From positions 62,001 to 126,000 of the forward strand of contig JAGQYM010000002.1 of the NCBI GenBank assembly GCA_020436085.1: 64,000 bases of DNA, given 5' to 3'. The number at the start of each line of letters is the position of its first letter. Position 1 is the stretch's first letter. A model generated the notes under the pieces. It ran no database searches and was not told where the DNA came from. It saw nothing but the letters and a program-made list of their open reading frames with translations. Position numbers and translations under genes: made by a program. Positions 1 to 64,000 of the stretch are shown one piece after another. Origin of the DNA: Cyclobacteriaceae bacterium. GTDB taxonomy: Bacteria > Bacteroidota > Bacteroidia > Cytophagales > Cyclobacteriaceae.

Positions 1-122
1 CGCTGGTTGCGGGCGGAGCTTTTGGAGAAGAGAATTGTGTAAGGCTATCATACGCAGCTTCGGAAAAAGAGCTGGTGGAGGCGTTAAAGAGGATTAAAGA
101 AACGCTGTCACACCTTAAGTGA
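1..122 (+). CDS. C-terminal end of a PLP-dependent aminotransferase (partial)
   Basis: Only the last 39 codons are inside the window, read from base 3 to the TGA at 120-122. The peptide has the usual tail of class I/II (aspartate-type) aminotransferases: a GGAFGEE segment, then RLSYAAS, where the arginine normally binds the substrate carboxylate, then an amphipathic final helix (LVEALKRIKETL). The TGA overlaps the GTG start of the next gene (GTGA, 119-122), which suggests translational coupling with the heptose kinase. The substrate cannot be told from this fragment. Confidence 0.75.
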   Translation, partial: LVAGGAFGEENCVRLSYAASEKELVEALKRIKETLSHLK

Positions 123-1117
123 ACCGAATGAAATTTCAATCACTAGAGGAAATCTTTGAAGCGTTCAATGACCTGACCGTTCTGGTGATTGGTGATGTAA
201 TGCTTGACAGCTACATCTGGGGTACGGTTGATCGTATTTCTCCGGAGGCTCCAGTTCCCATTATTCGTGTAAGAAAAAGAGATTTTCGGCTTGGTGGTGC
301 GGCCAATGTCGCCTTGAATGTTCAAGCCCTTGGCGCAAAGCCAATATTATGTGCACTTGTCGGAGAAGACGACTCGGGGTCCAAACTTCTAAATTGTCTT
401 GAGCAACAGGGAATGGAGAGGGATGGCATAGTTGTGAGTAAAAACAGACCCACCACAGTTAAAACCCGTGTGATTGCCAGCCATCAACATGTGGTGAGGG
501 TAGATGAAGAGTCGGATGCGGAACTTCATGCTGACGAGGAAAAGCAGTTGCTCGGTCAAATTCAAGAGATATTGCCGCGGTGCAACGCTATTATCTTCGA
601 AGACTATGACAAAGGTGTAATCAGCCCCTCGCTAATCAAAAAGACAGTTGCCCTCGCTAAGTCTTCCAACATACCTGTGGTTGTAGATCCGAAGAAACGA
701 AATTTCCTGGCGTATCATGGAGTGACATTGTTCAAGCCCAATTTGAAGGAATTGAGGGAAGGTTTGAAGATTGAAGTGGACGCAGCTGACCAGAAGCAAA
801 TCGAAAAAGCAGTTACTCAATTGAAGGAGAAGTTGTCCGCGGATGTAATGGTTACACTTTCTGAACACGGTGTTTACATTGATCATCAAAATCAAAAAGT
901 GAAACTTGATGCTCATAAACGTGAGATTGCCGATGTATCTGGAGCGGGAGATACGGTAGTGGGAATAGCTGGCTTATGCGTTGCGTTGGGCCTTGAGCCT
1001 CAGCTTGTGGCCGCATTGTCAAACCTCGGTGGAGGATTAGTGTGTGAGCACACAGGGGTAGTTCCTATTGATAAAGCCGAGCTTCTGAGAGAGGCGCAAA
1101 GTAAAAGACTTATCTAG
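119..1117 (+). CDS. rfaE1: RfaE1/HldE-type heptose-7-phosphate kinase (PfkB family)
   Basis: A ribokinase/PfkB-fold sugar kinase of the RfaE domain I group, expected to phosphorylate D-glycero-beta-D-manno-heptose 7-phosphate at C1 in the pathway to ADP-heptose for lipopolysaccharide core. Visible motifs are IGDVMLD near residue 24, the GGAANVA signature at about 59-65, and the anion-hole/catalytic GAGD at about 275-278. At 332 residues it has only the kinase half; the nucleotidyltransferase half of bifunctional HldE is absent and must be encoded elsewhere. The start is GTG at 119, overlapping the upstream stop, or ATG at 128. Its 3' end overlaps the convergent next gene by 8 bases. Another PfkB sugar substrate is possible but less likely. 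Confidence 0.85.
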   Translation: MNRMKFQSLEEIFEAFNDLTVLVIGDVMLDSYIWGTVDRISPEAPVPIIRVRKRDFRLGGAANVALNVQALGAKPILCALVGEDDSGSKLLNCLEQQGMERDGIVVSKNRPTTVKTRVIASHQHVVRVDEESDAELHADEEKQLLGQIQEILPRCNAIIFEDYDKGVISPSLIKKTVALAKSSNIPVVVDPKKRNFLAYHGVTLFKPNLKELREGLKIEVDAADQKQIEKAVTQLKEKLSADVMVTLSEHGVYIDHQNQKVKLDAHKREIADVSGAGDTVVGIAGLCVALGLEPQLVAALSNLGGGLVCEHTGVVPIDKAELLREAQSKRLI

Positions 1118-2342
1118 GATTAGAATATTCAAATTGTTTTTCCAGCGGCACTTCGCGCTCCAGGTCGCTGATGATCTTTCTGTCCAGTGGAGTTTCCTTG
1201 ATCACATTGTAGTTTTCCCAAAAAGTCCTGTTGTAAGGTAAGTCTTGATATTGTAAGCCGTAGTTCTTCATCTTTTCGGTTGTGCCGATATACTCTTCAG
1301 TTTCGGGATAGACTTTATTGATAAGCAGTTGCTGGTGAAGTTGCGTTTCAAAACGCAGTTCATCAGTTTTGCGATCATACCAGTTTATTTTTGAATCAAG
1401 CGTGATGTAATTCAAATACAGTTTACCATGGTAAGGTTTGAAGTCAATTGTTCGCCTCAGGTTGACGAATTTGCTTACCAATCCCCTTCGTTTTCTTATT
1501 ACTTCCTGCTCATCATTTTCGTATTCAAGATGGATAATTCCATAGTTCTGTTTATCAACATAAATGACCAGGCTGTAGTCATATCGTTGCGAAATCACAA
1601 ACACCTGTCTCCCATTGAAGTAAGAATCCTTTTCGCGAACCATTCCCTTAAAGAAAATTTCTTCTTCCGGAAATTGTCGGTAGCGAATGTTGTTGTGAAG
1701 CAGAATATCTTCCAAAAGATTTCCTTCGTCAAAGTAGGCTGTGAATTTGTTTTCATAACCTAAGCTTCTCCGCACTTCCTGCAGAGACACCCGTTCTCGA
1801 AGTTTGAACTTATTGCGAGGTGAGGCATAGTCTTCATCAAATATTTTTACGGCTGCTTCAAGCAGCGACACATAGGTGCCACCCACTTCTTTTACATCCC
1901 GATAAAAGCCATCTAACATAAATGGTTTCATGGGATAATTTTGCTCAATTCGTGAAAGCGCTATGGATAGAATTTCACCACCACGAAGTGAATCTGAAAC
2001 AACAACCTCATCCAGCAGCTGAGTTGATTTCGAGAGCTCAATAACCTGATTTGGCGTGATAGTCCATGCCGGTGCTTCAAACGATTGATAGCCCAACATG
2101 CTTATTACTAATATGTCGTTTCGAAATTCGGTTGGAATATGAAAGTCAAACTCCCCTTGAAGGTTAGTGATCGTGCCAATAGGCCGGTCTTTAATTCCCA
2201 CTGAGGCAAACACAACAGGTTCACGAGTTTCACGATCGATTACTTTTGCACTAATCGTAATGTTCTGCGCTTTTGTAAAACCTGGGAGAAGTATAAAACA
2301 CAGGGCTGTGGTGCCCCAACTGACTATCGCTTTGAATCCCAT
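1110..2342 (-). CDS. Secreted carboxypeptidase-like regulatory domain protein
   Basis: A 410-residue exported protein. Residues 1-25 form a signal peptide ending near TKAQ. They are followed by a carboxypeptidase D regulatory-like beta-sandwich at about 28-95 (ISAKVIDRETREPVVFASV, then the GTITNLQGEFDF turn). The rest, rich in Tyr, Arg and Glu, is the uncharacterised C-terminal region common behind this domain in Bacteroidota surface proteins. No catalytic motif was seen, so the domain is presumably structural. It is convergent with and overlaps rfaE1 by 8 bases. Periplasmic or outer-membrane location is inferred. The precise function is unknown. Confidence 0.75.
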   Translation of the reverse strand: MGFKAIVSWGTTALCFILLPGFTKAQNITISAKVIDRETREPVVFASVGIKDRPIGTITNLQGEFDFHIPTEFRNDILVISMLGYQSFEAPAWTITPNQVIELSKSTQLLDEVVVSDSLRGGEILSIALSRIEQNYPMKPFMLDGFYRDVKEVGGTYVSLLEAAVKIFDEDYASPRNKFKLRERVSLQEVRRSLGYENKFTAYFDEGNLLEDILLHNNIRYRQFPEEEIFFKGMVREKDSYFNGRQVFVISQRYDYSLVIYVDKQNYGIIHLEYENDEQEVIRKRRGLVSKFVNLRRTIDFKPYHGKLYLNYITLDSKINWYDRKTDELRFETQLHQQLLINKVYPETEEYIGTTEKMKNYGLQYQDLPYNRTFWENYNVIKETPLDRKIISDLEREVPLEKQFEYSNPR

Positions 2343-2476
2343 CTCCTTAAATATATGAACAATCTAACTGCCAAAAGCGCGCCCCTATCGACTATGAAGT
2401 CATTTCGACTGTGGAAAGTAAGTCTTGAACTCCTTTCTGACCAAATCGTTAAATTTATGATGCAAATTTCCTGACT

Positions 2477-3601
2477 TTGAAACTAATTGACAACATACCC
2501 AAAATATGGAGGAGGGCATATCTGTTCATTTGCCTCTGGTATGCAATCAATTTTCTTATCAGTGTAATATTTGAGTACAAATTCATCAATCCTGCACCCT
2601 ATGTTTTTTGGAATGCACTGTTTTTGTATGAGGCGTTGTGCGTTTCTATAATCCTGATTTTCCTGTGGGCGCACTGGCTTTCTCAGTTTCGCCCTTCTGT
2701 GCAAATCGGTGCCCACGTCTTTGGTATTCTGATGTTCTTCCTCATTATGGGAACGTTGTCCTACTATTTCACCGACTACCTGGATGGACTGGTTTATTTT
2801 GATCACTGGAAGGAGTACATGCTCGAGTTGATGAGCTGGGATGCGCTTAGGTTTTACGACCAATATATTATCACCGTGGGTGTATATTATGTGATACGAT
2901 ACTTCCAGGGGTTGCAGCGGCAGGAGCAGGAGAAAAGTGAGCTGGCTATAAAAAATAAAGAGATGCAAATCTCTCTCTTGAAATCACAGATCAATCCACA
3001 TTTCCTTTTTAACACACTGAATTCAATAAGCACGCTGATGCACTCTAGCAAGGAAAAGGCGCGTAGGGTGATCACTCAGCTTTCGGATATTTTTCGCTAT
3101 GCCCTCGATGCTCACAGTGATGAGATGGTAAAGCTGATCCATGAAATAAACTTTATAGAAAACTACATCAAGATTCAACAAGTAAGGTTTGGAGATCGGC
3201 TGCAGTTTCAAACAGAGATCGATCCTGATTGCCTGGGAATTGACATACCTCCGATGATTCTTCAGCCTTTGGTTGAGAATTCTGTGAAATATGGGATTGC
3301 GCCAAAAGAAGAAGGAGGCACCATATACCTGACTGTTAGAAGATCCGGAAGGATTATTTTTTTTGAAGTGAGAGATGACGGCTTGGGTACGAAAGCAAAA
3401 AAGATAATGGACGGAAGCTCAAGTGGTGTGGGAATGGCCAATACCGATCTTCGTCTCAAGAGTTATTACGGCCCTCAATCTGGATTGAGGATACGGGCCA
3501 GCGAAAGTGGATATGCCGTAAGTTTTTTTGTTGAAGAAAAGGAAATAAAAACAGGGAAGGAGAATCGTGCGGTGCCAAGCGTTGTAAAAGAAGCCGTCTA
3601 A
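2477..3601 (+). CDS. LytS/YehU-family sensor histidine kinase
   Basis: A membrane histidine kinase of the His_kinase (PF06580) type. The N-terminal part has about four hydrophobic helices (roughly 14-33, 44-66, 79-100, 128-143), then a short coiled linker. The phospho-acceptor motif QINPHFLFNTLNS places the histidine at about residue 175. The ATP-binding region shows the N box PLVENSVKYG (about 264-273), DDGLG, and GVGMANTDLRL. The next gene, 42 bases downstream, is its LytTR response regulator. The only plausible in-frame start is TTG at 2477, because reading upstream meets TGA at once. That TTG lies inside a TGACTTTG string resembling the -7 element, so the start deserves caution. Confidence 0.85.
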   Translation: MKLIDNIPKIWRRAYLFICLWYAINFLISVIFEYKFINPAPYVFWNALFLYEALCVSIILIFLWAHWLSQFRPSVQIGAHVFGILMFFLIMGTLSYYFTDYLDGLVYFDHWKEYMLELMSWDALRFYDQYIITVGVYYVIRYFQGLQRQEQEKSELAIKNKEMQISLLKSQINPHFLFNTLNSISTLMHSSKEKARRVITQLSDIFRYALDAHSDEMVKLIHEINFIENYIKIQQVRFGDRLQFQTEIDPDCLGIDIPPMILQPLVENSVKYGIAPKEEGGTIYLTVRRSGRIIFFEVRDDGLGTKAKKIMDGSSSGVGMANTDLRLKSYYGPQSGLRIRASESGYAVSFFVEEKEIKTGKENRAVPSVVKEAV

Positions 3602-3643
3602 CTGAACTACAATCATAAGAACCAACTAAATTATTACTGATAG

Positions 3644-4387
3644 ATGAAAACAACCTGTGTTATTATAGATGATGAAAAACTGGCAAGAGAGTTATTGCGA
3701 GAGTTTCTTGAAGGATTTCCACAGATAGAAGTTGTGGCGGAATGCGAGAAAGGTAAAGATGCTGTGGAGGCAATAGATTCCCTTCAGCCCGACCTGATTT
3801 TTCTGGATGTGCAGATGCCAGGAATGAACGGATTTGAAGTACTCGAAGAGATTGATCACGATCCCTATGTGATCTTCACAACTGCATATGATCAGTATGC
3901 CATCAAAGCTTTTGAAAAAAATGCGGTTGACTATCTATTGAAGCCCTTGGATGAAGAACGTTTTACTCTTGCAGTAAATCGTGCGCTCACTCGGAAGAAA
4001 TTGGAACAGAGTAATATTGAGGAATTGCTTAAAGGTATCAAGTCTGAAAGAAAGGACTCTTTTGATTCGCACATTTTTGTTCAGAAGTCTGAAAAACTTT
4101 TCAACCTTCCAGTGGAGGAGATCATTTATCTGGAAGCGTCTGGGGACTATACGATCATTACCACGAAGGGAGACCAGTTCGTGAGTTCATCGGGAATTGG
4201 TAAACTCGAAGAGATTATGAATCCTGATCTTTTCATTAGAGTACACAGATCGACCATCATCAACTTGAATTACCTTAAGGAAATTGAAAGACATTTCAAT
4301 GGCGGGATGATCGTGAAGATGCAAAACGGAAAAAGCTTTCCCGTGAGCAGGACTTATGCGAAAGTGATCCGCAAAAAAGTAGTTTAA
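3644..4387 (+). CDS. LytTR-family response regulator
   Basis: A 247-residue response regulator that pairs with the upstream LytS-type kinase. The receiver domain (1-120) has the acidic pair DDE at 9-11, the phospho-acceptor Asp55 in FLDVQMPG, and the conserved Lys in DYLLKPLDE. The C-terminal LytTR DNA-binding domain (about 145-245) shows IIYLEASGDYTII, the RVHRSTIINL core and FPVSRTY. It is a DNA-binding transcription factor; its targets cannot be read here. Its stop overlaps the convergent serine-hydrolase stop by 4 bases. Confidence 0.9.
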   Translation: MKTTCVIIDDEKLARELLREFLEGFPQIEVVAECEKGKDAVEAIDSLQPDLIFLDVQMPGMNGFEVLEEIDHDPYVIFTTAYDQYAIKAFEKNAVDYLLKPLDEERFTLAVNRALTRKKLEQSNIEELLKGIKSERKDSFDSHIFVQKSEKLFNLPVEEIIYLEASGDYTIITTKGDQFVSSSGIGKLEEIMNPDLFIRVHRSTIINLNYLKEIERHFNGGMIVKMQNGKSFPVSRTYAKVIRKKVV

Positions 4388-5487
4388 CGATCAAGCCAAT
4401 TGTTGCGCATCAACCAGTCAGTGAAGTAGTTGGTGTAGCCATCTACATCGCGCGGAGTATTGCACAGTATCACAAACAGAATTTTCTTGTCAGGTACGGT
4501 AACGTAGTTGCAAAGAAATCCACCTTGACTGCCGGTGTGGCCAACAGTTTTTAATCCGTCAGGAGTTTGTCCAACGAACCATGACCATCCGATGAATGGA
4601 GGAGTGTTGTCGTTCCAGTTCTCCCAGGGCGTAATAGTTCTGGATCGTTGAATTACTGCCTCGTTAAGAAATGTAGCATGCTCTAAAGCCTTTTCGTAAA
4701 GGGCCAGTTCTTCAACCGAACTCCACACCCCTCCATTTCCAGACGCAGGGAATGTTGGCTCTTCACCATAATCTTTTTCAAGCCATCTGCCACTTCTAAA
4801 AATATATCCGTGCGATACGCCAGACTCCGGATGCGGACCATCAGTGATAGTGCTTGTGCGCATACCTGATGGTTTGAAAATATTTTCTGCAATGTAGTCC
4901 TGCCATTTTTGCCCGCTCACCTGTTCAACAATGAGTGCGAGTCCGTTAAAGGCCGGATTCGAATATTCATATTTTGTTCCAGGTTCGAATACAAGTGTAT
5001 CCGATTGCGTAACTGGATACCAGTTCTCGGCATCTTTGGCTGTGAGGTAAAACACGGAATCTTTTTTTGTTTGTCGATTGTCAGGCAGGCCAGACGAGTG
5101 CGTAAGCAGGTGTTTGATTTTCACCTTCGCGCCAATTTCCTTGTTCTTGAAATCGGGGAAGTATTTATTCATGTCATCATCTACTGAAAGTTTGCCTTCC
5201 GATTCCAACTTGAGAATTGCATTGGCCACGAATGTTTTTGAAATCGAGCCAAGGTTAAAGAGTGTTGTAGTCGTGATCTTTTCGTTTGAGCCAACGTCAG
5301 CAATACCATATGCGCTTTTGTATATGATACTATCATCTTTCATAATAAGAAATGCACCCCCGGGTTCGTCTGTTGGGATCGTTGCTGTAAGCAAAGAATC
5401 TATTTGTGCAAAGCGATCAGCTTGGTGCACAGGGCCGCAGCTGCTCATTAGAGCAACGGCTAGGATAATGACAAACAAGTGTTTCAT
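4384..5487 (-). CDS. Serine hydrolase, class C beta-lactamase/DD-peptidase fold, lipoprotein
   Basis: A 367-residue member of the penicillin-binding-protein-like serine hydrolases. The lipobox LMSSC puts the lipidated Cys at 17. The catalytic motifs are all present: SISK (Ser81, Lys84), YSN (175-177) and HTG (317-319), the last replacing KTG as is usual in this group. It is therefore likely an active periplasmic esterase, D-amino-acid peptidase or similar. This family is broad and sequence does not fix the substrate; a resistance role should not be assumed. It is a single gene transcribed toward the LytTR regulator. Confidence 0.85.
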   Translation of the reverse strand: MKHLFVIILAVALMSSCGPVHQADRFAQIDSLLTATIPTDEPGGAFLIMKDDSIIYKSAYGIADVGSNEKITTTTLFNLGSISKTFVANAILKLESEGKLSVDDDMNKYFPDFKNKEIGAKVKIKHLLTHSSGLPDNRQTKKDSVFYLTAKDAENWYPVTQSDTLVFEPGTKYEYSNPAFNGLALIVEQVSGQKWQDYIAENIFKPSGMRTSTITDGPHPESGVSHGYIFRSGRWLEKDYGEEPTFPASGNGGVWSSVEELALYEKALEHATFLNEAVIQRSRTITPWENWNDNTPPFIGWSWFVGQTPDGLKTVGHTGSQGGFLCNYVTVPDKKILFVILCNTPRDVDGYTNYFTDWLMRNNWLDR

Positions 5488-5523
5488 AGTATCAATATTG
5501 CGATAGGCAAGGTACTAAATGAG

Positions 5524-7569
5524 CTATTGAATTTTTCTAAGACCGATATTATCCAGAATCAAGACGCCTCTTTCAGATTTATTAAAGACAAACTCAATAG
5601 TTTTTAATTTTGAAATATAACTGTGTCTAAGCGGTAGCTCGACAGTTTCGAGCGTTGGCTCCCAGGTATTACCAAAGTTTTCGTTGTTGAGCCCCTTCAA
5701 TTTTACAAATTGAACCTGTAAACGAGGGGATAATTTTTTGATATCGTTCAATTCAAAGATAGCCTTACCGCCAAGACTATCGGTTATATGAATTTCAAAA
5801 TTGAGATCGTCAGTTGAATGACCTTCTTTACTTTTATCCTTGTCGTCCGATTTTAAACTGTTCTCATCTCCACGAGCCATTGTGATGAGCAGCGAATGAG
5901 TGCTGTCAATTTCAATACCGCTAGTAAAGTCGATTTTGTAATGCGCTGTTCTTTCGATAGAATCTTTCTTCCATCCGATAATGGCTGCGTTGTTGGCTTG
6001 GGTGTCATCGTCTCTGAACTTGAGTGTTTCCTCGCGCCATTTTTGTAGCGCTGTTGTGGAGATTATACTTCCGTTTTTTGTGCCGGTTGTCAGGTCAATG
6101 TCTTCCTCGAAAGTAATTAGATCGCTTGTGCGAGAGTCGCTAAAGGTATTCAAGACAACTGCCTTCGGTAGCCAATCAGCGCCAGCTTGCGCGTTGGTAA
6201 AGAGTGCGGAGTAATCTTTTTGGTTGAACACAGATTCAACAAAGGCTCCAATGTAAACTTTGGCAATTTGTTGCTGCTCTTCCAGAGTGATCATAGGTGC
6301 GGTGTTGAGTAGCCACTTGCCTGGAGGTCCACCATCATACTTGCCCCACGATGTATTGAACTGGCCATGGTTGGCACCATGAATGTAGACTCCCGCTTTC
6401 AAATAGTAGGAACTGTCAGTATACGTGACTCGTTGAAATTGCCGGTAGCCGAAGAAGCTGGCTTCATCGCTGTCATACGAGCCCTGCAACGACATGTAAT
6501 TAATATTTTCGAGCTTGATTCGTCTCTCGTAGCGTTTGTCGGTTGGTGCAATAGAGATGATGCCTTTGATACCAAAGTTGAAATTGAACTTCTCATTTGC
6601 ATCATCAGGGAAAAAAGCAAGTTTGTTAAATCGTGCAGCAATCGGTGCAGCTTCTCCACCACGTGAGTGTCCCGCAAGGATGATATTGTTTAAGTCTGCC
6701 TTTTTGTAAAGCTCGTGACTACTGTCGTCTGTCCACGCCTTCCATTGCTCAATGTGTTTAAGCAGTAGCCAGCCTCTCGTTGGCATTTCTCGTCCACGAA
6801 AATCACCTGACCATGTGCCGTTAATAAAGTTTTCGTCAACTGAAACAACGATCACTCCGCGACTCGCCAGATGCTTGCCGATGTATTCATATCCTGCATC
6901 GGAGTAGTCCTCCATTCCATGATTACCATGCACAATTAGAAACAATGGAAACGTGCCATCGCCTTGTGGCATCCATACTCGGCCATTCAACGGGAAATTT
7001 TTAACACCAAACCCCCAAAAGCGTTCGCGCCATTTTGCTTTGGAGCCTTTCCATTCGGGTAGCAACCGTGACGCATCTAAAGTTGGAGTTTTAAATCGAA
7101 CTCCGTCATTAAACTCTGTTCTGCGTTGATCCGTACCACTTCCATAAGTAAAATAGGTTATGTCATGAGTGCCGTCATCTCCTGGGTTCAGATAACCTTG
7201 AGAGGAAAGGAGTGTGGTAGGTGTAGGCGTGAATTCAACTTGATAGGGATCATCACCTTCTCTCACAAGAAAGTACACACTGAATACTGTCAATGAAATG
7301 CTAACGAAAATAAACAGTGAATGCATCCACTGGATAGAGCTTGACTTACTTCTTAGAACGGCAACGGAGCCAAATAATAGGACAACACTGACAACAAAAA
7401 TCAACAATCCGAGGAAAAACACTTCAGTTGGCAGGCCAAAGCGAATGGATCGCGCTGTCAGAAGTGTGACAATGGTTGAGAAGAGGAGGGCAAAGATAGC
7501 CACAGGTATTTTGGATATTCCCATGTGTAGTAATGCGCCCGTAGATCGGGACAGCCAAAATATCCCCAC
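5524..7569 (-). CDS. Membrane-anchored alpha/beta hydrolase (main part, downstream of an in-frame stop)
   Basis: The longest intact reading frame encodes 681 residues from a GTG at 7569. It has three membrane segments (about 22-40, 49-72, 84-102). These precede an alpha/beta hydrolase domain with the nucleophile elbow GHSRGG (Ser302), an IVHGNHG oxyanion segment near 212-218, and a C-terminal beta-rich domain of about 200 residues. Substrate is unknown; an esterase of the dienelactone-hydrolase/PET-hydrolase-like group is a reasonable guess. Open frame continues upstream without a frameshift to an ATG at 7761 but is cut by TGA at 7612-7614, so the annotated start is probably not the ancestral one. 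Translation from GTG 7569 would give a shorter membrane anchor and might still work. Confidence 0.7.
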   Translation of the reverse strand: MGIFWLSRSTGALLHMGISKIPVAIFALLFSTIVTLLTARSIRFGLPTEVFFLGLLIFVVSVVLLFGSVAVLRSKSSSIQWMHSLFIFVSISLTVFSVYFLVREGDDPYQVEFTPTPTTLLSSQGYLNPGDDGTHDITYFTYGSGTDQRRTEFNDGVRFKTPTLDASRLLPEWKGSKAKWRERFWGFGVKNFPLNGRVWMPQGDGTFPLFLIVHGNHGMEDYSDAGYEYIGKHLASRGVIVVSVDENFINGTWSGDFRGREMPTRGWLLLKHIEQWKAWTDDSSHELYKKADLNNIILAGHSRGGEAAPIAARFNKLAFFPDDANEKFNFNFGIKGIISIAPTDKRYERRIKLENINYMSLQGSYDSDEASFFGYRQFQRVTYTDSSYYLKAGVYIHGANHGQFNTSWGKYDGGPPGKWLLNTAPMITLEEQQQIAKVYIGAFVESVFNQKDYSALFTNAQAGADWLPKAVVLNTFSDSRTSDLITFEEDIDLTTGTKNGSIISTTALQKWREETLKFRDDDTQANNAAIIGWKKDSIERTAHYKIDFTSGIEIDSTHSLLITMARGDENSLKSDDKDKSKEGHSTDDLNFEIHITDSLGGKAIFELNDIKKLSPRLQVQFVKLKGLNNENFGNTWEPTLETVELPLRHSYISKLKTIEFVFNKSERGVLILDNIGLRKIQ

Positions 7570-7611
7570 ACCAAGCAGCAGCGCGGCTATTGGTAAAACC
7601 CATGCAGGAAG

Positions 7612-7761
7612 TCAGGTATTAAAAAATGCACCAGCCATGACCATTACCGACACACTGAGAATCAAGAGCCCGTAAAAGGCCCCACGCCAGAAAATTTGAC
7701 CTGGTGAATTTCCTGCCGAAAGTTTTATTGACTCACGAAGCTTGGTAAAGAACAAACGCAT
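7612..7761 (-). pseudogene. N-terminal fragment of the alpha/beta hydrolase, ended by in-frame TGA
   Basis: ATG at 7761 opens 49 codons in the same frame as the hydrolase, including one clear membrane helix (residues 28-47, GLLILSVSVMVMAG). It ends with TGA at 7612-7614 on the minus strand. The frame then continues as LPAWVLPIAALLLGVG, a second hydrophobic helix, straight into the 681-residue frame. The fragment plus the main part would give a 745-residue protein with five membrane segments. A single G-to-A change (TGG to TGA) would explain it. It could be a real nonsense mutation or a base-call error. Confidence 0.6.
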
Positions 7762-7841
7762 CCTTTTGATTTTATTAGGAAAAGGTACGGAATGAATTCT
7801 TACCCACTTCTAATAAATCCATCAGCGGATGAATAGTCATT

Positions 7842-8705
7842 TCATGAATTCCGGATTGCAAACTGCACTCTATCCTGCGTCCTTTTTTGCGAAAGTCGAT
7901 TGATGGCGGTTTCCGAAAGTTGAAGTATGCGCGGGTAGCCCCCGGTTGTTTGACAGTCGCGCATTAAGACGATCAGTTGCCCGGATGGTGTAAGCTGCAC
8001 GGTGCCAGGTAGCACACTTGAAGTTAACATGCTGTAGCTTTCCGGATAGGACAGATTATTTTCATTCAATCGATATCCCATCCTGTTGTTGTCGCCTCCC
8101 ACTGAGAACTCTAAATCAAATAGGGATTTCTGATCCTCCTGCTTTAATATTTCAAACTCTGGACCTGCAGTACATGGCAATTCAAGTGAGTCAAAAAGTG
8201 TTGGGTCTTCTTTCACAACTGACTTTAATTGACCTGACGATCGACTCGAATGAATTGATAACCGATCTCCTTTTTTGATTAATGCGTTGCTTGTGATTCC
8301 GCTGTAATAGGAAAAACTGTTCATCACCTTTTCAGTTTGAAATCCACCCTTGACACTCAGGTAGGCACGCACGCCTTTTCTTGCCCCACCAAACGAAAGC
8401 AAATCTCCAGCTGACAGTTGCACCGGTCTGTTCATAAAGCACGCGCCTCCGTTGACTGCGGGAGAGAGATCTGCACCGGTGATTACAATCAGGGTATCAG
8501 AATTGAAAACCAGTTGTGGGCCGGTCAATGTGATTTCCATAACAGCTGCACTTGCGTCATTATTCAAAAGATGATTTGCCATCGCAGCACTTTGGTGATC
8601 CATCGTACCGGAAACAGGCACACCAAACCTTTTAAAACCGAAACGGCCTTTATCCTGAATGGAAGTTAAAAGCCCTGGAGTCAGTACGTCAATTGATCCT
8701 ATCAT
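7842..8705 (-). CDS. pxpC: 5-oxoprolinase subunit C (PxpC, biotin-dependent carboxyltransferase-like)
   Basis: The last gene of the pxpABC set. PxpABC opens 5-oxoproline (pyroglutamate) to glutamate using ATP. The protein shows the KipA/urea-amidolyase-type start: VLTPGLLTSIQDKGR, then FGVPVSGTMDH. Further on it has ITGADLSP, a GGFQTE segment and the closing MRDCQTTGGYPRI block. I chose ATG at 8705; a TTG at 8714 is also in frame. It overlaps the end of pxpB by 17 bases, so the two are translated together. About 287 residues is a normal length. Confidence 0.92.
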   Translation of the reverse strand: MIGSIDVLTPGLLTSIQDKGRFGFKRFGVPVSGTMDHQSAAMANHLLNNDASAAVMEITLTGPQLVFNSDTLIVITGADLSPAVNGGACFMNRPVQLSAGDLLSFGGARKGVRAYLSVKGGFQTEKVMNSFSYYSGITSNALIKKGDRLSIHSSRSSGQLKSVVKEDPTLFDSLELPCTAGPEFEILKQEDQKSLFDLEFSVGGDNNRMGYRLNENNLSYPESYSMLTSSVLPGTVQLTPSGQLIVLMRDCQTTGGYPRILQLSETAINRLSQKRTQDRVQFAIRNS

Positions 8706-9432
8706 TTTTCTCAATTTTATACTCTCCTTTCAAAACTTCCTCCCTTATGTTTTTATAGTCTTCAACAGTTACTGCAAAGAACTGAATTCGATCTCCTGCT
8801 TTTGCAAAGCAGGGAGGGTTTGATTTGGGGTCGAAAAAATTAATCGGACTATTTCCAATAATATTCCAACCTCCCGGACTTTCGGAGGGATAAACACCGG
8901 TCTGCATCCCTCCGATGGCCACCGCGCCACGATCGATTTTCAGTCGTGGCGATGGTCTGCGAGGTGCGTGAAGTTTTTCTGGAAGGCCACCCAGGTAAAG
9001 GAACCCCGGAAGAAACCCAATAAAATAAATCAGATAGGTGTGTTGACAATGAAGTTGAATCAATTCCTCGATTGATATTTTTTTTGATTGACTCAACTCC
9101 TCCAGATCAATTCCAAAAGATGAGTCGTAGCATACTGGAATCTTCCAGGTTCTATTACTCTTGATTACTTGAATGGCGTCTTTTCGGTCCAGCGTTTTTA
9201 TTGTGTGCTGAAGCTCGGCAAGGTTAACTTTTAAGGGGTCGAACAGAACTGTGAGGGAGTTGTACGCATTCACAGTTTCAATTATTCCTTCATTGATTTC
9301 ACTCTCCAGGATGCTCTGAAGACGAAGGATATCATTCAGGATGTTTTCCTCCAACCGTGCAGGCCACTCGATCAGCAAAGCCGAATGACCAAACGCTTTA
9401 AAAGTAAGTTCAAACTGCGCCAATTTTCGCAA
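8689..9432 (-). CDS. pxpB: 5-oxoprolinase subunit B (PxpB, KipI-like)
   Basis: A subunit of the ATP-dependent 5-oxoprolinase, homologous to KipI and to allophanate hydrolase subunit 1. The hallmark stretch is present: IGFLPGFLYLGGLP near residues 138-151, then RLKIDRGAVAIGG and TGVYPSESPGGW. It overlaps pxpA by 23 bases and pxpC by 17, consistent with a stoichiometric complex. The start is non-ATG (TTG at 9432 or TTG at 9423). Confidence 0.92.
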   Translation of the reverse strand: MRKLAQFELTFKAFGHSALLIEWPARLEENILNDILRLQSILESEINEGIIETVNAYNSLTVLFDPLKVNLAELQHTIKTLDRKDAIQVIKSNRTWKIPVCYDSSFGIDLEELSQSKKISIEELIQLHCQHTYLIYFIGFLPGFLYLGGLPEKLHAPRRPSPRLKIDRGAVAIGGMQTGVYPSESPGGWNIIGNSPINFFDPKSNPPCFAKAGDRIQFFAVTVEDYKNIREEVLKGEYKIEKNDRIN

Positions 9433-10165
9433 TGCTTATATGATGAATCGGCAGTTGTTGATTTAGATAACTCACAATATCAACTGCATGTGAGTTGTCT
9501 CCATGAATGCACAGTGTGTCAGCCTGGATATGAGAAAGCTGTCCTGATAGAGACTTTACTTTTTTTTCTTTGATCATTAGCAACACGCGAGTCAGAATTT
9601 CTTCTGGATTTTGGATCACAGCATTCTCAAGTTTTCTGGAAACGAGTGTAAGGTCATCGTTGTAGTTTCTATCGGCAAACGCCTCGAACATAACTCGGAT
9701 CGATTGTTCTAGCGCGAGTTTTGCCATCACAGAGCCATATGGGGCGTACAGTATGATCTTCTCGTCAAATAGCAGAACTGCCTTGACAACTGCTTCCGCA
9801 ACACCTTTGTCAACGGTTGCCATATTGTAAAGCGCTCCATGTGGTTTCACGTGATTCAGTACAGCTCCTTCTTCTTTCGCAATAGCGTCCAATGTTTCAA
9901 TTTGATCGAGCACTAGTGAAGTCAATTGCTCTGAGGGGATTCGCATTTCAGTTCTGCCAAAATTCTCCTTGTCTGGAAAAGAAGGGTGTGCGCCAATTTT
10001 GGTTCGATGCTGCTTAGCAAGTTGAATCGTTTGCCGCATCGTGTCTTCGTCACCGGCATGTCCACCGCAAGCAATATTGCAAGAACTTAGGAAGGGCATC
10101 AGGAGGTGGTCATTTCCTACACCTTCACCGAGATCGCAGTTGATATCAATCACAAAATTTTCCAC
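9410..10165 (-). CDS. pxpA: 5-oxoprolinase subunit A (PxpA, LamB/YcsF family)
   Basis: A 251-residue LamB/YcsF-family protein, the third subunit of PxpABC. The N-terminal DINCDLGEG signature, SCNIACGGHAGD near residues 28-39, and HVKPHGALYN are all intact. The start is GTG at 10165, sharing one base with the TAG stop of the transporter gene upstream (TAGTG), so translation is probably coupled. With pxpB and pxpC it completes the enzyme. Confidence 0.93.
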   Translation of the reverse strand: MENFVIDINCDLGEGVGNDHLLMPFLSSCNIACGGHAGDEDTMRQTIQLAKQHRTKIGAHPSFPDKENFGRTEMRIPSEQLTSLVLDQIETLDAIAKEEGAVLNHVKPHGALYNMATVDKGVAEAVVKAVLLFDEKIILYAPYGSVMAKLALEQSIRVMFEAFADRNYNDDLTLVSRKLENAVIQNPEEILTRVLLMIKEKKVKSLSGQLSHIQADTLCIHGDNSHAVDIVSYLNQQLPIHHISIAKIGAV

Positions 10166-11364
10166 TATGCTATAACCTGAATGATGCTTTTTAACCCAAG
10201 AACAATTGAAAGAATAAAAATGGCGATTCCGATTACATTTTGGGTTCTAGAATTAACATGGCTGCCTAGAACATTGGCTCGATTCATAATCCACAAAATA
10301 ATTCCTACGATGATTGGTAGTGCTGCACCATTCGCTATCTGAGCAAATTGAATGATCTCGATTGGGTTGATGCCGAGGGATGCGAAAACTACTCCCATCG
10401 ATAGAACAAATATCCATACCAATCGGAATTTAATATTTCTCATATCAACACCCCACCCAAGACAACCGTTGGCTACAAATGCGGCTGCCAGGGGAGCGGT
10501 GATGGCAGATGTAATGCCCGCAGCAAACAAGCCGATACTCAAAAAGTATTTTGAAAAACTTCCAAATAGCGGTTCCAACCCTTTGGCGAGATCCGAGGCA
10601 TTTTTGACATCTGAGGCATCTACTGTAGCGGCTGAAATTATTATCGCCATCGACACAAGGCCACCCAATGCGACTGAGACAAAAGTGTCTTTTTTTGCAA
10701 ATGATAAATCACTAAGAGCATTCCATTTCTCTTTAACCAGTGAGGCGTGAAGAAATAAATTGTAGGGAACAACCGTTGTGCCGATGAGTCCGACAACGGT
10801 AAGCAGATTCTCTTGGTCAAGTGTGGGCACAAATAGCCCCTTCAATACTTGGACCACGTTTGGCTTAGTGATAATGGCAGTAAGTAGAAACGCAATGCTC
10901 ATTAAAATCACAAGACCCACTAATGCTCGCTCCAGAATTTTGTAGTTGCCAATAAAAAGTAAGGTGAATGCGATCGCGCCAACAACGAGCGGAAGGTAAT
11001 TGAAAGTCGCATCGATATCGAAGAGTGTTTTAACGCCAAGAACTGCTCCACTGATGTTACCTGCTTCATAGATCGCGTTTCCAAAAACGATGGCAATCAA
11101 GATGAGTGTTACAATCATGTATTTGACTACCGGATTCTTTATTTCACCACGTATCACATCTGCGAGTCCTTTTCGCGATACAATCCCGATTCTGGCGGCC
11201 ATCTCCTGAAGAAGAATAGTCGCCACGGTAGACAAAAGCATGGCCCAAAGTAAGGTGTAGCCAAACTTAACACCAGCGATAGTACATACTGTAACGGTGC
11301 CAGGCCCGATAAATGCAGCAGCGACCAGCGCTCCCGGGCCCGAGTTCTTAAACCATTTGATCAT
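10165..11364 (-). CDS. NRAMP-family transporter lacking canonical metal ligands, in 5-oxoprolinase operon
   Basis: A 399-residue LeuT-fold transporter with about 11 membrane helices, clearly homologous to NRAMP/MntH: the segment around IGPGTV, FGYTLLWAML and ARIGIVSRKGLADVI lines up with MntH helices 1-2. The helix 1 metal motif DPGN is GPGT here (residues 20-23), and the helix 6 MPH motif is VPY (199-201). Asp, Asn, Met and His, the metal-contacting positions, are thus all replaced. Manganese/iron transport is therefore doubtful. It is joined by one base to pxpA, and a NRAMP-like gene (ycsG) also lies with the pxp genes in Bacillus subtilis. Uptake of 5-oxoproline or another small organic substrate is my inference. 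Confidence 0.85.
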   Translation of the reverse strand: MIKWFKNSGPGALVAAAFIGPGTVTVCTIAGVKFGYTLLWAMLLSTVATILLQEMAARIGIVSRKGLADVIRGEIKNPVVKYMIVTLILIAIVFGNAIYEAGNISGAVLGVKTLFDIDATFNYLPLVVGAIAFTLLFIGNYKILERALVGLVILMSIAFLLTAIITKPNVVQVLKGLFVPTLDQENLLTVVGLIGTTVVPYNLFLHASLVKEKWNALSDLSFAKKDTFVSVALGGLVSMAIIISAATVDASDVKNASDLAKGLEPLFGSFSKYFLSIGLFAAGITSAITAPLAAAFVANGCLGWGVDMRNIKFRLVWIFVLSMGVVFASLGINPIEIIQFAQIANGAALPIIVGIILWIMNRANVLGSHVNSRTQNVIGIAIFILSIVLGLKSIIQVIA

Positions 11365-11402
11365 TCGCTTTTTGATGAGTATGAATTACTCTGCCTCGAA
11401 AT

Positions 11403-12353
11403 TTAACAAACTACTTTCTTTAAAATGTCATCGCTGACATTGCACCCGCACAGTATTGCAATAACTTTTTTTCCTTTGAACTTATCTTTCGATTTTAGTA
11501 TCGAAGCGATCGCCACACCAGCAGATCCCTCAATTACCATATGATGTTTCTTGACTGCCAGCTTCATGCTCTCCATGATTTCCTCTTCTGAGACCAACAC
11601 ATACTCATCTACTATTTTTTTGCACATATCAAACGTGATTGAGTCATGATCAATGCCGCCAGCTGTGCCATCTGATAATGTTGGAGTTTCTTCAACATCA
11701 ATCACCTTACCTGCTTTAATGCATTCATACATCACAGGAGCATTTTGAGGAAGGCAACCAATCACTTGTATACTGGGGTTTACTGATTTAAGATAGGTGC
11801 CAATACCAGAAATGAGTCCACCACCTCCAATAGAAACAAATACCGCATCGAGATCAGGAAGTTGTCTTATCAGCTCAGCTCCGATTGTGCCCTGACCTGC
11901 AATTACATCTTCATCGTTGTATGGCGAGACATATACTTTATTAGTCTCAGCCGCAAGCTTTCGTGCGTAGACCTCAGTGATTTCGCCACTGTCGCCATGG
12001 AATTCGACTGGAGCATTGCGCGAGCGTATCGCTTCAACTTTAGCGGTTGATGCTTTTGTCGGTAAAAAAATAGTTCCTTTTCTTCCCGTTATTCCCAGCG
12101 CGTTCGCTACGCCCAATCCATGATTCCCAGTGGACGCAGTGATAATTTCTCTCGGGTCATTTTCAAGTGATTTTATTTTATAGAGAGCCCCTCTGGCCTT
12201 GAACGATCCCGTTACTTGTACGTTTTCCATTTTGAGAAACACCTCGCTATCTGTTTGTGCTGAGAGATAATGGGAGTACTCGAGAGGTGTTTCGCGAATT
12301 GCTGGGCGGATTATTTTGTCTGCGATTTCAATTTTGGAGACGAGGGTTTGCAT
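11403..12353 (-). CDS. Threonine/serine dehydratase-like PLP enzyme
   Basis: A 316-residue fold-type II PLP enzyme of the catabolic threonine dehydratase/serine racemase group. The Schiff-base lysine is Lys52 in TGSFKARGA, and the phosphate-binding glycine loop reads SIGGGGLISGIG. STGNHGLGVANA and the C-terminal IVEGSAGVA-type block (VIEGSAGVAIAS) are also typical. There is no ACT regulatory domain, so feedback control by isoleucine is unlikely. It is the first gene of the operon leading into the transporter (38-base gap) and pxpABC, suggesting joint use of amino-acid derivatives. It could equally act as a serine racemase. Confidence 0.85.
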   Translation of the reverse strand: MQTLVSKIEIADKIIRPAIRETPLEYSHYLSAQTDSEVFLKMENVQVTGSFKARGALYKIKSLENDPREIITASTGNHGLGVANALGITGRKGTIFLPTKASTAKVEAIRSRNAPVEFHGDSGEITEVYARKLAAETNKVYVSPYNDEDVIAGQGTIGAELIRQLPDLDAVFVSIGGGGLISGIGTYLKSVNPSIQVIGCLPQNAPVMYECIKAGKVIDVEETPTLSDGTAGGIDHDSITFDMCKKIVDEYVLVSEEEIMESMKLAVKKHHMVIEGSAGVAIASILKSKDKFKGKKVIAILCGCNVSDDILKKVVC

Positions 12354-12410
12354 AGGGGAGTACCAAACTATTGATTTTGTTTACAATTTAGTTAACCCGA
12401 ACTTACAATA

Positions 12411-12806
12411 ATGAAGGCGCCATTGATAGGGACGGCTCTTTTTTTAGCGGTGCTTGGGGTATTCGTTAGCTGCCACAATGAGGATGATGATCCGCACATG
12501 GCTTTGATTGGCACCTGGGAGGAAATGAGCCTGGAAATAACCGATTGTATTGAAGAGAAGTATAACGCATCAAGGTCTTGCGACCGGTCGTGTCAGATGA
12601 TAACGATTACTCAAAATACCGTGACGTTCGGTGATGACCCTCCCACTAGTTATGCCGTTGATGGAAACACTATTACTATTGTCAGAGGTGGGCTTACACT
12701 ACATCCCACATTTGAGGTTTCCGGAAATACGTTGGTTATAACGATTCAATACAGCGGGGAAGAAGGTGGCTGCAAATCGGTGTACACCTATCGAAAGAGT
12801 ATTTAG
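12411..12806 (+). CDS. Small lipocalin-like lipoprotein
   Basis: A 131-residue predicted lipoprotein: hydrophobic N-terminus with lipobox VFVSC (Cys21), then an acidic NEDDD linker. The mature part begins ALIGTWEEMS and has regular short beta strands, as in the small lipocalin-like proteins common in Bacteroidota. Four further cysteines (in DCIEE, SRSCDRSC and GGCKS) may form disulfides. It ends exactly one base before the convergent deacetylase stop. No function can be assigned. Confidence 0.65.
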   Translation: MKAPLIGTALFLAVLGVFVSCHNEDDDPHMALIGTWEEMSLEITDCIEEKYNASRSCDRSCQMITITQNTVTFGDDPPTSYAVDGNTITIVRGGLTLHPTFEVSGNTLVITIQYSGEEGGCKSVYTYRKSI

Positions 12807-14525
12807 CTAACGATAAAAGCCTTCCCACAATCCTTCGAAGAAGTGCCTTGCGTTGATGCCAAGATCACGTGTGTTGTATCCGCCTTCCTGGACAATCAAA
12901 GTAGGAAGATTGAGCTTGGCCAATAGTCGTCCATTTTCTGTAAAGTCCTGCGGGCTCAAAAGCCAGGTACCAGTTGGGTCACCCGCTGCTGTGTCCAGCC
13001 CCAGCGCAATTACCAAGTAAGTAGGTTCGTATTTTTTTATTTCATCAATTGCCACTGCCAGACCTTTGCGATAAGCTCTGCCATCAGTTCCATTTTTCAA
13101 GGGAATGTTGAGGTTGTAACCCGTTCCTTCTTCAACTCCACGTTCGTCTGCGAAACCCGTAAAGTTTGGATAGACATAAACTGGATCTCCATGAATGGAA
13201 ATCGTGTACACGTCACTTCGTTTGTAAAAAATGTTTTGCTGCCCATTTCCATGATGATAGTCAATGTCAAGGATCACTACCTTTCCCTTTTTGCTTAAGT
13301 AATTGGCCGCAATGGCGTTTGAGTTAAGATAGCAGAACCCACCAAAATATTTCCGTTCTGCATGATGGCCCGGAGGCCTGACCAGAGCATAAGACATTTG
13401 TCGTCCGCCAATCACTTGATCGGCTGCAGTAAGTGCGCAATTTGCAGCAGCACGCGCGGCCTTAAATGCATTGGCATGAATGGGAGTGGTGCTGTCGATG
13501 CAGTAGTATCCGATCTGGTGTTCAGGTTTTAGAGGAATACGATTTGGAAATCTCTTTGGAAATATTTCCGGATAGAGTACCTCATCATCTATTGCAGACG
13601 CACATACTTTTTTCAGGAACGCCAGGAACTCAGGATAGTGAACCGCCTCAATCCAACTGTCCGGATAATTCTTCGCTGGGAATTTTTCAAAGATTTTTAC
13701 TTTATCCAGTTCCTTTAAAATAGATTTTACCCTTACCGGGGACTCCACATAGCCCTTATCTCGGATGTGATGTATGTTGTGACCTTCATTTACTATCAAT
13801 CCGATTTTCTTATCTGAGGGAAGGGTCTTCTTTATTTCGATGTAGACCTCTTTTTTAATAAACTGAGGTGATCGCTGAGTGACAATGTCACCTTTAATTG
13901 AGGCCACGACAGACTTCAGATATTCCGGGGAGCATACCTTGCCAAACTTTGACTCAAGAATTGCCTTAACGATCTTCTTTGCAGACTTAGTTGGCAGGCT
14001 CGGCTGCCTCGATGGCGTTTCAAACAATAAATGAGAAATTGAACCATCCTTCCTCTGCGTGGCATAGTTTGTTTCAGCCATGGGCCGAACACCATACTTT
14101 TCAAAAAACCTTAGCCAGGAAATATTTCTTTTTCTTTGGACCTCATCTTTGCTGGAGTCTTCAGCTGGTCGGTCAATAAAAATTCCGTCTACGCCAGTAG
14201 CTGTGGCTTCTTCGCGCAGTCTTTCATACAGGGCGCCATTGATACCACTTCGCTTAGGGTCGCTGGCGAGGTGGTCAACGAAAAAGAAATTTTCTTTCGG
14301 GAAATGCGAAGCAATGAGCACTCCGATCGCATGGTTATTTTTTATTTCCGCAACGAGGATAAGCTGTCTGAATCTTTCTGCGAATTGATTTTTGGCCTTC
14401 AAGAAAATCTCTTCTACCGCTTCCGTGGTCAGGCCGCTCTGAGAGATTAAAAGTTCTTTACAGTATTCTAATGATAGCTTGTTGGCCGGACTGTAATGAT
14501 CGTAAATCCTTCGAATGGTGAGCAT
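12807..14525 (-). CDS. GNAT acetyltransferase-histone deacetylase/acetylpolyamine amidohydrolase fusion
   Basis: A 572-residue two-domain protein. Residues about 1-155 look like a GNAT acetyltransferase: strand IGVLIAS, then VDHLASDPKRSGINGALY, where the acetyl-CoA loop is degenerate. After a linker (about 170-240), residues 245-570 form a class II-like histone deacetylase domain. The His pair is in RPPGHHA (387-388), the zinc ligands are Asp422 and His424 in DIDYHHGNG and Asp511 in GLDTAAGDPTG, and the catalytic Tyr550 is in EGGYN. All deacetylase residues are present, so it should be active on acetyl-lysine or acetylpolyamines. Whether the GNAT half still acetylates is unclear. It stands alone, convergent with the small lipoprotein gene. 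Confidence 0.85.
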   Translation of the reverse strand: MLTIRRIYDHYSPANKLSLEYCKELLISQSGLTTEAVEEIFLKAKNQFAERFRQLILVAEIKNNHAIGVLIASHFPKENFFFVDHLASDPKRSGINGALYERLREEATATGVDGIFIDRPAEDSSKDEVQRKRNISWLRFFEKYGVRPMAETNYATQRKDGSISHLLFETPSRQPSLPTKSAKKIVKAILESKFGKVCSPEYLKSVVASIKGDIVTQRSPQFIKKEVYIEIKKTLPSDKKIGLIVNEGHNIHHIRDKGYVESPVRVKSILKELDKVKIFEKFPAKNYPDSWIEAVHYPEFLAFLKKVCASAIDDEVLYPEIFPKRFPNRIPLKPEHQIGYYCIDSTTPIHANAFKAARAAANCALTAADQVIGGRQMSYALVRPPGHHAERKYFGGFCYLNSNAIAANYLSKKGKVVILDIDYHHGNGQQNIFYKRSDVYTISIHGDPVYVYPNFTGFADERGVEEGTGYNLNIPLKNGTDGRAYRKGLAVAIDEIKKYEPTYLVIALGLDTAAGDPTGTWLLSPQDFTENGRLLAKLNLPTLIVQEGGYNTRDLGINARHFFEGLWEGFYR

Positions 14526-14607
14526 CGTATTATTTTTTCTGCTTCTTCCAAAGAACAGAAAAATTTGACGAATGCAAAGAAGTGAAGGGATTAGTTGGAC
14601 AGAACGC

Positions 14608-15051
14608 TCAGGAAGGCTCGAATAATTTCTTCAATGAAAAGGCTTCTGGTGTTGGCCCATCACGCCATAATTTCTCCATCTTTTCTTTCCCTTCCATCAG
14701 ACTGGGAATGTGCCCTTTCTTCACCCACCACAACACCACAGGATCGCGATCAATTGAATCAAACCATTCACGCCTTCGCCTGAAGTACACACCATGCTGA
14801 CTTTGATAAGCAAAAGCGCGCATATCTTCCAGCGTTTCCCAAACCGTCATGTTGACAAGGAGAGTTGAATCGTTGAAGGGATTGAACGCAACAGCAGTGC
14901 CTGTATCATCCTTTAGAATCCAGACAAACCCAGGGCTTGACTCACCTATCTTGTTGATTTCCGGAAGCGCATCAACAAATTCTTTCATCCTTGGGTCGTC
15001 AAGCGGATACTTTGCCTTAGCTATGTTTAGCTGGGCGATGTGATACTCCAT
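14608..15051 (-). CDS. DUF3291 domain protein
   Basis: A 147-residue protein of the DUF3291 family, which adopts a dimeric alpha/beta barrel like antibiotic-biosynthesis monooxygenases. Characteristic pieces are the N-terminal HIAQLNIAKAKYPLDDPRM, TLLVNMTVWETLEDMRAFAY and the tryptophan-rich DPVVLWWVKKGHIPS. No enzyme activity is established for the family. It follows the aminopeptidase gene by 17 bases on the same strand. Confidence 0.85.
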   Translation of the reverse strand: MEYHIAQLNIAKAKYPLDDPRMKEFVDALPEINKIGESSPGFVWILKDDTGTAVAFNPFNDSTLLVNMTVWETLEDMRAFAYQSQHGVYFRRRREWFDSIDRDPVVLWWVKKGHIPSLMEGKEKMEKLWRDGPTPEAFSLKKLFEPS

Positions 15052-15068
15052 AGCCTGCGGATCATTGC

Positions 15069-16538
15069 TTACTCGCGACCTTTGTTTATTTCTGGTAGAA
15101 TAAAATTGTCAAGCGGACTTGGCAGTTTCATCGTGGCTTCGATTTCCTCAGTCGTTCTGGGTGCCATTGAAGACAAATGCTCATATCCCTCTTTTGTCAC
15201 ACGATAGTCGTCTTCAATTCTTACGGCAATACCCCACCAGCGAGGATCGCATTTGCTGTTTTCAGGAATGTAGATTCCAGGCTCAATGGTGAAAGTCATG
15301 TTTTCCTGCATGCCATCGCGAAGACCTTTGTCGTGAACGTCAAGGCCGATGTGATGACAGCACCCATGAGGATAGTAAAGGTGATTTTCGTTTTCTGACT
15401 TGATGATCCCTAAATCTTTTAGTCCTTTATTCACCACTTCTTTTGTAACCTGATTTAGTTCGGCAAAACTAGTTCCAGGCTTAACTTTTTTCATTGCTGC
15501 CTCCTGCGCTTCCAATACGATATCATAAATAGCTTTCTGATCAGGGCTAAACTTGCCGTTTACCGGAATTGTTCTTGTGATATCAGCAGTGTAACCGTGG
15601 TATTCTGCACCGAGATCCATGAGAATTAGTTCTTTGGAGGATACCTCGGGTTTATAATTTTCAATGTAGTGTAAGATGCAACCATTGTGCCCCGCACCTA
15701 CGATTGAATTATAACCAACATCTTCTGCTTCATATTTTTTGTATACAAATTCATGTACTCCCTGAATTTCTCGCTCTGACATTCCTGGCTTAATTGCCTT
15801 CATCACTTCTATCTGTCCCTGACATGAAACTCTTACCGCCATGCGAATCATCTCTACTTCTTCTTTGGTTTTCACGCCACGCAATTCAGACATGTATGTA
15901 TTAAGAGCCGTTGTGTTGAGATTGTTTTTCTTTTGCTCGCGAGCTATGGTTAGTTGATCTTTTGTTGGATAGTTTACTTTGACTTTGAATTGCTCAATCA
16001 AAGTGTACAAATCAGACGAATCTGAAGGATTGTCTCTTACATCATTGAAAAAATCATAAAAGAGAACCTGATCAAACTTCGAGAAGTCAACATTGTACTT
16101 TTTGAATTCAGTGTTGTTAAACGACTGTTCAAAACCTAAAAGATTTTTTACACCTTGATCGCCAAGCCTTCTGCCGGTCCACATCTCGGCCATGGCATTT
16201 CGCGGCTGCACGAAGATGATTTCATCATAGCGGGTCCCGTTAGCTGCAGTTTGCTTGTCTTTAAAAACCAACAGCATGGCATGCGGTTCCTTATAGCCTG
16301 TGAGGTAGTAGAAGTTTGGGTCCTGGTGATACATGTAATCTGTATCGTTGGCTCGGTTGCGAACAGGATTTGCAAAAAATACTGCCACTGAATTCGCGGG
16401 CAGTTTCTCCCGAAGTTTAGCCCTTCTGTCCAGGTGAAAGTCCTTCGACAGAAAGTCGGTAGGCATATCACCCTGAGCGTTGGATTGTAAGAAGTTGAGA
16501 CAAAAAGTCAGCGACAGGAAAGCGACTAAAATTTTCAT
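15069..16538 (-). CDS. Secreted Xaa-Pro aminopeptidase (M24 family, PepP-like)
   Basis: A 489-residue dimetal aminopeptidase that removes an N-terminal residue before proline. A signal peptide (1-21, ending SNAQ) directs export. The aminopeptidase-P N-terminal domain includes VAVFFANPVRNRAND and YLTGYKEP. The M24 'pita-bread' domain has the metal ligands in LMDLGAEYHGYTADITR (two Asp), HGCCHHIGLDVHD (His), FTIEPGIYI (Glu) and VRIEDDY (Glu). All ligands are intact. It probably works on periplasmic or extracellular peptides. Confidence 0.9.
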   Translation of the reverse strand: MKILVAFLSLTFCLNFLQSNAQGDMPTDFLSKDFHLDRRAKLREKLPANSVAVFFANPVRNRANDTDYMYHQDPNFYYLTGYKEPHAMLLVFKDKQTAANGTRYDEIIFVQPRNAMAEMWTGRRLGDQGVKNLLGFEQSFNNTEFKKYNVDFSKFDQVLFYDFFNDVRDNPSDSSDLYTLIEQFKVKVNYPTKDQLTIAREQKKNNLNTTALNTYMSELRGVKTKEEVEMIRMAVRVSCQGQIEVMKAIKPGMSEREIQGVHEFVYKKYEAEDVGYNSIVGAGHNGCILHYIENYKPEVSSKELILMDLGAEYHGYTADITRTIPVNGKFSPDQKAIYDIVLEAQEAAMKKVKPGTSFAELNQVTKEVVNKGLKDLGIIKSENENHLYYPHGCCHHIGLDVHDKGLRDGMQENMTFTIEPGIYIPENSKCDPRWWGIAVRIEDDYRVTKEGYEHLSSMAPRTTEEIEATMKLPSPLDNFILPEINKGRE

Positions 16539-16609
16539 AGCAAGATATATTTCGGTTGAATTAACTCAAAAGAGGATAAACCTCCTATTGATACGGGATA
16601 AAAGGCAAA

Positions 16610-16828
16610 TCAGTTATCTGCTGCCGGTAGGTCTTCCAGTTTGAAGTCGTCACCTCTACCGAATTTCAAGGTATCCAGGAGTAAAAACTTTTCCAGTGTG
16701 TGAATGTCTTTCACCCAAAAATTGCCGTCAGCCCGGATGCTCTCAATTTTAAAATCGTATTGTTCACCAAAATTGGTGAGGCGGTACGTCTTACCGACCC
16801 GTAATACATCAAAAGAAATGCCCGCCAT
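16610..16828 (-). CDS. Conserved-looking 72-residue protein next to a GroES-like gene
   Basis: A short reading frame starting with ATG directly on the base after the stop of the GroES-like gene, so the two are probably co-translated. The peptide (YRLTNFGEQYDFKIESI, DGNFWVKDIHTLEKFLLL) alternates hydrophobic and polar residues as expected for a small SH3-like beta barrel. It is acidic, soluble and has no signal peptide. I do not recognise the family. The tight junction with its neighbour and good codon usage argue that it is real. Confidence 0.6.
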   Translation of the reverse strand: MAGISFDVLRVGKTYRLTNFGEQYDFKIESIRADGNFWVKDIHTLEKFLLLDTLKFGRGDDFKLEDLPAADN

Positions 16829-17203
16829 CTATAAATCCTCTTCGCGCTCAAGCATGAGTATAGACGCCTGCGGTACAATGAAGTATTTCTCATTTTCATA
16901 AAGTACTTCAACGGCACCCTTTTGGAGAAAGATAGCGAGGTCACCTTCCTGCGCTTGCAGTGGCAGGTATTTTATAGATTCCTCTTTCCCTTTCCACATA
17001 TCCTCTTCTTCTACGGGATGCGGAATCGGATAGCCGGGTCCAACTTTGATGATATATCCGCTTTGAATTTTTTCCTTCTCTTGAACCCCAGGAGGTAGGT
17101 ACAGTCCGCTGGCAGTTTTATCGTTTTGCTTCTTCGGCTTGATCAACACGCGGTCACCAACCACAATGATCTTTTTGAGCTTATTATCTGCCGTTATTTT
17201 CAT
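16829..17203 (-). CDS. GroES-like co-chaperonin family protein
   Basis: A 124-residue relative of the GroES 10-kDa chaperonin. Typical elements are VVGDRVLIKPK, a mobile-loop-like segment NDKTASGLYLPP, GYIIKVGPG and GDLAIFLQKGAVEVLYENEKYFIVP. It is about 28 residues longer than standard GroES because of an insert (about 58-77, IPHPVEEEDMWKGKEES). No groEL is adjacent, so this is more likely a paralogue than the main co-chaperonin. It lies 13 bases after the coiled-coil gene and abuts the 72-residue gene. Confidence 0.8.
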   Translation of the reverse strand: MKITADNKLKKIIVVGDRVLIKPKKQNDKTASGLYLPPGVQEKEKIQSGYIIKVGPGYPIPHPVEEEDMWKGKEESIKYLPLQAQEGDLAIFLQKGAVEVLYENEKYFIVPQASILMLEREEDL

Positions 17204-17216
17204 TCATCAATTTATT

Positions 17217-18515
17217 TCAATCAAATAACCCCGACTGGTCTTTTTCTTTTTTTGCTGAATCTTCCGTGGAATAGAGCGGTAGTTTGTTTAGCCCTTTAGA
17301 CAGTAAGGCATCTTCCGTCACAATCCCTTTTAATGCTGCTTCATTGTTCAGGCTTGACGCATCATGCTCCAGTTCCTTCGTGCTGATTTGCTTAGATCGC
17401 TTTTCGATTGGAGGATTTATTTTTTCTGCCTTTTCAAATTCTGAAACTTTTTCAAGTATTTCTTTTGGTAAGTCTGCATCGCTTCGATACACCAATTCAA
17501 AAAATTGTTTGGCAAAAAATCCATCAATCTGTATTCTTCTTTTCGATAGATGAACGAATTTTCCAATGATTCGACAAATATTTTCTCGTTCCTCTGGGCT
17601 TAGCTGTTCTGCGAACTCGTACTCTTCAATTTTTTTGACTGCCAGTATGATGGGCTCCAATGCATCGATAGAAATGATATAAACTGTGTACTCACTTAGT
17701 TTATATTCAAACTGCTGGATGTGTTCAAGTGTATTGCTCGGCACAACCAAGAATACCTCTTTTCTGACATCTTCTTCCTTTACATATTTTATTGCCGACT
17801 CAACTTGATTCTTCAGGTAATTGGGAAAATTGGAAAGACTGTCCCCGGATGGACTCTTTGCATCGAACACTATGTATTCACCCTTTATTCTAAGTGTATT
17901 ATCTGGTTTTCCTTTGAAAGGAACATTGTCGATGTACTCCACGCCATTCCTGTTGCAGATGGCCTTTATTCTATTTCTTACGTTGGTCTCATGATTTATC
18001 CATGTCTCGCGTAAGCTTCTCAATTTCTCTATTTCGGCTTGATGACTCCGCTCTCGCTCTTCAGTTCTTTCCCGCACGCTTCTCTCAACCACTTTATTTA
18101 GATTAGCAATGGATTCCTTGTGCTCCTGCTTTCTTTGCTCTTCGTACGATTTGTATTGAGTATTCTCTTCCCTTAATCTTCGGATATCGTGCTCCAGCAT
18201 TTCGATTTTTTGCCTCAATGAGGCGACTTCATCTCGAAGCTCGGTGCCTCTTTTCAGGTATGAGTCATTTTTTTCATTGAGTGTTGCAATTTCTTTTTGA
18301 AAGTGAGCCTTGTCATCGGACAGCCTTGCAATTGTATTTTCGAGTTTTGAATTCTCGCTTTTATGCAAATCGATGCGCGAAATGAGTTGTTGTAGTTCCG
18401 CATTGGCATCAATTAGCTGATTTTTGATTGTACCCCAACCCAGTAACCTTGACCAAAAAGTAAGTCTTCTAAGGTTGTCAAAGAATATTCTCAAATTATC
18501 GAATCCAGAATCCAT
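17217..18515 (-). CDS. Coiled-coil protein with RmuC-like nuclease core
   Basis: A 433-residue protein. Residues about 30-170 are a long charged coiled coil (many KL/RE heptads). Then comes a globular domain with GKPDNTLRI...EYIVFDAKSP at about 204-222, fitting the PD-(D/E)XK nuclease pattern as in RmuC-family proteins, and QVESAIKYVK. The tail is low complexity. RmuC proteins limit DNA rearrangements; this one is a distant relative and nuclease activity is inferred. There is no clear membrane anchor. I use ATG at 18515 rather than TTG at 18518. Confidence 0.65.
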   Translation of the reverse strand: MDSGFDNLRIFFDNLRRLTFWSRLLGWGTIKNQLIDANAELQQLISRIDLHKSENSKLENTIARLSDDKAHFQKEIATLNEKNDSYLKRGTELRDEVASLRQKIEMLEHDIRRLREENTQYKSYEEQRKQEHKESIANLNKVVERSVRERTEERERSHQAEIEKLRSLRETWINHETNVRNRIKAICNRNGVEYIDNVPFKGKPDNTLRIKGEYIVFDAKSPSGDSLSNFPNYLKNQVESAIKYVKEEDVRKEVFLVVPSNTLEHIQQFEYKLSEYTVYIISIDALEPIILAVKKIEEYEFAEQLSPEERENICRIIGKFVHLSKRRIQIDGFFAKQFFELVYRSDADLPKEILEKVSEFEKAEKINPPIEKRSKQISTKELEHDASSLNNEAALKGIVTEDALLSKGLNKLPLYSTEDSAKKEKDQSGLFD

Positions 18516-18594
18516 CAATACAAAGTTAAAACCAATTTAAGCAAAACACGCTGCCAGAAGGGTGAATTGTCTTAGGCATGTGAATTCCTTTTGC

Positions 18595-18602
18595 TAACTT
18601 TG
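18595..18602 (+). promoter_or_regulatory. Bacteroidota -7 promoter element upstream of rocD
   Basis: TAACTTTG matches the Bacteroidota sigma-70 consensus TAnnTTTG. It sits 95 bases before the rocD ATG. No well-spaced TTG -33 element is obvious; the nearest TTG (18567-18569) leaves 25 bases, longer than usual. Confidence 0.4.
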
Positions 18603-18697
18603 AAGAATGCTAAAATGGCAGTTTCTGGACACCTTTTGTTGACTGTGTTCGATTGACAGAACTACCTAGGACATCAAATGAACTTAAAATCATTTTT

Positions 18698-19936
18698 ATG
18701 GAGACGATTGTAACATCAAGTAAGGACGCGATTGCATTGGAAGACAAGTATGGAGCTCATAATTATCATCCGATACAGGTAGTACTGAGCAAAGGAGAAG
18801 GCGTGTTTCTATGGGATGTAGAGGGTAAGCGTTACTACGATTTCTTATCAGCATATAGCGCTGTAAACCAAGGGCACTGTCATCCGCGAATTGTTAACGC
18901 GCTTATTGAGCAAGCAAAAGAGTTAACACTCGTATCACGTGCGTTTTATAACGATAAGCTTGGTCTTGCGGAAAAGTATATCTGTGAAATGTTTGGCTAC
19001 GACAAAGTGCTGTTCATGAACAGTGGAGCTGAAGGCGTGGAGACAGGCATAAAATTGGTGCGCAAGTGGGGCTACAACGTAAAAGGCATTCCGGAGAATG
19101 AGGCAATTATCCTTACAGCGAAGAAAAATTTTCACGGGCGCACGACAACAATTATTTCGGCTTCGTCAGATCCTTCTGCAAGAATTGGTTTTGGGCCATT
19201 TATGCCGGGGTTCAAGATTGTCGAGTATGATAATGTTGAGGTGTTGGAAAAAGAACTGGCAAATCCTAATGTCTGCGCGTTGTTGATAGAACCCATTCAG
19301 GGTGAGGCTGGAATTTATGTTCCATCAGAAGGCTACATCAGCAAGGCAAGTGAATTGTGCAAAAAACATAATGTCCTTTTGATGATGGATGAAATTCAAA
19401 CAGGTATCGCGCGCAGCGGCAAGATGCTAGCCAGCGATCATGAAGACGTTCATCCTGATTTGCTAATTCTTGGCAAGGCTATTTCAGGTGGAGTATTGCC
19501 GATTTCTTGTGTGCTTGCAGACGATGAAATCATGTTAGGCATTAAACCAGGAGAGCACGGATCAACCTTTGGTGGAAACCCGATGGCAGCTGTTGTTTGC
19601 ATGGAAGCGTTGCAAGTGGCCAAGGATGAGAAGCTTGCGGAGAATGCAGAACGTCTCGGCAAGATTTTCCGGGAGCGGATGAGTGCATTAATTAAAAAGA
19701 CTGACCTTCTTACTTCTGTTCGTGGCAAAGGGTTGCTCAATGCCGTAGATGTGAATGATACTCCACAAGGCAAGACAGCGTGGAACATTTGCGTTCAACT
19801 AAAGGAAAATGGTTTGTTAGCTAAACCAACTCATGGAAATATTATTCGTTTTGCTCCGCCATTGGTCATGACGGAAGAGCAAATCCATGAATGTTGTGAC
19901 ATTATTGAAAAGGTGGTATTGAATTTCAAGAAATAG
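18698..19936 (+). CDS. rocD: Ornithine--oxo-acid transaminase
   Basis: Class III aminotransferase converting ornithine and a 2-oxo acid to glutamate semialdehyde and an amino acid. The N-terminus KYGAHNYHPIQVVLSKGEG and YDFLSAYSAVNQGHCHP are diagnostic of ornithine aminotransferase. Others are MNSGAEGVETGIKL, FHGRTTTIISASSD, MMDEIQTGIARSG, and the PLP lysine in LGKAISGGVLPIS. I set the start at ATG 18698; the frame is open upstream to a TTG at 18653 but that extension looks unlike the family. A strong terminator follows. Confidence 0.93.
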   Translation: METIVTSSKDAIALEDKYGAHNYHPIQVVLSKGEGVFLWDVEGKRYYDFLSAYSAVNQGHCHPRIVNALIEQAKELTLVSRAFYNDKLGLAEKYICEMFGYDKVLFMNSGAEGVETGIKLVRKWGYNVKGIPENEAIILTAKKNFHGRTTTIISASSDPSARIGFGPFMPGFKIVEYDNVEVLEKELANPNVCALLIEPIQGEAGIYVPSEGYISKASELCKKHNVLLMMDEIQTGIARSGKMLASDHEDVHPDLLILGKAISGGVLPISCVLADDEIMLGIKPGEHGSTFGGNPMAAVVCMEALQVAKDEKLAENAERLGKIFRERMSALIKKTDLLTSVRGKGLLNAVDVNDTPQGKTAWNICVQLKENGLLAKPTHGNIIRFAPPLVMTEEQIHECCDIIEKVVLNFKK

Positions 19937-19957
19937 AATTTGGAGAATTTTTAACCG

Positions 19958-19986
19958 AGAGGTAGCACCAAAGGCTACCTCTTTTT
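19958..19986 (+). terminator. Rho-independent terminator after rocD
   Basis: A perfect 9-base-pair stem (AGAGGTAGC with GCTACCTCT) and a 7-base loop are followed by a run of T. It lies 21 bases after the rocD stop and ends 13 bases before the next start codon, separating the two genes' transcripts. Confidence 0.9.
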
Positions 19987-19999
19987 GTTAACAAGAAAT

Positions 20000-20599
20000 A
20001 TGAAAATTATTGTAGTAGGAGGAACTGGAACACTAGGTTCTAAAATTGCTGAGGAACTAGGAACGCGCCACGAGATAATTAGGGCTGGCACTAAATCAGG
20101 AGATGCGACAGTTGACATCACATCGTCAGCTTCCATTCAAGGACTATATAAAAAAATTGGTTCGTTTGATGCTGTGGTCAGCGCTGCAGGAGGGGGCCAT
20201 TTCGGTCCGTTCGATACGATGACGGAAGATGATTTTTATAAGGGCATCAAAAGCAAAATGATGGGACAGATCAACCTCGTAATGTTGGGAAAGGACCTGA
20301 TCAGCAATGGAGGTTCATTCACTCTCACCTCTGGAATCTTGCACAGTGACCCGGTTCGCGGTGGAGTCGGGTTGAGTTTTTTGAACGGTGCACTCAACTC
20401 TTTTGGCAAATCTGCTGCCTATGAATTGAAAAGAGGTGTTCGACTGAATATAGTAAGTCCGGGCCTGGTGGAAGATTCGGAAAAAGAACTGGGAAGTTTC
20501 TTTCCGGGCCATGTACCCATCACCATGAAAAGAATGGTTAGCGGCTACGTAAATAGCGTAGAAGGCATCATTACGGGTAAGGTGATTGAGATCGTCTGA
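20000..20599 (+). CDS. Short-chain dehydrogenase-like protein lacking the YxxxK pair
   Basis: A 199-residue compact Rossmann protein of the short-chain dehydrogenase superfamily. The cofactor loop VGGTGTLG is at residues 5-12, AAGG follows the fourth strand, and the catalytic-Ser strand reads FTLTSGIL. Where most members have YSASK, this one reads LSFLN before GALNSFGKSAAYEL, so both active-site Tyr and Lys are missing. The same is true of the short SDR subgroup it resembles. It likely binds NAD(P), but ordinary ketoreductase chemistry is doubtful. ATG 20000 is preferred over TTG 19985, which lies in the terminator T-run. Confidence 0.8.
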   Translation: MKIIVVGGTGTLGSKIAEELGTRHEIIRAGTKSGDATVDITSSASIQGLYKKIGSFDAVVSAAGGGHFGPFDTMTEDDFYKGIKSKMMGQINLVMLGKDLISNGGSFTLTSGILHSDPVRGGVGLSFLNGALNSFGKSAAYELKRGVRLNIVSPGLVEDSEKELGSFFPGHVPITMKRMVSGYVNSVEGIITGKVIEIV

Positions 20600-20600
20600 A

Positions 20601-22961
20601 TCACTCGTTTCTCAACACATCTACTGGGTTTACCATTGCCGCACGTGCAACTTGCGTAATGACAACAGACAACGTAAATACCAGTATCAGTGCGATGGTG
20701 TAGAGGAAGACGCTCAGACCAATAGCGGTGTGATAGGCAAATCCACTTAGGAAACTGTTCATCAGGTAGTAGGCCACTGGGCAACCAATAACGATAGCGA
20801 CCACACATAGCCTTACAAAGTCTTTCGTGATCATGGTCACGATACTTGACACCGCTGCACCCATTGTTTTTCGAATGCCGATTTCTTTTTTTCTTTTTTC
20901 AGCTGTGTATGCAGCCAGGCCAATCAAACCCAGTCCAGAAATCACAATTGCCATGATTGTAAAGGTGAAAGACAAACGTCCAGCCACCTTTTCGTTGTTG
21001 TAAAGTCTCTCGAAATCGTCATCGAGAAACGAATAGTCAAACGGATACTCGGGACTAAATTTCTTGTACACCGCTTCAATCTGATTTACAGTTTCCATGA
21101 CATTACCAGACTCCAGCAAAATATTTGCTCGCCAGGTGTTGTTGGGTTTGCAAAGGAAAATATTCGGATCAATCGCTTCGTGTAGCGAGCGGCTATGGAA
21201 GTCGTTAACTACACCGACAACTATGCCATCATTTCCCCATAGTGACAACTTCTGACCAACCGGATTTGTCAGGCCCATCACCTCCACGGCTTTCTGTGTG
21301 AGCACAAAATTGCTGGTATCGTTGTACTGAGTTGAGAAAAATCGACCTTCCGTTAACTCAAATCCCATGGTTTCCAAAAAATCAAAATCGACTACGATGG
21401 TTCGAAAGAGAATCTGACTATTGGCTGGTCTCCCCGGCCAATTAAGTGAGCCAGTTTGGTTTTGTACTTGCACGATAGATTGATCAGTGCGGGTAACGGC
21501 TTTTACTCCATTGATTTGCTTGAGTTCATTTTTGAAGGCATTGAATTGATTGCCAATATCCCCCCGGGTAACAAAAGAGATGACGTTGTCTCGCTTATAA
21601 CCAAGGTTTTTGTCTCGGATAAACTCCACCTGCTGAAAGACGACCAGAGCACTTACCACTAGAACGATAGTGATGGCGAATTGAAAGATAACCAGTGATT
21701 TTCTTAGTGAGTTGCCTGTGAGGCTCTGCCCGATTGATCCTTTCAAAACTCTTGACGGTTGATATGACGATAGAAACAAAGCAGGATAGCTACCGGCCAG
21801 TAGCCCGGTGATCAATACGATAAGCGCAATAGATATAAGCAAAATTGGATTGTTGAAGCTTAACTCAATGTGCTTCACCATTAAAAGATTGAAAACAGGT
21901 AGAATCAAAAGCGTGAACATGATAGCAAGTGCCATTGCTGCTGCACTTAGCAACATTGATTCGCCCATAAATTGGAGAATGAGATTAATCCGGTGTGCAC
22001 CGACTACTTTTCTTACACCTACCTCTTTGGCGCGTACCACAGCTCTGGCAGTAGCCATGTTCATGAAGTTGATGCATGCGATAAGTAGAATAAAGACTGC
22101 GACAACGGAAAAAATCTGAACATACTTAATTCGGCCATTCACTGGCAAGCCATTTTCAAAGCCAGAGTACAAATACATATCGGTAAATGGCTGTATGTAG
22201 AACTTTATCGCATCCTTGTCTTCAGGTGGAAAGAATGTTTGCGCAAGTTGATTGATCTTATCTACTGCTTCCTGACTCTGAACTCCATCAGCTAGTTTCA
22301 AGTAAAGCTCTGGATCAAAATTTCCCCAATAAAATCCAGCGCCACGTTCCTCACGATAAATTTCGAAAGGCAAAACAAAATCAAAATGAAGCGATGAATT
22401 GTCTCGGAGATCAGCGTATACAGTGGATACAGTGAGATCATATTGCCGCGACACTCTCACTGACTTCCCTACAGCACTTTCTCCTTCGAACAATTTATTC
22501 GCCAGCGACTGGGAAATAGCCACCCAATTCTTTTCTCTCGTGGTGGGGGGAAGGCTGCCTTCCGTGATGTCGAACGTAAGCACACGGAATAGACCCGGAT
22601 CTCCGAAGACTCCCTTTTCCAAAAAGTTTTTCTCACCTAATTGAAATAATTGATCGCCATTTCGCTGCGTGCGTCCCATCCACTCCACTTCAGGGATGCT
22701 TTCTTCAATCACATCACCCAGCGGTCCCGGAGTGCTTGTCCACGTCACAACAGATCCATCGTCAAGGAATCCATTAGACACAATACGAAAAATTCTTTCC
22801 GAATCTTTATGATAACTGTCGATTGCAAGTTCATCGTTTACCCAAAGGTATATCAGCAACGTACAGGTGAGTCCGGTCGACAAACCGATCAGATTGATCA
22901 ACGAATAGAATTTCTGTCTGAAAAAACTCCGAATGGCAATGGTGATAAAATTTTTGAGCAT
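20601..22961 (-). CDS. FtsX-type ABC transporter permease (MacB-like)
   Basis: A 786-residue permease of the Bacteroidota 'ABC transporter permease' type with duplicated FtsX domains. A first helix (about 20-41) is followed by a large periplasmic MacB-PCD-like domain, three helices at about 285-400 with the RAKEVGVRKVVGAHR motif, a second start helix near 427 after NSLRKSLVIFQF, a second periplasmic domain, and three final helices with EKRKKEIGIRKTMGA. No ATPase gene is adjacent, so it probably uses an ATPase encoded elsewhere. Such proteins act in mechanotransmission or export of lipoproteins and small molecules. It ends one base from the convergent dehydrogenase gene. Confidence 0.9.
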   Translation of the reverse strand: MLKNFITIAIRSFFRQKFYSLINLIGLSTGLTCTLLIYLWVNDELAIDSYHKDSERIFRIVSNGFLDDGSVVTWTSTPGPLGDVIEESIPEVEWMGRTQRNGDQLFQLGEKNFLEKGVFGDPGLFRVLTFDITEGSLPPTTREKNWVAISQSLANKLFEGESAVGKSVRVSRQYDLTVSTVYADLRDNSSLHFDFVLPFEIYREERGAGFYWGNFDPELYLKLADGVQSQEAVDKINQLAQTFFPPEDKDAIKFYIQPFTDMYLYSGFENGLPVNGRIKYVQIFSVVAVFILLIACINFMNMATARAVVRAKEVGVRKVVGAHRINLILQFMGESMLLSAAAMALAIMFTLLILPVFNLLMVKHIELSFNNPILLISIALIVLITGLLAGSYPALFLSSYQPSRVLKGSIGQSLTGNSLRKSLVIFQFAITIVLVVSALVVFQQVEFIRDKNLGYKRDNVISFVTRGDIGNQFNAFKNELKQINGVKAVTRTDQSIVQVQNQTGSLNWPGRPANSQILFRTIVVDFDFLETMGFELTEGRFFSTQYNDTSNFVLTQKAVEVMGLTNPVGQKLSLWGNDGIVVGVVNDFHSRSLHEAIDPNIFLCKPNNTWRANILLESGNVMETVNQIEAVYKKFSPEYPFDYSFLDDDFERLYNNEKVAGRLSFTFTIMAIVISGLGLIGLAAYTAEKRKKEIGIRKTMGAAVSSIVTMITKDFVRLCVVAIVIGCPVAYYLMNSFLSGFAYHTAIGLSVFLYTIALILVFTLSVVITQVARAAMVNPVDVLRNE

Positions 22962-23127
22962 AGGGATAGATTTGAACTATAGACTTCGATGTGGAGCTTA
23001 AAGTTGCAGGAAATATCAAAAATTGCCTTACCACCAATTGGATGAAAAAATACAAGTGGTCAGTGCCTACTGGGCCACAAATGAGTTGCACTCCTACATC
23101 TTTGTTTAAGGTGTTTCGATGACGATG

Positions 23128-23976
23128 TTACTCATTAATAACTTTTGCGATCCGATCCTTTCCGGAGAAATCCTTGATGATTTCAATATTTGAATAACCC
23201 AATTTTGCCAATAGTTGAACCATGTCTTTACCAAATCGCTCGTTGATCTCGAATGCGAGTAGCCCTTTTGGCTTGAGATTGCCCTTAGCCTTGGCAGCAA
23301 TGATTCGATAAAACAATAATGGATCGTCATTTGAAATGAATAGCGCCTCGTGCGGTTCGTACTGAAGTACGTTATTCCGCATTGTAGCTTTTTCCTTTTC
23401 CATTATGTATGGAGGATTGCTTACAATTACATCGAACTGCTGATTGGGCAATTCGTCACTAATTATATCGCTACGAATAAACGAGACATTTGTCTTATGT
23501 TTGGCTGCGTTTGTTTTTGCCACAACGATCGCATCTCCGCTGATGTCGGTGGCAAATAAATTGGCTGATGGCAGTTCTAGTGCAAGTGTAATGGGGATAC
23601 ATCCGCTGCCAGTTCCTATGTCGAGGATATTAATTGATGGCTGGCGCTTTCTGGCAAATGTTAACACGTTCTCCACCAGCAATTCCGTTTCTGGTCGTGG
23701 AATCAAAACAGATGGATTTACAAAGAATGTTCTTCCAAAAAATTCCTGCTCTCCCAGGATATATTGAATGGGTTCGTGTTTATTGATGCGACCAATCAGA
23801 CTATCCAGACGTTGCCAGTCAAAATTTTCAACTTCAGTGTTGGCCAAGATTTGGGATTTGGCAATTCTAAATTCACACTCTAAGATCAGGAATGCAATAC
23901 TCCGTTTTTCGTCCAGCGAATCATCCAGGGTGATTGCTGATACGAACCTGTCAAATACCTCTTTGGAATTGGGCAT
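23128..23976 (-). CDS. prmC: Peptide chain release factor N5-glutamine methyltransferase
   Basis: A SAM-dependent methyltransferase that modifies the Gln of the GGQ loop in release factors. The catalytic NPPYI motif (SNPPYIMEKEK), the SAM-binding DIGTGSGCIPITLAL and the PrmC-specific PIQYILGEQEFFGR with VLIPRPETE are all present. At 282 residues it has normal length. It is divergent from ribD, with 35 bases between the two start codons, so their promoters must overlap. Confidence 0.95.
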   Translation of the reverse strand: MPNSKEVFDRFVSAITLDDSLDEKRSIAFLILECEFRIAKSQILANTEVENFDWQRLDSLIGRINKHEPIQYILGEQEFFGRTFFVNPSVLIPRPETELLVENVLTFARKRQPSINILDIGTGSGCIPITLALELPSANLFATDISGDAIVVAKTNAAKHKTNVSFIRSDIISDELPNQQFDVIVSNPPYIMEKEKATMRNNVLQYEPHEALFISNDDPLLFYRIIAAKAKGNLKPKGLLAFEINERFGKDMVQLLAKLGYSNIEIIKDFSGKDRIAKVINE

Positions 23977-24011
23977 GGCTTCTTTGATCTTTGCAATGTT
24001 AGTAAAATGCC

Positions 24012-25079
24012 ATGACGCCTGACGAAATTTTCATGCTACGCGCGATTGCTCTTGCTCGGCTGGGAATAGGGAATGTGAGTCCAAACCCGCGAGTAGGTTG
24101 TGTCATTGTGCATGATGGAGTAATCATTGGTGAGGGGTGGCATGAGCGGTATGGGCAAGCACACGCTGAGGTAAATGCAATTGAAAGTGTGGCAGACAAG
24201 TCGCTGTTACCCAGCAGTACACTTTATGTCAATCTTGAACCGTGCTCACACACGGGCAAGACCCCACCATGCGCTGATCTTTTAATCAAACACAGATTGA
24301 AAAGAGTGGTGGTTGCGGACGAAGATCCTAATCCATTGGTGGCGGGACGTGGAATAAAAAAGCTTATGGAAGCAGGGATCAATGTTAGTGTGGGAGTACT
24401 TGAGAAGAAAGGTGCGCATTTAAACAGAAGATTTTTCACATTCTTTCAAGAGAGGAGACCGTATATCATCTTAAAATGGGCGCAAACCATTGACGGGTTT
24501 GTTGCACATTCCAATTTTGACTCAAAATGGATTAGCAATGAACTATCGCGTCAAATGGTGCACAAATGGCGAGCGGAGGAAGACGCGATATTAGTGGGGG
24601 CACGTACGGCAGCTCATGATAATCCAAAACTCAATGTGCGCGACTGGATGGGGAGAAACCCGGTTCGAATAGTGATCGATCGAAATCTTTCACTGGACGG
24701 TGGATTACATTTATTTGACGGAAGTCAGAAGACACTTTGTTATAATTCAGTCAAGGACGAAAAATCCAATAACCTCGAGTTCATTCGAGTCAGCGAATGC
24801 ACCGTTCCGGAGATTGTTGATGATCTGTTTAAAAGAAACATTCAATCAATAATAGTGGAGGGAGGAGCAAATACACTTAATGATTTTATCACTTGCAATC
24901 TGTGGGATGAAGCCCGCGTGTTCGTTTCTTCAAACTCATTTAATGAGGGTATCAAAGGACCTCTGCTCGATTTATCAAAAGCAGAATCAGAAGCTGTAGA
25001 GAGTGATCAACTACTTACGCTGCTAAACCAAGATGTTCAAAACTTTAGCACCAACGAGCCACCTGTACCCGTAAAATAA
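24012..25079 (+). CDS. ribD: Bifunctional riboflavin biosynthesis deaminase/reductase RibD
   Basis: Performs the deamination of the 2,5-diamino pyrimidinone and reduction of the ribosyl side chain in riboflavin synthesis. The N-terminal deaminase domain has zinc ligands in HAEVNAI (His51, with catalytic Glu53) and EPCSHTGKTPPC (Cys78, Cys87). The reductase domain starts near 150 with ILKWAQTIDGFVA and includes DAILVGARTAAHDNPKLNVR and the glycine-rich VEGGANTLNDFI. The last 43 bases overlap a convergent gene. Confidence 0.94.
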   Translation: MTPDEIFMLRAIALARLGIGNVSPNPRVGCVIVHDGVIIGEGWHERYGQAHAEVNAIESVADKSLLPSSTLYVNLEPCSHTGKTPPCADLLIKHRLKRVVVADEDPNPLVAGRGIKKLMEAGINVSVGVLEKKGAHLNRRFFTFFQERRPYIILKWAQTIDGFVAHSNFDSKWISNELSRQMVHKWRAEEDAILVGARTAAHDNPKLNVRDWMGRNPVRIVIDRNLSLDGGLHLFDGSQKTLCYNSVKDEKSNNLEFIRVSECTVPEIVDDLFKRNIQSIIVEGGANTLNDFITCNLWDEARVFVSSNSFNEGIKGPLLDLSKAESEAVESDQLLTLLNQDVQNFSTNEPPVPVK

Positions 25080-25501
25080 AACCGGAGTTTGGTCTTTCTG
25101 GTCGAAGCCTGGCTGCTATTGTAAATATCGAGTGCGTTTTGTGCATGACTTTTGAAAGCATTGTTCAATGGAATTGAAGCCAGAACAAGGGCGACTCCTC
25201 CTGCCGCAAGGCCCCACTCAGGATCACCTCCAAAAAGCGCAGTGCCAAGGGGAAAACCGATCATAAATCCACCCGCAAATCCAAGTACACCAGCAAAAGC
25301 GTAGTTTGTTTTCGCTCGCTTGAATTCCACATAAGCTGTTTCGTTTTCACTCAAGATGTCCAGAACCTGACTTGGAGAATATGAGACGCTGTCTCTTTCA
25401 AATCTCACTCCTCCAAAAGTTTTTATCATTTCAATTTGCTGGGAATAGGCAGTTGAGAGACACAACAAAAATGTTGCAACGAGGATTGTGCGAAGATTCA
25501 T
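25037..25501 (-). CDS. Exported small membrane protein of unknown function
   Basis: A 154-residue protein with signal peptide (1-20, ending AYSQ), a soluble stretch that mentions no known motif, and two glycine-rich hydrophobic segments (about 70-90 and 95-112) that may be membrane helices or strands. It resembles the short exported proteins common in Bacteroidota but I do not recognise the family. Its 3' end overlaps ribD by 43 bases on the opposite strand. Confidence 0.6.
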   Translation of the reverse strand: MNLRTILVATFLLCLSTAYSQQIEMIKTFGGVRFERDSVSYSPSQVLDILSENETAYVEFKRAKTNYAFAGVLGFAGGFMIGFPLGTALFGGDPEWGLAAGGVALVLASIPLNNAFKSHAQNALDIYNSSQASTRKTKLRFYFTGTGGSLVLKF

Positions 25502-25580
25502 TCTTAGAAGCTGTTAAAACATTGTGAACTGTCTAAAATTAGGCAAAAATTTTTAGCTTGCACTAAGCCACTTTCCTACC

Positions 25581-26552
25581 ATGAGCCGTACACTTTACGA
25601 TGAAATACCATCCCTCGATTTGAATGATTTTATAAGTGGAGATGATGAGAGAAGAGATGCATTCGTAAAAGAATTAGGCAATGCCTATAATGAGATTGGT
25701 TTTGTTGCTGTTAAGAATCATTTTCTCGCTGAGGAACTTACAGCTAAATTGTACAGTGCAGTCAAGGCATTTTTTGATTTGCCAGATGATATAAAGCAAC
25801 AATATGAGATTCCGGATTTGGCCGGTCAGCGTGGCTATATCGGCAAAGGGAAGGAACATGCCAAAGGCAGGAATACCGGTGATCTAAAAGAGTTCTATCA
25901 TATTGGGCAAGAAGTGGAGGGAAACGATCCGATTAGAAATGAATACCCCGAAAACATTTGGCCATCAGAAATTCCGAATTTTGAAAAAGTAGGGTTGGAG
26001 GTTTACAGAAGACTCGAACAGACTGGTACAACCATGCTTCGTGCTATTGCTTTGTACCTGAATTTGCCCGAGAACTATTTCGATGATAAAGTAAAAAATG
26101 GGAATAGCATTTTAAGACCTATTCACTACTTCCCCATTGAAAAGCCAGAGGAGATTCCCTCGGACGCGGTGAGGGCAGCTGAGCATGGTGACATTAACCT
26201 GATCACGCTACTCATGGGAGCAAGTGCTGATGGCCTTCAGGTATTAAGAAGAGATGGGAAATGGATACCAATCACAGCGTTACCTGATCAGCTTGTGGTG
26301 AACGTGGGCGACATGCTTGAGCGACTGACCAATGGAAAACTGAAATCCACTATTCACCGTGTGGTGAACCCTCCGAGGCAGCTGATGAACAAACCAAGGT
26401 ACTCAATTCCCTTTTTTATGCATCCCAGATCGGAAGTGAGCCTTGCCGCACTTGATAATTGCGTTTCATCAGATAGCCCGAAGAAATGGGATGACATTAC
26501 AGCAGGAGAGTTTTTGAATCAGCGTCTCAAGGAAATAGGACTAAAGAAATAA
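25581..26552 (+). CDS. Isopenicillin-N-synthase-like 2-oxoglutarate/Fe(II) dioxygenase
   Basis: A 323-residue non-haem iron oxygenase of the plant-type 2OG family. The N-terminal DIOX_N region has the usual IPSLDLNDF and GFVAVKNH. The iron triad is complete: His202 and Asp204 in EHGDINLITLL, and His259 in STIHRVV. Arg273 and Ser275 in RYSIPFF form the 2-oxoglutarate carboxylate clamp. Substrate is unknown; Bacteroidota homologues are uncharacterised. A chromate transporter gene follows by 3 bases and is probably in the same operon. Confidence 0.88.
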   Translation: MSRTLYDEIPSLDLNDFISGDDERRDAFVKELGNAYNEIGFVAVKNHFLAEELTAKLYSAVKAFFDLPDDIKQQYEIPDLAGQRGYIGKGKEHAKGRNTGDLKEFYHIGQEVEGNDPIRNEYPENIWPSEIPNFEKVGLEVYRRLEQTGTTMLRAIALYLNLPENYFDDKVKNGNSILRPIHYFPIEKPEEIPSDAVRAAEHGDINLITLLMGASADGLQVLRRDGKWIPITALPDQLVVNVGDMLERLTNGKLKSTIHRVVNPPRQLMNKPRYSIPFFMHPRSEVSLAALDNCVSSDSPKKWDDITAGEFLNQRLKEIGLKK

Positions 26553-26555
26553 TTC

Positions 26556-27746
26556 TTGACACAGCGTGTCCGATATATCATCTTTCTAAAAGATATTTTT
26601 CAACTCTCTGTGAGTTGCTTTGGAGGACCGCAGGCTCACCTGGCCTACTACCAGCGTACATTAGTCGACAAGCGCAAATACCTGACAGAACAGGAGCTTC
26701 TTGAACTCTACGCTCTTTGTCAAATCGTGCCAGGTCCAACTTCAACCCAAACACTGACATCGGTTGGATATCGACTTGGAGGCCCTAATCTGGCTTATCT
26801 CACCTTATTGATTTGGATGCTCCCCTCGGTGGCGATCATGACGATCGCGGGAATACTCATTGGAAGTTTTCAGGAAAAGGAATTGTCCCTGGCATTCACA
26901 CGGTTCATTCAGCCAATGGCTGTGGGATTTGTAGCTTATGCTGCATACACCATCAGTTTAAAAACTGTGAATACCACTGTTGGATTTATTTTGATGGTGG
27001 CCTCCGCAGTTACATCTTATTTTGTCAAAACACCGATCATATTTCCTGTCATCTTGCTCGTGGCCGGAACTATTACGGCCTTCAATTACAAGCTTCATCC
27101 TAAAGAGGCGAAGAAGAAGTTTGATGTGCCTTGGGCCAATTTCTTTTTGTGGGCCGGAGTATTTATTGCTGCGGCTGCGCTTGGAGGGATAACCAAAGCA
27201 CTGCCTATTAAAATCTTTGAGAATTTTTATCGTAACGGTAGTTTGATATTTGGTGGAGGGCAAGTGCTGGTGCCAATGTTGTACACTGAGTTTGTTCAAT
27301 ATGCTAAGCCACTTCATTACCCAACATCGCCTACAGAATTCCTTTCGGGTTATGCTTTAGCGCAAGCGATACCCGGCCCTGTGTTTTCTTTCAGCTCTTA
27401 TTTGGGTGCTTTGTCGATGCGTGAATTTGGTGTTGGCGGAGAAGTACTGGGAGCTATTATGGCAGCAGCGGGCATTTTTCTACCGGGCACATTTTTGATC
27501 TTTTTTGTGATCCGCATTTGGGATAGCTTAAAGAAATTCAGACCTATCAGAGCCTCGCTCGAGGGCATCAACGCGGCTAATGCTGGATTGGTAGCCGCGG
27601 CTGCGGTATTATTATTTCAGCCTCTTGACAACACCGTTTCAAATTTTGGATTGACCATCGGAACATTTTGTTTGCTGGCGTTCACTCGATTACCCTCCTG
27701 GGTAATCATTGGCTCAGGGTTGGCACTTGGATTTTTGATGCCATAA
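26556..27746 (+). CDS. chrA: Chromate transporter family protein (ChrA, two CHR domains)
   Basis: A 396-residue membrane protein with the two homologous halves of long-chain CHR transporters. Each half begins with a glycine-rich signature: CFGGPQAHLAY near 22, and IFGGGQVLVPML near 229. Each also has the PGP helix (QIVPGPTSTQ and QAIPGPVFSF). About ten hydrophobic helices are visible. The family exports chromate in resistant proteobacteria, but in many genomes its substrate is untested. The start is TTG at 26556, three bases after the oxygenase stop. Confidence 0.88.
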   Translation: MTQRVRYIIFLKDIFQLSVSCFGGPQAHLAYYQRTLVDKRKYLTEQELLELYALCQIVPGPTSTQTLTSVGYRLGGPNLAYLTLLIWMLPSVAIMTIAGILIGSFQEKELSLAFTRFIQPMAVGFVAYAAYTISLKTVNTTVGFILMVASAVTSYFVKTPIIFPVILLVAGTITAFNYKLHPKEAKKKFDVPWANFFLWAGVFIAAAALGGITKALPIKIFENFYRNGSLIFGGGQVLVPMLYTEFVQYAKPLHYPTSPTEFLSGYALAQAIPGPVFSFSSYLGALSMREFGVGGEVLGAIMAAAGIFLPGTFLIFFVIRIWDSLKKFRPIRASLEGINAANAGLVAAAAVLLFQPLDNTVSNFGLTIGTFCLLAFTRLPSWVIIGSGLALGFLMP

Positions 27747-27778
27747 AAAAACCTTCCCGTTTCTGAGAAGGTTTTTTA
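27745..27778. terminator. Bidirectional terminator between chrA and tonB
   Basis: An 11-base-pair A-rich/T-rich stem (AAAAAACCTTC with GAAGGTTTTTT) closes a 10-base loop. A T-run is produced on either strand, so it can serve both convergent genes. It begins within the chrA stop codon and ends 20 bases from the tonB stop. Confidence 0.88.
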
Positions 27779-27798
27779 ATCTTTTCTATTGAGTTTTT

Positions 27799-28473
27799 TT
27801 AACCCAGCTTGAAGGTAATTGGAAGTACCATTCTTTGCTTCACAGGCTTACCGCGCTGCTTGCCAGGCTTCCACTTTGGTGCTTGCTGCAGAATTCGAAC
27901 AGCCTCTTCATCACAACCCGCTCCGATTCCTTTCACAGCTCTTACTTCGGTGATACTACCATCCTTGTCAATCACAAACTCCACAAACACTCTACCTTCA
28001 ACACCCATCCTTCTTGCTTGCGGTGGATACTTGATTTTCTCACCAACATATTTGTAAAACGCTGGCATTCCACCTACAGGGGCAGCAGGGTCTTCCACGA
28101 TTGTGAAAATCTCCTCTACTTCTTCCTTAGGCTCTTCTGCCTGAATTACTATCTGTTGAACTTTTGTGTCTTCTGTTACCTCCACATCAAACTTCACCTG
28201 AATCTCTTCCTCGATTTCTTCTTCATCAGGCACTTCAATGATTTGAGGTTGCTGAATTTGAGGAGGAGGGGGAGGAGGCAGATCTGTTGGTGGAATTTCC
28301 AACATTTCTTCGAATGTATTCACATTCTTTGCCATCAAGTCGATGTCTTGTTTTTCGTTGTCTCTCCACTCAAAAGCCATTACAACGATGCTCATCGTAA
28401 CCAGAAGGCCTATGCTGAAGTAAAAACTGGATTTCTTGGTCAAATCCGCTTTTTCAGTCTTTTTAGCTTCCAT
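27799..28473 (-). CDS. TonB-family energy transducer
   Basis: A 224-residue TonB protein linking the proton-motive force to outer-membrane receptors. A cytoplasmic N-terminus (EAKKTEKADLTKKSS) precedes one membrane helix (about 16-35). Then come a PPPPPP stretch, an acidic spacer rich in Glu and Val, and the C-terminal TonB domain (KYPPQARRMGVEGRVFVEF, then WKPGKQRGKPVKQRMVLPI). I use the ATG at 28473, which fits the usual short N-terminus; the frame is open 21 codons further upstream. A -7 element lies just before. Confidence 0.9.
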   Translation of the reverse strand: MEAKKTEKADLTKKSSFYFSIGLLVTMSIVVMAFEWRDNEKQDIDLMAKNVNTFEEMLEIPPTDLPPPPPPQIQQPQIIEVPDEEEIEEEIQVKFDVEVTEDTKVQQIVIQAEEPKEEVEEIFTIVEDPAAPVGGMPAFYKYVGEKIKYPPQARRMGVEGRVFVEFVIDKDGSITEVRAVKGIGAGCDEEAVRILQQAPKWKPGKQRGKPVKQRMVLPITFKLG

Positions 28474-28496
28474 ACAATTTCTTCGGTTTAGGATTT

Positions 28497-28504
28497 CAAA
28501 TATA
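28497..28504 (-). promoter_or_regulatory. -7 promoter element of the tonB gene
   Basis: On the minus strand the sequence reads TATATTTG, a full match to TAnnTTTG. It ends 23 bases before the ATG at 28473, and it supports that start rather than the longer frame, whose first codons lie upstream of the element. Confidence 0.5.
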
Positions 28505-28585
28505 TGAATAGAATCCCTTTCAGGCCATCCAGTCACACAAAATCAACAAAATTTTAGACTGCGTAGGAGCCTGAATTCCAAAGAA

Positions 28586-29320
28586 TTACTTTCTGCTCCC
28601 GTAAAACAAGGTAAAATATAAGGTGGGGAACACGCCAGTGTTGCTGGCAGTGGGCACCAAAATCACTTTGTTGAAGTAGGTGTCGAGAAGAAATCCTACC
28701 TCGAATCCAGTCACCTGACTCTTTATCGTTCCCAATTCGAAATTGAATCCTGCTTTAAAGTTGGCTCCAAGTTGAATCTTTGAATCGCCAAGTCCCTCAA
28801 ATAAGTACCCGGTTCCATAGATATCAGTATATGTGTGAAAGGGGTTATTTGGATCATATTGTTCATGGACAGTCGCAAAAAAACTTTTGTCAATCCGTCT
28901 TTCGATGTAATAGGGGGCAACAATGCCAATGCTAGGCCCTGCAGCCAAAACTGCTTTAATTTCTACACCCTGTTGCGGTGCTTTTTTGAAAATAATGAGA
29001 TCACGTCCGTACTGGAAACGCAACGCGTAGAGGTAATTGCTCTTGCCGTAAATAAAGAAGTTGCCCGTTCCGCTACTCAAACGAGTTTCCTGGGGGTGTT
29101 TTACATTCATCACCTCAAGACCAAAAGTCTCAAGCAATCGATCGTTTAGCTTTCGGGCTTTTTTGAATACAAATCCACCGATCAACCCCCCGGAAGTATT
29201 TTTATTCACGCCCCAAATGAACTCGGAATTATAGTCATAGCTGTCCTGCGTCTGAGCCATCAGTGGGCAGGCAGAAAAGAGAAAAATGATTGAGATTGCT
29301 ATTTTTCCACGAATCGACAT
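28586..29320 (-). CDS. Predicted outer-membrane beta-barrel protein
   Basis: A 244-residue protein with signal peptide (1-22, ending LMAQ). The mature part alternates amphipathic strands with aromatic girdle residues and ends in a strand typical of porin-like barrels (PTLYFTLFYGSRK). Strand-like repeats such as LGANFKAGFNFEL and EVGFLLDTYF support an 8-12-strand barrel. No family name is recognised. It is divergent from the OsmC gene. Confidence 0.65.
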   Translation of the reverse strand: MSIRGKIAISIIFLFSACPLMAQTQDSYDYNSEFIWGVNKNTSGGLIGGFVFKKARKLNDRLLETFGLEVMNVKHPQETRLSSGTGNFFIYGKSNYLYALRFQYGRDLIIFKKAPQQGVEIKAVLAAGPSIGIVAPYYIERRIDKSFFATVHEQYDPNNPFHTYTDIYGTGYLFEGLGDSKIQLGANFKAGFNFELGTIKSQVTGFEVGFLLDTYFNKVILVPTASNTGVFPTLYFTLFYGSRK

Positions 29321-29394
29321 TCCTCAGAAACTTCAGGTTAAATTTATACTTTATATACTTAACGCAAAAAAGCCAAAACGTAATATACCCCATC

Positions 29395-29799
29395 ATGAGT
29401 AGCATGTCCGGCCTTTATCAAGGCGCACTTCGTACCCAGGCAACACACATTCGATCAGGTAATACTATCATCACCGATGCTCCGCCAGACAACAATGGGA
29501 AAGGGGAGGCCTTTTCCCCCACTGATCTGGTATGTGCCGCACTCAGCAGTTGCATGATGACCATCATGGGCATGTTAGCGGAACGTGAAGGCATCAACCT
29601 ATCTGGATTGAAGACTGACATTGTAAAAATCATGGCTTCGAATCCGAGAAAGATTGCTGAAATCCAGATCACATTTTCCCATCCCAACTTAGTTGCAACG
29701 GAAGAGCATCGGCAAAAATTAAAGAACGCTGCGCTGACCTGTCCTGTGGCACTAAGCTTGTCAGATCAACTTAAACAAACAGTTTCTTTCAACTGGTAA
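29395..29799 (+). CDS. OsmC/Ohr-family peroxiredoxin-like protein
   Basis: A 134-residue OsmC-fold protein, a family that reduces organic hydroperoxides or handles redox-active thiols. The two conserved cysteines are present, one in AALSSCMM (Cys53) and one in ALTCPVALSL (near 118). Normal length supports ATG 29395; the open frame extends 35 codons upstream but would add an odd N-terminus. It ends two bases before the convergent ytxJ. Confidence 0.88.
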   Translation: MSSMSGLYQGALRTQATHIRSGNTIITDAPPDNNGKGEAFSPTDLVCAALSSCMMTIMGMLAEREGINLSGLKTDIVKIMASNPRKIAEIQITFSHPNLVATEEHRQKLKNAALTCPVALSLSDQLKQTVSFNW

Positions 29800-29800
29800 A

Positions 29801-30145
29801 TTAACCCGCGTTGGCCGCAAGTTGTTTCTCGATTTCGGTATAATTGATATCGAAGTGTGATCGATCGTATACCGCTTTTCCCTGCTGAATGATGATTACC
29901 TGTGGAGACTCGTGCGGCACTCCAAATCTACTGGCAATCTCATTTGAGATAGATCTATAAGTGATCAGATCGAGAAAGTAAGCCCGAGAATTGCTTCCGA
30001 GTTTCCAGTTTCTTTCTAATCTGTCGAGCGAGGTACGGCTTATCGAGCAACTTCTGCTGTGTTTGAAAATGAGAACGGGTGCGAGCTTTGATTCTTCGAC
30101 AAGTTGGTCAAGTTGACCGAGGTCAGTTAGGTTATTCCATTCCAT
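29801..30145 (-). CDS. ytxJ: Bacillithiol-system monothiol protein YtxJ
   Basis: A 114-residue thioredoxin-fold protein of the YtxJ family, linked to bacillithiol redox chemistry. The single active-site cysteine is Cys33 in FKHSRSCSISR, and the cis-Pro loop is ESPQVIII. A proposed role is removal of bacillithiol from proteins, as a bacilliredoxin. It starts 5 bases after the stop of the large repeat protein and is probably translated from the same mRNA. bshC in this window makes the cofactor plausible. Confidence 0.87.
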   Translation of the reverse strand: MEWNNLTDLGQLDQLVEESKLAPVLIFKHSRSCSISRTSLDRLERNWKLGSNSRAYFLDLITYRSISNEIASRFGVPHESPQVIIIQQGKAVYDRSHFDINYTEIEKQLAANAG

Positions 30146-30150
30146 AGGGA

Positions 30151-33090
30151 CTATTCATACCACAGCCCTTTTTCCCTCTTGTCATAGCGAGGTCTACGCT
30201 CGCGTTCCTTAAGGTGATCAGGCTGTGTTTCGCTCTTCCTGAAGAGCTTTGCCCACATCAACTTGATATTCATAAAAATGGTTCGCTCACCCTTGACGTT
30301 GTCCCGAAAACCGTGTGCAAACTTTGCGTCAGGATGAAAGTCACTGTTACCATATTTTTTCATCTTGACGTTTCCCTGATAGTCACCAATTTTTGCGTAA
30401 GCTTTGTTAGGTGCTCTTCCGCGAAGGGCTTCATCAGCACTGTTTGGATTGTGCTTATAGCTCCAATTCATTTTCACGCCCTTGGCATAAACACCTGCTT
30501 TCATTGACGACTTTGTTGGTGCTACTCCCGGCAAAGAGCCTTTGGCAGCATAGGGCTTATCCTTGTATTGCCGTTGTTGCACTTTCACCTGAAGACCTGC
30601 AACCTCATACGTTGATTTGTCGGGTCGTTGCTTTTTAATAGACTCATCAACGGCATTTGGGTTTTGGATATAGTTCCTCCTAAAACCTGACAACTTGATT
30701 CTGCCGGTATAGTCCTGGGTTTTTGCATCCTTAGCTAATGGAACGCGTACTTGGATAGGTTCCTCATTATTGTTCCAAAGTTTTCCACTAATGCTGCCTC
30801 CACCTTTTTTGGGCCTTGTGGCTTTTATGTTGCCGCTGAAGTTGCCTGCCTTGGCAGCATCACCTTTTGGAGTGCGGACTGCGATGGGAGATTCATTGTT
30901 GTTCCAGAGGTCGCCACTGATACTGCCTCCACCTTTCTTTGGTTTTTTGGCTTTGATATAACCAGTAAATTCTTCACCCTGATACATCCGGCTTGGATGC
31001 AAGTCAAACATCTTGTAGTTACCTGGATAGCCGGCAGCCTTTCTTGCTTCATCCGATGGAGTGCGCCCAGGTATCGGTGTGTTTTTGTTATTCCAGAGTT
31101 TTCCACTCACACTACCCCCACCTTTTTCCGGACGCCTTGTTTTGATGTTTCCGGCAAAGTCTGCACCCTGCTTGGTAAAGCCGGGTTGAAGCTCTCCACG
31201 CCTGAAAGTACCGGAGTAATCACCTATTCCTTCACCACCTCTCGGTGTACGCACGGGGATCGGTGTGTTTCTGTTGTTCCAAAGTTTGCCACTCACGCTT
31301 CCTCCACCTTTTGCTGGCCTTTTGGTTTTGATGTTTCCAGCAAAGCCAGCGCCTTGTTTTGTAAAACCTGGTTGAAGTTCCCCTCTTCGGAAGGTTCCGG
31401 AGTAATCACCAATACCTTCACCACCTCTTGGTGTACTTACTGGGATTGGTGTGTTTCTATTATTCCAAAGTTTGCCGCTAATGCTACCACCACCTTTTGC
31501 CTGCCTTTTGGTTTTGATGTTTCCAGCGAAGCCAACCCCTTGTTTAGAGAATCCAGGTTGGAGTTCTCCTCTTCTGAACGTTCCTGAATAGTCGCCAATC
31601 CCCTGACCACCTCTCGGTGTACGCACGGGGATCGGTGTGTTTCTGTTGTTCCACAGCCTGCCACTCACACTGCCTCCACCTTTTGCTGCCCTTTTGGTTT
31701 TGATATTTCCTGCAAAGCCTGCTCCCTGCCGTGAGAAGCCTGGCTGGAGTTCACCGCGTCTAAAGTTGCCTTGATAGCCCGCTATGCCAGCACCTCCTTT
31801 TGGAGTTCTTACGGGAATCGGATTTTGCTTATTATTCCAAACTCTTCCGCTGATACTTCCTCCGCCTTTTGATTGCCTTCTGGATTTAATATTCCCGGAA
31901 TAGCCAGCTCCCTGTTTGCCAAACCCTGGCTGAAGTCCCCTTCGAAGTCGTCCGCTATAATTGATTCCTTCCGCTCCGATTCCTGGTGCTCGTGGTGCTA
32001 GCGGGCTTCGGCTGGTTCGCTTACCCGAGATGGATTTAAATCCCCCACCCCTTAGGGTCTGCCTTCCGCGAGCTGTATTAAATTCTCCTGCAGCTCTGCC
32101 TCTGTAAGCGCGGTCGCCACCTGGCCTACGTCCAAAAAATTTGAGTGTATCTCTTGAAATAAGTCCTGCAGGAGTGGATTTAAAATTCCTGGTTCTGAGA
32201 GGTCTTCCAGAGATATCACGTGTAAATGGCTTCTCTCCCTTAGAAAACTTACCCCAGTATACATTTTTTCTTCCTCTGAAAATGAAAGGACCCGAGCCTG
32301 ATCGCGGGTAAATTCCATACTGCCGTCCGGGAGGTCTTGAGGACTCCCTCTTGGCGGCCCGATTTATTTTCGTCTTGTTGGGATAAGTTCTCTGAATATC
32401 TCTTCCCGACTTGGAGTAATGATTTACAAAGGGTCCTTTCTGCGGATAGACTTTTCGGTATTGCCCGCTTCGTGAGGGAGTACCTACGGGTCCTCCCTGT
32501 ATGTTGCCCTTCCAGGCTCGTTGTCTGTCCTGAGGAATCCGTTTCACCGGTTTCTTGCCGGAGGCAGTTCGGGTGTAAACCCTCGGCTTTGACCTTGGTT
32601 CCTTCGAAGGGTTGTTAACAAAGGGTCCGCTTTGAGGGTAAATATTTTTACTTCGGGCAGAGCGACTTTTTTCAGATTGAATTCTGATTTTATGGCCAGA
32701 GATGTCACCCTTCCACGCACGTTGCCTGTCTGTAGGTCGAGTGTTGAAAATTCTTCCGCGTGGAGTTGCTGCACGATCCGTTCTCGTAGTTTTCCGGTCA
32801 GAATAGGGATCAGGTTGAGTCCATCTTCTGTTTGCCCTTGACGCAGATGATTTGTTCAGCGTGCGCAACCTCCGGCCCGAGATATCTCTGGTCTTTACCT
32901 GTTTGGGTTTTTTTACTCGCTTGAATTTATTCTCCCGGATTTGTCTTTGGTTGGGTACCGGTTTGTCACCTTTAGTGTTTTGAGCTTGGACAGCCGCAGA
33001 TGATAAAAAAACCATGGCAACAATGGCCAAGGCTTTTACGGTCGTCCTAAATGCGGGCGTGGAGGCTTTATGGAGGCTTAGTCGCTTCAA
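30151..33090 (-). CDS. Very basic exported protein with 62-residue tandem repeats
   Basis: A 979-residue protein with no recognised family. An N-terminal hydrophobic segment (about 17-37, ending VQAQ) suggests export. The rest is very rich in Arg, Lys and Gly, with few acidic residues. Residues 1-370 hold older repeats (DRQRAWKGDISG, YPQSGPFVN). Residues about 378-687 are five tandem copies of a 62-residue unit containing RRGELQPGF, GAGFAGNIKTKR, KGGGSVSGKLWNN and TPIPVRTPRGG, and decaying copies follow. A shorter beat runs throughout: [Y/F/I]xG[N/K/R] about every 20 residues, suggesting a repetitive beta structure. The C-terminus has NPNAVDE/NPNSADE repeats and a final basic tail. The start is TTG 33090, which is uncertain. 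The role may be structural or in binding acidic polymers. Confidence 0.8.
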   Translation of the reverse strand: MKRLSLHKASTPAFRTTVKALAIVAMVFLSSAAVQAQNTKGDKPVPNQRQIRENKFKRVKKPKQVKTRDISGRRLRTLNKSSASRANRRWTQPDPYSDRKTTRTDRAATPRGRIFNTRPTDRQRAWKGDISGHKIRIQSEKSRSARSKNIYPQSGPFVNNPSKEPRSKPRVYTRTASGKKPVKRIPQDRQRAWKGNIQGGPVGTPSRSGQYRKVYPQKGPFVNHYSKSGRDIQRTYPNKTKINRAAKRESSRPPGRQYGIYPRSGSGPFIFRGRKNVYWGKFSKGEKPFTRDISGRPLRTRNFKSTPAGLISRDTLKFFGRRPGGDRAYRGRAAGEFNTARGRQTLRGGGFKSISGKRTSRSPLAPRAPGIGAEGINYSGRLRRGLQPGFGKQGAGYSGNIKSRRQSKGGGSISGRVWNNKQNPIPVRTPKGGAGIAGYQGNFRRGELQPGFSRQGAGFAGNIKTKRAAKGGGSVSGRLWNNRNTPIPVRTPRGGQGIGDYSGTFRRGELQPGFSKQGVGFAGNIKTKRQAKGGGSISGKLWNNRNTPIPVSTPRGGEGIGDYSGTFRRGELQPGFTKQGAGFAGNIKTKRPAKGGGSVSGKLWNNRNTPIPVRTPRGGEGIGDYSGTFRRGELQPGFTKQGADFAGNIKTRRPEKGGGSVSGKLWNNKNTPIPGRTPSDEARKAAGYPGNYKMFDLHPSRMYQGEEFTGYIKAKKPKKGGGSISGDLWNNNESPIAVRTPKGDAAKAGNFSGNIKATRPKKGGGSISGKLWNNNEEPIQVRVPLAKDAKTQDYTGRIKLSGFRRNYIQNPNAVDESIKKQRPDKSTYEVAGLQVKVQQRQYKDKPYAAKGSLPGVAPTKSSMKAGVYAKGVKMNWSYKHNPNSADEALRGRAPNKAYAKIGDYQGNVKMKKYGNSDFHPDAKFAHGFRDNVKGERTIFMNIKLMWAKLFRKSETQPDHLKERERRPRYDKREKGLWYE
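31030..31959 (-). repeat. Five tandem 186-base coding repeats
   Basis: Within the large basic protein, five copies of a unit of about 186 bases (62 codons) lie head to tail. Copies 2 to 5 are nearly identical in protein and strongly similar in DNA; recurring strings such as the one encoding TPIPVRTPRGG appear at regular spacing. Units start near residues 378, 439, 501, 563 and 625. Confidence 0.85.
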
Positions 33091-33129
33091 AACAATGCTC
33101 AGAACCAGCTAAATTAAGGAAAAATGGCC

Positions 33130-33158
33130 AAATATGATTTTTGGGCACTGGAGCCAAG
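33130..33158 (-). promoter_or_regulatory. Putative promoter of the repeat-protein/ytxJ operon
   Basis: The minus strand has a TTG (33158-33156), an 18-base spacer and CATATTTG (33137-33130), one mismatch from TAnnTTTG. It lies about 40 bases before the first codon. Confidence 0.4.
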
Positions 33159-33197
33159 TTGACCTCTTAACGAAAAAATCTGAGTTTAATTCTTCGA

Positions 33198-35177
33198 CTA
33201 GAAGGCCATTAAATCCTCTATCGCTTTTTTGAGGCGACCTTTTGGTAGAAAGTTTCGCTCAAGAACAGGTGCAAACGGAATTGGCGTGTCGAGGCTGGCC
33301 ACTCTGGCCACCGGAGCATCCAGGTGTGAGAAGCAATGCTCGCTTACCCATGCTGCAATTTCGGCTCCGATGCCTCCTGTGAGTGTATCCTCGTGAAGAA
33401 CCAGTAAACGATTCGTTTTTTCTACCGTGGCTTTAACAGCATCTTTATCCCAGGGCAATAAGGTTCTCATATCGATAATCTCGGCATCAACATTTGGCAT
33501 TGATTTCACTACCTCTTCGGCCCAATGAACGCCCATTCCATATGTAACTATAGATAAATCTGACCCCTCGCGAACGGTTTTTGCCTTACCGACTTCTACG
33601 GTGTAATAGTCATCGGGGATGTTGTCCTTGATTGATCGATAAAGAAGCTTGTGTTCAAAATAAAGGTAGGGGTTAGGATCATCAATCGCGGCAGTGAGCA
33701 ATCCCTTGGCATCGTAAGGGTTTGAAGGATAAACAATCTTTAAGCCCGGGGTATGAAAAAACCACGCCTCATTGGATTGGCTGTGAAAAGGTCCGGCAGC
33801 TGTTCCGGCTCCGGTGGGCATGCGCACCACTACGTCTGCATTTTGCCCCCAGCGCCAGTGTGCTTTGGCGAGGTTGTTTATAATTTGATTGAACCCTTCA
33901 GTAACGAAGTCAGCAAACTGCATTTCCACCATGGCCTTCATTCCTTTGATGGAGAGTCCCAAACCAGCACCAACAATTGCGGACTCGCAAATAGGAGTAT
34001 TTCGAACTCGTCCTTTTCCAAATGCTTTTACAAAACCGTCTGTAATCTTGAATACGCCACCGTATTCGGCAATATCCTGGCCCATCAGCACCAGATCAGG
34101 GTGACGCTCCATCGACTGACGAAGACCATCTGAAATCGCATCAATAAATCTTCTCTCAGAAACTTTTTCTGACTTCGGTGCTATGACGGTTTGGTTGTAG
34201 TGAGCAAACAGGTCATCGTATTCAATCTTTTCGTCAGCCACCGGAGCCGTGGTTTCAAATGAAACAGTGAGCCCTTCTTCGATTTCTTTTTTGATCTTTT
34301 TGGTAGCCGAATCAATAAAAGTCTTATCAATTACACCTTCCTTTAGAAGATATTTCTCATAGTTTGCCAAAGGATCTTTTTTTGCCCAATCGTCCATCAG
34401 TTTTTTCGGGACGTACTTGGTACCAGACGCTTCTTCGTGACCTCGCATCCTAAAAGTGATCGCCTCCAACAACACCGGTTTTGGATTCTTTCTCATTTTA
34501 GCTGAAATAGTTCTCACAGCGTCATACACTTCCAGAATGTTGTTGCCATCTACCTGAACACCTTCAATACCATAACCGATTGCTTTATCAACAAAGCTCT
34601 TGCATCGGAATTGCTCATTACTTGGTGTTGACAAACCGTAGCCGTTATTCTCAATCACGAAAATTACAGGCAAGTCCCAAACTGCAGCGACATTTATGGC
34701 TTCATGGAAGTCGCCCTCACTGGTGCCCCCATCGCCATTAAACACAGCAGTGACTTTATTTTCTTTTTTCAAAAGACTGGCCAAAGCGATACCATCAGCC
34801 ACGCCATTTTGTGGTCCGAGGTGAGAAATCATTCCAACAATATGGTGCTCATTGTTACCAAAGTGGAACGATCGGTCGCGCCCCTTTGTGTAGCCAGCGG
34901 AAGTTCCCTGCCATTGTGAGAACAGTCTGTCAAAAGGCATGTTTCGCGAGGTGAACACGCCAAGATTCCGATGCATTGGGAGGATGTACTCATCTTCATC
35001 CAATGCTTTGGTCAATCCCACCGCGATTGCCTCCTGACCGATACCGCTAAACCATTTCGAAATCTTGTTTTGCCTAAGGAGGATAAGCATCTTTTCCTCT
35101 ATTAGCCTCGGCTTCAGAAGGCTTTCGTAAAGGTCTTGTAGTACTTTGTCGCTGTATTTCTTTCTGTCGAATTGCAT
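33198..35177 (-). CDS. Fused alpha/beta 2-oxoacid dehydrogenase E1 (branched-chain type)
   Basis: A 659-residue thiamine-diphosphate enzyme in which the alpha and beta chains of a 2-oxoisovalerate/pyruvate-type E1 are one polypeptide. The alpha half (1-300) carries the ThDP motif GDGGTSEGDFHEA ... VIENNGYG. The beta half (about 335-659) starts near RRFIDAISDGLRQ and has MGQDIAEYGG, the FADF helix, GAGTAAGPFHSQS and the C-terminal transketolase-like fold with VLHEDTLTGG. This fusion is common in Bacteroidota. It should decarboxylate branched-chain 2-oxo acids and feed a lipoyl E2 encoded elsewhere. Confidence 0.9.
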   Translation of the reverse strand: MQFDRKKYSDKVLQDLYESLLKPRLIEEKMLILLRQNKISKWFSGIGQEAIAVGLTKALDEDEYILPMHRNLGVFTSRNMPFDRLFSQWQGTSAGYTKGRDRSFHFGNNEHHIVGMISHLGPQNGVADGIALASLLKKENKVTAVFNGDGGTSEGDFHEAINVAAVWDLPVIFVIENNGYGLSTPSNEQFRCKSFVDKAIGYGIEGVQVDGNNILEVYDAVRTISAKMRKNPKPVLLEAITFRMRGHEEASGTKYVPKKLMDDWAKKDPLANYEKYLLKEGVIDKTFIDSATKKIKKEIEEGLTVSFETTAPVADEKIEYDDLFAHYNQTVIAPKSEKVSERRFIDAISDGLRQSMERHPDLVLMGQDIAEYGGVFKITDGFVKAFGKGRVRNTPICESAIVGAGLGLSIKGMKAMVEMQFADFVTEGFNQIINNLAKAHWRWGQNADVVVRMPTGAGTAAGPFHSQSNEAWFFHTPGLKIVYPSNPYDAKGLLTAAIDDPNPYLYFEHKLLYRSIKDNIPDDYYTVEVGKAKTVREGSDLSIVTYGMGVHWAEEVVKSMPNVDAEIIDMRTLLPWDKDAVKATVEKTNRLLVLHEDTLTGGIGAEIAAWVSEHCFSHLDAPVARVASLDTPIPFAPVLERNFLPKGRLKKAIEDLMAF

Positions 35178-35297
35178 GGCTGTGAAAATCGCGCGGCAAG
35201 TTAATCAAACCCCAACTGATTCATGAAGCGGTCATAACAGCTTTTGGTAAGTGGTTTTCTGGTAATAAGAAAGGCCAGAAAATCGAAAAACTCGGGT

Positions 35298-35305
35298 TAT
35301 TTTTG
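35298..35305 (+). promoter_or_regulatory. -7 element just upstream of the M16 peptidase gene
   Basis: TATTTTTG matches TAnnTTTG and ends only 7 bases before the ATG at 35313, implying a very short or absent leader. It also argues against the longer frame from 35244. Confidence 0.4.
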
Positions 35306-35312
35306 GTGCCTG

Positions 35313-36554
35313 ATGATTTCGTTTGATTCTTTTGAATTGCCCAATGGGCTGAGGGTGTTGGTTCACGAGGACCCAAGTGTTCAGATCGCTGTGATGAACA
35401 TTCTTTATGACGTGGGATCAAGAGATGAGAGTAGTCACAAAACCGGCTTTGCTCATCTATTCGAACACCTCATGTTTGGAGGATCGAAGCATATCCCAAG
35501 CTATGATGAACCGCTGCAAAAGGTTGGTGGCGAAAACAATGCTTTTACAAACACTGACATTACCAATTATTATTTGACCGTTCCTGCTGATAATCTGGAG
35601 ACGGGCTTTTGGCTGGAGAGCGATCGAATGTTGAGCCTATCATTTGATCCAAGAGTTTTGGAGGTGCAGCGCAAAGTTGTCATCGAAGAATTTAAACAGC
35701 GGTATCTGAATCAACCTTATGGTGACGTGTGGTTGAAATTACGACCACTGGTCTATAAGGTGCATCCCTATCAATGGGCCACGATAGGCAAAGAGATTAG
35801 TCATATTGAGGAGGCCACTATGGATGATGTGAAGAACTTTTTCTACTCACATTATCTTCCAAACAATGCCATTATGGTAGTAGCTGGTAATGTGAAGAAA
35901 GACCAGGTCATGGCTATGTCGGAGAAATGGTTTGGATCGATCCCTGCAGGCGAGAAAATCAAAAGAACGCTGCCATCGGAGCCGACTCAGAATGAGCAGA
36001 GAGTTCTTGAAGTTGAGGCCGATGTTCCTGCCGAAGCTTTGTACAAAGCTTATCACATGCCCGGGCGCTTTCACAAGGATTTTCATGCAGCTGATTTGTT
36101 GAGTGATGTGCTCGGAAGAGGTGACTCAAGCCGTTTGTACCGAACGCTTGTCAAAGAGAAAAATATTTTCAACTCGATTTCAGCTTTCACCATGGGATCA
36201 ATAGATCCGGGACTGATCGTGATAAACGGGAGAGTAAGGGAAGGAGTTGATTTGCGTGATGCAGAAAAACACCTTGATGAAGTCGTAAACATTTTATCAG
36301 ATGAGGGGATCTCCGATGTTGAGTTGGAGAAAGTGAAGAATCAGGCGATATCAACTTTGGAGTTTGGAGAGGTTGAAGTGCTCAATCGAGCGATGAATCT
36401 TGCGTTTAGTGCACTTTCGGGAGATGCAGACTTGGTGAATAAAGAAATGGAGCTGGTGGAAACAGTTTCTAAACATGATGTTGACCGTCTTGGTAAAGAA
36501 CTATTGCGAGATGCCAACTCATCGGTAATGTATTATCGTAGCAAAAAGAAATAA
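35313..36554 (+). CDS. M16-family zinc metallopeptidase
   Basis: A 413-residue insulinase/processing-peptidase-like protein. The inverted zinc motif HLFEH (His48, Glu51, His52) and the distant Glu125 in VVIEEFKQRY are present, so it should be catalytic. NAFTNTDITNYYLTVP and NAIMVVAGNV are typical of the first M16 domain, and the second domain follows from about 185. There is no signal peptide, so a cytoplasmic role is expected. It probably works as a homodimer or with another M16 subunit. It leads a plus-strand run with ispF (3-base gap) and mnmD. Confidence 0.9.
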   Translation: MISFDSFELPNGLRVLVHEDPSVQIAVMNILYDVGSRDESSHKTGFAHLFEHLMFGGSKHIPSYDEPLQKVGGENNAFTNTDITNYYLTVPADNLETGFWLESDRMLSLSFDPRVLEVQRKVVIEEFKQRYLNQPYGDVWLKLRPLVYKVHPYQWATIGKEISHIEEATMDDVKNFFYSHYLPNNAIMVVAGNVKKDQVMAMSEKWFGSIPAGEKIKRTLPSEPTQNEQRVLEVEADVPAEALYKAYHMPGRFHKDFHAADLLSDVLGRGDSSRLYRTLVKEKNIFNSISAFTMGSIDPGLIVINGRVREGVDLRDAEKHLDEVVNILSDEGISDVELEKVKNQAISTLEFGEVEVLNRAMNLAFSALSGDADLVNKEMELVETVSKHDVDRLGKELLRDANSSVMYYRSKKK

Positions 36555-36557
36555 AGG

Positions 36558-37037
36558 ATGAAGTTCAGGGTTGGGATGGGATTTGATGTTCATCAATTAG
36601 AAGACGGAAAGGATTTCTGGCTTGGTGGTATAAAACTTCCCGCATCCAAAGGTGCAGTAGGTCATTCCGATGCCGATGTGTTGATTCATGCTATTTGTGA
36701 TGCCTTACTCGGTGCGGCTAGCTTGGGGGATATTGGCCAACACTTTCAAAACACAGATCCAAGATGGAAAGGCATGCCTAGCAAATTCTTTTTGGAAGAG
36801 GTGGTTAAAATGCTGAGTGACAGAAACTGGAAAATCGAAAATGTGGATTGTACGCTGAGCCTTGAGAAGCCAAAACTAAGTCCACATATTCCAGCAATGA
36901 AAGAAATTCTTTCTGGAATAATGGGTATTGAAAAGGATGCCTTGTCCATTAAAGCTACTACCAATGAAAGGCTTGGATATGTAGGCAGAGAAGAGGGTGT
37001 CAATGCTTATGCGGTAGCCCTCATCATGCAAGACTAA
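36558..37037 (+). CDS. ispF: 2-C-methyl-D-erythritol 2,4-cyclodiphosphate synthase
   Basis: Fifth enzyme of the non-mevalonate isoprenoid pathway, a homotrimer. Metal ligands are Asp10 and His12 in GFDVHQL and His44 in ADVLIHAICDALLGA. GDIGQHFQNTDP and SIKATTNERLG are diagnostic. At 159 residues it has full length. It follows the M16 peptidase by three bases, so it is probably co-transcribed. Confidence 0.96.
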   Translation: MKFRVGMGFDVHQLEDGKDFWLGGIKLPASKGAVGHSDADVLIHAICDALLGAASLGDIGQHFQNTDPRWKGMPSKFFLEEVVKMLSDRNWKIENVDCTLSLEKPKLSPHIPAMKEILSGIMGIEKDALSIKATTNERLGYVGREEGVNAYAVALIMQD

Positions 37038-37050
37038 TCGACAAACTGGC

Positions 37051-37728
37051 TTGCTTACTCTAATCACCACAACAGACGGTTCGCATACTTTACGAAATGA
37101 GATTCTGCAGGAGACCTACCACTCCATTCATGGCGCCATTCAGGAATCCATGCATGTATTCATTAAGCATGGCTTACACTATGCGATTGATCGGGATCAG
37201 GATAAGCAGATGAACATTCTTGAGGTTGGATTTGGTACAGGACTCAACAGCCTGCTAACTGCCGTAGACGAAAAAGCTTTGAACGTCAATATTTGTTACG
37301 ACACGATTGAGGCTTTTCCAGTTTCCTTAGAGCATGTCCGTTTGCTTAATTATTCGGACATTGTTGGTCGTGACAAAGTCGGGGATTTGTTTGACAGGCT
37401 CCATCAGGTTTCCTGGGGGGAAGTTCACTCCCTAAAGGCTGGCTTTACCTTCCGTAAGATTCATTCCGACCTTTGCAAAACCCAGTTAGAAAAAAGTCAT
37501 TACGATATAGTATACTTCGATGCCTTTGCTCCCACCAAACAGCCGGAGCTTTGGACACTGGAGATTATTTCTTTGGTGGTACGTTCATTAAAGCCTCGGG
37601 GGATTTTTGTTACTTACAGCGCCAAAGGACAATTGAAGAGAGATCTTGTGGGTTTGGGCATGAAGTTGGAGATACAAAAAGGTCCACCGGGCAAAGCAGA
37701 AATGACAAGAGCAATAAAGGATAAGTAA
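37051..37728 (+). CDS. mnmD: tRNA 5-methylaminomethyl-2-thiouridine methyltransferase MnmD
   Basis: A stand-alone version of the MnmC methyltransferase domain, which finishes the mnm5s2U34 wobble modification in tRNAs for Lys, Glu and Gln. The SAM loop is EVGFGTGLNSLL near residue 54 and the family motif is DAFAPTKQPELWT. There is no FAD oxidase domain, as expected for MnmD. The start is TTG at 37051, 13 bases after ispF; no ATG is available in frame nearby. Confidence 0.9.
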   Translation: MLTLITTTDGSHTLRNEILQETYHSIHGAIQESMHVFIKHGLHYAIDRDQDKQMNILEVGFGTGLNSLLTAVDEKALNVNICYDTIEAFPVSLEHVRLLNYSDIVGRDKVGDLFDRLHQVSWGEVHSLKAGFTFRKIHSDLCKTQLEKSHYDIVYFDAFAPTKQPELWTLEIISLVVRSLKPRGIFVTYSAKGQLKRDLVGLGMKLEIQKGPPGKAEMTRAIKDK

Positions 37729-37815
37729 CGTTCGTGTGCAATTCTAAAATCACGTTTAATGTGGTAGATAATAGTTCTCAGCTCAAACTAAATTTAATCT
37801 TCTAATATCTAAACC

Positions 37816-40536
37816 TTGGCTCGTAAGCAATTTCCACTTTTACTTTTATTGCTCATCAGTTTTGCCTCCCATGCTCAGAATATTCTGAACATAAAAATGG
37901 GAGCAAATCCAGTTGATGCCTCTACCACGCTCATACTCAGAGATATTGAAGAGCAGCATGGGATTCGGTTCTTTTATCTCGATTCGTGGTTTGAAAACAG
38001 CAGAGTCGAGATCGACTTCAACGGGCTAACTCTTCAGGAAGCTCTGACGGAAATCACCAGGGGGACAGATCTCTCATTTACCGTTTTAGACAACTATGCC
38101 ATTATCTTTTCCAAAGATCCAACACAGGCATTGCAGCGGAGAGAGATTTTAACTGACGCAGCCAGAGGGCGAAAAAAGATTGACAATACGATGATTGGTG
38201 ATCCGGCTAACCCGAAGCCTGGCAATGAGGTGGTATTGACGGGTAGAATTATTGATGGCAAGACTAAAGAAGCCATTGCTGGAGTAAGTGTGTACGTAAA
38301 TGATATGGAGAAAGGTACAATTACTGACCCTGACGGCAATTATCGGATGGCTATGTCGAAAGGTGAGCATATCATTACCTACAGTTATATCAATTATGAA
38401 GAAAAACTCACCGATCTCCGTATTTACAATGATGGTAAGATCGATGTCAACCTTGAAGAGGTTCCGCGTCTGTTGGATGAGGTGGTAATTTCTGATCGGG
38501 CTAACCGAGAAATTGTAACCAGCAGTGTTGGTCAAACACAGATTAGTATCAAAGAGTTGAAAAGAGCACCAGCGTTGCTGGGTGAAGTTGACCTAATCAA
38601 GCAAATTCAAAATCTCCCCGGGGTAACGACCACTGGTGAAGCATCATCTGGTTTTAACGTAAGAGGTGGTGGTGTAGACCAAAACTTGATATTGTATGAT
38701 GGTCTTCCTGTCTTTAACAGCTCGCATGCTTTTGGATTTTTCTCCGCATTCAACTCTGAAGCTATTCGTGATGTCACTTTTTACAGAGGAGGTATTCCTG
38801 CTGAATATGGAGGTGGAGTTTCGTCTGCTTTGGTTATAAGGTCAAAAGAGGGTGATTATACTAAGTGGGGCGGAGCAGGAGGTATCGGATTGCTATCCAG
38901 CAACCTACAGGTCAATGGTCCTATCAAAAAAGATAAGACAAGTGTAATTGCGTCACTTCGCAGTACGTACTCCGATTGGCTGATCAATACAGTAAGAACT
39001 AATTATGTTGATCTTCGAAATAGCACCGTCCGTTTTTATGATGGTGCATTTAAGGTTGCCCATCGTTTCAATGATAACACCAAGCTGACTTTTTCAGGAT
39101 ATGCGAGCCGAGATCAGTTTAGACTACAAGGAGACACTACTTACAGTTGGCAGAACAGACTAGCGGCCGTGAGACTTGATCACTCGTTCAGCCCACGGAT
39201 TTCGTCATCTATTATGGCTGGTTACGGATCATACGGATATGATGTAGAAGATAGGGATCCACAAACCGGATTTAATCTCTCTTATCAGATTACTTATCCA
39301 ACAGTAAAGGCGGATTTTAATTTTCAAATGAATCCTCACAAAATAAATTTTGGAGTTCAGAGTCACTATTATCAATTCGATCCGGGGAGACTTGATCCGA
39401 TTTCCGCGGAGTCAAACGTGAGGCCGGTAAAAATTCAAGATCAAACATCCCTCGAGACAAGCTTTTATGTGGGAGATCAATTCACGATAAGCGAACGAGT
39501 ATATCTGGAGGCCGGTGTCAGGTTTTCCACATTCCGCTCGATGGGACCTCGTGACGTCTATATCTATGCCCCGAATGCTCCATTAGAAACATTAAACATA
39601 ACTGACACGGTCAGTTATAAGTCTGGTGAGACCATCGACAGTCAATTTGGTTTGGAGCCGAGAGCCTCGTTTCGATATACAATCAATGACCAGACTTCGA
39701 TCAAGGCGGGGTACAATCGCATTTATCAATATCTCCATCTTGTAACCAACACAGCTGCGGTAACACCTATCGACATTTGGCAACCAAGTGGTACTTATTT
39801 TAAGCCTCAGTTTGCCGACCAGCTTTCGATTGGATATTTCAAAACATTGAAAGAAAAGACGTATGAGTTTTTTATCGAAGGTTACTACAAACAAATTCAA
39901 AACGTTTTGGACTTCAAGGATGGTGCACAGCTGATATTGAATGAGCAAATAGAAACGGATTTGCTTCAGGGAAAGGGTCGTGCCTATGGAGTTGAGACAC
40001 AGATAAGTAAGCAGCTAGGAAGACTCACAGGCTCGTTGGCATATACCTATTCACGTTCATTGAGAACCATTAGTGGGCCAACGACACAAGAGACCATAAA
40101 CAATGGAGTTGAATATGCTTCAAATTATGATCAGCCGCACATTATAAATCTCAATTGGAAGTATGCTATCTCAAAGCGCTACTTCTTTACTGGTAATTTC
40201 ACTTACAGACAAGGCCGTCCTGTAACATTACCTGTTTCTGCATTTGTTATTGATAATATTCCGGTATCAAATTTCTCTGAACGGAATCAGTTCCGAATTC
40301 CGGATTATCATAGACTTGATATCGCCTTAGTTGTGGAGGGAAACCACAGACGTAAAAAGTTTTGGGATGGAACATGGACGTTCTCGTTCTATAATCTGTA
40401 CGCAAGAAAGAACGCTTACTCAGTGTTCTTTAAGGAAGTCGAGATTCCTTTTGTGAATCAAACGGTGTCGCGACCTTATCAGCTGGCAATTATCGGTACC
40501 GTACTGCCATCAATTACTTACAGCTTTAAGTTTTAG
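37816..40536 (+). CDS. TonB-dependent receptor with STN and carboxypeptidase-like domains
   Basis: A 906-residue outer-membrane receptor. A signal peptide (1-21, ending SHAQ) is followed by a secretin/TonB short N-terminal (STN) domain at about 24-97, a CarboxypepD_reg-like domain at about 138-220 (VVLTGRIIDGKTKEAIAGV), a plug at about 240-350 (GFNVRGGGVDQNLILYDGLPVF, GGIPAEYGGG), and a 22-strand barrel ending SITYSFKF. It presumably imports a nutrient with the DUF4249 lipoprotein encoded next. The start is TTG at 37816; an in-frame TAA two codons upstream rules out a longer form. Confidence 0.92.
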   Translation: MARKQFPLLLLLLISFASHAQNILNIKMGANPVDASTTLILRDIEEQHGIRFFYLDSWFENSRVEIDFNGLTLQEALTEITRGTDLSFTVLDNYAIIFSKDPTQALQRREILTDAARGRKKIDNTMIGDPANPKPGNEVVLTGRIIDGKTKEAIAGVSVYVNDMEKGTITDPDGNYRMAMSKGEHIITYSYINYEEKLTDLRIYNDGKIDVNLEEVPRLLDEVVISDRANREIVTSSVGQTQISIKELKRAPALLGEVDLIKQIQNLPGVTTTGEASSGFNVRGGGVDQNLILYDGLPVFNSSHAFGFFSAFNSEAIRDVTFYRGGIPAEYGGGVSSALVIRSKEGDYTKWGGAGGIGLLSSNLQVNGPIKKDKTSVIASLRSTYSDWLINTVRTNYVDLRNSTVRFYDGAFKVAHRFNDNTKLTFSGYASRDQFRLQGDTTYSWQNRLAAVRLDHSFSPRISSSIMAGYGSYGYDVEDRDPQTGFNLSYQITYPTVKADFNFQMNPHKINFGVQSHYYQFDPGRLDPISAESNVRPVKIQDQTSLETSFYVGDQFTISERVYLEAGVRFSTFRSMGPRDVYIYAPNAPLETLNITDTVSYKSGETIDSQFGLEPRASFRYTINDQTSIKAGYNRIYQYLHLVTNTAAVTPIDIWQPSGTYFKPQFADQLSIGYFKTLKEKTYEFFIEGYYKQIQNVLDFKDGAQLILNEQIETDLLQGKGRAYGVETQISKQLGRLTGSLAYTYSRSLRTISGPTTQETINNGVEYASNYDQPHIINLNWKYAISKRYFFTGNFTYRQGRPVTLPVSAFVIDNIPVSNFSERNQFRIPDYHRLDIALVVEGNHRRKKFWDGTWTFSFYNLYARKNAYSVFFKEVEIPFVNQTVSRPYQLAIIGTVLPSITYSFKF

Positions 40537-40555
40537 ACAAGGATGATTTAAATAT

Positions 40556-41650
40556 ATGCGTGCTTCAATCTCCATAATCTCCTTTATCTTTTTAGTTGCC
40601 TGTATCGATAGAATTTCTGTTGATGCAACTGGTGATTTTCAGTCCCAAATAGTTGTCGATGGATTTATTTCTGACGATCCGGGACCATACACTGTTCGAT
40701 TATTCAGATCATCACCAGTAGACGATAACTTAAGTAGTGCCACTCCGTTTTCCGCTCGCTCAGTTTCAATTTTTGATAACCTTGGAAACACAGAAACCCT
40801 AAGTGAGACCGCCAACGGAACAGGGGTGTATGTGACAAAACCCACAGGTATTCGCGGGGTTATAGGCAGGACCTACACACTGAGAATTGAAAACCGTGAT
40901 GGAGCGGTCTATGAGTCAACGCCTGAACTCATTCGTCCTCCTGGCACCGTGGATAGCATTTATTATATTTTCGAAACCAGGACTCCTCTCGATAGACCTA
41001 CTGAGTATGGTTATCGGGTTTATCTGGATGCTCAAGGTGCAGATGACAGCAACTATCTGCGATGGAAATTCAATGGTACTTATCGGGTAGAAACTAATCC
41101 TGAGCAGCGCACAGTGCCTTTTGGGCAAGGACGAATTCCAGATCCACCCCCTTGTAGTGGGTACATCTACACAGGTGCGTTAACGCAAGTGGGCGCCTGC
41201 AACTGTTGCGTATGTTGGGTAAAACAAGTGGAAAAGAAACCTGTTGTTAGTGATAATCAATTTGTGACCGGTGGAAAGTTCACGGGAGTTGAAATCGCTT
41301 ATGTGCCGGTTGATGAATTTACATTCTTCGATCGTTATCGCATTGAGATTGAACAATTGAGTCTTTCAAAGGAGGCTTTTGACTTTTGGCGTTCAATAGC
41401 GTCACAGAAAGACGGTGCCACCAGTCTCTTTCAACCGTCTTTTGGCGAAGTTAAGACCAACATATTTCCAATGAATGGAGGTCCTGAAGTACTTGGGATT
41501 TTTTATGCGTCTGCAAAAGCCCGAAAGTCGGTTTTTATAACCAAGGCTGAAGTGCCCATAATTGTGCAGCCGCCTGCGACTACAATTCCAGAAGCCTGCA
41601 ATCAGGTGTTTGACCTGTCTACTACTATTAAACCCTTTGGATGGCCCTAA
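40556..41650 (+). CDS. DUF4249 lipoprotein, partner of the receptor
   Basis: A 364-residue DUF4249 protein. The N-terminus ends with a lipobox-like LVAC (Cys16). IVVDGFISDDPGPYTVRLFRSS and the second strand pair with SVSIFDNLGN are typical of the family, which is found next to TonB-dependent receptors in Bacteroidota. A striking cysteine cluster (PPCSGY near 197, then GACNCCVCW near 215-222) could bind a metal or form disulfides. It starts 20 bases after the receptor gene. It is likely surface-exposed and may bind substrate, which is inferred. Confidence 0.85.
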   Translation: MRASISIISFIFLVACIDRISVDATGDFQSQIVVDGFISDDPGPYTVRLFRSSPVDDNLSSATPFSARSVSIFDNLGNTETLSETANGTGVYVTKPTGIRGVIGRTYTLRIENRDGAVYESTPELIRPPGTVDSIYYIFETRTPLDRPTEYGYRVYLDAQGADDSNYLRWKFNGTYRVETNPEQRTVPFGQGRIPDPPPCSGYIYTGALTQVGACNCCVCWVKQVEKKPVVSDNQFVTGGKFTGVEIAYVPVDEFTFFDRYRIEIEQLSLSKEAFDFWRSIASQKDGATSLFQPSFGEVKTNIFPMNGGPEVLGIFYASAKARKSVFITKAEVPIIVQPPATTIPEACNQVFDLSTTIKPFGWP

Positions 41651-41653
41651 GCT

Positions 41654-44017
41654 ATGATGAATAGAGTGAAACGATATGGAATATTGGGTGTAGTGATTGC
41701 TGTCGGGCTAATGGCTGCCCGTCCCGCAGAAGACATCCAGGATATTATTGGTAAACTGGAGGCATACTATAAGACCTATCCTCAGGTAAGAGTCCATCTC
41801 ACATTCAATCAACCGAAGTACGCACCGGGAGATACCGCATTCTTCAAGGCCTTCTTTTTGTCTGAGAATTTTCGAGCTATCCCTGACAAACAGATACTGA
41901 ATCTGGAATTGAATGACAGTGAGGGCCACACGGTATTGGCTCAGAACTTTAGGGTGACCGATGGTGAAGGAAATAATCAAATCGTTTTCGATAAGGATAT
42001 TACCCCGGGGCGTTACGAGGTGGTGGCCTATAGTCAGGTAATGAAAAATTTTGAGCCTGCAGTGTACTACAGAAAACACCTCACAGTCACTGGGCGCAAG
42101 CAAGTTCAAAAACAGAGGGTTGAGACTTTTGGATTTTTTGCTGAAGGCGGACACGTGATTGAAGATGTAGTTAATCAGGTTGTGGTAAAGTCATCTGTGA
42201 AGGGCACTGGAAAAATTATTGACCAAACAGGGGCACTTGTTGCTTCGGCTGAGGTAAGCGAAGATGGCATAGCAAGTATGTCATTTACTCCAAAGAAAGG
42301 TTCCGTCTACACAGGCCAGTTGGGAAACCAAGAGGTACAAATCCCTGTCTCTTCTGATCATTGCGCGATCAAAGTTGATCCACAAGGTACAGGAGGGGTG
42401 AACGTTGCTGTAGCTGTTTCACCTTCGTCTTCTCTCAATCGTCAAGAGCTTTACTTCATCGCTTTGTCAAAAGGCCGGGTAGTTTATTCTTCTCCTTTCA
42501 ACGTTGATGATGGGACAGGGCAGGTGTCGATCGACATTTTACACCCCGGCCTCAATGAATTCTTTGTTTTTGATAAGAAGAATAATCTTCTGGCTGAGCG
42601 TATCTACTTTCTGGATCCTTCTGTTCCAAAGGTGCTGATTACTACAACTAACGAAACAATAACTCCAAGGAGTGTGATTTCCGCTTCCATCATCGTTACT
42701 GACGAAATGAGCAGACCAACTGCAGCTTCTATTGTCGCTCGGGCCACTAATAACTCGTTGTTCCCTAATATTCACGAGGCGTCATTTGAAACGGAGATGA
42801 ATATCTTCAACGATTTTCCTGGCCTTCGACTTGAGTTTGAGGACTCTGGTTTGCCTGAATCTGAATGGTTGACCAAAATCAATGATCGGTTGATAGCTGA
42901 GACATGGAATCGTATCGATTGGAACGAAGTTTTTGATCCGAGCAAGGACAAAACCAAATACGGTTATAAATTTTCTCTCGGATTCAATGGTAAGGCCATG
43001 TTCAAAACGTCTGGAGAGCCGGTACCTGACTCAACGTTAGTGATGATCTACCAACAAAAGGCGATGGTCGGCTACGAAACCTACACAGACAAAAAAGGGG
43101 ACTTCTCATTTCCATTTGTCTATGATTTTAATGGCACCGATCAGATTTTTTATATGATGGAGTTCAAAAAGAAGGAAAAGCAACAAGACTACTACGTTGT
43201 TCCGGAGCTCCAGATTGTAAGCGCCAACGAGACTGAAGCGAAAGAATTGGATCAAACGGACGTGTATGGTGAGTATAAGTTTAGAAAGGGTATGATTGAT
43301 CGTTCGTTTAACTTCTTTTCTGAATCATCCCAGAAAATTGACAGCAAGATCGTAAACCCAAATGCTGAGTATGAGGATGAATTAGGCGGTGTGGATGTCA
43401 CAGTTAAGGTTGAAGACTATCTGGTTTTTCCAACGATGTCTGATTTGATTCATGAAGTGATTTCAGGACTACAGAGTCGCGTTACGGGTGGAGTGGCAAC
43501 TGTTCGTGTTGTTTTTTTAAGGAATACCTATACCGTAATCCCTAAAGGAGATCCACTTTACATAATTGATGGAGTTTTTACGCGTAATACAAATTATTTT
43601 TTGTCACTTAATCCGGAGGATATCCTAACCATCAAATTGGTAAATGCTGAGAACAAACTCAGGCGCTTTGGTGGAATGGGAAAATTTGGAGTCGTATTAG
43701 TTCAGACAAAGAAGTCAGTAGCTAAAGATGTGCTCAAGCACAGTACGGTTTTCTCGCTTGGAGGTCTAAGTCCAGAACTTGATTTCAAGATACCCCAATA
43801 CAATGCGCAATCTGTTTCAAGAAGACCAGATTTACGCTCGTGTATTTACTGGAGTCCTCGATATAGCACGAATTCGTCCGGAAGAGCTGATCTCAATTTC
43901 TATGCATCAGACGATGCCGCTCCGATAAGATTGGAAATACTTGGACTTACCTCAGACGGTCGTCCGTTTTCATCAACCAGGATTGTCGAGGTAAAGGCAC
44001 CCGAAATCAAACAGTAG
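41654..44017 (+). CDS. MG2-like/plug-type outer membrane-associated protein
   Basis: A 787-residue exported protein, third in the receptor operon (4-base gap). After a hydrophobic start (about 8-23) comes a macroglobulin MG2-like domain (about 45-150, KYAPGDTAFFKAFFLSE, TPGRYEVVAYSQ). More beta-sandwich domains follow, then a plug-like piece at about 600-690 with GDPLYIIDGVF and a closing FGVVLVQTKK strand, as in receptor plugs. This MG2 plus plug arrangement is common in Bacteroidota but uncharacterised. No thioester (CGEQ) motif is present, so it is not a trap-type macroglobulin. A role in assembling or gating the receptor complex is inferred. Confidence 0.75.
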   Translation: MMNRVKRYGILGVVIAVGLMAARPAEDIQDIIGKLEAYYKTYPQVRVHLTFNQPKYAPGDTAFFKAFFLSENFRAIPDKQILNLELNDSEGHTVLAQNFRVTDGEGNNQIVFDKDITPGRYEVVAYSQVMKNFEPAVYYRKHLTVTGRKQVQKQRVETFGFFAEGGHVIEDVVNQVVVKSSVKGTGKIIDQTGALVASAEVSEDGIASMSFTPKKGSVYTGQLGNQEVQIPVSSDHCAIKVDPQGTGGVNVAVAVSPSSSLNRQELYFIALSKGRVVYSSPFNVDDGTGQVSIDILHPGLNEFFVFDKKNNLLAERIYFLDPSVPKVLITTTNETITPRSVISASIIVTDEMSRPTAASIVARATNNSLFPNIHEASFETEMNIFNDFPGLRLEFEDSGLPESEWLTKINDRLIAETWNRIDWNEVFDPSKDKTKYGYKFSLGFNGKAMFKTSGEPVPDSTLVMIYQQKAMVGYETYTDKKGDFSFPFVYDFNGTDQIFYMMEFKKKEKQQDYYVVPELQIVSANETEAKELDQTDVYGEYKFRKGMIDRSFNFFSESSQKIDSKIVNPNAEYEDELGGVDVTVKVEDYLVFPTMSDLIHEVISGLQSRVTGGVATVRVVFLRNTYTVIPKGDPLYIIDGVFTRNTNYFLSLNPEDILTIKLVNAENKLRRFGGMGKFGVVLVQTKKSVAKDVLKHSTVFSLGGLSPELDFKIPQYNAQSVSRRPDLRSCIYWSPRYSTNSSGRADLNFYASDDAAPIRLEILGLTSDGRPFSSTRIVEVKAPEIKQ

Positions 44018-44019
44018 AA

Positions 44020-44592
44020 TTAACCAAATTTCAGAACGGCATCAGGAGTAATACACCAGTTCAACGCAATGTCTTGGGGCTCTGAAGGAATTCTTTCGCT
44101 GGCCGGAAAAAGAGACAAGCCAATTTTGATACAGTCTGGTCGGCAGGTAGATAGGAACTTGTCGTAGTAACCTTTGCCATAGCCGACTCGATGCCCGTGA
44201 TCATCAAAAGCCAACAACGGAACAAGCACCATATCAACTTTTTCACTGTCAGTTGGTACGCCCTGCTTTGGCTGTTTGATGCCCCAATTATTTTCCGCCA
44301 GTTGATGTAGGCCCTCGAAGTAAAAATTCTCAAGAGAATCACTTTTGAGATTGATTTTGGGAATCGACAAACGAATATGAGGAAACTCTCTTCTAAGCCT
44401 TTCTATGATAAGCCAGGTGTCGGGCTCGTGTTTGTGAACCATTGGTAAAAACGTGTGAATGACTTTAACGAAAGACAGGTCGAACGAAAGGAAGAATTGC
44501 TGGGCGATTTTTTGACAGCTTAAGAGATAATCTGATTCTGAGAGAGAGTCTCTCTTTACCAGGTAAGAACTCCTGATCTCACTTTTTGTCAT
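44020..44592 (-). CDS. 5-formyltetrahydrofolate cyclo-ligase
   Basis: A 190-residue enzyme that converts 5-formyl-THF to 5,10-methenyl-THF with ATP. The family signature near the C-terminus, VDMVLVPLLAFDDHGHRVGYGKGYYDKFL, includes the ATP-binding GYGKGYYD. The N-terminal KSEIRSSYLVKRDSLS helix is also typical. It ends 3 bases from the convergent MG2 gene. Confidence 0.92.
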   Translation of the reverse strand: MTKSEIRSSYLVKRDSLSESDYLLSCQKIAQQFFLSFDLSFVKVIHTFLPMVHKHEPDTWLIIERLRREFPHIRLSIPKINLKSDSLENFYFEGLHQLAENNWGIKQPKQGVPTDSEKVDMVLVPLLAFDDHGHRVGYGKGYYDKFLSTCRPDCIKIGLSLFPASERIPSEPQDIALNWCITPDAVLKFG

Positions 44593-44624
44593 CAGGCCTA
44601 AAGATACAGAAGATCAGATAGGTT

Positions 44625-46199
44625 CTAGCTGTTGTAGGGATAGCTAAGAACATTGAATTGAAAATCGAAGGGATCGAATGAAAGCAATAGCTTGTTGATG
44701 AAATCCGGATCACTTTGATAAAAATTTAGAAAGTTGTCGCTTCGTTCCTGGAGTCCTCCGGCCGGGAAGAGGGCTTCTTTCACTTCGCCAATTTGCCGCA
44801 GTTTGTCGGTGTGAAGTCGTTTTTCTGCACGTAACAATTTTCTTTCAATTTTTTCGAAACTGTTTTGCGCCTTCTGCCCTTCGGCAGCTACGAGTTGGTC
44901 GAGTGTTTTGTCAATTTCAATCGCTCGTAATTTGATGTCGGTGAACAAAGCCTTCACCGTATTCAGCTCCTTCGTTAGCGTGAGATTATGATGTGTGTTC
45001 TTCAACACCCAGTCGTTGAATAAATAATTCTTTTCTTCGAATAAGTCAATAAGTGATAGCCCGGTCTTTTCAAATTTGCGGGCCACAGGGCCATCCATCA
45101 CTAATGCAAAATTGCGCGGCATTAGAATTGGAAATGTTACCTTATAATGCTCGAAGACACCTTTCAACTGGAGCCAGTAGATTACTTCTGCAGGGCCTCC
45201 GAAATAAGCGAGGTTAGGCAAAATCATTTCCTGATAGAGTGGCCTCAGAATTACGTTTGGACTAAATTTTTCGGGCTCGCTTTCAACTAGCCTTTCAATT
45301 TCTTCATTTGAAAATGACACCTCCGAATCCAGAACGGTAAATCGATCTCCAATTAGTTCAAATCTCTCTCTGACTTGATTGTCCAAATAAAAGAAGTTGA
45401 TGTCTCTGGCAAAAACCTGAGTTGAATAGCCAGCCTTCGAAAGCGCTGCATTAGTTGTTTCAACCGCCTGCTTGGCCGAATGATTGAAGAGATCGTCTTT
45501 AATGACTACTTTGAACAGGCTCTTAAGTCGAGTGTTGTCCGCATCAATAACGACCAATCCTTGTTCACCAAATAATTGGTTGACGTAGTAACGAACGGCA
45601 TCGCTCAACTTTTCGTGGCGACCGTATGCTTTTTCAAAAATGGAAACATCACCAGGTAGTTCCTTAATGATTTCTTTTAGACTCCTTGGATCGAATCGGC
45701 CAACGCCACCTTTCTGGTCAGTCTTCCAGGTGTATTTCGTGCCGTTGAACTTAAAGTAGCTGATCTCTTCAAAATCATGATCTTCAGATGCCATCCAATA
45801 CACTGGCACAAAGTGGTAATCCGGATAAGCATCCGACAGAGCCTTACAGGCATTGACTACCGAAACAATTTTATAGATGAAGTATAAAGGACCAGTAAAG
45901 ATGTTGAGTTGATGGCCAGTAGTAATTGTAAATGTTTTCTTATCACCGAGAGCTTCAATATTTCTGCTAACCTTCTCGGTAATAGTTAATGATACGTATT
46001 GTGCTGTTAGTACTTCCTTTAGAATTTGCCTGGACGTTGCAGGGAAATTTTTTTCTTTCTCTTTGATCTGATCCTGAAATGCACTGATCGTAGGGAACCT
46101 TCCATAAAACTGTTTGAGCGAATCCTTTTCAGAAATGTAGTCGAGAAAGAACGGAGAGAAGATTTTGGTATCCTTGAAAGGAAGCTTTTGATGCTGCAT
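44625..46199 (-). CDS. bshC: Bacillithiol biosynthesis cysteine-adding enzyme BshC
   Basis: A 524-residue protein of the BshC family, which attaches cysteine to glucosaminyl-malate in the last step of bacillithiol synthesis. The nucleotide-binding-like core GHQLNIFTGPLYFIYK near residue 95, YWMASEDHDFEEI and GGPAEVIYWLQL are characteristic, and the C-terminal coiled coil is present (about 425-470). Together with ytxJ it indicates a bacillithiol-using organism. It follows the cyclo-ligase gene's direction with a 32-base gap. Confidence 0.93.
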   Translation of the reverse strand: MQHQKLPFKDTKIFSPFFLDYISEKDSLKQFYGRFPTISAFQDQIKEKEKNFPATSRQILKEVLTAQYVSLTITEKVSRNIEALGDKKTFTITTGHQLNIFTGPLYFIYKIVSVVNACKALSDAYPDYHFVPVYWMASEDHDFEEISYFKFNGTKYTWKTDQKGGVGRFDPRSLKEIIKELPGDVSIFEKAYGRHEKLSDAVRYYVNQLFGEQGLVVIDADNTRLKSLFKVVIKDDLFNHSAKQAVETTNAALSKAGYSTQVFARDINFFYLDNQVRERFELIGDRFTVLDSEVSFSNEEIERLVESEPEKFSPNVILRPLYQEMILPNLAYFGGPAEVIYWLQLKGVFEHYKVTFPILMPRNFALVMDGPVARKFEKTGLSLIDLFEEKNYLFNDWVLKNTHHNLTLTKELNTVKALFTDIKLRAIEIDKTLDQLVAAEGQKAQNSFEKIERKLLRAEKRLHTDKLRQIGEVKEALFPAGGLQERSDNFLNFYQSDPDFINKLLLSFDPFDFQFNVLSYPYNS

Positions 46200-46288
46200 G
46201 GGTCAACAGTAGCTCAGGGTGAGGTTTTTAGACATAAATCGAATAACGGCAATTAAGGCCAATAAGTTTATGATTTTACAAAAGTTCC

Positions 46289-47599
46289 TCAAACGGGAGT
46301 TGCAATTAGATCGAACTCTGTTGCTTCGGTAACTTTTGCTGAAATGAAATCCCCTATTCGTAGGTAGTTTTCTTTTGCATCCAGCAACACTTCATTGTCG
46401 ACTTCCGGAGAGTCGAATTCAGTTCGGCCTATGAACTGACCACCTTCCTTTCGATCAATCAATACTTTGTAGGTACCTCCAACTCGTCTTTGGTTCAATT
46501 CCCAGGAGATGCCTTGTTGTAAGTCCATAATTGCGTCCACACGTTCTTGCTTCACCTTTGCTGGCACATCGTCTTTCATGGTGTGAGAGAAAGTATTTTC
46601 TTCATGAGAGTAGGCAAACACACCCAACCTGTCAAATCTGGATTGCTCGATGAAGTCCACCATCTCTTGAAAGTCTTCTGCGGTTTCGCCTGGATGCCCA
46701 GCTATCATAGTAGTGCGAATGGCTATTCCAGGAACACGATCTCGTATAGTTTGTAGTAGCTCAGCAGTTTTTTCGAGCGTTGTTCCCCTTTTCATCAGCT
46801 TCAGCATTTTAGTTGAGCCGTGCTGAAGTGGTATATCCAGATATTTACAAATGTTGGGTCTTTCTGCCATCACATCCAACGCGTCAAGCGGAAAGCCGGT
46901 AGGGAACGCATAGTGCAATCTAATCCACTCAATGCCCTCGACATCCGAGAGATTTTTTAGTAATTCAGAGAGAGCTCTTTTTTTATAAAGATCTAACCCA
47001 TAGTAGGTAGAGTCTTGAGCGATGAGTAATAACTCCTTTGTTCCGTTCTTGGCAAGATTCTTCGCCTCAAGTACCAATTCATCTATTGGTCGCGACACAT
47101 GACCACCACGCATCAACGGAATCGCACAAAAAGAACATGGACGATCGCAGCCTTCAGATATTTTGAGATATGCAAAGTGCGATGGGTTGGTAAGGATTCT
47201 TTCGCCAACCAGCTCGTGTTTGTAATTGGCATTAAGTTGTTTCAGTAATCTCGATAGGTCTCTTGTGCCAAACCATGCATCAACTTCTGGAATCTCTTTT
47301 TCAAGATTGTCCTTGTATCGCTGAGAGAGACAGCCGGTCACATACACCTTTTCCACAATCCCTTCCTGTTTCGCGTCAACATACCTGAGGATCGTATCAA
47401 TTGACTCTTGTTTGGCGTTATCTATGAAACCACAAGTATTCACAACAACAATATTCGAATCGTCTTTTTGGGACTCATGACTTGCATCAATTCCATTACC
47501 CCTCAATTGCGTGAGCAATACCTCACTGTCAACCTGGTTTTTGGAGCAACCCAGGGTAACAATGTTGATCTTCGCTTTTCTACTGCCTTTAGTTTTCAA
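46289..47599 (-). CDS. rimO: Ribosomal protein S12 methylthiotransferase RimO
   Basis: A radical-SAM methylthiotransferase that modifies Asp88 of ribosomal protein S12. The N-terminal MTTase domain has Cys18 (TLGCSKNQVDSE), Cys56 and Cys90 for one iron-sulfur cluster, and the radical SAM triad CDRPCSFC (151, 155, 158) binds the other. A C-terminal TRAM domain ends the 436 residues. The start is TTG at 47599, because the frame meets TAA two codons upstream. Confidence 0.95.
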   Translation of the reverse strand: MKTKGSRKAKINIVTLGCSKNQVDSEVLLTQLRGNGIDASHESQKDDSNIVVVNTCGFIDNAKQESIDTILRYVDAKQEGIVEKVYVTGCLSQRYKDNLEKEIPEVDAWFGTRDLSRLLKQLNANYKHELVGERILTNPSHFAYLKISEGCDRPCSFCAIPLMRGGHVSRPIDELVLEAKNLAKNGTKELLLIAQDSTYYGLDLYKKRALSELLKNLSDVEGIEWIRLHYAFPTGFPLDALDVMAERPNICKYLDIPLQHGSTKMLKLMKRGTTLEKTAELLQTIRDRVPGIAIRTTMIAGHPGETAEDFQEMVDFIEQSRFDRLGVFAYSHEENTFSHTMKDDVPAKVKQERVDAIMDLQQGISWELNQRRVGGTYKVLIDRKEGGQFIGRTEFDSPEVDNEVLLDAKENYLRIGDFISAKVTEATEFDLIATPV

Positions 47600-47621
47600 T
47601 TCTTACCATTATAAAGGATGG

Positions 47622-47629
47622 CAAAAATA
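47622..47629 (-). promoter_or_regulatory. -7 promoter element of rimO
   Basis: The minus strand reads TATTTTTG, matching TAnnTTTG, 22 bases before the TTG start. Confidence 0.4.
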
Positions 47630-47723
47630 CGAAGGCTTGAGGAGAAAATGAGAGCCTATAAAATGCCCCAAATCGAACGGCAAATAGGCGTGAACGAGGG
47701 ATTCAGGGTCTTTACCGATACCT

Positions 47724-47731
47724 TATATTTG
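47724..47731 (+). promoter_or_regulatory. -7 element just upstream of the DUF6452 gene
   Basis: TATATTTG is a full match to TAnnTTTG and ends 9 bases before the ATG at 47741, so the leader must be only a few bases. Confidence 0.45.
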
Positions 47732-47740
47732 CAGCCTTAA

Positions 47741-48946
47741 ATGAGACTGTTTTCCTCGATATCAGCCCTGATGGTGTCAGCAACTTTGCTGACTTCATGT
47801 TTTGAGAACCCGGATTGCATCGGGCTGAAAAACGACCTGGTGGGGATTTCATTCAAAAAATTGTTCGATGGGCAAGCCGATTCAATTCAACTGGTTGGAT
47901 TGACAGTTTCAGGTTCCGATAGCATGTTTCTACCAAGCACCTTTTCAAGTGTAGTTGTGCCACTCAATACAGCGCAGCGTCAACAATCTGTAGAAATAAG
48001 ACTTGTAAGGGGAGATTATCAGATGTCGTTGGCTTATCAGGTACAAACCCAGTTCGAGTCGGTTGACTGCGGGCCGAGATTTTTATTTTCAAACCTTGAA
48101 TTGCTTCAGCACAATTTTGACTCCGTCCGGGTAACCAATGGCACACCCTTCTCTGGAGACATAGTTACAAATATCGATGTGTTCAGATGCCCAGCTCCCA
48201 ATCGATTTAAGGTGGGGTTTAGGCAGCTGCAAACCGATGATGATCCGAATGGCGAAGAACTGGAGGAAACTTTTAATGGGGTGTCTGTTGACAACCTACC
48301 GTATTTATTCTATCCCGATGAAGATTTAAGTTCTCTTGAAATGCCCTTGAATCAAGGGAGCAACCAATCAAGGATATCTTTCGATATGGCATCAGGTGAA
48401 TTTAACACACTTGATCTTTCGTATCAGTTTGTAACATCAACTGCTGTGGGCAAATGTGGCCCACAAAACTTCATCAGGAATCTACAAGTGGCAAATTCCA
48501 CCGGTTACGATATTGTAAGAGTTCTCAAAGACAGTCTTTCTGATCCTCCCAGCACAAACGTATGGCTGATGAAATGCCCACGTACCAACGAAATAGAAAT
48601 TGATTTAAAGGCGTCAGCTACTTCTGCCGCTACCGTATTTGCGATTAACAAGGTAACAGCAGGATATACTACCGATGAATTTTTTGTTGATGCAGAGGTT
48701 TCCAAATTGATCTTACCTCTCGATGTGAATTCCGATCAAACTGATTTTACCATTGATTTTGAAGGTGGGGCAAAGAACGTGTCATTTGGATATACCAGGA
48801 CGGCTAAAACTTTTCATGAACAATGTGCTCAAACTATTATTACTGATTTGACCGTGCTTTCTTCAGAGTTCACAACTGAGCCAGTACTGGTAGCAGACTC
48901 AATAAAATTTCCAACCACAGTTAATGTTGAAATTATTAACGATTAG
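47741..48946 (+). CDS. Lipoprotein with three tandem DUF6452-like domains
   Basis: A 401-residue lipoprotein (lipobox LLTSC, Cys20). The mature part is three copies of a unit of about 125 residues starting near Cys26, Cys150 and Cys279, each with a second cysteine in a CG/CA turn (Cys110, Cys239, Cys362) followed by a F..NL.V strand. This fits the DUF6452 family, which I know as a single-copy lipoprotein, so the gene appears internally triplicated. DUF6452 genes sit next to DUF6048 genes in Bacteroidota, as here (23-base overlap). Function unknown; a cell-envelope complex is likely. Confidence 0.7.
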   Translation: MRLFSSISALMVSATLLTSCFENPDCIGLKNDLVGISFKKLFDGQADSIQLVGLTVSGSDSMFLPSTFSSVVVPLNTAQRQQSVEIRLVRGDYQMSLAYQVQTQFESVDCGPRFLFSNLELLQHNFDSVRVTNGTPFSGDIVTNIDVFRCPAPNRFKVGFRQLQTDDDPNGEELEETFNGVSVDNLPYLFYPDEDLSSLEMPLNQGSNQSRISFDMASGEFNTLDLSYQFVTSTAVGKCGPQNFIRNLQVANSTGYDIVRVLKDSLSDPPSTNVWLMKCPRTNEIEIDLKASATSAATVFAINKVTAGYTTDEFFVDAEVSKLILPLDVNSDQTDFTIDFEGGAKNVSFGYTRTAKTFHEQCAQTIITDLTVLSSEFTTEPVLVADSIKFPTTVNVEIIND

Positions 48947-49604
48947 TGTATTCAGCCTACTCCTTTCGCAGGTGGCTTTAGGGCAGGAGTCCGACACTAC
49001 GGATTGGAAAGATATCTATCGCCCGACCGGGATTCGCTTTGGGACGGACGTGATTTCCCTTGCCAAGATTCCGTTCTCAGAAAAATTTGATGGTTGGGAG
49101 GTAGCAGCAGATGTTGATTTCTATAAATACTATCTCACAGCCGAAGTAGGCTCTTGGGAGAAGACGTTAGTTTCGCCCACACAGTCGTACACGAACTATG
49201 GCAATTACTATAGAATAGGTGCAGATGTAAACCTTCTCCTAAAAGATCCAGAGCGAAACATGTTCTTTCTCGGTCTTCGTTATGCTCACTCCAAATTCAG
49301 TGAGCAACTTTCGTTTAACACGGAAGATCCTGTGTTTGGCTCACTCCAGCAGGTTTCGAATAACTCGGGAATGAAAGCGGGATGGGCAGAGGTAACACTG
49401 GGTTTGCGAGTTAAAATTTGGAAGCAGTTGTGGATGGGATACACAGCCCGTTTGAAGGTAGCACCCACGGTTGGGACAAAAGGAGAATTTGAGCCGTACG
49501 ATATTCCGGGGTATGGGCTGGCTTCAAAGAGTACCTACTGGGGTTTCAATTACCAATTGTATTGGCGAATACCCTTCCGAAAATCAGTTCTTCCTGAAGA
49601 GTGA
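48924..49604 (+). CDS. DUF6048-like outer-membrane beta-barrel
   Basis: A 226-residue protein with signal peptide (1-20, ending ALGQ) and alternating strands ending in FNYQLYWRIPF, as for a small outer-membrane barrel of the DUF6048 family. YRPTGIRFGTDVISL and FFLGLRYAHSKFSEQL are the usual conserved stretches. Its ATG lies inside the 3' end of the DUF6452 gene (23-base overlap), so the two are translated together and probably form a pair. Its 3' end overlaps ftsY by 21 bases, convergent. Confidence 0.72.
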   Translation: MLKLLTISVFSLLLSQVALGQESDTTDWKDIYRPTGIRFGTDVISLAKIPFSEKFDGWEVAADVDFYKYYLTAEVGSWEKTLVSPTQSYTNYGNYYRIGADVNLLLKDPERNMFFLGLRYAHSKFSEQLSFNTEDPVFGSLQQVSNNSGMKAGWAEVTLGLRVKIWKQLWMGYTARLKVAPTVGTKGEFEPYDIPGYGLASKSTYWGFNYQLYWRIPFRKSVLPEE

Positions 49605-50543
49605 GTCAACAAACTCCATCTTGTTGAAAACCTGCAAGTCATCAACTTTTTCACCTACACCGATATACTTCACAGGAATTTTAAACTCATCGGAAATGCC
49701 GATTACAACGCCTCCTTTGGCTGTGCCGTCTAGTTTGGTCACGGCCAAGGCAGTTACTTCAGTTGCCTTGGTGAATTCTCTGGCCTGAATCACTGCATTT
49801 TGGCCAGTACTTCCATCAAGTACCAACAGTACTTCGTGAGGCCCATCAGGCACCACCTTTTGAATTACCCGCTTGATCTTTGACAGTTCGTTCATCAGGT
49901 TGACCTTGGTGTGAAGCCTTCCTGCTGTATCTATAATGACGATATCTGCACCTTTGTCAACACCTTCTTTCACTGCATCAAACGCGACCGAGGATGGGTC
50001 GGTGTTCATGCCCTTGGCCACCACGGGTACACCTACTCTTTCGCCCCAAAGTTTCAGTTGATCTACTGCGGCCGCGCGAAATGTATCTGCAGCACCGAGC
50101 ACCAGTGATTTGCCTTTATTTTTGAACTGAGCCGAGAGCTTGCCAATAGTTGTTGTCTTACCTACACCATTTACTCCAACTACCATTATGACGTAGGGTT
50201 TTTTGTCCTCAGGAGTTTCGAAATCGGCAAGATCTTGTGTGTTATTTTCAGCAAGCAATGCCGCGATTTCCTCTTTTAGAATCTGATCTAGTTCTGTAGC
50301 CCCAAGATATTTGTCGCGGGCTACTCGTTGCTGAATTCGCTCAATGATTTTAAGTGTAGTATTTATACCAACATCAGATGCGACCAGGACTTCCTCGAGG
50401 TTATCCAGCACCTCGTCATCCACGGTCGATTTGCCAGCTATTGCCTTGCCCAGCTTTCCAAAAAAGCTCTCCTGAGTTTTTTTCAAACCTTTATCAAGGG
50501 AGTCCTTTTTTTCGCGGGAAAACAGATTGCTGAAAATTGCCAT
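49584..50543 (-). CDS. ftsY: Signal recognition particle receptor FtsY
   Basis: The SRP-docking GTPase for co-translational membrane insertion. The P-loop GVNGVGKTTT is at residues 123-132, with DTAGR for G3 and TKLDGTAKGG near the C-terminus for G4 and the closing loop. The NG domains are complete at 319 residues and the acidic A domain is almost absent, as in many Bacteroidota. Upstream is the rpmB-rpmG-DUF4295 operon, split from it by a terminator. Confidence 0.96.
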   Translation of the reverse strand: MAIFSNLFSREKKDSLDKGLKKTQESFFGKLGKAIAGKSTVDDEVLDNLEEVLVASDVGINTTLKIIERIQQRVARDKYLGATELDQILKEEIAALLAENNTQDLADFETPEDKKPYVIMVVGVNGVGKTTTIGKLSAQFKNKGKSLVLGAADTFRAAAVDQLKLWGERVGVPVVAKGMNTDPSSVAFDAVKEGVDKGADIVIIDTAGRLHTKVNLMNELSKIKRVIQKVVPDGPHEVLLVLDGSTGQNAVIQAREFTKATEVTALAVTKLDGTAKGGVVIGISDEFKIPVKYIGVGEKVDDLQVFNKMEFVDSLFRKN

Positions 50544-50565
50544 AGCTGATAAACTAAGTCTTAAA

Positions 50566-50593
50566 CAAAAAAGTCCCTGAACGGGACTTTTTA
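50566..50593 (-). terminator. Terminator between DUF4295 gene and ftsY
   Basis: A stem of 10 base pairs (AAAAAGTCCC with GGGACTTTTT) closes a 5-base loop (TGAAC on the plus strand) and gives a T-run on the minus strand. It lies after the ribosomal-protein operon and 23 bases before the ftsY start. Confidence 0.88.
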
Positions 50594-50612
50594 TACTGCC
50601 GAAAAAGCAGAA

Positions 50613-50768
50613 TTATTTTTTTGCAAGCGTGTCTTTCACCAGTTCAGCTGGCACAATTTCTTCTTTGAAAGTATACGCTCCGGTTTTTTCAGAGCGAATG
50701 GCACGGATCACTTTCGCGAAGTTTTTTCCGTCACCTTTTTTCAGTGTAGCAACAACCTTCTTTGCCAT
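50613..50768 (-). CDS. DUF4295 protein (51 residues)
   Basis: A short basic protein (MAKKVVATLKKGDGKNF ... ELVKDTLAKK) that follows rpmG by two bases. The DUF4295 family sits in this position next to rpmG/rpmB in Bacteroidota and is probably ribosome-associated, which is an inference from context and charge. Translation from ATG 50768 to TAA 50613 was read directly from the sequence. Confidence 0.88.
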   Translation of the reverse strand: MAKKVVATLKKGDGKNFAKVIRAIRSEKTGAYTFKEEIVPAELVKDTLAKK

Positions 50769-50770
50769 GG

Positions 50771-50953
50771 TTACTTAATTTCTTTGTGGATGGTGTATTT
50801 CTTCATGATAGGATTGTACTTCTTAAGCTCAATACGCTCAGTAGTATTCTTCCTGTTTTTGGTGGTGATATAGCGGCTCATGCCTGGCATACCGCTGTTC
50901 TTGTGCTCTGTGCACTCCAAAATCACCTGAATTCTATTTCCTTTCTTTGCCAT
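50771..50953 (-). CDS. rpmG: 50S ribosomal protein L33
   Basis: A 60-residue basic ribosomal protein with [10 protein letters not shown], the [10 protein letters not shown] core and [16 protein letters not shown], all standard for L33. It has no CxxC zinc knuckles, so it is the zinc-free type. It follows rpmB by 19 bases. Confidence 0.96.
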
Positions 50954-50972
50954 GATCGCCCGATTTGATGAT

Positions 50973-51212
50973 TTAGATAGCTAGGGTTCCTTTAGCTTTT
51001 GCCTCCTTCAATACAGCGGTAATACCTTTCTTATTGATGGTTTTGATGGCATTGGCTGATACTTTCAATGTAACCCACTTGTTCTCTTCAGGAATAAAAA
51101 AACGCTTCTTGTGAAGGTTTGGGTAAAACTTCCTTTTGGTCTTGTTATTTGCGTGAGAAACGTTGTTTCCAACCTGTGGCCTTTTCCCTGTAATTTGACA
51201 AACCCGTGCCAT
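50973..51212 (-). CDS. rpmB: 50S ribosomal protein L28
   Basis: A 79-residue protein with the L28 signature [20 protein letters not shown] and [14 protein letters not shown] near residue 27-40. It is the first gene of the rpmB-rpmG-DUF4295 operon, preceded by a promoter and a leader hairpin. Confidence 0.96.
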
Positions 51213-51237
51213 AATCTCTGTTTCTGTTTAGTATAAG

Positions 51238-51253
51238 CCCTTTTTCAAAAGGG
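51238..51253 (-). promoter_or_regulatory. Small hairpin in the rpmB leader
   Basis: CCCTTT and AAAGGG pair around a 4-base loop. From the -7 position the transcript should start at about 51251-51253, so the hairpin would form the very 5' end of the mRNA. It has no T-run and is not a terminator. Confidence 0.4.
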
Positions 51254-51257
51254 ACTG

Positions 51258-51289
51258 CAAATATCGCTAAAACCACCCTAATTATCCAA
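51258..51289 (-). promoter_or_regulatory. Promoter of the rpmB-rpmG operon
   Basis: TTG (51289-51287), a 21-base spacer, then GATATTTG (51265-51258), one mismatch from TAnnTTTG. The -33/-7 layout fits the Bacteroidota consensus and it lies 46 bases before the ATG. Confidence 0.6.
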
Positions 51290-51349
51290 GTTGGACACAA
51301 AATAAAGGGAGTGGGTAGAAATGCCTTGCCGTCAGTGTTTTAGCTGACC

Positions 51350-53569
51350 CTAGTGTACCACGAATTTCTGCCCAAATGTCCGATTCCCAATGGTAAAGCG
51401 GGCGATGTATATACCCGGGGCCAGCCCTCGGATATCAATTGCGCGTGGCTGCCCACCCGCAACAAAAATCGACTCACTTAGTTTTTGTCCCATGATGGAG
51501 AAGACCTGCATGAGAACGTTCCGGTCAGCTTTTACATTTAATTTTTCGTCTCTGGGAAGCGGATTGGGATAAATCATGATTTCAGGCTCATCCGGCAATG
51601 CCTGGCCTCCGTCATTTCGAAGTATGATCATTCCTCCGGTTACTGTCCCCACTGCCAGCGCAGGTTTATCGCTATTGAAAAGATTGACAGCAACTGGTTT
51701 AATTCTCGCCCCCAGATTTCTATTGATGTAGCTATCCGTAAAAGGATCGAAGATGATATTCGAGATGGGTTGTGGTGAATTGCGCGTGCCTCGAAAGTCA
51801 CCATAAACAGTAATGTTCCCACTTTGATCACCTACAATCAGGTCAGCAAGTCCGTCATTGTCGAGGTCCGCCACGGACGTATTAAGGTTAGTTCTGGTGA
51901 TGCTCTGACCTAACCCCATGAACTCCGGGTCTTCAAGGGTGAAGGTGAAAGTATTTCCATTGCCGGTATTTCTAAAGTATTGCAATGCGCCTGTTGCATC
52001 ACCCAAAAGGATATCCACCTTCCCGTCCTGGTTGATATCTTCCAGAAGTAAATTCTCGTTGGGTCCCATATTGAATCCAGAATAAATGACTTGTTGCCCG
52101 CTGAAGTCGAGGCTTCCTGTGCTGTTGCCCAGTATGAAATACAGGTTGCTTATAAACCGGGTTGGATCGGCCAATGTGAAAGCGAGGTCCATCTTGCCAT
52201 CACTGTTGATGTCAATGAATTGTGGCTTCATGCTATACTGGGTCAGTCCAGATAGGCCCAGGAAATCATCACTGACTTTTCTAAAGGAAGGCGCAGCAGG
52301 TGTACCGACATTCTCAAAAAAAGTGATGACACCAACAAATTGCTGATTCCCATAGTTGCCTATAAACATATCCTGATCTCCATCACCATCAAAGTCCACG
52401 AAAGCAGGATAGGCGTAGTCTCCCACTTCGATCATTTCGTCCTGCAGAAAATTATTCTTTTCAAAAGTAAATGAAGGTGAGGCCGTGCTTCCAGTGTTGC
52501 GATACAGCCATACCGAGTTGGTAAACGGATTGTTGAGGCCGGTCCGCGCATACACTGCGGGCGATACAATCAAGTCGGGCTTGTTGTCAAAGTTTACGTC
52601 TTCATAAAAGGCAGCGGGAAATGCTGGCATGATCGCTGGCGTAAACTGAGGAAAGTTGGAGGCTGAATTGAAATCTGGATTGGAGGTGGTGCCGTCATTC
52701 TCCAACAGAAATAGAAATGGACAATCCTCTTCCGAGAACAACAGGTCCTTATTATCATCACCAGTCACGTCAATTGCGAGAAGACTCTTGCCAACGTTGT
52801 GATTAGTTCGTCCACCGTTCACTACACAACTTTCTCCAAAACCAAATTCTCCACAGCTGCATTCTTCCCAGTCGCCCCATCGTGAACTCGTACGCACATA
52901 TTCGAGCGAGTCGCAGGTTCCATAATTCTCCATGCTCATGTTTTGATGAAACTCTGCGGCAAATGGATTTACAAATCGCATGTTAACAATGTCCAGGTCA
53001 CCGTCTCCATCCATGTCAATAATGTTTGGGATGTCATTCGTGCCCGGGAAGATGTTTGTTTTGGAAAAGCCCTGCGTTAGCAAAATCTCTGTAAAAATTC
53101 CAGGTGTTCCGGGTGGAGCAGTAGGTGCGGGAGGCGCAAAGAATTTTAGTTTTTCCCAGGTCAGCTCTCCTCCGGCTACCGTTGTGTTCTTAAAAACAGA
53201 GATTCCGTTGTTGTTGGCTGTAAAAATGTCTTCAAGTCCATCACAATTATAGTCGCGAATAAGCAGCCATCGTGTAATGGCTTTAGGAAAGAGCGCTTCA
53301 TACTCAGGATGATAGAGGTATTGCCCTGATGAATTTAAAAAAGTTGAAACCTTGTTGGACGCTCTGTCAAAAATTACCAGATCCTTGTCGCCATCCTGAT
53401 CGAGATCCATGGTGTTGAATTGTGTGGAATTCAATCCGCCTGCCCAGGGAAGAGCCAACTGCCTGCCATCCACTTCAACCGGAATACTTTGGTCGGATAC
53501 ATAAGTAAATTGTGACCAGGCATGTAGTGGCAGCGAAAGAGATAGATATACTAAGAGGGTACGAAACAT
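51350..53569 (-). CDS. Secreted FG-GAP/VCBS-repeat protein with type IX sorting domain
   Basis: A 739-residue secreted protein. After a signal peptide (1-19, ending HAWS) it holds at least seven repeats with a calcium-type D-x-D-x-D/N-G motif, for example MDLDQDGDKDL, MDMDGDGDLDI-like, VDFDGDGDQDM and ADLDNDGLADL, predicting an integrin-like beta-propeller. The last 75 residues have the type IX secretion tail: IYPNPLPRDEKLNV, QVFSIMGQKL, IDIRGLAPGIYIARF and a final FGQKFVVH. It should be exported to the surface by the type IX system. Cysteines near residues 230-255 (SLEYV, ECSCGEFG) may form a disulfide knot. Ligand unknown. Confidence 0.9.
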   Translation of the reverse strand: MFRTLLVYLSLSLPLHAWSQFTYVSDQSIPVEVDGRQLALPWAGGLNSTQFNTMDLDQDGDKDLVIFDRASNKVSTFLNSSGQYLYHPEYEALFPKAITRWLLIRDYNCDGLEDIFTANNNGISVFKNTTVAGGELTWEKLKFFAPPAPTAPPGTPGIFTEILLTQGFSKTNIFPGTNDIPNIIDMDGDGDLDIVNMRFVNPFAAEFHQNMSMENYGTCDSLEYVRTSSRWGDWEECSCGEFGFGESCVVNGGRTNHNVGKSLLAIDVTGDDNKDLLFSEEDCPFLFLLENDGTTSNPDFNSASNFPQFTPAIMPAFPAAFYEDVNFDNKPDLIVSPAVYARTGLNNPFTNSVWLYRNTGSTASPSFTFEKNNFLQDEMIEVGDYAYPAFVDFDGDGDQDMFIGNYGNQQFVGVITFFENVGTPAAPSFRKVSDDFLGLSGLTQYSMKPQFIDINSDGKMDLAFTLADPTRFISNLYFILGNSTGSLDFSGQQVIYSGFNMGPNENLLLEDINQDGKVDILLGDATGALQYFRNTGNGNTFTFTLEDPEFMGLGQSITRTNLNTSVADLDNDGLADLIVGDQSGNITVYGDFRGTRNSPQPISNIIFDPFTDSYINRNLGARIKPVAVNLFNSDKPALAVGTVTGGMIILRNDGGQALPDEPEIMIYPNPLPRDEKLNVKADRNVLMQVFSIMGQKLSESIFVAGGQPRAIDIRGLAPGIYIARFTIGNRTFGQKFVVH

Positions 53570-53694
53570 TGGCCGGTTAGAAAAAAATCAAATCTCAGGT
53601 TTTGAAAAGTTGCTCTTCAATAACGTTGGTCGCTTACCACCTGTTATCTTCGTCTTGCAAGATACAGTGATTATAATCATTGGCCTGAGAATTT

Positions 53695-54984
53695 ATGAGC
53701 GCAGCGATCGAAAACCTTTATGATAAATTCAAAAAATCCGGAAGCGTGTCTACCGACACGAGGCAAATCACCCGAGGTTCGGTATTCTTTGCGTTGCGTG
53801 GTGACAAATTCAATGGCAATGAGTTCGCGCATGACGCATTGGAGAAAGGTGCTGCTTATGCTGTAATCGATGAAGCGGATCAGGCAAGAAATGACAAGTA
53901 CATTGTTGTTGATGATGTTCTCACTTCACTTCAGCAACTTGCACGACATCATCGAGATCGGTTAAGTATTCCCGTCATTGGGCTCACGGGTTCAAATGGA
54001 AAAACTACCAGTAAGGAATTGGTAAATGCCGTTTTGTCCAGCAAGTACAAGGTACTGGCAACAAAAGGAAATCTTAACAATCATATCGGAGTGCCGTTGA
54101 CTGTGCTGTCAATAGATTCGTCTGTTGAGATTGCAGTGATTGAAATGGGCGCGAATCATGTTGGGGAGATTGCTAGTTTGTGTGCGATCGCAAATCCAAC
54201 ACACGGATTTATAACAAACATTGGAAAAGCACATATTGGGACGTTTGGAGGATTTGAGAACATTATTCGTGGGAAGTCTGAGCTGTACCAGCATCTGAGG
54301 AATAGCAAAGGCATAGTTTGGATCAATTCGAAAGACAATATTCTTTCTAGCATGGCCAAGCGGTTTGACAACCCGCTGTTCTATCCAGTGAAAGGAGACT
54401 ACTATCATTGCGAGATGGTATCTGCCGATCCTTTTGTCAAGTTGAGAACAGAGACTGGGGAAGAAATTTTGTCAAACCTGATCGGTGCTTATAATTTTGA
54501 CAACATTGCCGTGGCCCTGGCGATTGGAAAATTTTTCAATGTGCCGACTGCGGATTCAAAAGCAGCAATCGAAAATTATCGACCCGCCAACATGCGTTCT
54601 CAAGTTGTGAATAAGGGAACCAATACAATCATTCTGGATGCATACAATGCCAACCCCAGTTCGATGGAGGTAGCGCTGCGAAACCTTGCTCAAATGAAAG
54701 GAAAAAGAAAAGTGGCGATCGTGGGAGATATGTATGAACTGGAGGGGGAGAGTGAAAAAGAACATGTGAGAATTGGTGAGCTCATAAAGGAACTTGGAAT
54801 AGAAGAAGGATTGTTGTGTGGCAAACTGATTCGATCGGCTCAAGCTGTAAATCATTCCTTGAAATATTTTGAAGATAAGACGCAGCTGGCAGATTACTTA
54901 AAAGCAAACCCCATAGATGATGCCACAATTTTGGTGAAGGCATCAAGGGGAATGGCACTGGAAACAATTGTGGATGTACTTTAA
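53695..54984 (+). CDS. murF: UDP-N-acetylmuramoyl-tripeptide--D-alanyl-D-alanine ligase
   Basis: The last cytoplasmic peptidoglycan precursor ligase. STDTRQITRGSVFFALRG marks the N-terminal UDP-binding domain. The ATP loop is GLTGSNGKTTSKEL (97-109). IEMGANHVGEI, ILDAYNANPSSM and KVAIVGDMYELEGESE complete the Mur ligase set. Its 429 residues are a little shorter than E. coli MurF but all motifs are present. The gene stands alone with the mur cluster elsewhere, which is usual in this group. Confidence 0.95.
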   Translation: MSAAIENLYDKFKKSGSVSTDTRQITRGSVFFALRGDKFNGNEFAHDALEKGAAYAVIDEADQARNDKYIVVDDVLTSLQQLARHHRDRLSIPVIGLTGSNGKTTSKELVNAVLSSKYKVLATKGNLNNHIGVPLTVLSIDSSVEIAVIEMGANHVGEIASLCAIANPTHGFITNIGKAHIGTFGGFENIIRGKSELYQHLRNSKGIVWINSKDNILSSMAKRFDNPLFYPVKGDYYHCEMVSADPFVKLRTETGEEILSNLIGAYNFDNIAVALAIGKFFNVPTADSKAAIENYRPANMRSQVVNKGTNTIILDAYNANPSSMEVALRNLAQMKGKRKVAIVGDMYELEGESEKEHVRIGELIKELGIEEGLLCGKLIRSAQAVNHSLKYFEDKTQLADYLKANPIDDATILVKASRGMALETIVDVL

Positions 54985-54999
54985 TCAAATCAACTTCAT

Positions 55000-55662
55000 A
55001 TGGACTTCTCTAAAATCCTGAAATTTCTAAAATCGCTTTCGAAGAATAACAACCGTGATTGGTTTGAAAAGAACAAGCCGGTTTATCAGGAATGCAAATC
55101 GATGTTTGATGATTTTCTTGCCGGACTGCTAAAAGAGATTGCGAAGTTTGATAAGTCCATGGCGGCACTTGACCCCAAAAAACTGGCTTTCCGGATTTAT
55201 CGGGACGTAAGGTTTAGTAAAGATAAGCGACCCTATAAAGTGAACATGGGCGCGGGTTTTTCGCCCGCTGGAAAGATGATTCAGGAGCCTGGCTACTACA
55301 TTCACATCGAACCAGGCGATAAAAGTTTTGTTGCAGGAGGAATGTACATGCCGGAGCCAGCATATCTCGGTAAGATTAGACAAGAGATTGACTACAATTT
55401 CAAGGCGTTTGAGAAAATTCTCAAGGACAAGAAATTCAAATCCATGTTTGGCGAGTTAGATGATTTTGACAAACTCAAAACTGCCCCTAAAGGCTATCCG
55501 AAAGATCATCCGCATCTCGAATTGTTGAAGCATAAGAGCTATATCGTTTCTCATTACTTCACTGACAAAGAAGTTGCAGATAAGAACTTCACCAAGAAAG
55601 TAGCAGAAGCTTGTAAAGCCTTGAAACCTCTCAATGATTTTCTAAGAGTCGCGATTTCATAA
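55000..55662 (+). CDS. DUF2461 domain protein
   Basis: A 220-residue protein of the DUF2461 (TIGR02453) family. The core is well preserved: NNRDWFEKNKPVYQE, FRIYRDVRFSKDKRPYK and GGMYMPEPAYLGKIR. The fold is unknown to me and the function is not established. It follows murF by 15 bases on the same strand. Confidence 0.9.
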   Translation: MDFSKILKFLKSLSKNNNRDWFEKNKPVYQECKSMFDDFLAGLLKEIAKFDKSMAALDPKKLAFRIYRDVRFSKDKRPYKVNMGAGFSPAGKMIQEPGYYIHIEPGDKSFVAGGMYMPEPAYLGKIRQEIDYNFKAFEKILKDKKFKSMFGELDDFDKLKTAPKGYPKDHPHLELLKHKSYIVSHYFTDKEVADKNFTKKVAEACKALKPLNDFLRVAIS

Positions 55663-55710
55663 GTTTTTTACTGATAAAATTTGTTAAGTTGGAGGTTATT
55701 CTGTCCTCCA

Positions 55711-56994
55711 ATGTCTGTAGATGAGCTGTCTTTCGAAGAGCCTGAAGCGCTCTACGAATCGAAACGAAATGCCCTCTTGCGGCATATGTCAATTGTAGTA
55801 ATGGTCGTTTCGGCCCTCTACTCTTCAATGACCTTAATCTTCGATGTTTCGATTCCAACAATACTATTCATCGGCACTTTCGCAGGGGGTGCGATTGCTT
55901 TTGGTCTGAACCACCTTGGGTATCACAACCTTTCCAAAATACTGGGCTTATCCATTGTTAACGGAATGGTGTTCATGGCCGCTTCTTCTGAAAGTCTTGA
56001 GACCAATATTTTTGTCTACTTCGGGGCCACAGCGCTGGCTGCCATGGTAATATTCGGACACCGTGATCGATGGAAAGGACTTGTGTTCGTTTTAATGTCT
56101 ACAGCCTGTTACCTCTCGTTAATTTTTTTCGATTTGAAGATTTTGCCCTATCGCGATTTCTCCTCAGAGGAAGTCAAAACTTTCTTTGTCATCAATGTGA
56201 CGGTGTACACTTACGTTTGCGTTTATATTTTGTGGACATTGTTGAGAACAAACTATTTGTCTGAAAGAGTGCTACAGGAGCGTAATGAAAGAATAAAGAT
56301 TCAAAATAGCGAACTGGTGAAGGCCAATGCGGAGCTGGACCGGTTTATGTACAGCACCTCACATGATATGCGCGCGCCATTGAGTTCGCTCACTGGATTG
56401 ATTAAGCTCTCTGAAATATCACCAGATCCGACTGAAGTCAGAAGTCTCATTAAGTTGATGAAAGGAAGCGTTCGTAACCTGGAAAAATTTACCCTTGACA
56501 TCACTGATCATTATCGAAATGCAAAAACTGAAGTGGTAGTCGCAGATGTAGATTTAAAACACCTGGTCGATGAAGTGATAAAAGATCTGTCGTTCCTGGA
56601 TACTTCAAATGAGATGGAATTTCAGGTCGATATTCCTGATGACACGACAATTCAAACAGATGTCAGCAGGCTACAAGTGGTGCTGAGTAACATTGTATCC
56701 AACTCGATAAAATATCAGAAGCCACAAGATGAACCATCTCGGATCAAAATCTCGTATTTCAAAAAAGCTGATCGACATGTGATAGAAGTTGAGGACAATG
56801 GTGTGGGAATAGAGCAGGAGCACCTGGATAAAGTATTTGATATGTTTTATCGGGCCTCATCCTCCTCGAAGGGTTCTGGGTTGGGGCTTTATATCGTAAA
56901 GGAAACCATGGGCAAATTGGGTGGTAATATTTACGCTCGTTCTGTATACGGGCTAGGGACCACCATCGTACTAGAGCTGCCTTCGGCTGGGTGA
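55711..56994 (+). CDS. Membrane histidine kinase (HisKA/HATPase)
   Basis: A 427-residue kinase with about six N-terminal membrane helices (roughly 24-45, 50-67, 78-92, 99-116, 122-140, 158-178) and a short coiled linker. The H box is STSHDMRAPLSSL (His218). The catalytic domain has an N box (VSNSIKYQKP), VEDNGVGIEQEHL, a MFYRASSSSKGSGLGLYIV F/G2 region and a GTTIVLELP end. There is no periplasmic sensor domain, so it may sense a membrane signal. No response regulator is next to it. I use ATG 55711 rather than the TTG at 55681. Confidence 0.88.
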   Translation: MSVDELSFEEPEALYESKRNALLRHMSIVVMVVSALYSSMTLIFDVSIPTILFIGTFAGGAIAFGLNHLGYHNLSKILGLSIVNGMVFMAASSESLETNIFVYFGATALAAMVIFGHRDRWKGLVFVLMSTACYLSLIFFDLKILPYRDFSSEEVKTFFVINVTVYTYVCVYILWTLLRTNYLSERVLQERNERIKIQNSELVKANAELDRFMYSTSHDMRAPLSSLTGLIKLSEISPDPTEVRSLIKLMKGSVRNLEKFTLDITDHYRNAKTEVVVADVDLKHLVDEVIKDLSFLDTSNEMEFQVDIPDDTTIQTDVSRLQVVLSNIVSNSIKYQKPQDEPSRIKISYFKKADRHVIEVEDNGVGIEQEHLDKVFDMFYRASSSSKGSGLGLYIVKETMGKLGGNIYARSVYGLGTTIVLELPSAG

Positions 56995-57032
56995 ATTAGG
57001 GTAACCAGGTTTAATACTTCAAATCCTCCGAC

Positions 57033-57040
57033 TATCTTTG
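57033..57040 (+). promoter_or_regulatory. -7 element directly before glyS
   Basis: TATCTTTG matches TAnnTTTG and ends 6 bases before the ATG at 57047. The transcript would begin at or within a base or two of the start codon. Confidence 0.45.
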
Positions 57041-57046
57041 CGCCTT

Positions 57047-58591
57047 ATGGCGAATTCAGACGACAATCTTTTGAAAAAAGTTATTGCTCATGCTAAGGAG
57101 TATGGGTTTGTTTTTCCTTCCAGCGAAATATATGATGGACTTGCAGCCGCTTACGACTACGGTCAGAACGGGGTGGAGTTAAAAAACAACATCAAGGAAT
57201 ACTGGTGGAAGTTCATGACCCAGTTGCATGAAAACATTGTAGGAATTGATGCTGCCATTTTTATGCATCCGACCACATGGAAAGCTTCCGGCCACGTGGA
57301 TGCATTCAATGATCCCCTTATTGACAACAAGGATTCTAAAAAGAGATACCGTGCAGATGTGCTGATAGAGGATGCCATCGCTAAGATTGAGGATAAGATC
57401 AATAAGGAGGTTGACAAAGCAGCCAAGCGATTTGGCGATTCATTTGATCGCGAAATGTACCTAACCACCAATCCCAGAGTGGTTGAATATCAGAAGAAGG
57501 CCGATGAAATCAACCAACGCATGAAAGATGCGATTGAAAAATCGGATTTGGCATCGCTACGTCAGTTGATTATTGATCTTGAAATCGCAGATCCAATCTC
57601 TGGTTCGCGCAATTGGACAGAAGTGCGTCAGTTTAATTTGATGTTCTCAACTGAACTAGGTTCCGTTGCCGATGAAGCGAGTAAAATCTATCTAAGGCCT
57701 GAAACTGCTCAAGGTATCTTCGTTAACTTCTTGAATGTGCAGAAAACAGGGCGAATGAAAATTCCTTTTGGCATTGCGCAGATAGGAAAGGCATTTCGAA
57801 ATGAGATTATCGCTCGCCAATTCATTTTCAGAATGCGCGAGTTTGAACAAATGGAAATGCAATTCTTTGTGAAGCCCGGTGAGGAAATGAAATGGTATGA
57901 GTTCTGGAAAGAAAAGAGAATAAAATGGCATAAGGTGCTTGGCCTTGGCGATGATAACTACCGCTTCCACGATCACCTGAACCTGGCACACTACGCAAAC
58001 GCTGCTTGCGACATTCAATTTAACTTCCCTATGGGTTTCAAAGAATTGGAGGGAATACACTCGCGCACTGACTTTGATTTAAAAAATCACGAAAAATATT
58101 CTGGCAAGAAGTTGCAGTACTTTGACACGGAAGATAACAAGAGCTACATTCCATATGTAGTAGAAACATCGATTGGCTTGGATAGAATGTTTTTAGCAAT
58201 TCTCTCCAACTCGTATACTGAGGAGAAGTTGGAAGATGGGAGTGAAAGGACTGTTCTAAGAATTCCAGCTCCGCTGGCACCTTGCAAGGTTGCAATCCTG
58301 CCGTTGGTTAAAAAAGACGGGTTACCAGAGAAATCAGAGGAGATCATGAAGGAGCTGAGAATGGACTTCAAATGTTACTACGAGGATAAGGATACAATCG
58401 GCAAGCGATATAGGAGGATGGATGCGATTGGAACGCCTTACTGTATAACGGTTGACCATCAAACAATGAGCGACAATACCGTTACGCTTCGCCATCGTGA
58501 TACTATGGAGCAAGAAAGACTTGCGATATCAGCATTAACATCAAAACTGCAGGAGTCTGTTTCGATGAGTTCATTGCTGAATAAAATTTAA
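57047..58591 (+). CDS. glyS: Glycine--tRNA ligase (dimeric class II type)
   Basis: A 514-residue class II synthetase of the alpha-2 type that resembles eukaryotic and archaeal GlyRS. Class II motifs are visible: motif 2 near FRNEIIARQFIFRMREFEQMEMQ and motif 3 near ETSIGLDRMFLAIL. ETAQGIFVNF is a GlyRS-specific block and the C-terminal anticodon domain begins near 400 (PLAPCKVAILPLV). I use ATG 57047; the frame is open to TTG 57038 but that lies inside the -7 element. Confidence 0.95.
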   Translation: MANSDDNLLKKVIAHAKEYGFVFPSSEIYDGLAAAYDYGQNGVELKNNIKEYWWKFMTQLHENIVGIDAAIFMHPTTWKASGHVDAFNDPLIDNKDSKKRYRADVLIEDAIAKIEDKINKEVDKAAKRFGDSFDREMYLTTNPRVVEYQKKADEINQRMKDAIEKSDLASLRQLIIDLEIADPISGSRNWTEVRQFNLMFSTELGSVADEASKIYLRPETAQGIFVNFLNVQKTGRMKIPFGIAQIGKAFRNEIIARQFIFRMREFEQMEMQFFVKPGEEMKWYEFWKEKRIKWHKVLGLGDDNYRFHDHLNLAHYANAACDIQFNFPMGFKELEGIHSRTDFDLKNHEKYSGKKLQYFDTEDNKSYIPYVVETSIGLDRMFLAILSNSYTEEKLEDGSERTVLRIPAPLAPCKVAILPLVKKDGLPEKSEEIMKELRMDFKCYYEDKDTIGKRYRRMDAIGTPYCITVDHQTMSDNTVTLRHRDTMEQERLAISALTSKLQESVSMSSLLNKI

Positions 58592-58600
58592 GATCTAAAC

Positions 58601-59401
58601 GTGTTTTTATTCTTCTTTTCTATCGTTGTGCTGATGGTGTTGTTTGCAGCGACTCACGAGCAGCGATGGTTTAAGAAGATTCTTTTTTACTACTTCCCGC
58701 AGTACCTGAGGCCTATCAGCCATAAGCTTAAGCCGATCAATATTTATTTTAATCAGCTGACGCCCGAGATGCGAAAGGATTTTAATTGGCGAGCGTATTA
58801 TTTCCTGGATACGACCAACATTGAGTTCAGGCATTTCAATCCAACTCATTTGATCAACTTCAATGCTGTACGGTATCTTATTGCTTCGGTAGCAACTCAG
58901 ATGACTTTGTTTCTCACAGAAGATTGTTTCGATGCATTCAACAGAATTATATTTTATCCGGATACCTATTATTCACCACTCACTGGGAAATATCATAAAG
59001 GAGAGACTAATCCGGGTGCGGGCCTAATCATACTTTCGTGGGAAAGTTTTAAGTCTGGATTTCAACGAGAGAATGATGGGGTGAATTTGCTGATCCATGA
59101 GTTCGCACATGCGCTTTGGCTGGAAAACAAATTGTATGACTACGAGATTTTTTCGGAACCGGCTTTCAAAAATTATGAACGAATTGCTGGGCAGTATTTC
59201 TCGGAATTCGGTGAACAGTCCAATTTCCTCAGACGGTATGCATATAAAAACAAAGAAGAATTCTTCGCAGTAGTAGTCGAGAATTTTTTTGAAAGGCCTC
59301 ATGAGTTTAAAAAGGAGCTTCCTAATTTGTACACCAGTGTGGCAGCACTATTTAATCAGGATCCCACGATGTATGTAAACAGAGGGTATTTTCCCGCCTA
59401 A
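58601..59401 (+). CDS. MtfA-like zinc peptidase with N-terminal membrane helix
   Basis: A 266-residue M90 (MtfA/DgsA anti-repressor) family peptidase. An N-terminal hydrophobic helix (1-18) is followed by the domain. The zinc motif HEFAH is at 166-170 and a further Glu in EEFFAVVVENFFERP (about 219-228) completes the site. LSWESFKSG and the IIFYPDTYYSPL segment match the family. E. coli MtfA controls the Mlc repressor, but no such repressor is visible here, so the substrate is open. The start is GTG 58601, nine bases after glyS, and dgt follows by eight. Confidence 0.85.
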   Translation: MFLFFFSIVVLMVLFAATHEQRWFKKILFYYFPQYLRPISHKLKPINIYFNQLTPEMRKDFNWRAYYFLDTTNIEFRHFNPTHLINFNAVRYLIASVATQMTLFLTEDCFDAFNRIIFYPDTYYSPLTGKYHKGETNPGAGLIILSWESFKSGFQRENDGVNLLIHEFAHALWLENKLYDYEIFSEPAFKNYERIAGQYFSEFGEQSNFLRRYAYKNKEEFFAVVVENFFERPHEFKKELPNLYTSVAALFNQDPTMYVNRGYFPA

Positions 59402-59409
59402 AATATTTT

Positions 59410-60735
59410 ATGCACTGGTCGTCTTTATTGTCATCGCAGAGAATTGGTTCCGCTAAAACGGCCACAGGAAACTTCCGCAGTGCTTTTGAGCAGGATTATG
59501 ATCGTATCATTTTTTCACATCCCTTTCGAAGACTACAAGACAAGACACAGGTTCATCCTTTGCCGGAACATGATTTTGTTCACACACGGCTTACGCATAG
59601 CCTCGAAGTGTCAAGTGTAGGTCGGTCTTTAGGGAAAAAAGCGGGTGAAGTTGTTCTAGGCCGGCACAATGATTTGGCCGAGCACACACCTTTTGACTTT
59701 GGTGCGATAGTAGCAGCAGCATCGTTAGCCCATGATTTGGGCAACCCACCCTTTGGGCATTCTGGAGAGGATGGCATTTCAGATTTTTTTATTCATCATC
59801 CCGTAGGTCAATCATTTCAGAAGCTGGTAACCGAAAATGAATGGGCCGATCTGATTCAGTTTGAAGGAAATGCCCAAGGATTTAGAATACTGAACAAGAA
59901 TCAATACAAAGGACTTCATCTCACTTACGCGACACTCGGAGCTTTTACAAAGTACCCATGCCCCGCACGATTTGAAGGTAGAGATCGTAAGAGGAAGAGC
60001 CAGAAGAAATACGGGTACTTTCAAACTGAGGCCAAGATTTTTGAGGACGTTGCGACTCAACTACAGCTCAGCGAAGCGACAGCTGGTGTTTGGTCACGCC
60101 ATCCACTGGCGTTTCTTGTAGAAGCTGCGGATGATATTTGCTACAATATCATTGACTTGGAAGATGGATGTCGGCTGGGGCTTGTCAGCTTTGACGATAC
60201 CGTGGAGCTCCTTGCCGGAATTTTGAAAGAGAGTTTTGACGAGGCCAAGCTCTCGCTCATACCCGGTCAGGATGAAAAGATCGGAGTACTTCGGGCGTTG
60301 GCTATTGGCAAGTTGATCGATGAGTGCGCTAACGTGTTTGTTGAAAATGAATCGGATATTCTCGATAGTAAATTCGATCAGGCATTGACGGATCATTGCA
60401 TGTCGGCAGTTGCGCTTAACGAGATTTCAAAAATCTCGATTGAAAAAATTTATCGTGCGCGACACGTGGTGGAAATTGAGTCGGCTGGCTACGAGGTTCT
60501 TCCTGGTTTGATGGAAGAATTTTCTCAGGCTGGTAGAGTCCACCTGGACGGCAACGCCTCGAAGAAGTTTCAAAATCTGATGAGACTGCTGCCACCCGAG
60601 GTGCGAGCAAGTATCGATCAATGCGATGGTTCTCATTATTTGATGTTGAGAAATATGATCGATTTCATTTCCGGAATGACCGATAGGCACGCCATTTCTA
60701 CCTACCGGAAAATCAAGGGTATCGCCTTGAGCTAG
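59410..60735 (+). CDS. dgt: Deoxyguanosinetriphosphate triphosphohydrolase
   Basis: An HD-domain enzyme that splits dGTP (and other dNTPs in many members) into deoxynucleoside and triphosphate. The metal site motif is visible: HTRLTHSLEVSSVG, then SLAHDLGNPPFGHSGE and EAADDICYNIIDLEDG. The N-terminal HPFRRLQDKTQVHPL is diagnostic. 441 residues is a normal length. It helps keep dNTP pools balanced and may limit phage DNA synthesis, which is known for the family only in some hosts. Confidence 0.94.
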   Translation: MHWSSLLSSQRIGSAKTATGNFRSAFEQDYDRIIFSHPFRRLQDKTQVHPLPEHDFVHTRLTHSLEVSSVGRSLGKKAGEVVLGRHNDLAEHTPFDFGAIVAAASLAHDLGNPPFGHSGEDGISDFFIHHPVGQSFQKLVTENEWADLIQFEGNAQGFRILNKNQYKGLHLTYATLGAFTKYPCPARFEGRDRKRKSQKKYGYFQTEAKIFEDVATQLQLSEATAGVWSRHPLAFLVEAADDICYNIIDLEDGCRLGLVSFDDTVELLAGILKESFDEAKLSLIPGQDEKIGVLRALAIGKLIDECANVFVENESDILDSKFDQALTDHCMSAVALNEISKISIEKIYRARHVVEIESAGYEVLPGLMEEFSQAGRVHLDGNASKKFQNLMRLLPPEVRASIDQCDGSHYLMLRNMIDFISGMTDRHAISTYRKIKGIALS

Positions 60736-60795
60736 CGCAACCGAATTCGCTGAATTTCAGCGCCTTTCATAATCCATTATTGCCATTTTCACACC

Positions 60796-60824
60796 TTGGG
60801 TAACGTCAAAAATCCTTAGCTTTG
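60796..60824 (+). promoter_or_regulatory. Promoter of the MMPL transporter gene
   Basis: TTG (60796-60798), an 18-base spacer, then TAGCTTTG (60817-60824), a full match to TAnnTTTG. It lies 28 bases before the ATG. Confidence 0.5.
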
Positions 60825-60852
60825 CCGTTTCATAAAAATTTGAGCTGATTTC

Positions 60853-63270
60853 ATGTGGACACGCCTCGCTCATTTTGTTATTAAATACCGGCTTCCGCTT
60901 GTCATTTTGATCGGAATAATCACTGCTTTTATGGGTTATCACGCCCGAAAAGCTGAGATGAGCTATGATTTCCGGAGCACCGTGCCCGCCAATGATCCAG
61001 ACCAAGTTTTCCTTACAGAATTCAGGAAGCAATTTGGTGAAGATGGCAACATCGTAGCGGTCGGGTTAAAGGACAGTTCGATCTACGACTATGCGAATTT
61101 TGAGAAGCTGCGTAAGTTCTGCGTGGCTGTTAAGGGAATGACGGGCGTGAATGATGTCATTTCATTGCCACTGATCAAGCAAATTGAAAAAGACACCGCC
61201 AAAACGCAGTTTATTCTGACAGATGTGTTTCCCGGCAAGCTCACCAGTCAGCAACAACTAGACAGTCTGCTGCAGGAAGCAAAGAAGCAGCGTTTTTACA
61301 TTGGCCAGATTGTAAATGAAACCAACGGTGCAATTGCCATACTCATCTCAATTCAAAAGGAAGTACTCAATTCATCAGATCGGGTTGGGCTTACTGACCA
61401 AATTATTGCTGAAGGACAGAAATTTTCTGGCGATACGGGTATTCAACTTCACTATGCGGGGTTACCCTTTGTTCGCTCGGTGATCACAAGTCAGGTAGGG
61501 CAGGAGTTGAAAATATTTCTTTTAGTATCTGTAATAATCACGGGAGTTATTCTCTTGATTTTTTTCAGATCGTTCCGTGCGGTGCTTTTTCCACTCATCG
61601 TGATTGGTATCATCGTGGTGTGGGTGCTTGGCACCATTTCTCTGTTTGGATTTAAGATATCTCTTCTAAGCGGAATGATTCCGCCCATTATCGTGGTGAT
61701 TGGTATTCCCAATGCCATTTACTTGATGAATAAGTATCATACCGAGTTTGCATCGCATGGCAACAAGATTTTGGCCATCAGCAGAGTGGTGCGAAAGGTT
61801 GGTTTGGCCACGTTTCTCACCAACCTGACTACAGCCATCGGTTTCTTGGTGTTGCTTACTGCTGATATTACCATACTCCGCGAGTTTGGAATTGTGGCAG
61901 GCATTAATGTGATGGCCACTTTTGTAGTCAGCCTCATACTCATTCCCGGAGTTTTTTCGTGGATGCCGCCCCCTTCTGCAAAACACTTGAAGCACCTTGA
62001 TGTCAAAGGCTTTGATAAAATACTAACCACGGTGGATTTGTTGGTTCATCGCCATCGTGTATTTATTTATTCAGGTGCGATTGCTGCAGTAGTGCTGGCC
62101 GTTATTGGTATGACGCGCCTTCATGCCATGTCCTACATGGTAGATGACCTTCCGGAAGAGAGCGTTGTTAAGAAAGACCTCGAGTTTTTTGAAGAGAACT
62201 TCAGCGGTGTGATGCCGCTGGAAGTGGTGGTAAACACCGGCAAGCGAAGAGGTGTCATTGACGTACGGAATCTTCAGAAGATAGATGAACTTGAACGCTT
62301 TCTGGCAGAGCAAAAAGACATCTCTAATCCGGTATCGCTAGTGAGTTTTGTAAAGGCGGCTAAGCAAGCGTTTTATAATAACAATCCCAATCGCTATGCA
62401 TTGCCCGACAGTCGTGAACGGGGATTTATTCTCCGTTATATGAAGGGACAGTCAGATAGTTCTGGATTGTTCAAATCTTTTGTCGATTCTACCATGCAAA
62501 CGATGCGCATCTCGATGCAGGTGGCAGACATCGGATCGGACAAGATGGATTCGTTGGTTAATCAGGTGATTCAGCCGAAGATAGATACAATCTTTGCTGG
62601 CACAGATATTACGGCCAAGATCACTGGAACCACTCCTTTGTTTATTAAAGGAAATAAATTTCTGATCACCAATCTGCGCGGTAGTTTGCTGTTGGCCTTT
62701 GGTCTTATCGCCATCACCATGGGACTGTTGTTTGCCAATGCCCGGATGATTGTAATTTCATTGATTCCAAATTTCATTCCTATGATGATCACGGCTGCTA
62801 TTATGGGTTACTTTGGCATTCCGCTAAAGCCAAGCACTGTATTGATTTTTAGTATCACGTTTGGAATTTCGGTGGACTATTCAATCCACTTCCTTGCGAA
62901 GTATCGCCAAGAGCTTCATGCACGCAGTTTCTTCGTGCCTGTGGCTGTTAGCAATTCGATATTGGAAGTAGGCAAGAGTATGATTTATACATCCATTGTG
63001 CTATTTGCTGGATTTATCATTTTCACTTTTTCGTCATTCGGAGGAACAATTGCGTTGGGGCTACTAACATCAACCACATTGTTGATTTCGATGTTTACCA
63101 ATTTAATTCTGCTGCCTTCACTAATCATGACTTTTGATCGCGGTAGGCACGAGCGCGGAGAGCATGCCCTGATTGATGAGTTTGATCCTGACTCGTATCC
63201 ATCGGCTGAGGACGAGGCCATTGACCTGGATAAGATTAAGATCCACAACAGGCACAGCGCAGCGGAGTGA
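60853..63270 (+). CDS. MMPL/RND-family transporter
   Basis: An 805-residue permease with the RND/MMPL layout: one N-terminal helix (about 13-30), a large periplasmic loop, five helices at about 213-375, a second such helix (about 402-420), a second periplasmic loop and a final block at about 615-770. Family features are the PVNGIP-like GMIPPIIVVIGIPNAIYLMNKYHTEF in helices 4-5, and the GISVDYSIHFLAKYR helix near 680. It probably exports a hydrophobic lipid or related molecule (hopanoid or lipid transporters belong here). No periplasmic adaptor gene is adjacent. Substrate is unknown. Confidence 0.87.
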   Translation: MWTRLAHFVIKYRLPLVILIGIITAFMGYHARKAEMSYDFRSTVPANDPDQVFLTEFRKQFGEDGNIVAVGLKDSSIYDYANFEKLRKFCVAVKGMTGVNDVISLPLIKQIEKDTAKTQFILTDVFPGKLTSQQQLDSLLQEAKKQRFYIGQIVNETNGAIAILISIQKEVLNSSDRVGLTDQIIAEGQKFSGDTGIQLHYAGLPFVRSVITSQVGQELKIFLLVSVIITGVILLIFFRSFRAVLFPLIVIGIIVVWVLGTISLFGFKISLLSGMIPPIIVVIGIPNAIYLMNKYHTEFASHGNKILAISRVVRKVGLATFLTNLTTAIGFLVLLTADITILREFGIVAGINVMATFVVSLILIPGVFSWMPPPSAKHLKHLDVKGFDKILTTVDLLVHRHRVFIYSGAIAAVVLAVIGMTRLHAMSYMVDDLPEESVVKKDLEFFEENFSGVMPLEVVVNTGKRRGVIDVRNLQKIDELERFLAEQKDISNPVSLVSFVKAAKQAFYNNNPNRYALPDSRERGFILRYMKGQSDSSGLFKSFVDSTMQTMRISMQVADIGSDKMDSLVNQVIQPKIDTIFAGTDITAKITGTTPLFIKGNKFLITNLRGSLLLAFGLIAITMGLLFANARMIVISLIPNFIPMMITAAIMGYFGIPLKPSTVLIFSITFGISVDYSIHFLAKYRQELHARSFFVPVAVSNSILEVGKSMIYTSIVLFAGFIIFTFSSFGGTIALGLLTSTTLLISMFTNLILLPSLIMTFDRGRHERGEHALIDEFDPDSYPSAEDEAIDLDKIKIHNRHSAAE

Positions 63271-63312
63271 TTTAATTATTTCAAAAAAGAATATTGTTAG
63301 TTATTAATAGAA

Positions 63313-64000
63313 ATGTCGGCACGATATAAAGAGTATAAAGAACTGGATTTCGCGAAGATTGCTTCGGAGGTACTCACATTTTGGGAGGAGAATAAAATTT
63401 TTGAAGAGTCTATTAGCAGAAGAGAAGGTAAGCCTACTTTCACTTTCTACGAAGGGCCACCATCAGCAAATGGTACGCCTGGTATTCACCACGTGATGGC
63501 TCGCACGGTGAAAGACATCTTTTGCCGTTTCAAAACTTTCGAGGGATACCAGGTGAAGCGCAAAGGAGGCTGGGATACGCATGGTCTACCAGTAGAACTT
63601 CAGGTGGAAAAAGAACTCGGCATCACTAAGGATGACATCGGTGTAAAAATCTCGGTTGAAGATTACAACAGGAAGTGTCGTGAGACGGTGATGAAATACA
63701 AAAACCAGTGGAACGACCTCACTGTGAAGATGGGCTATTGGGTAGATCTTGAACATCCTTATGTCACCTACGAGAATGACTACATCGAGTCGTTGTGGTG
63801 GCTGTTAAAGCAATTGTATGAGAAGGGACTTTTATACAAAGGCTACAGCATACAACCCTATTCACCCACGGATGGAACAGGACTCAGTTCACACGAGTTG
63901 AATCTGCCAGGTTGTTACAAGGATGTAAAAGACACCTCGATCACGGCACAGTTCAAAGTGATCAAGGACAGTCAATCGTTAAAGTTCATTGATGGTGATG
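63313..64000 (+). CDS. ileS: Isoleucine--tRNA ligase, N-terminal part (runs off the window)
   Basis: The first 229 codons of a class I synthetase, open to the window end. The class I HIGH-equivalent is in GPPSANGTPGIHH (about residues 47-59), a variant typical of Bacteroidota IleS. KGGWDTHGLPVELQVEKELGI and GYWVDLEHPYVTYENDYIES are IleS-specific. Start at ATG 63313, 42 bases after the transporter. Confidence 0.94.
   Translation, partial: MSARYKEYKELDFAKIASEVLTFWEENKIFEESISRREGKPTFTFYEGPPSANGTPGIHHVMARTVKDIFCRFKTFEGYQVKRKGGWDTHGLPVELQVEKELGITKDDIGVKISVEDYNRKCRETVMKYKNQWNDLTVKMGYWVDLEHPYVTYENDYIESLWWLLKQLYEKGLLYKGYSIQPYSPTDGTGLSSHELNLPGCYKDVKDTSITAQFKVIKDSQSLKFIDGD

Follow-up and report, generated by a model that had tools for sequence, protein, structure and literature searches.

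An NRAMP-related carrier of the GPGT type encoded beside pxpABC in a Cyclobacteriaceae bacterium: a candidate importer of 5-oxoproline

What does a protein of the NRAMP fold carry when all four of its canonical metal-ligand positions are changed and its gene lies in one cluster with the genes for a 5-oxoprolinase? This question is raised by a carrier gene in a stretch of 64,000 nucleotides from a Cyclobacteriaceae bacterium, the whole of which is termed the window. NRAMP-related carriers without metal ligands are known in print, as is the use of 5-oxoproline by way of NRAMP-type proteins. The lineage of the window carrier, termed GPGT after its TM1 motif, was not found in the open-licence PMC literature, nor was any mention that this lineage is distinct from YcsG and pairs with one or the other of two enzyme families in bacteria and archaea. 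The GPGT-type proteins are publicly annotated as divalent metal transporters, an annotation that would mislead metabolic models.

The gene cluster of the window and the carrier protein

The cluster lies on the minus strand of the window in the order dehydratase, NRAMP-type carrier, pxpA, pxpB and pxpC-type gene:

11403..12353, minus strand: threonine/serine dehydratase (NF005292, 436.5 bits, cut-off 371)
10165..11364, minus strand: NRAMP-related carrier of the GPGT lineage, 399 aa, without canonical metal ligands
9410..10165, minus strand: pxpA, 5-oxoprolinase subunit A (LamB/YcsF) (NF003814, 287.7 bits, cut-off 226)
8689..9432, minus strand: pxpB, 5-oxoprolinase subunit B (TIGR00370, 184.2 bits, cut-off 145.55)
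7842..8714, minus strand: pxpC, carboxyltransferase protein of the subunit C type (above the cut-off of TIGR00724, below that of the stricter NF045499)

PxpA passes the cut-offs of NF003814 and NF003816 and does not pass those of three other PxpA models, and PxpB passes the curated cut-off of TIGR00370. The pxpC product passes the cut-off of the broader model TIGR00724 (231.4 bits, cut-off 230.2) and fails that of the strict PxpC equivalog NF045499 (194.6 bits, cut-off 500). PxpABC was reportedly defined in a study of 2017. The carrier gene is real, and the overlap between its stop and the GTG start of pxpA, which the preliminary description of this locus had pointed out, is found: one possible GTG shares a single base with the stop, and an alternative in-frame GTG sits 12 bases further on. 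The dehydratase gene lies directly upstream of the carrier gene on the same strand, 38 bases before its ATG. It was rejected as a part of a conserved system, because none of the 80 named relatives has a dehydratase gene at a distance of up to 1.5 kb. The nearest named relatives of the carrier gene are those of Flavobacteriaceae, so that the phylum of the window is probably Bacteroidota.

The carrier matches the NRAMP superfamily model PF01566 of Pfam with 291.2 bits (cut-off 29.8) and has the NRAMP/LeuT-type fold. Its TM1 reads GPGT in place of DPGN and its TM6 reads VPY in place of MPH, and the four canonical ligand positions are thus all changed (D20G, N23T, M199V and H201Y), in agreement with the preliminary description. 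Misalignment was ruled out as the origin of this change, because two aligners agree. V199 and Y201 are present in 122 of 122 relatives, and T23, N103, T196, Y201, N202, S286, Q342 and N345 are each at least 99% conserved among them. Canonical NRAMP/MntH proteins, such as DraNramp and BfraNramp, have the DPGN and MPH ligands and an acid at the position of E134 of DraNramp. In contrast, the window carrier lacks all of these, and the E134 position is occupied by asparagine (N103), which is not an acid, in all 122 relatives.

It is quite improbable that the window carrier is an importer of a divalent metal (Mn2+) with a different site, whose link to pxpABC would come from co-regulation or from nitrogen metabolism requiring the metal, and the replacement of all four ligand positions together with the invariant N103 argues against it. 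This possibility is favored by NRMT, an NRAMP-related branch that is reported to move Mg2+ with an altered site (PMC10115441, in excerpt). NRMT, as represented by EleNRMT, resembles the window carrier in having the NRAMP fold with an altered TM1 and TM6. It differs in that its TM1 aspartate is retained (NDAGG) and that its position in the tree is away from the GPGT proteins; the window carrier has no TM1 of the NDAGG type and does not group with the NRMT proteins.

The GPGT branch and other NRAMP-type lineages

A first, unrooted tree was constructed from 84 NRAMP-type proteins, and its 40 GPGT proteins form one side of a branch with an SH-aLRT support of 88. In a second tree, also unrooted, six proteins of the class 'other', some of them long-branched, were left out and the motif columns of TM1, TM3, TM6 and TM10 were removed. 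In this tree, a branch with a support of 99/98 again sets the 40 GPGT proteins apart, and 10 MumT-type proteins form another branch (100/100); the NRMT proteins are not united in a single branch, and the letter make-up of seven proteins is odd. The branch as an artefact of the motif columns alone was rejected, because it stays when these columns are removed. The proposal that the window carrier belongs to one branch lacking the four ligands is therefore borne out. The GPGT and canonical proteins are on different branches, and the window carrier is not among the canonical members. The GPGT and MumT types are separate in the second tree, but a tree in which they are held together is not rejected (p-AU 0.284), and the idea that the two pxp-linked lineages represent independent recruitments was set aside for this reason.

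Two sister proteins of the window carrier, L151 and L168, come from Pseudohongiella and Rhodoferax MAGs respectively, and pxp genes are absent near their genes. These MAGs are titled as Pseudomonadota, and the two proteins may represent either transfer or misbinned contigs. Eight proteins of the window's phylum (L069, L073, L074, L075, L078, L079, L080 and L081) belong to a separate branch with TM1 'IGTGS' and without metal ligands; six of the eight are in the second tree and form one branch with a support of 100. The neighbours of L069, L073, L075, L080 and L081 are polysaccharide or sugar-acid genes (alginate lyase, heparinase II/III, KDPG aldolase, GH2 and GH20), and this branch may carry sugar acids.

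YcsG/MntG of B. subtilis, PxpT of C. glutamicum and PxpG of C. difficile are, like the window carrier, NRAMP-related carriers encoded beside pxpABC. The preliminary description had drawn a parallel to YcsG, which holds for the gene neighbourhood but does not extend to orthology. YcsG (entry 9a52_A, the title of which names YCSG, and which we take to be the B. subtilis protein) is only 22% identical to the model of the window carrier in a structural alignment, as compared with 56% over 393 residues to the model of the MumT-type carrier L089, which is a weaker model (pLDDT 72.8, five sequences). The window carrier was accordingly rejected as a YcsG orthologue. Because YcsG belongs by identity to the other lineage, the published results for YcsG and PxpT do not transfer directly to the window carrier. 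The locus of a B. badius plasmid (L187, YcsG lineage) comprises pxpA, the carrier gene, a hydro-lyase gene, pxpB, a pxpC-type carboxyltransferase gene and the gene of an IclR regulator, a layout similar to that of the B. subtilis operon. In the members of this lineage that were read, the TM1 aspartate is replaced by G and the TM6 histidine by Y, and YcsG is assigned to the 'G-motif 3' group of proteins without DPGN and MPH in the available part of PMC12873925. PxpT and PxpG are reported to be 50% identical to YcsG and 46% identical to PxpT, respectively (PMC13274462, in excerpt). The experimentally studied YcsG, PxpT, PxpG and MumT thus appear to form the other lineage, PxpT and PxpG by these reported identities.

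MumT of the A. baumannii mum operon resembles the window carrier in being NRAMP-related and in having pxp-like neighbours, which for its homologue in L192 are a pxpA-like gene and a fusion of the pxpBC type, but it differs from the window carrier in that it groups with the YcsG lineage. The A. baumannii homologue has GPGFLTQT in TM1 and GGTVGGY, and lacks MPH. Genes for pxpA and pxpBC-like proteins adjoin the MumT-type carrier of A. baumannii (L192), and pxpA, a hydro-lyase, a pxpBC-like fusion and a biotin carboxylase accompany those of a K. pneumoniae plasmid (L193) and Pararhizobium (L191, which is below the HMM threshold and was excluded from the trees). A search with L089 matches 93 Klebsiella plasmid records, with about 47% identity among the matches listed. 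The 3.97-Mb A. baumannii record NZ_CP064203.1 is filed as a plasmid, although its length looks chromosomal.

The literature on YcsG-type proteins is split between Mn2+ (PMC10448178) and 5-oxoproline (PMC13274462), both sources being cited from excerpts. In favor of metal import, overexpression of YcsG, which was renamed MntG, raised cell Mn2+, a triple mutant of ycsG, mntH and mntA could be made only with extra ycsG, and the pxpA promoter, from which ycsG is expressed, is bound and repressed by the Mn2+ regulator MntR (PMC10448178). MumT, which adjoins urea carboxylase genes and is reported as a Mn transporter, similarly promotes the accumulation of Mn as well as growth when Mn is limiting (PMC5050338, in excerpt). 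Both proteins are thus reported to raise cell Mn2+ (PMC10448178, PMC5050338), and they also lack the TM1 aspartate, as judged for YcsG from its grouping in PMC12873925 and for MumT from the A. baumannii homologue. What speaks against metal import by the window carrier is that YcsG belongs to the other lineage by identity, as does the A. baumannii MumT-type homologue in the tree. In the wild type, the pxpA promoter of B. subtilis is moreover reported to be induced by added Mn2+, which also argues against metal import (PMC10448178). With respect to 5-oxoproline, YcsG is reported to be needed for its use as a nitrogen source in B. subtilis, and deletion of pxpT prevents growth of C. glutamicum on external 5-oxoproline, which is restored by a plasmid copy (PMC13274462). 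In the earlier work on YcsG, a polar effect on pxpBC was not ruled out according to PMC10448178.

Canonical NRAMP genes are also relevant to metal import. G146, a genome of the same genus as that of the window, carries a canonical NRAMP besides a MumT-type carrier, which lies at pxpA where the window has a GPGT type. The window's own genome encodes, outside the window at G000:C155:14506-15291 (L002, L263), the last 262 residues of an NRAMP of the canonical type, 640 residues long. This fragment is cut by the contig end and is 63% identical to a protein of the same genus, and no N-terminal part was found elsewhere in the assembly. Metal uptake may therefore be otherwise served in these bacteria.

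Ring-opening enzymes encoded beside the carrier

Among the NRAMP genes listed as matches in the window's phylum, 90 were read (the 30 best-scoring and 60 chosen by score band), with a few others added afterwards. For the 90, same-strand neighbours were counted up to a distance of 1.5 kb. The GPGT carriers are accompanied by pxp or hyu genes at 25 of 31 loci (pxp at 20 and hyu at five), and by neither within 1.5 kb at the other six. The MumT/YcsG-type carriers are accompanied by pxp genes at all four loci, and neither pxp nor hyu genes are found at any of the 30 canonical NRAMP loci or at any of the 25 loci of other NRAMP-related proteins. Among 148 genomes of this phylum, the GPGT type is present in 35 by the loci read, pxpA scores above the cut-off in 34, and both are present in 26 (Fisher p 1.1e-14, kinship being ignored). 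In 34 of the 35 GPGT genomes, either pxpA is present somewhere or hyuA adjoins the carrier. Nine GPGT genomes lack pxpA, and hyuA adjoins the carrier in eight of these, G030 having neither gene. In G049, G053, G064, G076 and G111, the GPGT carrier lies apart from pxpA, yet pxpA is present elsewhere in the genome. Conversely, eight pxpA genomes lack a whole GPGT carrier; five of them have a MumT-type carrier (four by the loci read and G033 by tblastn), G128 has a C-terminal GPGT fragment with a stop, adjoining pxpA, G047 has an MFS transporter beside pxpA, and the eighth is G143.

The same pairing is seen at the 80 named loci, which are the best matches of a genome scan and carry 77 Bacteroidota and three Pseudomonadota titles: at 71 of them the same strand carries pxpA no more than 3 kb away, and pxpA is not found within this distance at nine, some of which are on short contigs. 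In a draw of Pseudomonadota genomes, the phylum label of which rests on one MAG title, a strong match is present in five of 249. Within flanks of 1.5 kb, one of these five loci has pxpA, one has hyuB and three have neither. The carriers with hyuB (L183) and pxpA (L186) are sister proteins with different partners, and the swap of the partner requires at least two changes on the tree.

Haloarchaeal plasmids encode relatives that are 40-46% identical to the window protein. Of the 23 haloarchaeal records listed with an identity of at least 40%, 11 were read. The carrier gene is directly followed by hyuA in 10 of these, as seen from the annotation in nine and by tblastn in one, and hyuA is absent downstream of the carrier in the Natrononativus record. 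The HyuA/HyuB family comprises hydantoinases, caprolactamase and oxoprolinases and is not known to be homologous to PxpABC; in agreement with this, PxpABC and the Hyu proteins match different family models. The tie of the carrier to 5-oxoprolinase that the preliminary description had seen in the gene neighbourhood therefore holds and extends to an unrelated enzyme family. Because PxpABC and HyuAB belong to different enzyme families, they are probably linked by the class of their substrate, namely 5-oxoproline or a lactam acid close to it. For a carrier found with either of two such ring-opening families, the simplest view is that it carries the kind of substrate they share, and an importer of Mn2+ would give no account of this pairing.

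The best NCBIfam match of the Haloferax HyuA/HyuB pair is caprolactamase CapA/CapB, at a score below the cut-off. This match and the wide range of the family favor import of another compound, either a small cyclic amide or a gamma-glutamyl derivative, such as hydantoin, another lactam or a pyroglutamyl peptide, with 5-oxoproline being one of several substrates or an intracellular product. A gamma-glutamyltranspeptidase gene adjoining the carrier of L052 points in the same direction, and the gene neighbourhood does not distinguish between 5-oxoproline and other lactams. Such a substrate is nevertheless unlikely, because the partner is PxpABC in the window and at 20 of the 31 loci read in the phylum, and because 5-oxoproline is common to PxpABC and the Hyu-type oxoprolinases.

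Substrate of the window carrier and origin of the metal site

The window carrier is thus, judging from its sequence and genomic context, probably an importer of 5-oxoproline (pyroglutamate) or a close small lactam acid that feeds PxpABC. It would be a secondary carrier with the NRAMP fold, would reside in the inner membrane and would import this compound, and PxpABC from the same cluster would open 5-oxoproline with ATP to yield glutamate. In amino-acid carriers of the same superfamily, the carboxylate is held by backbone amides at the broken helix 1. The broken helix 1 of the window carrier (GPGT) may hold the carboxylate of the substrate in the same manner, with T23, N103, T196, Y201, N202, S286, Q342 and N345 as candidate substrate contacts, so that a polar uncharged site would replace the metal site. 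The gene itself, its fold, the changed motifs, the branch and the neighbourhood are observations, whereas in this scheme we infer the substrate, direction, coupling (to H+, Na+ or no ion) and binding site. Transport in the opposite direction, either export of 5-oxoproline or glutamate or an exchange of one for the other, is highly improbable. It would be consistent with the formation of 5-oxoproline inside cells (PMC13274462), and sequence cannot give direction, but the loss and restoration of growth on external 5-oxoproline upon deletion and supply of pxpT fit import, albeit in the other lineage (PMC13274462). Import of 5-oxoproline does not explain the raised cell Mn2+ upon overexpression of YcsG, the Mn results for MumT or the presence of MntR at the YcsG promoter, and the nearest proteins with experiments, YcsG and MumT, are reported as Mn2+ importers (PMC10448178, PMC5050338). 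The score of the window's PxpC below the strict model and the GPGT loci at which neither enzyme is encoded nearby also count against this role.

The preliminary description had assumed that this clade has left metal transport. This direction is probably wrong, because a 2026 preprint, as far as its available part goes, places NRAMP-related proteins without DPGN and MPH as paraphyletic and basal to the metal transporters, with the metal motif arising later (PMC12873925). According to this tree, canonical NRAMPs acquired the metal site, and the GPGT lineage did not lose it. In the same preprint, all NRAMP-related groups without the metal site are called 'entirely uncharacterized' except two, that of YcsG and the NRMT-like one (PMC12873925). 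The claim of a new substrate class for the NRAMP fold is likewise upheld only in part: it is not wholly new, because genetic evidence for 5-oxoproline exists for YcsG and PxpT (PMC13274462, in excerpt), but no transport report was found for the GPGT lineage in the open-licence PMC literature. A wider scheme may tentatively be proposed, with less confidence than the role of the window carrier itself. In this scheme, the GPGT proteins would carry 5-oxoproline and its kin from Bacteroidota to haloarchaea, keeping the substrate while the partner is exchanged between two unrelated ring-opening families. The YcsG/MumT proteins would be a second NRAMP-related branch serving oxoprolinases, the NRAMP fold would, as the branch with polysaccharide genes also suggests, have carried organic solutes before its metal site arose, and some 'Mn importers' (MntG and MumT) would act on the metal indirectly. 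A lineage with all ligands replaced and a swapped partner offers a clean test between Mn2+ and 5-oxoproline, and could also show if the metal site is ancestral in the NRAMP fold.

An independent hint of 5-oxoproline comes from DUF2891, which is encoded with DUF969 and DUF979 in C. jejuni and with the GPGT carrier in Flavobacteriaceae. A C. jejuni mutant in the operon of DUF969, DUF979 and DUF2891 is reported to be unable to use 5-oxoproline, and DUF969/DUF979 is the suspected transporter (PMC12795558, in excerpt). These proteins differ from the GPGT carrier in belonging to other protein families, judged by name alone, and resemble it in sharing an operon with DUF2891, which precedes many GPGT carriers. 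The DUF2891 gene lies directly upstream of the carrier at 49 of the 80 named loci, and at least one of pxpA and DUF2891 is present at 75 of them. DUF2891 was rejected as a general marker of 5-oxoproline, because it is present in 16 of the 148 genomes and lies directly upstream of a GPGT carrier in five; six neighbouring proteins scanned at five loci elsewhere show no clear link. At L052 (3263-7474), DUF2891, the GPGT carrier and gamma-glutamyltranspeptidase are encoded in a row, and pxpA is located elsewhere in the genome. A structure of the DUF2891 family has been solved (8ieu).
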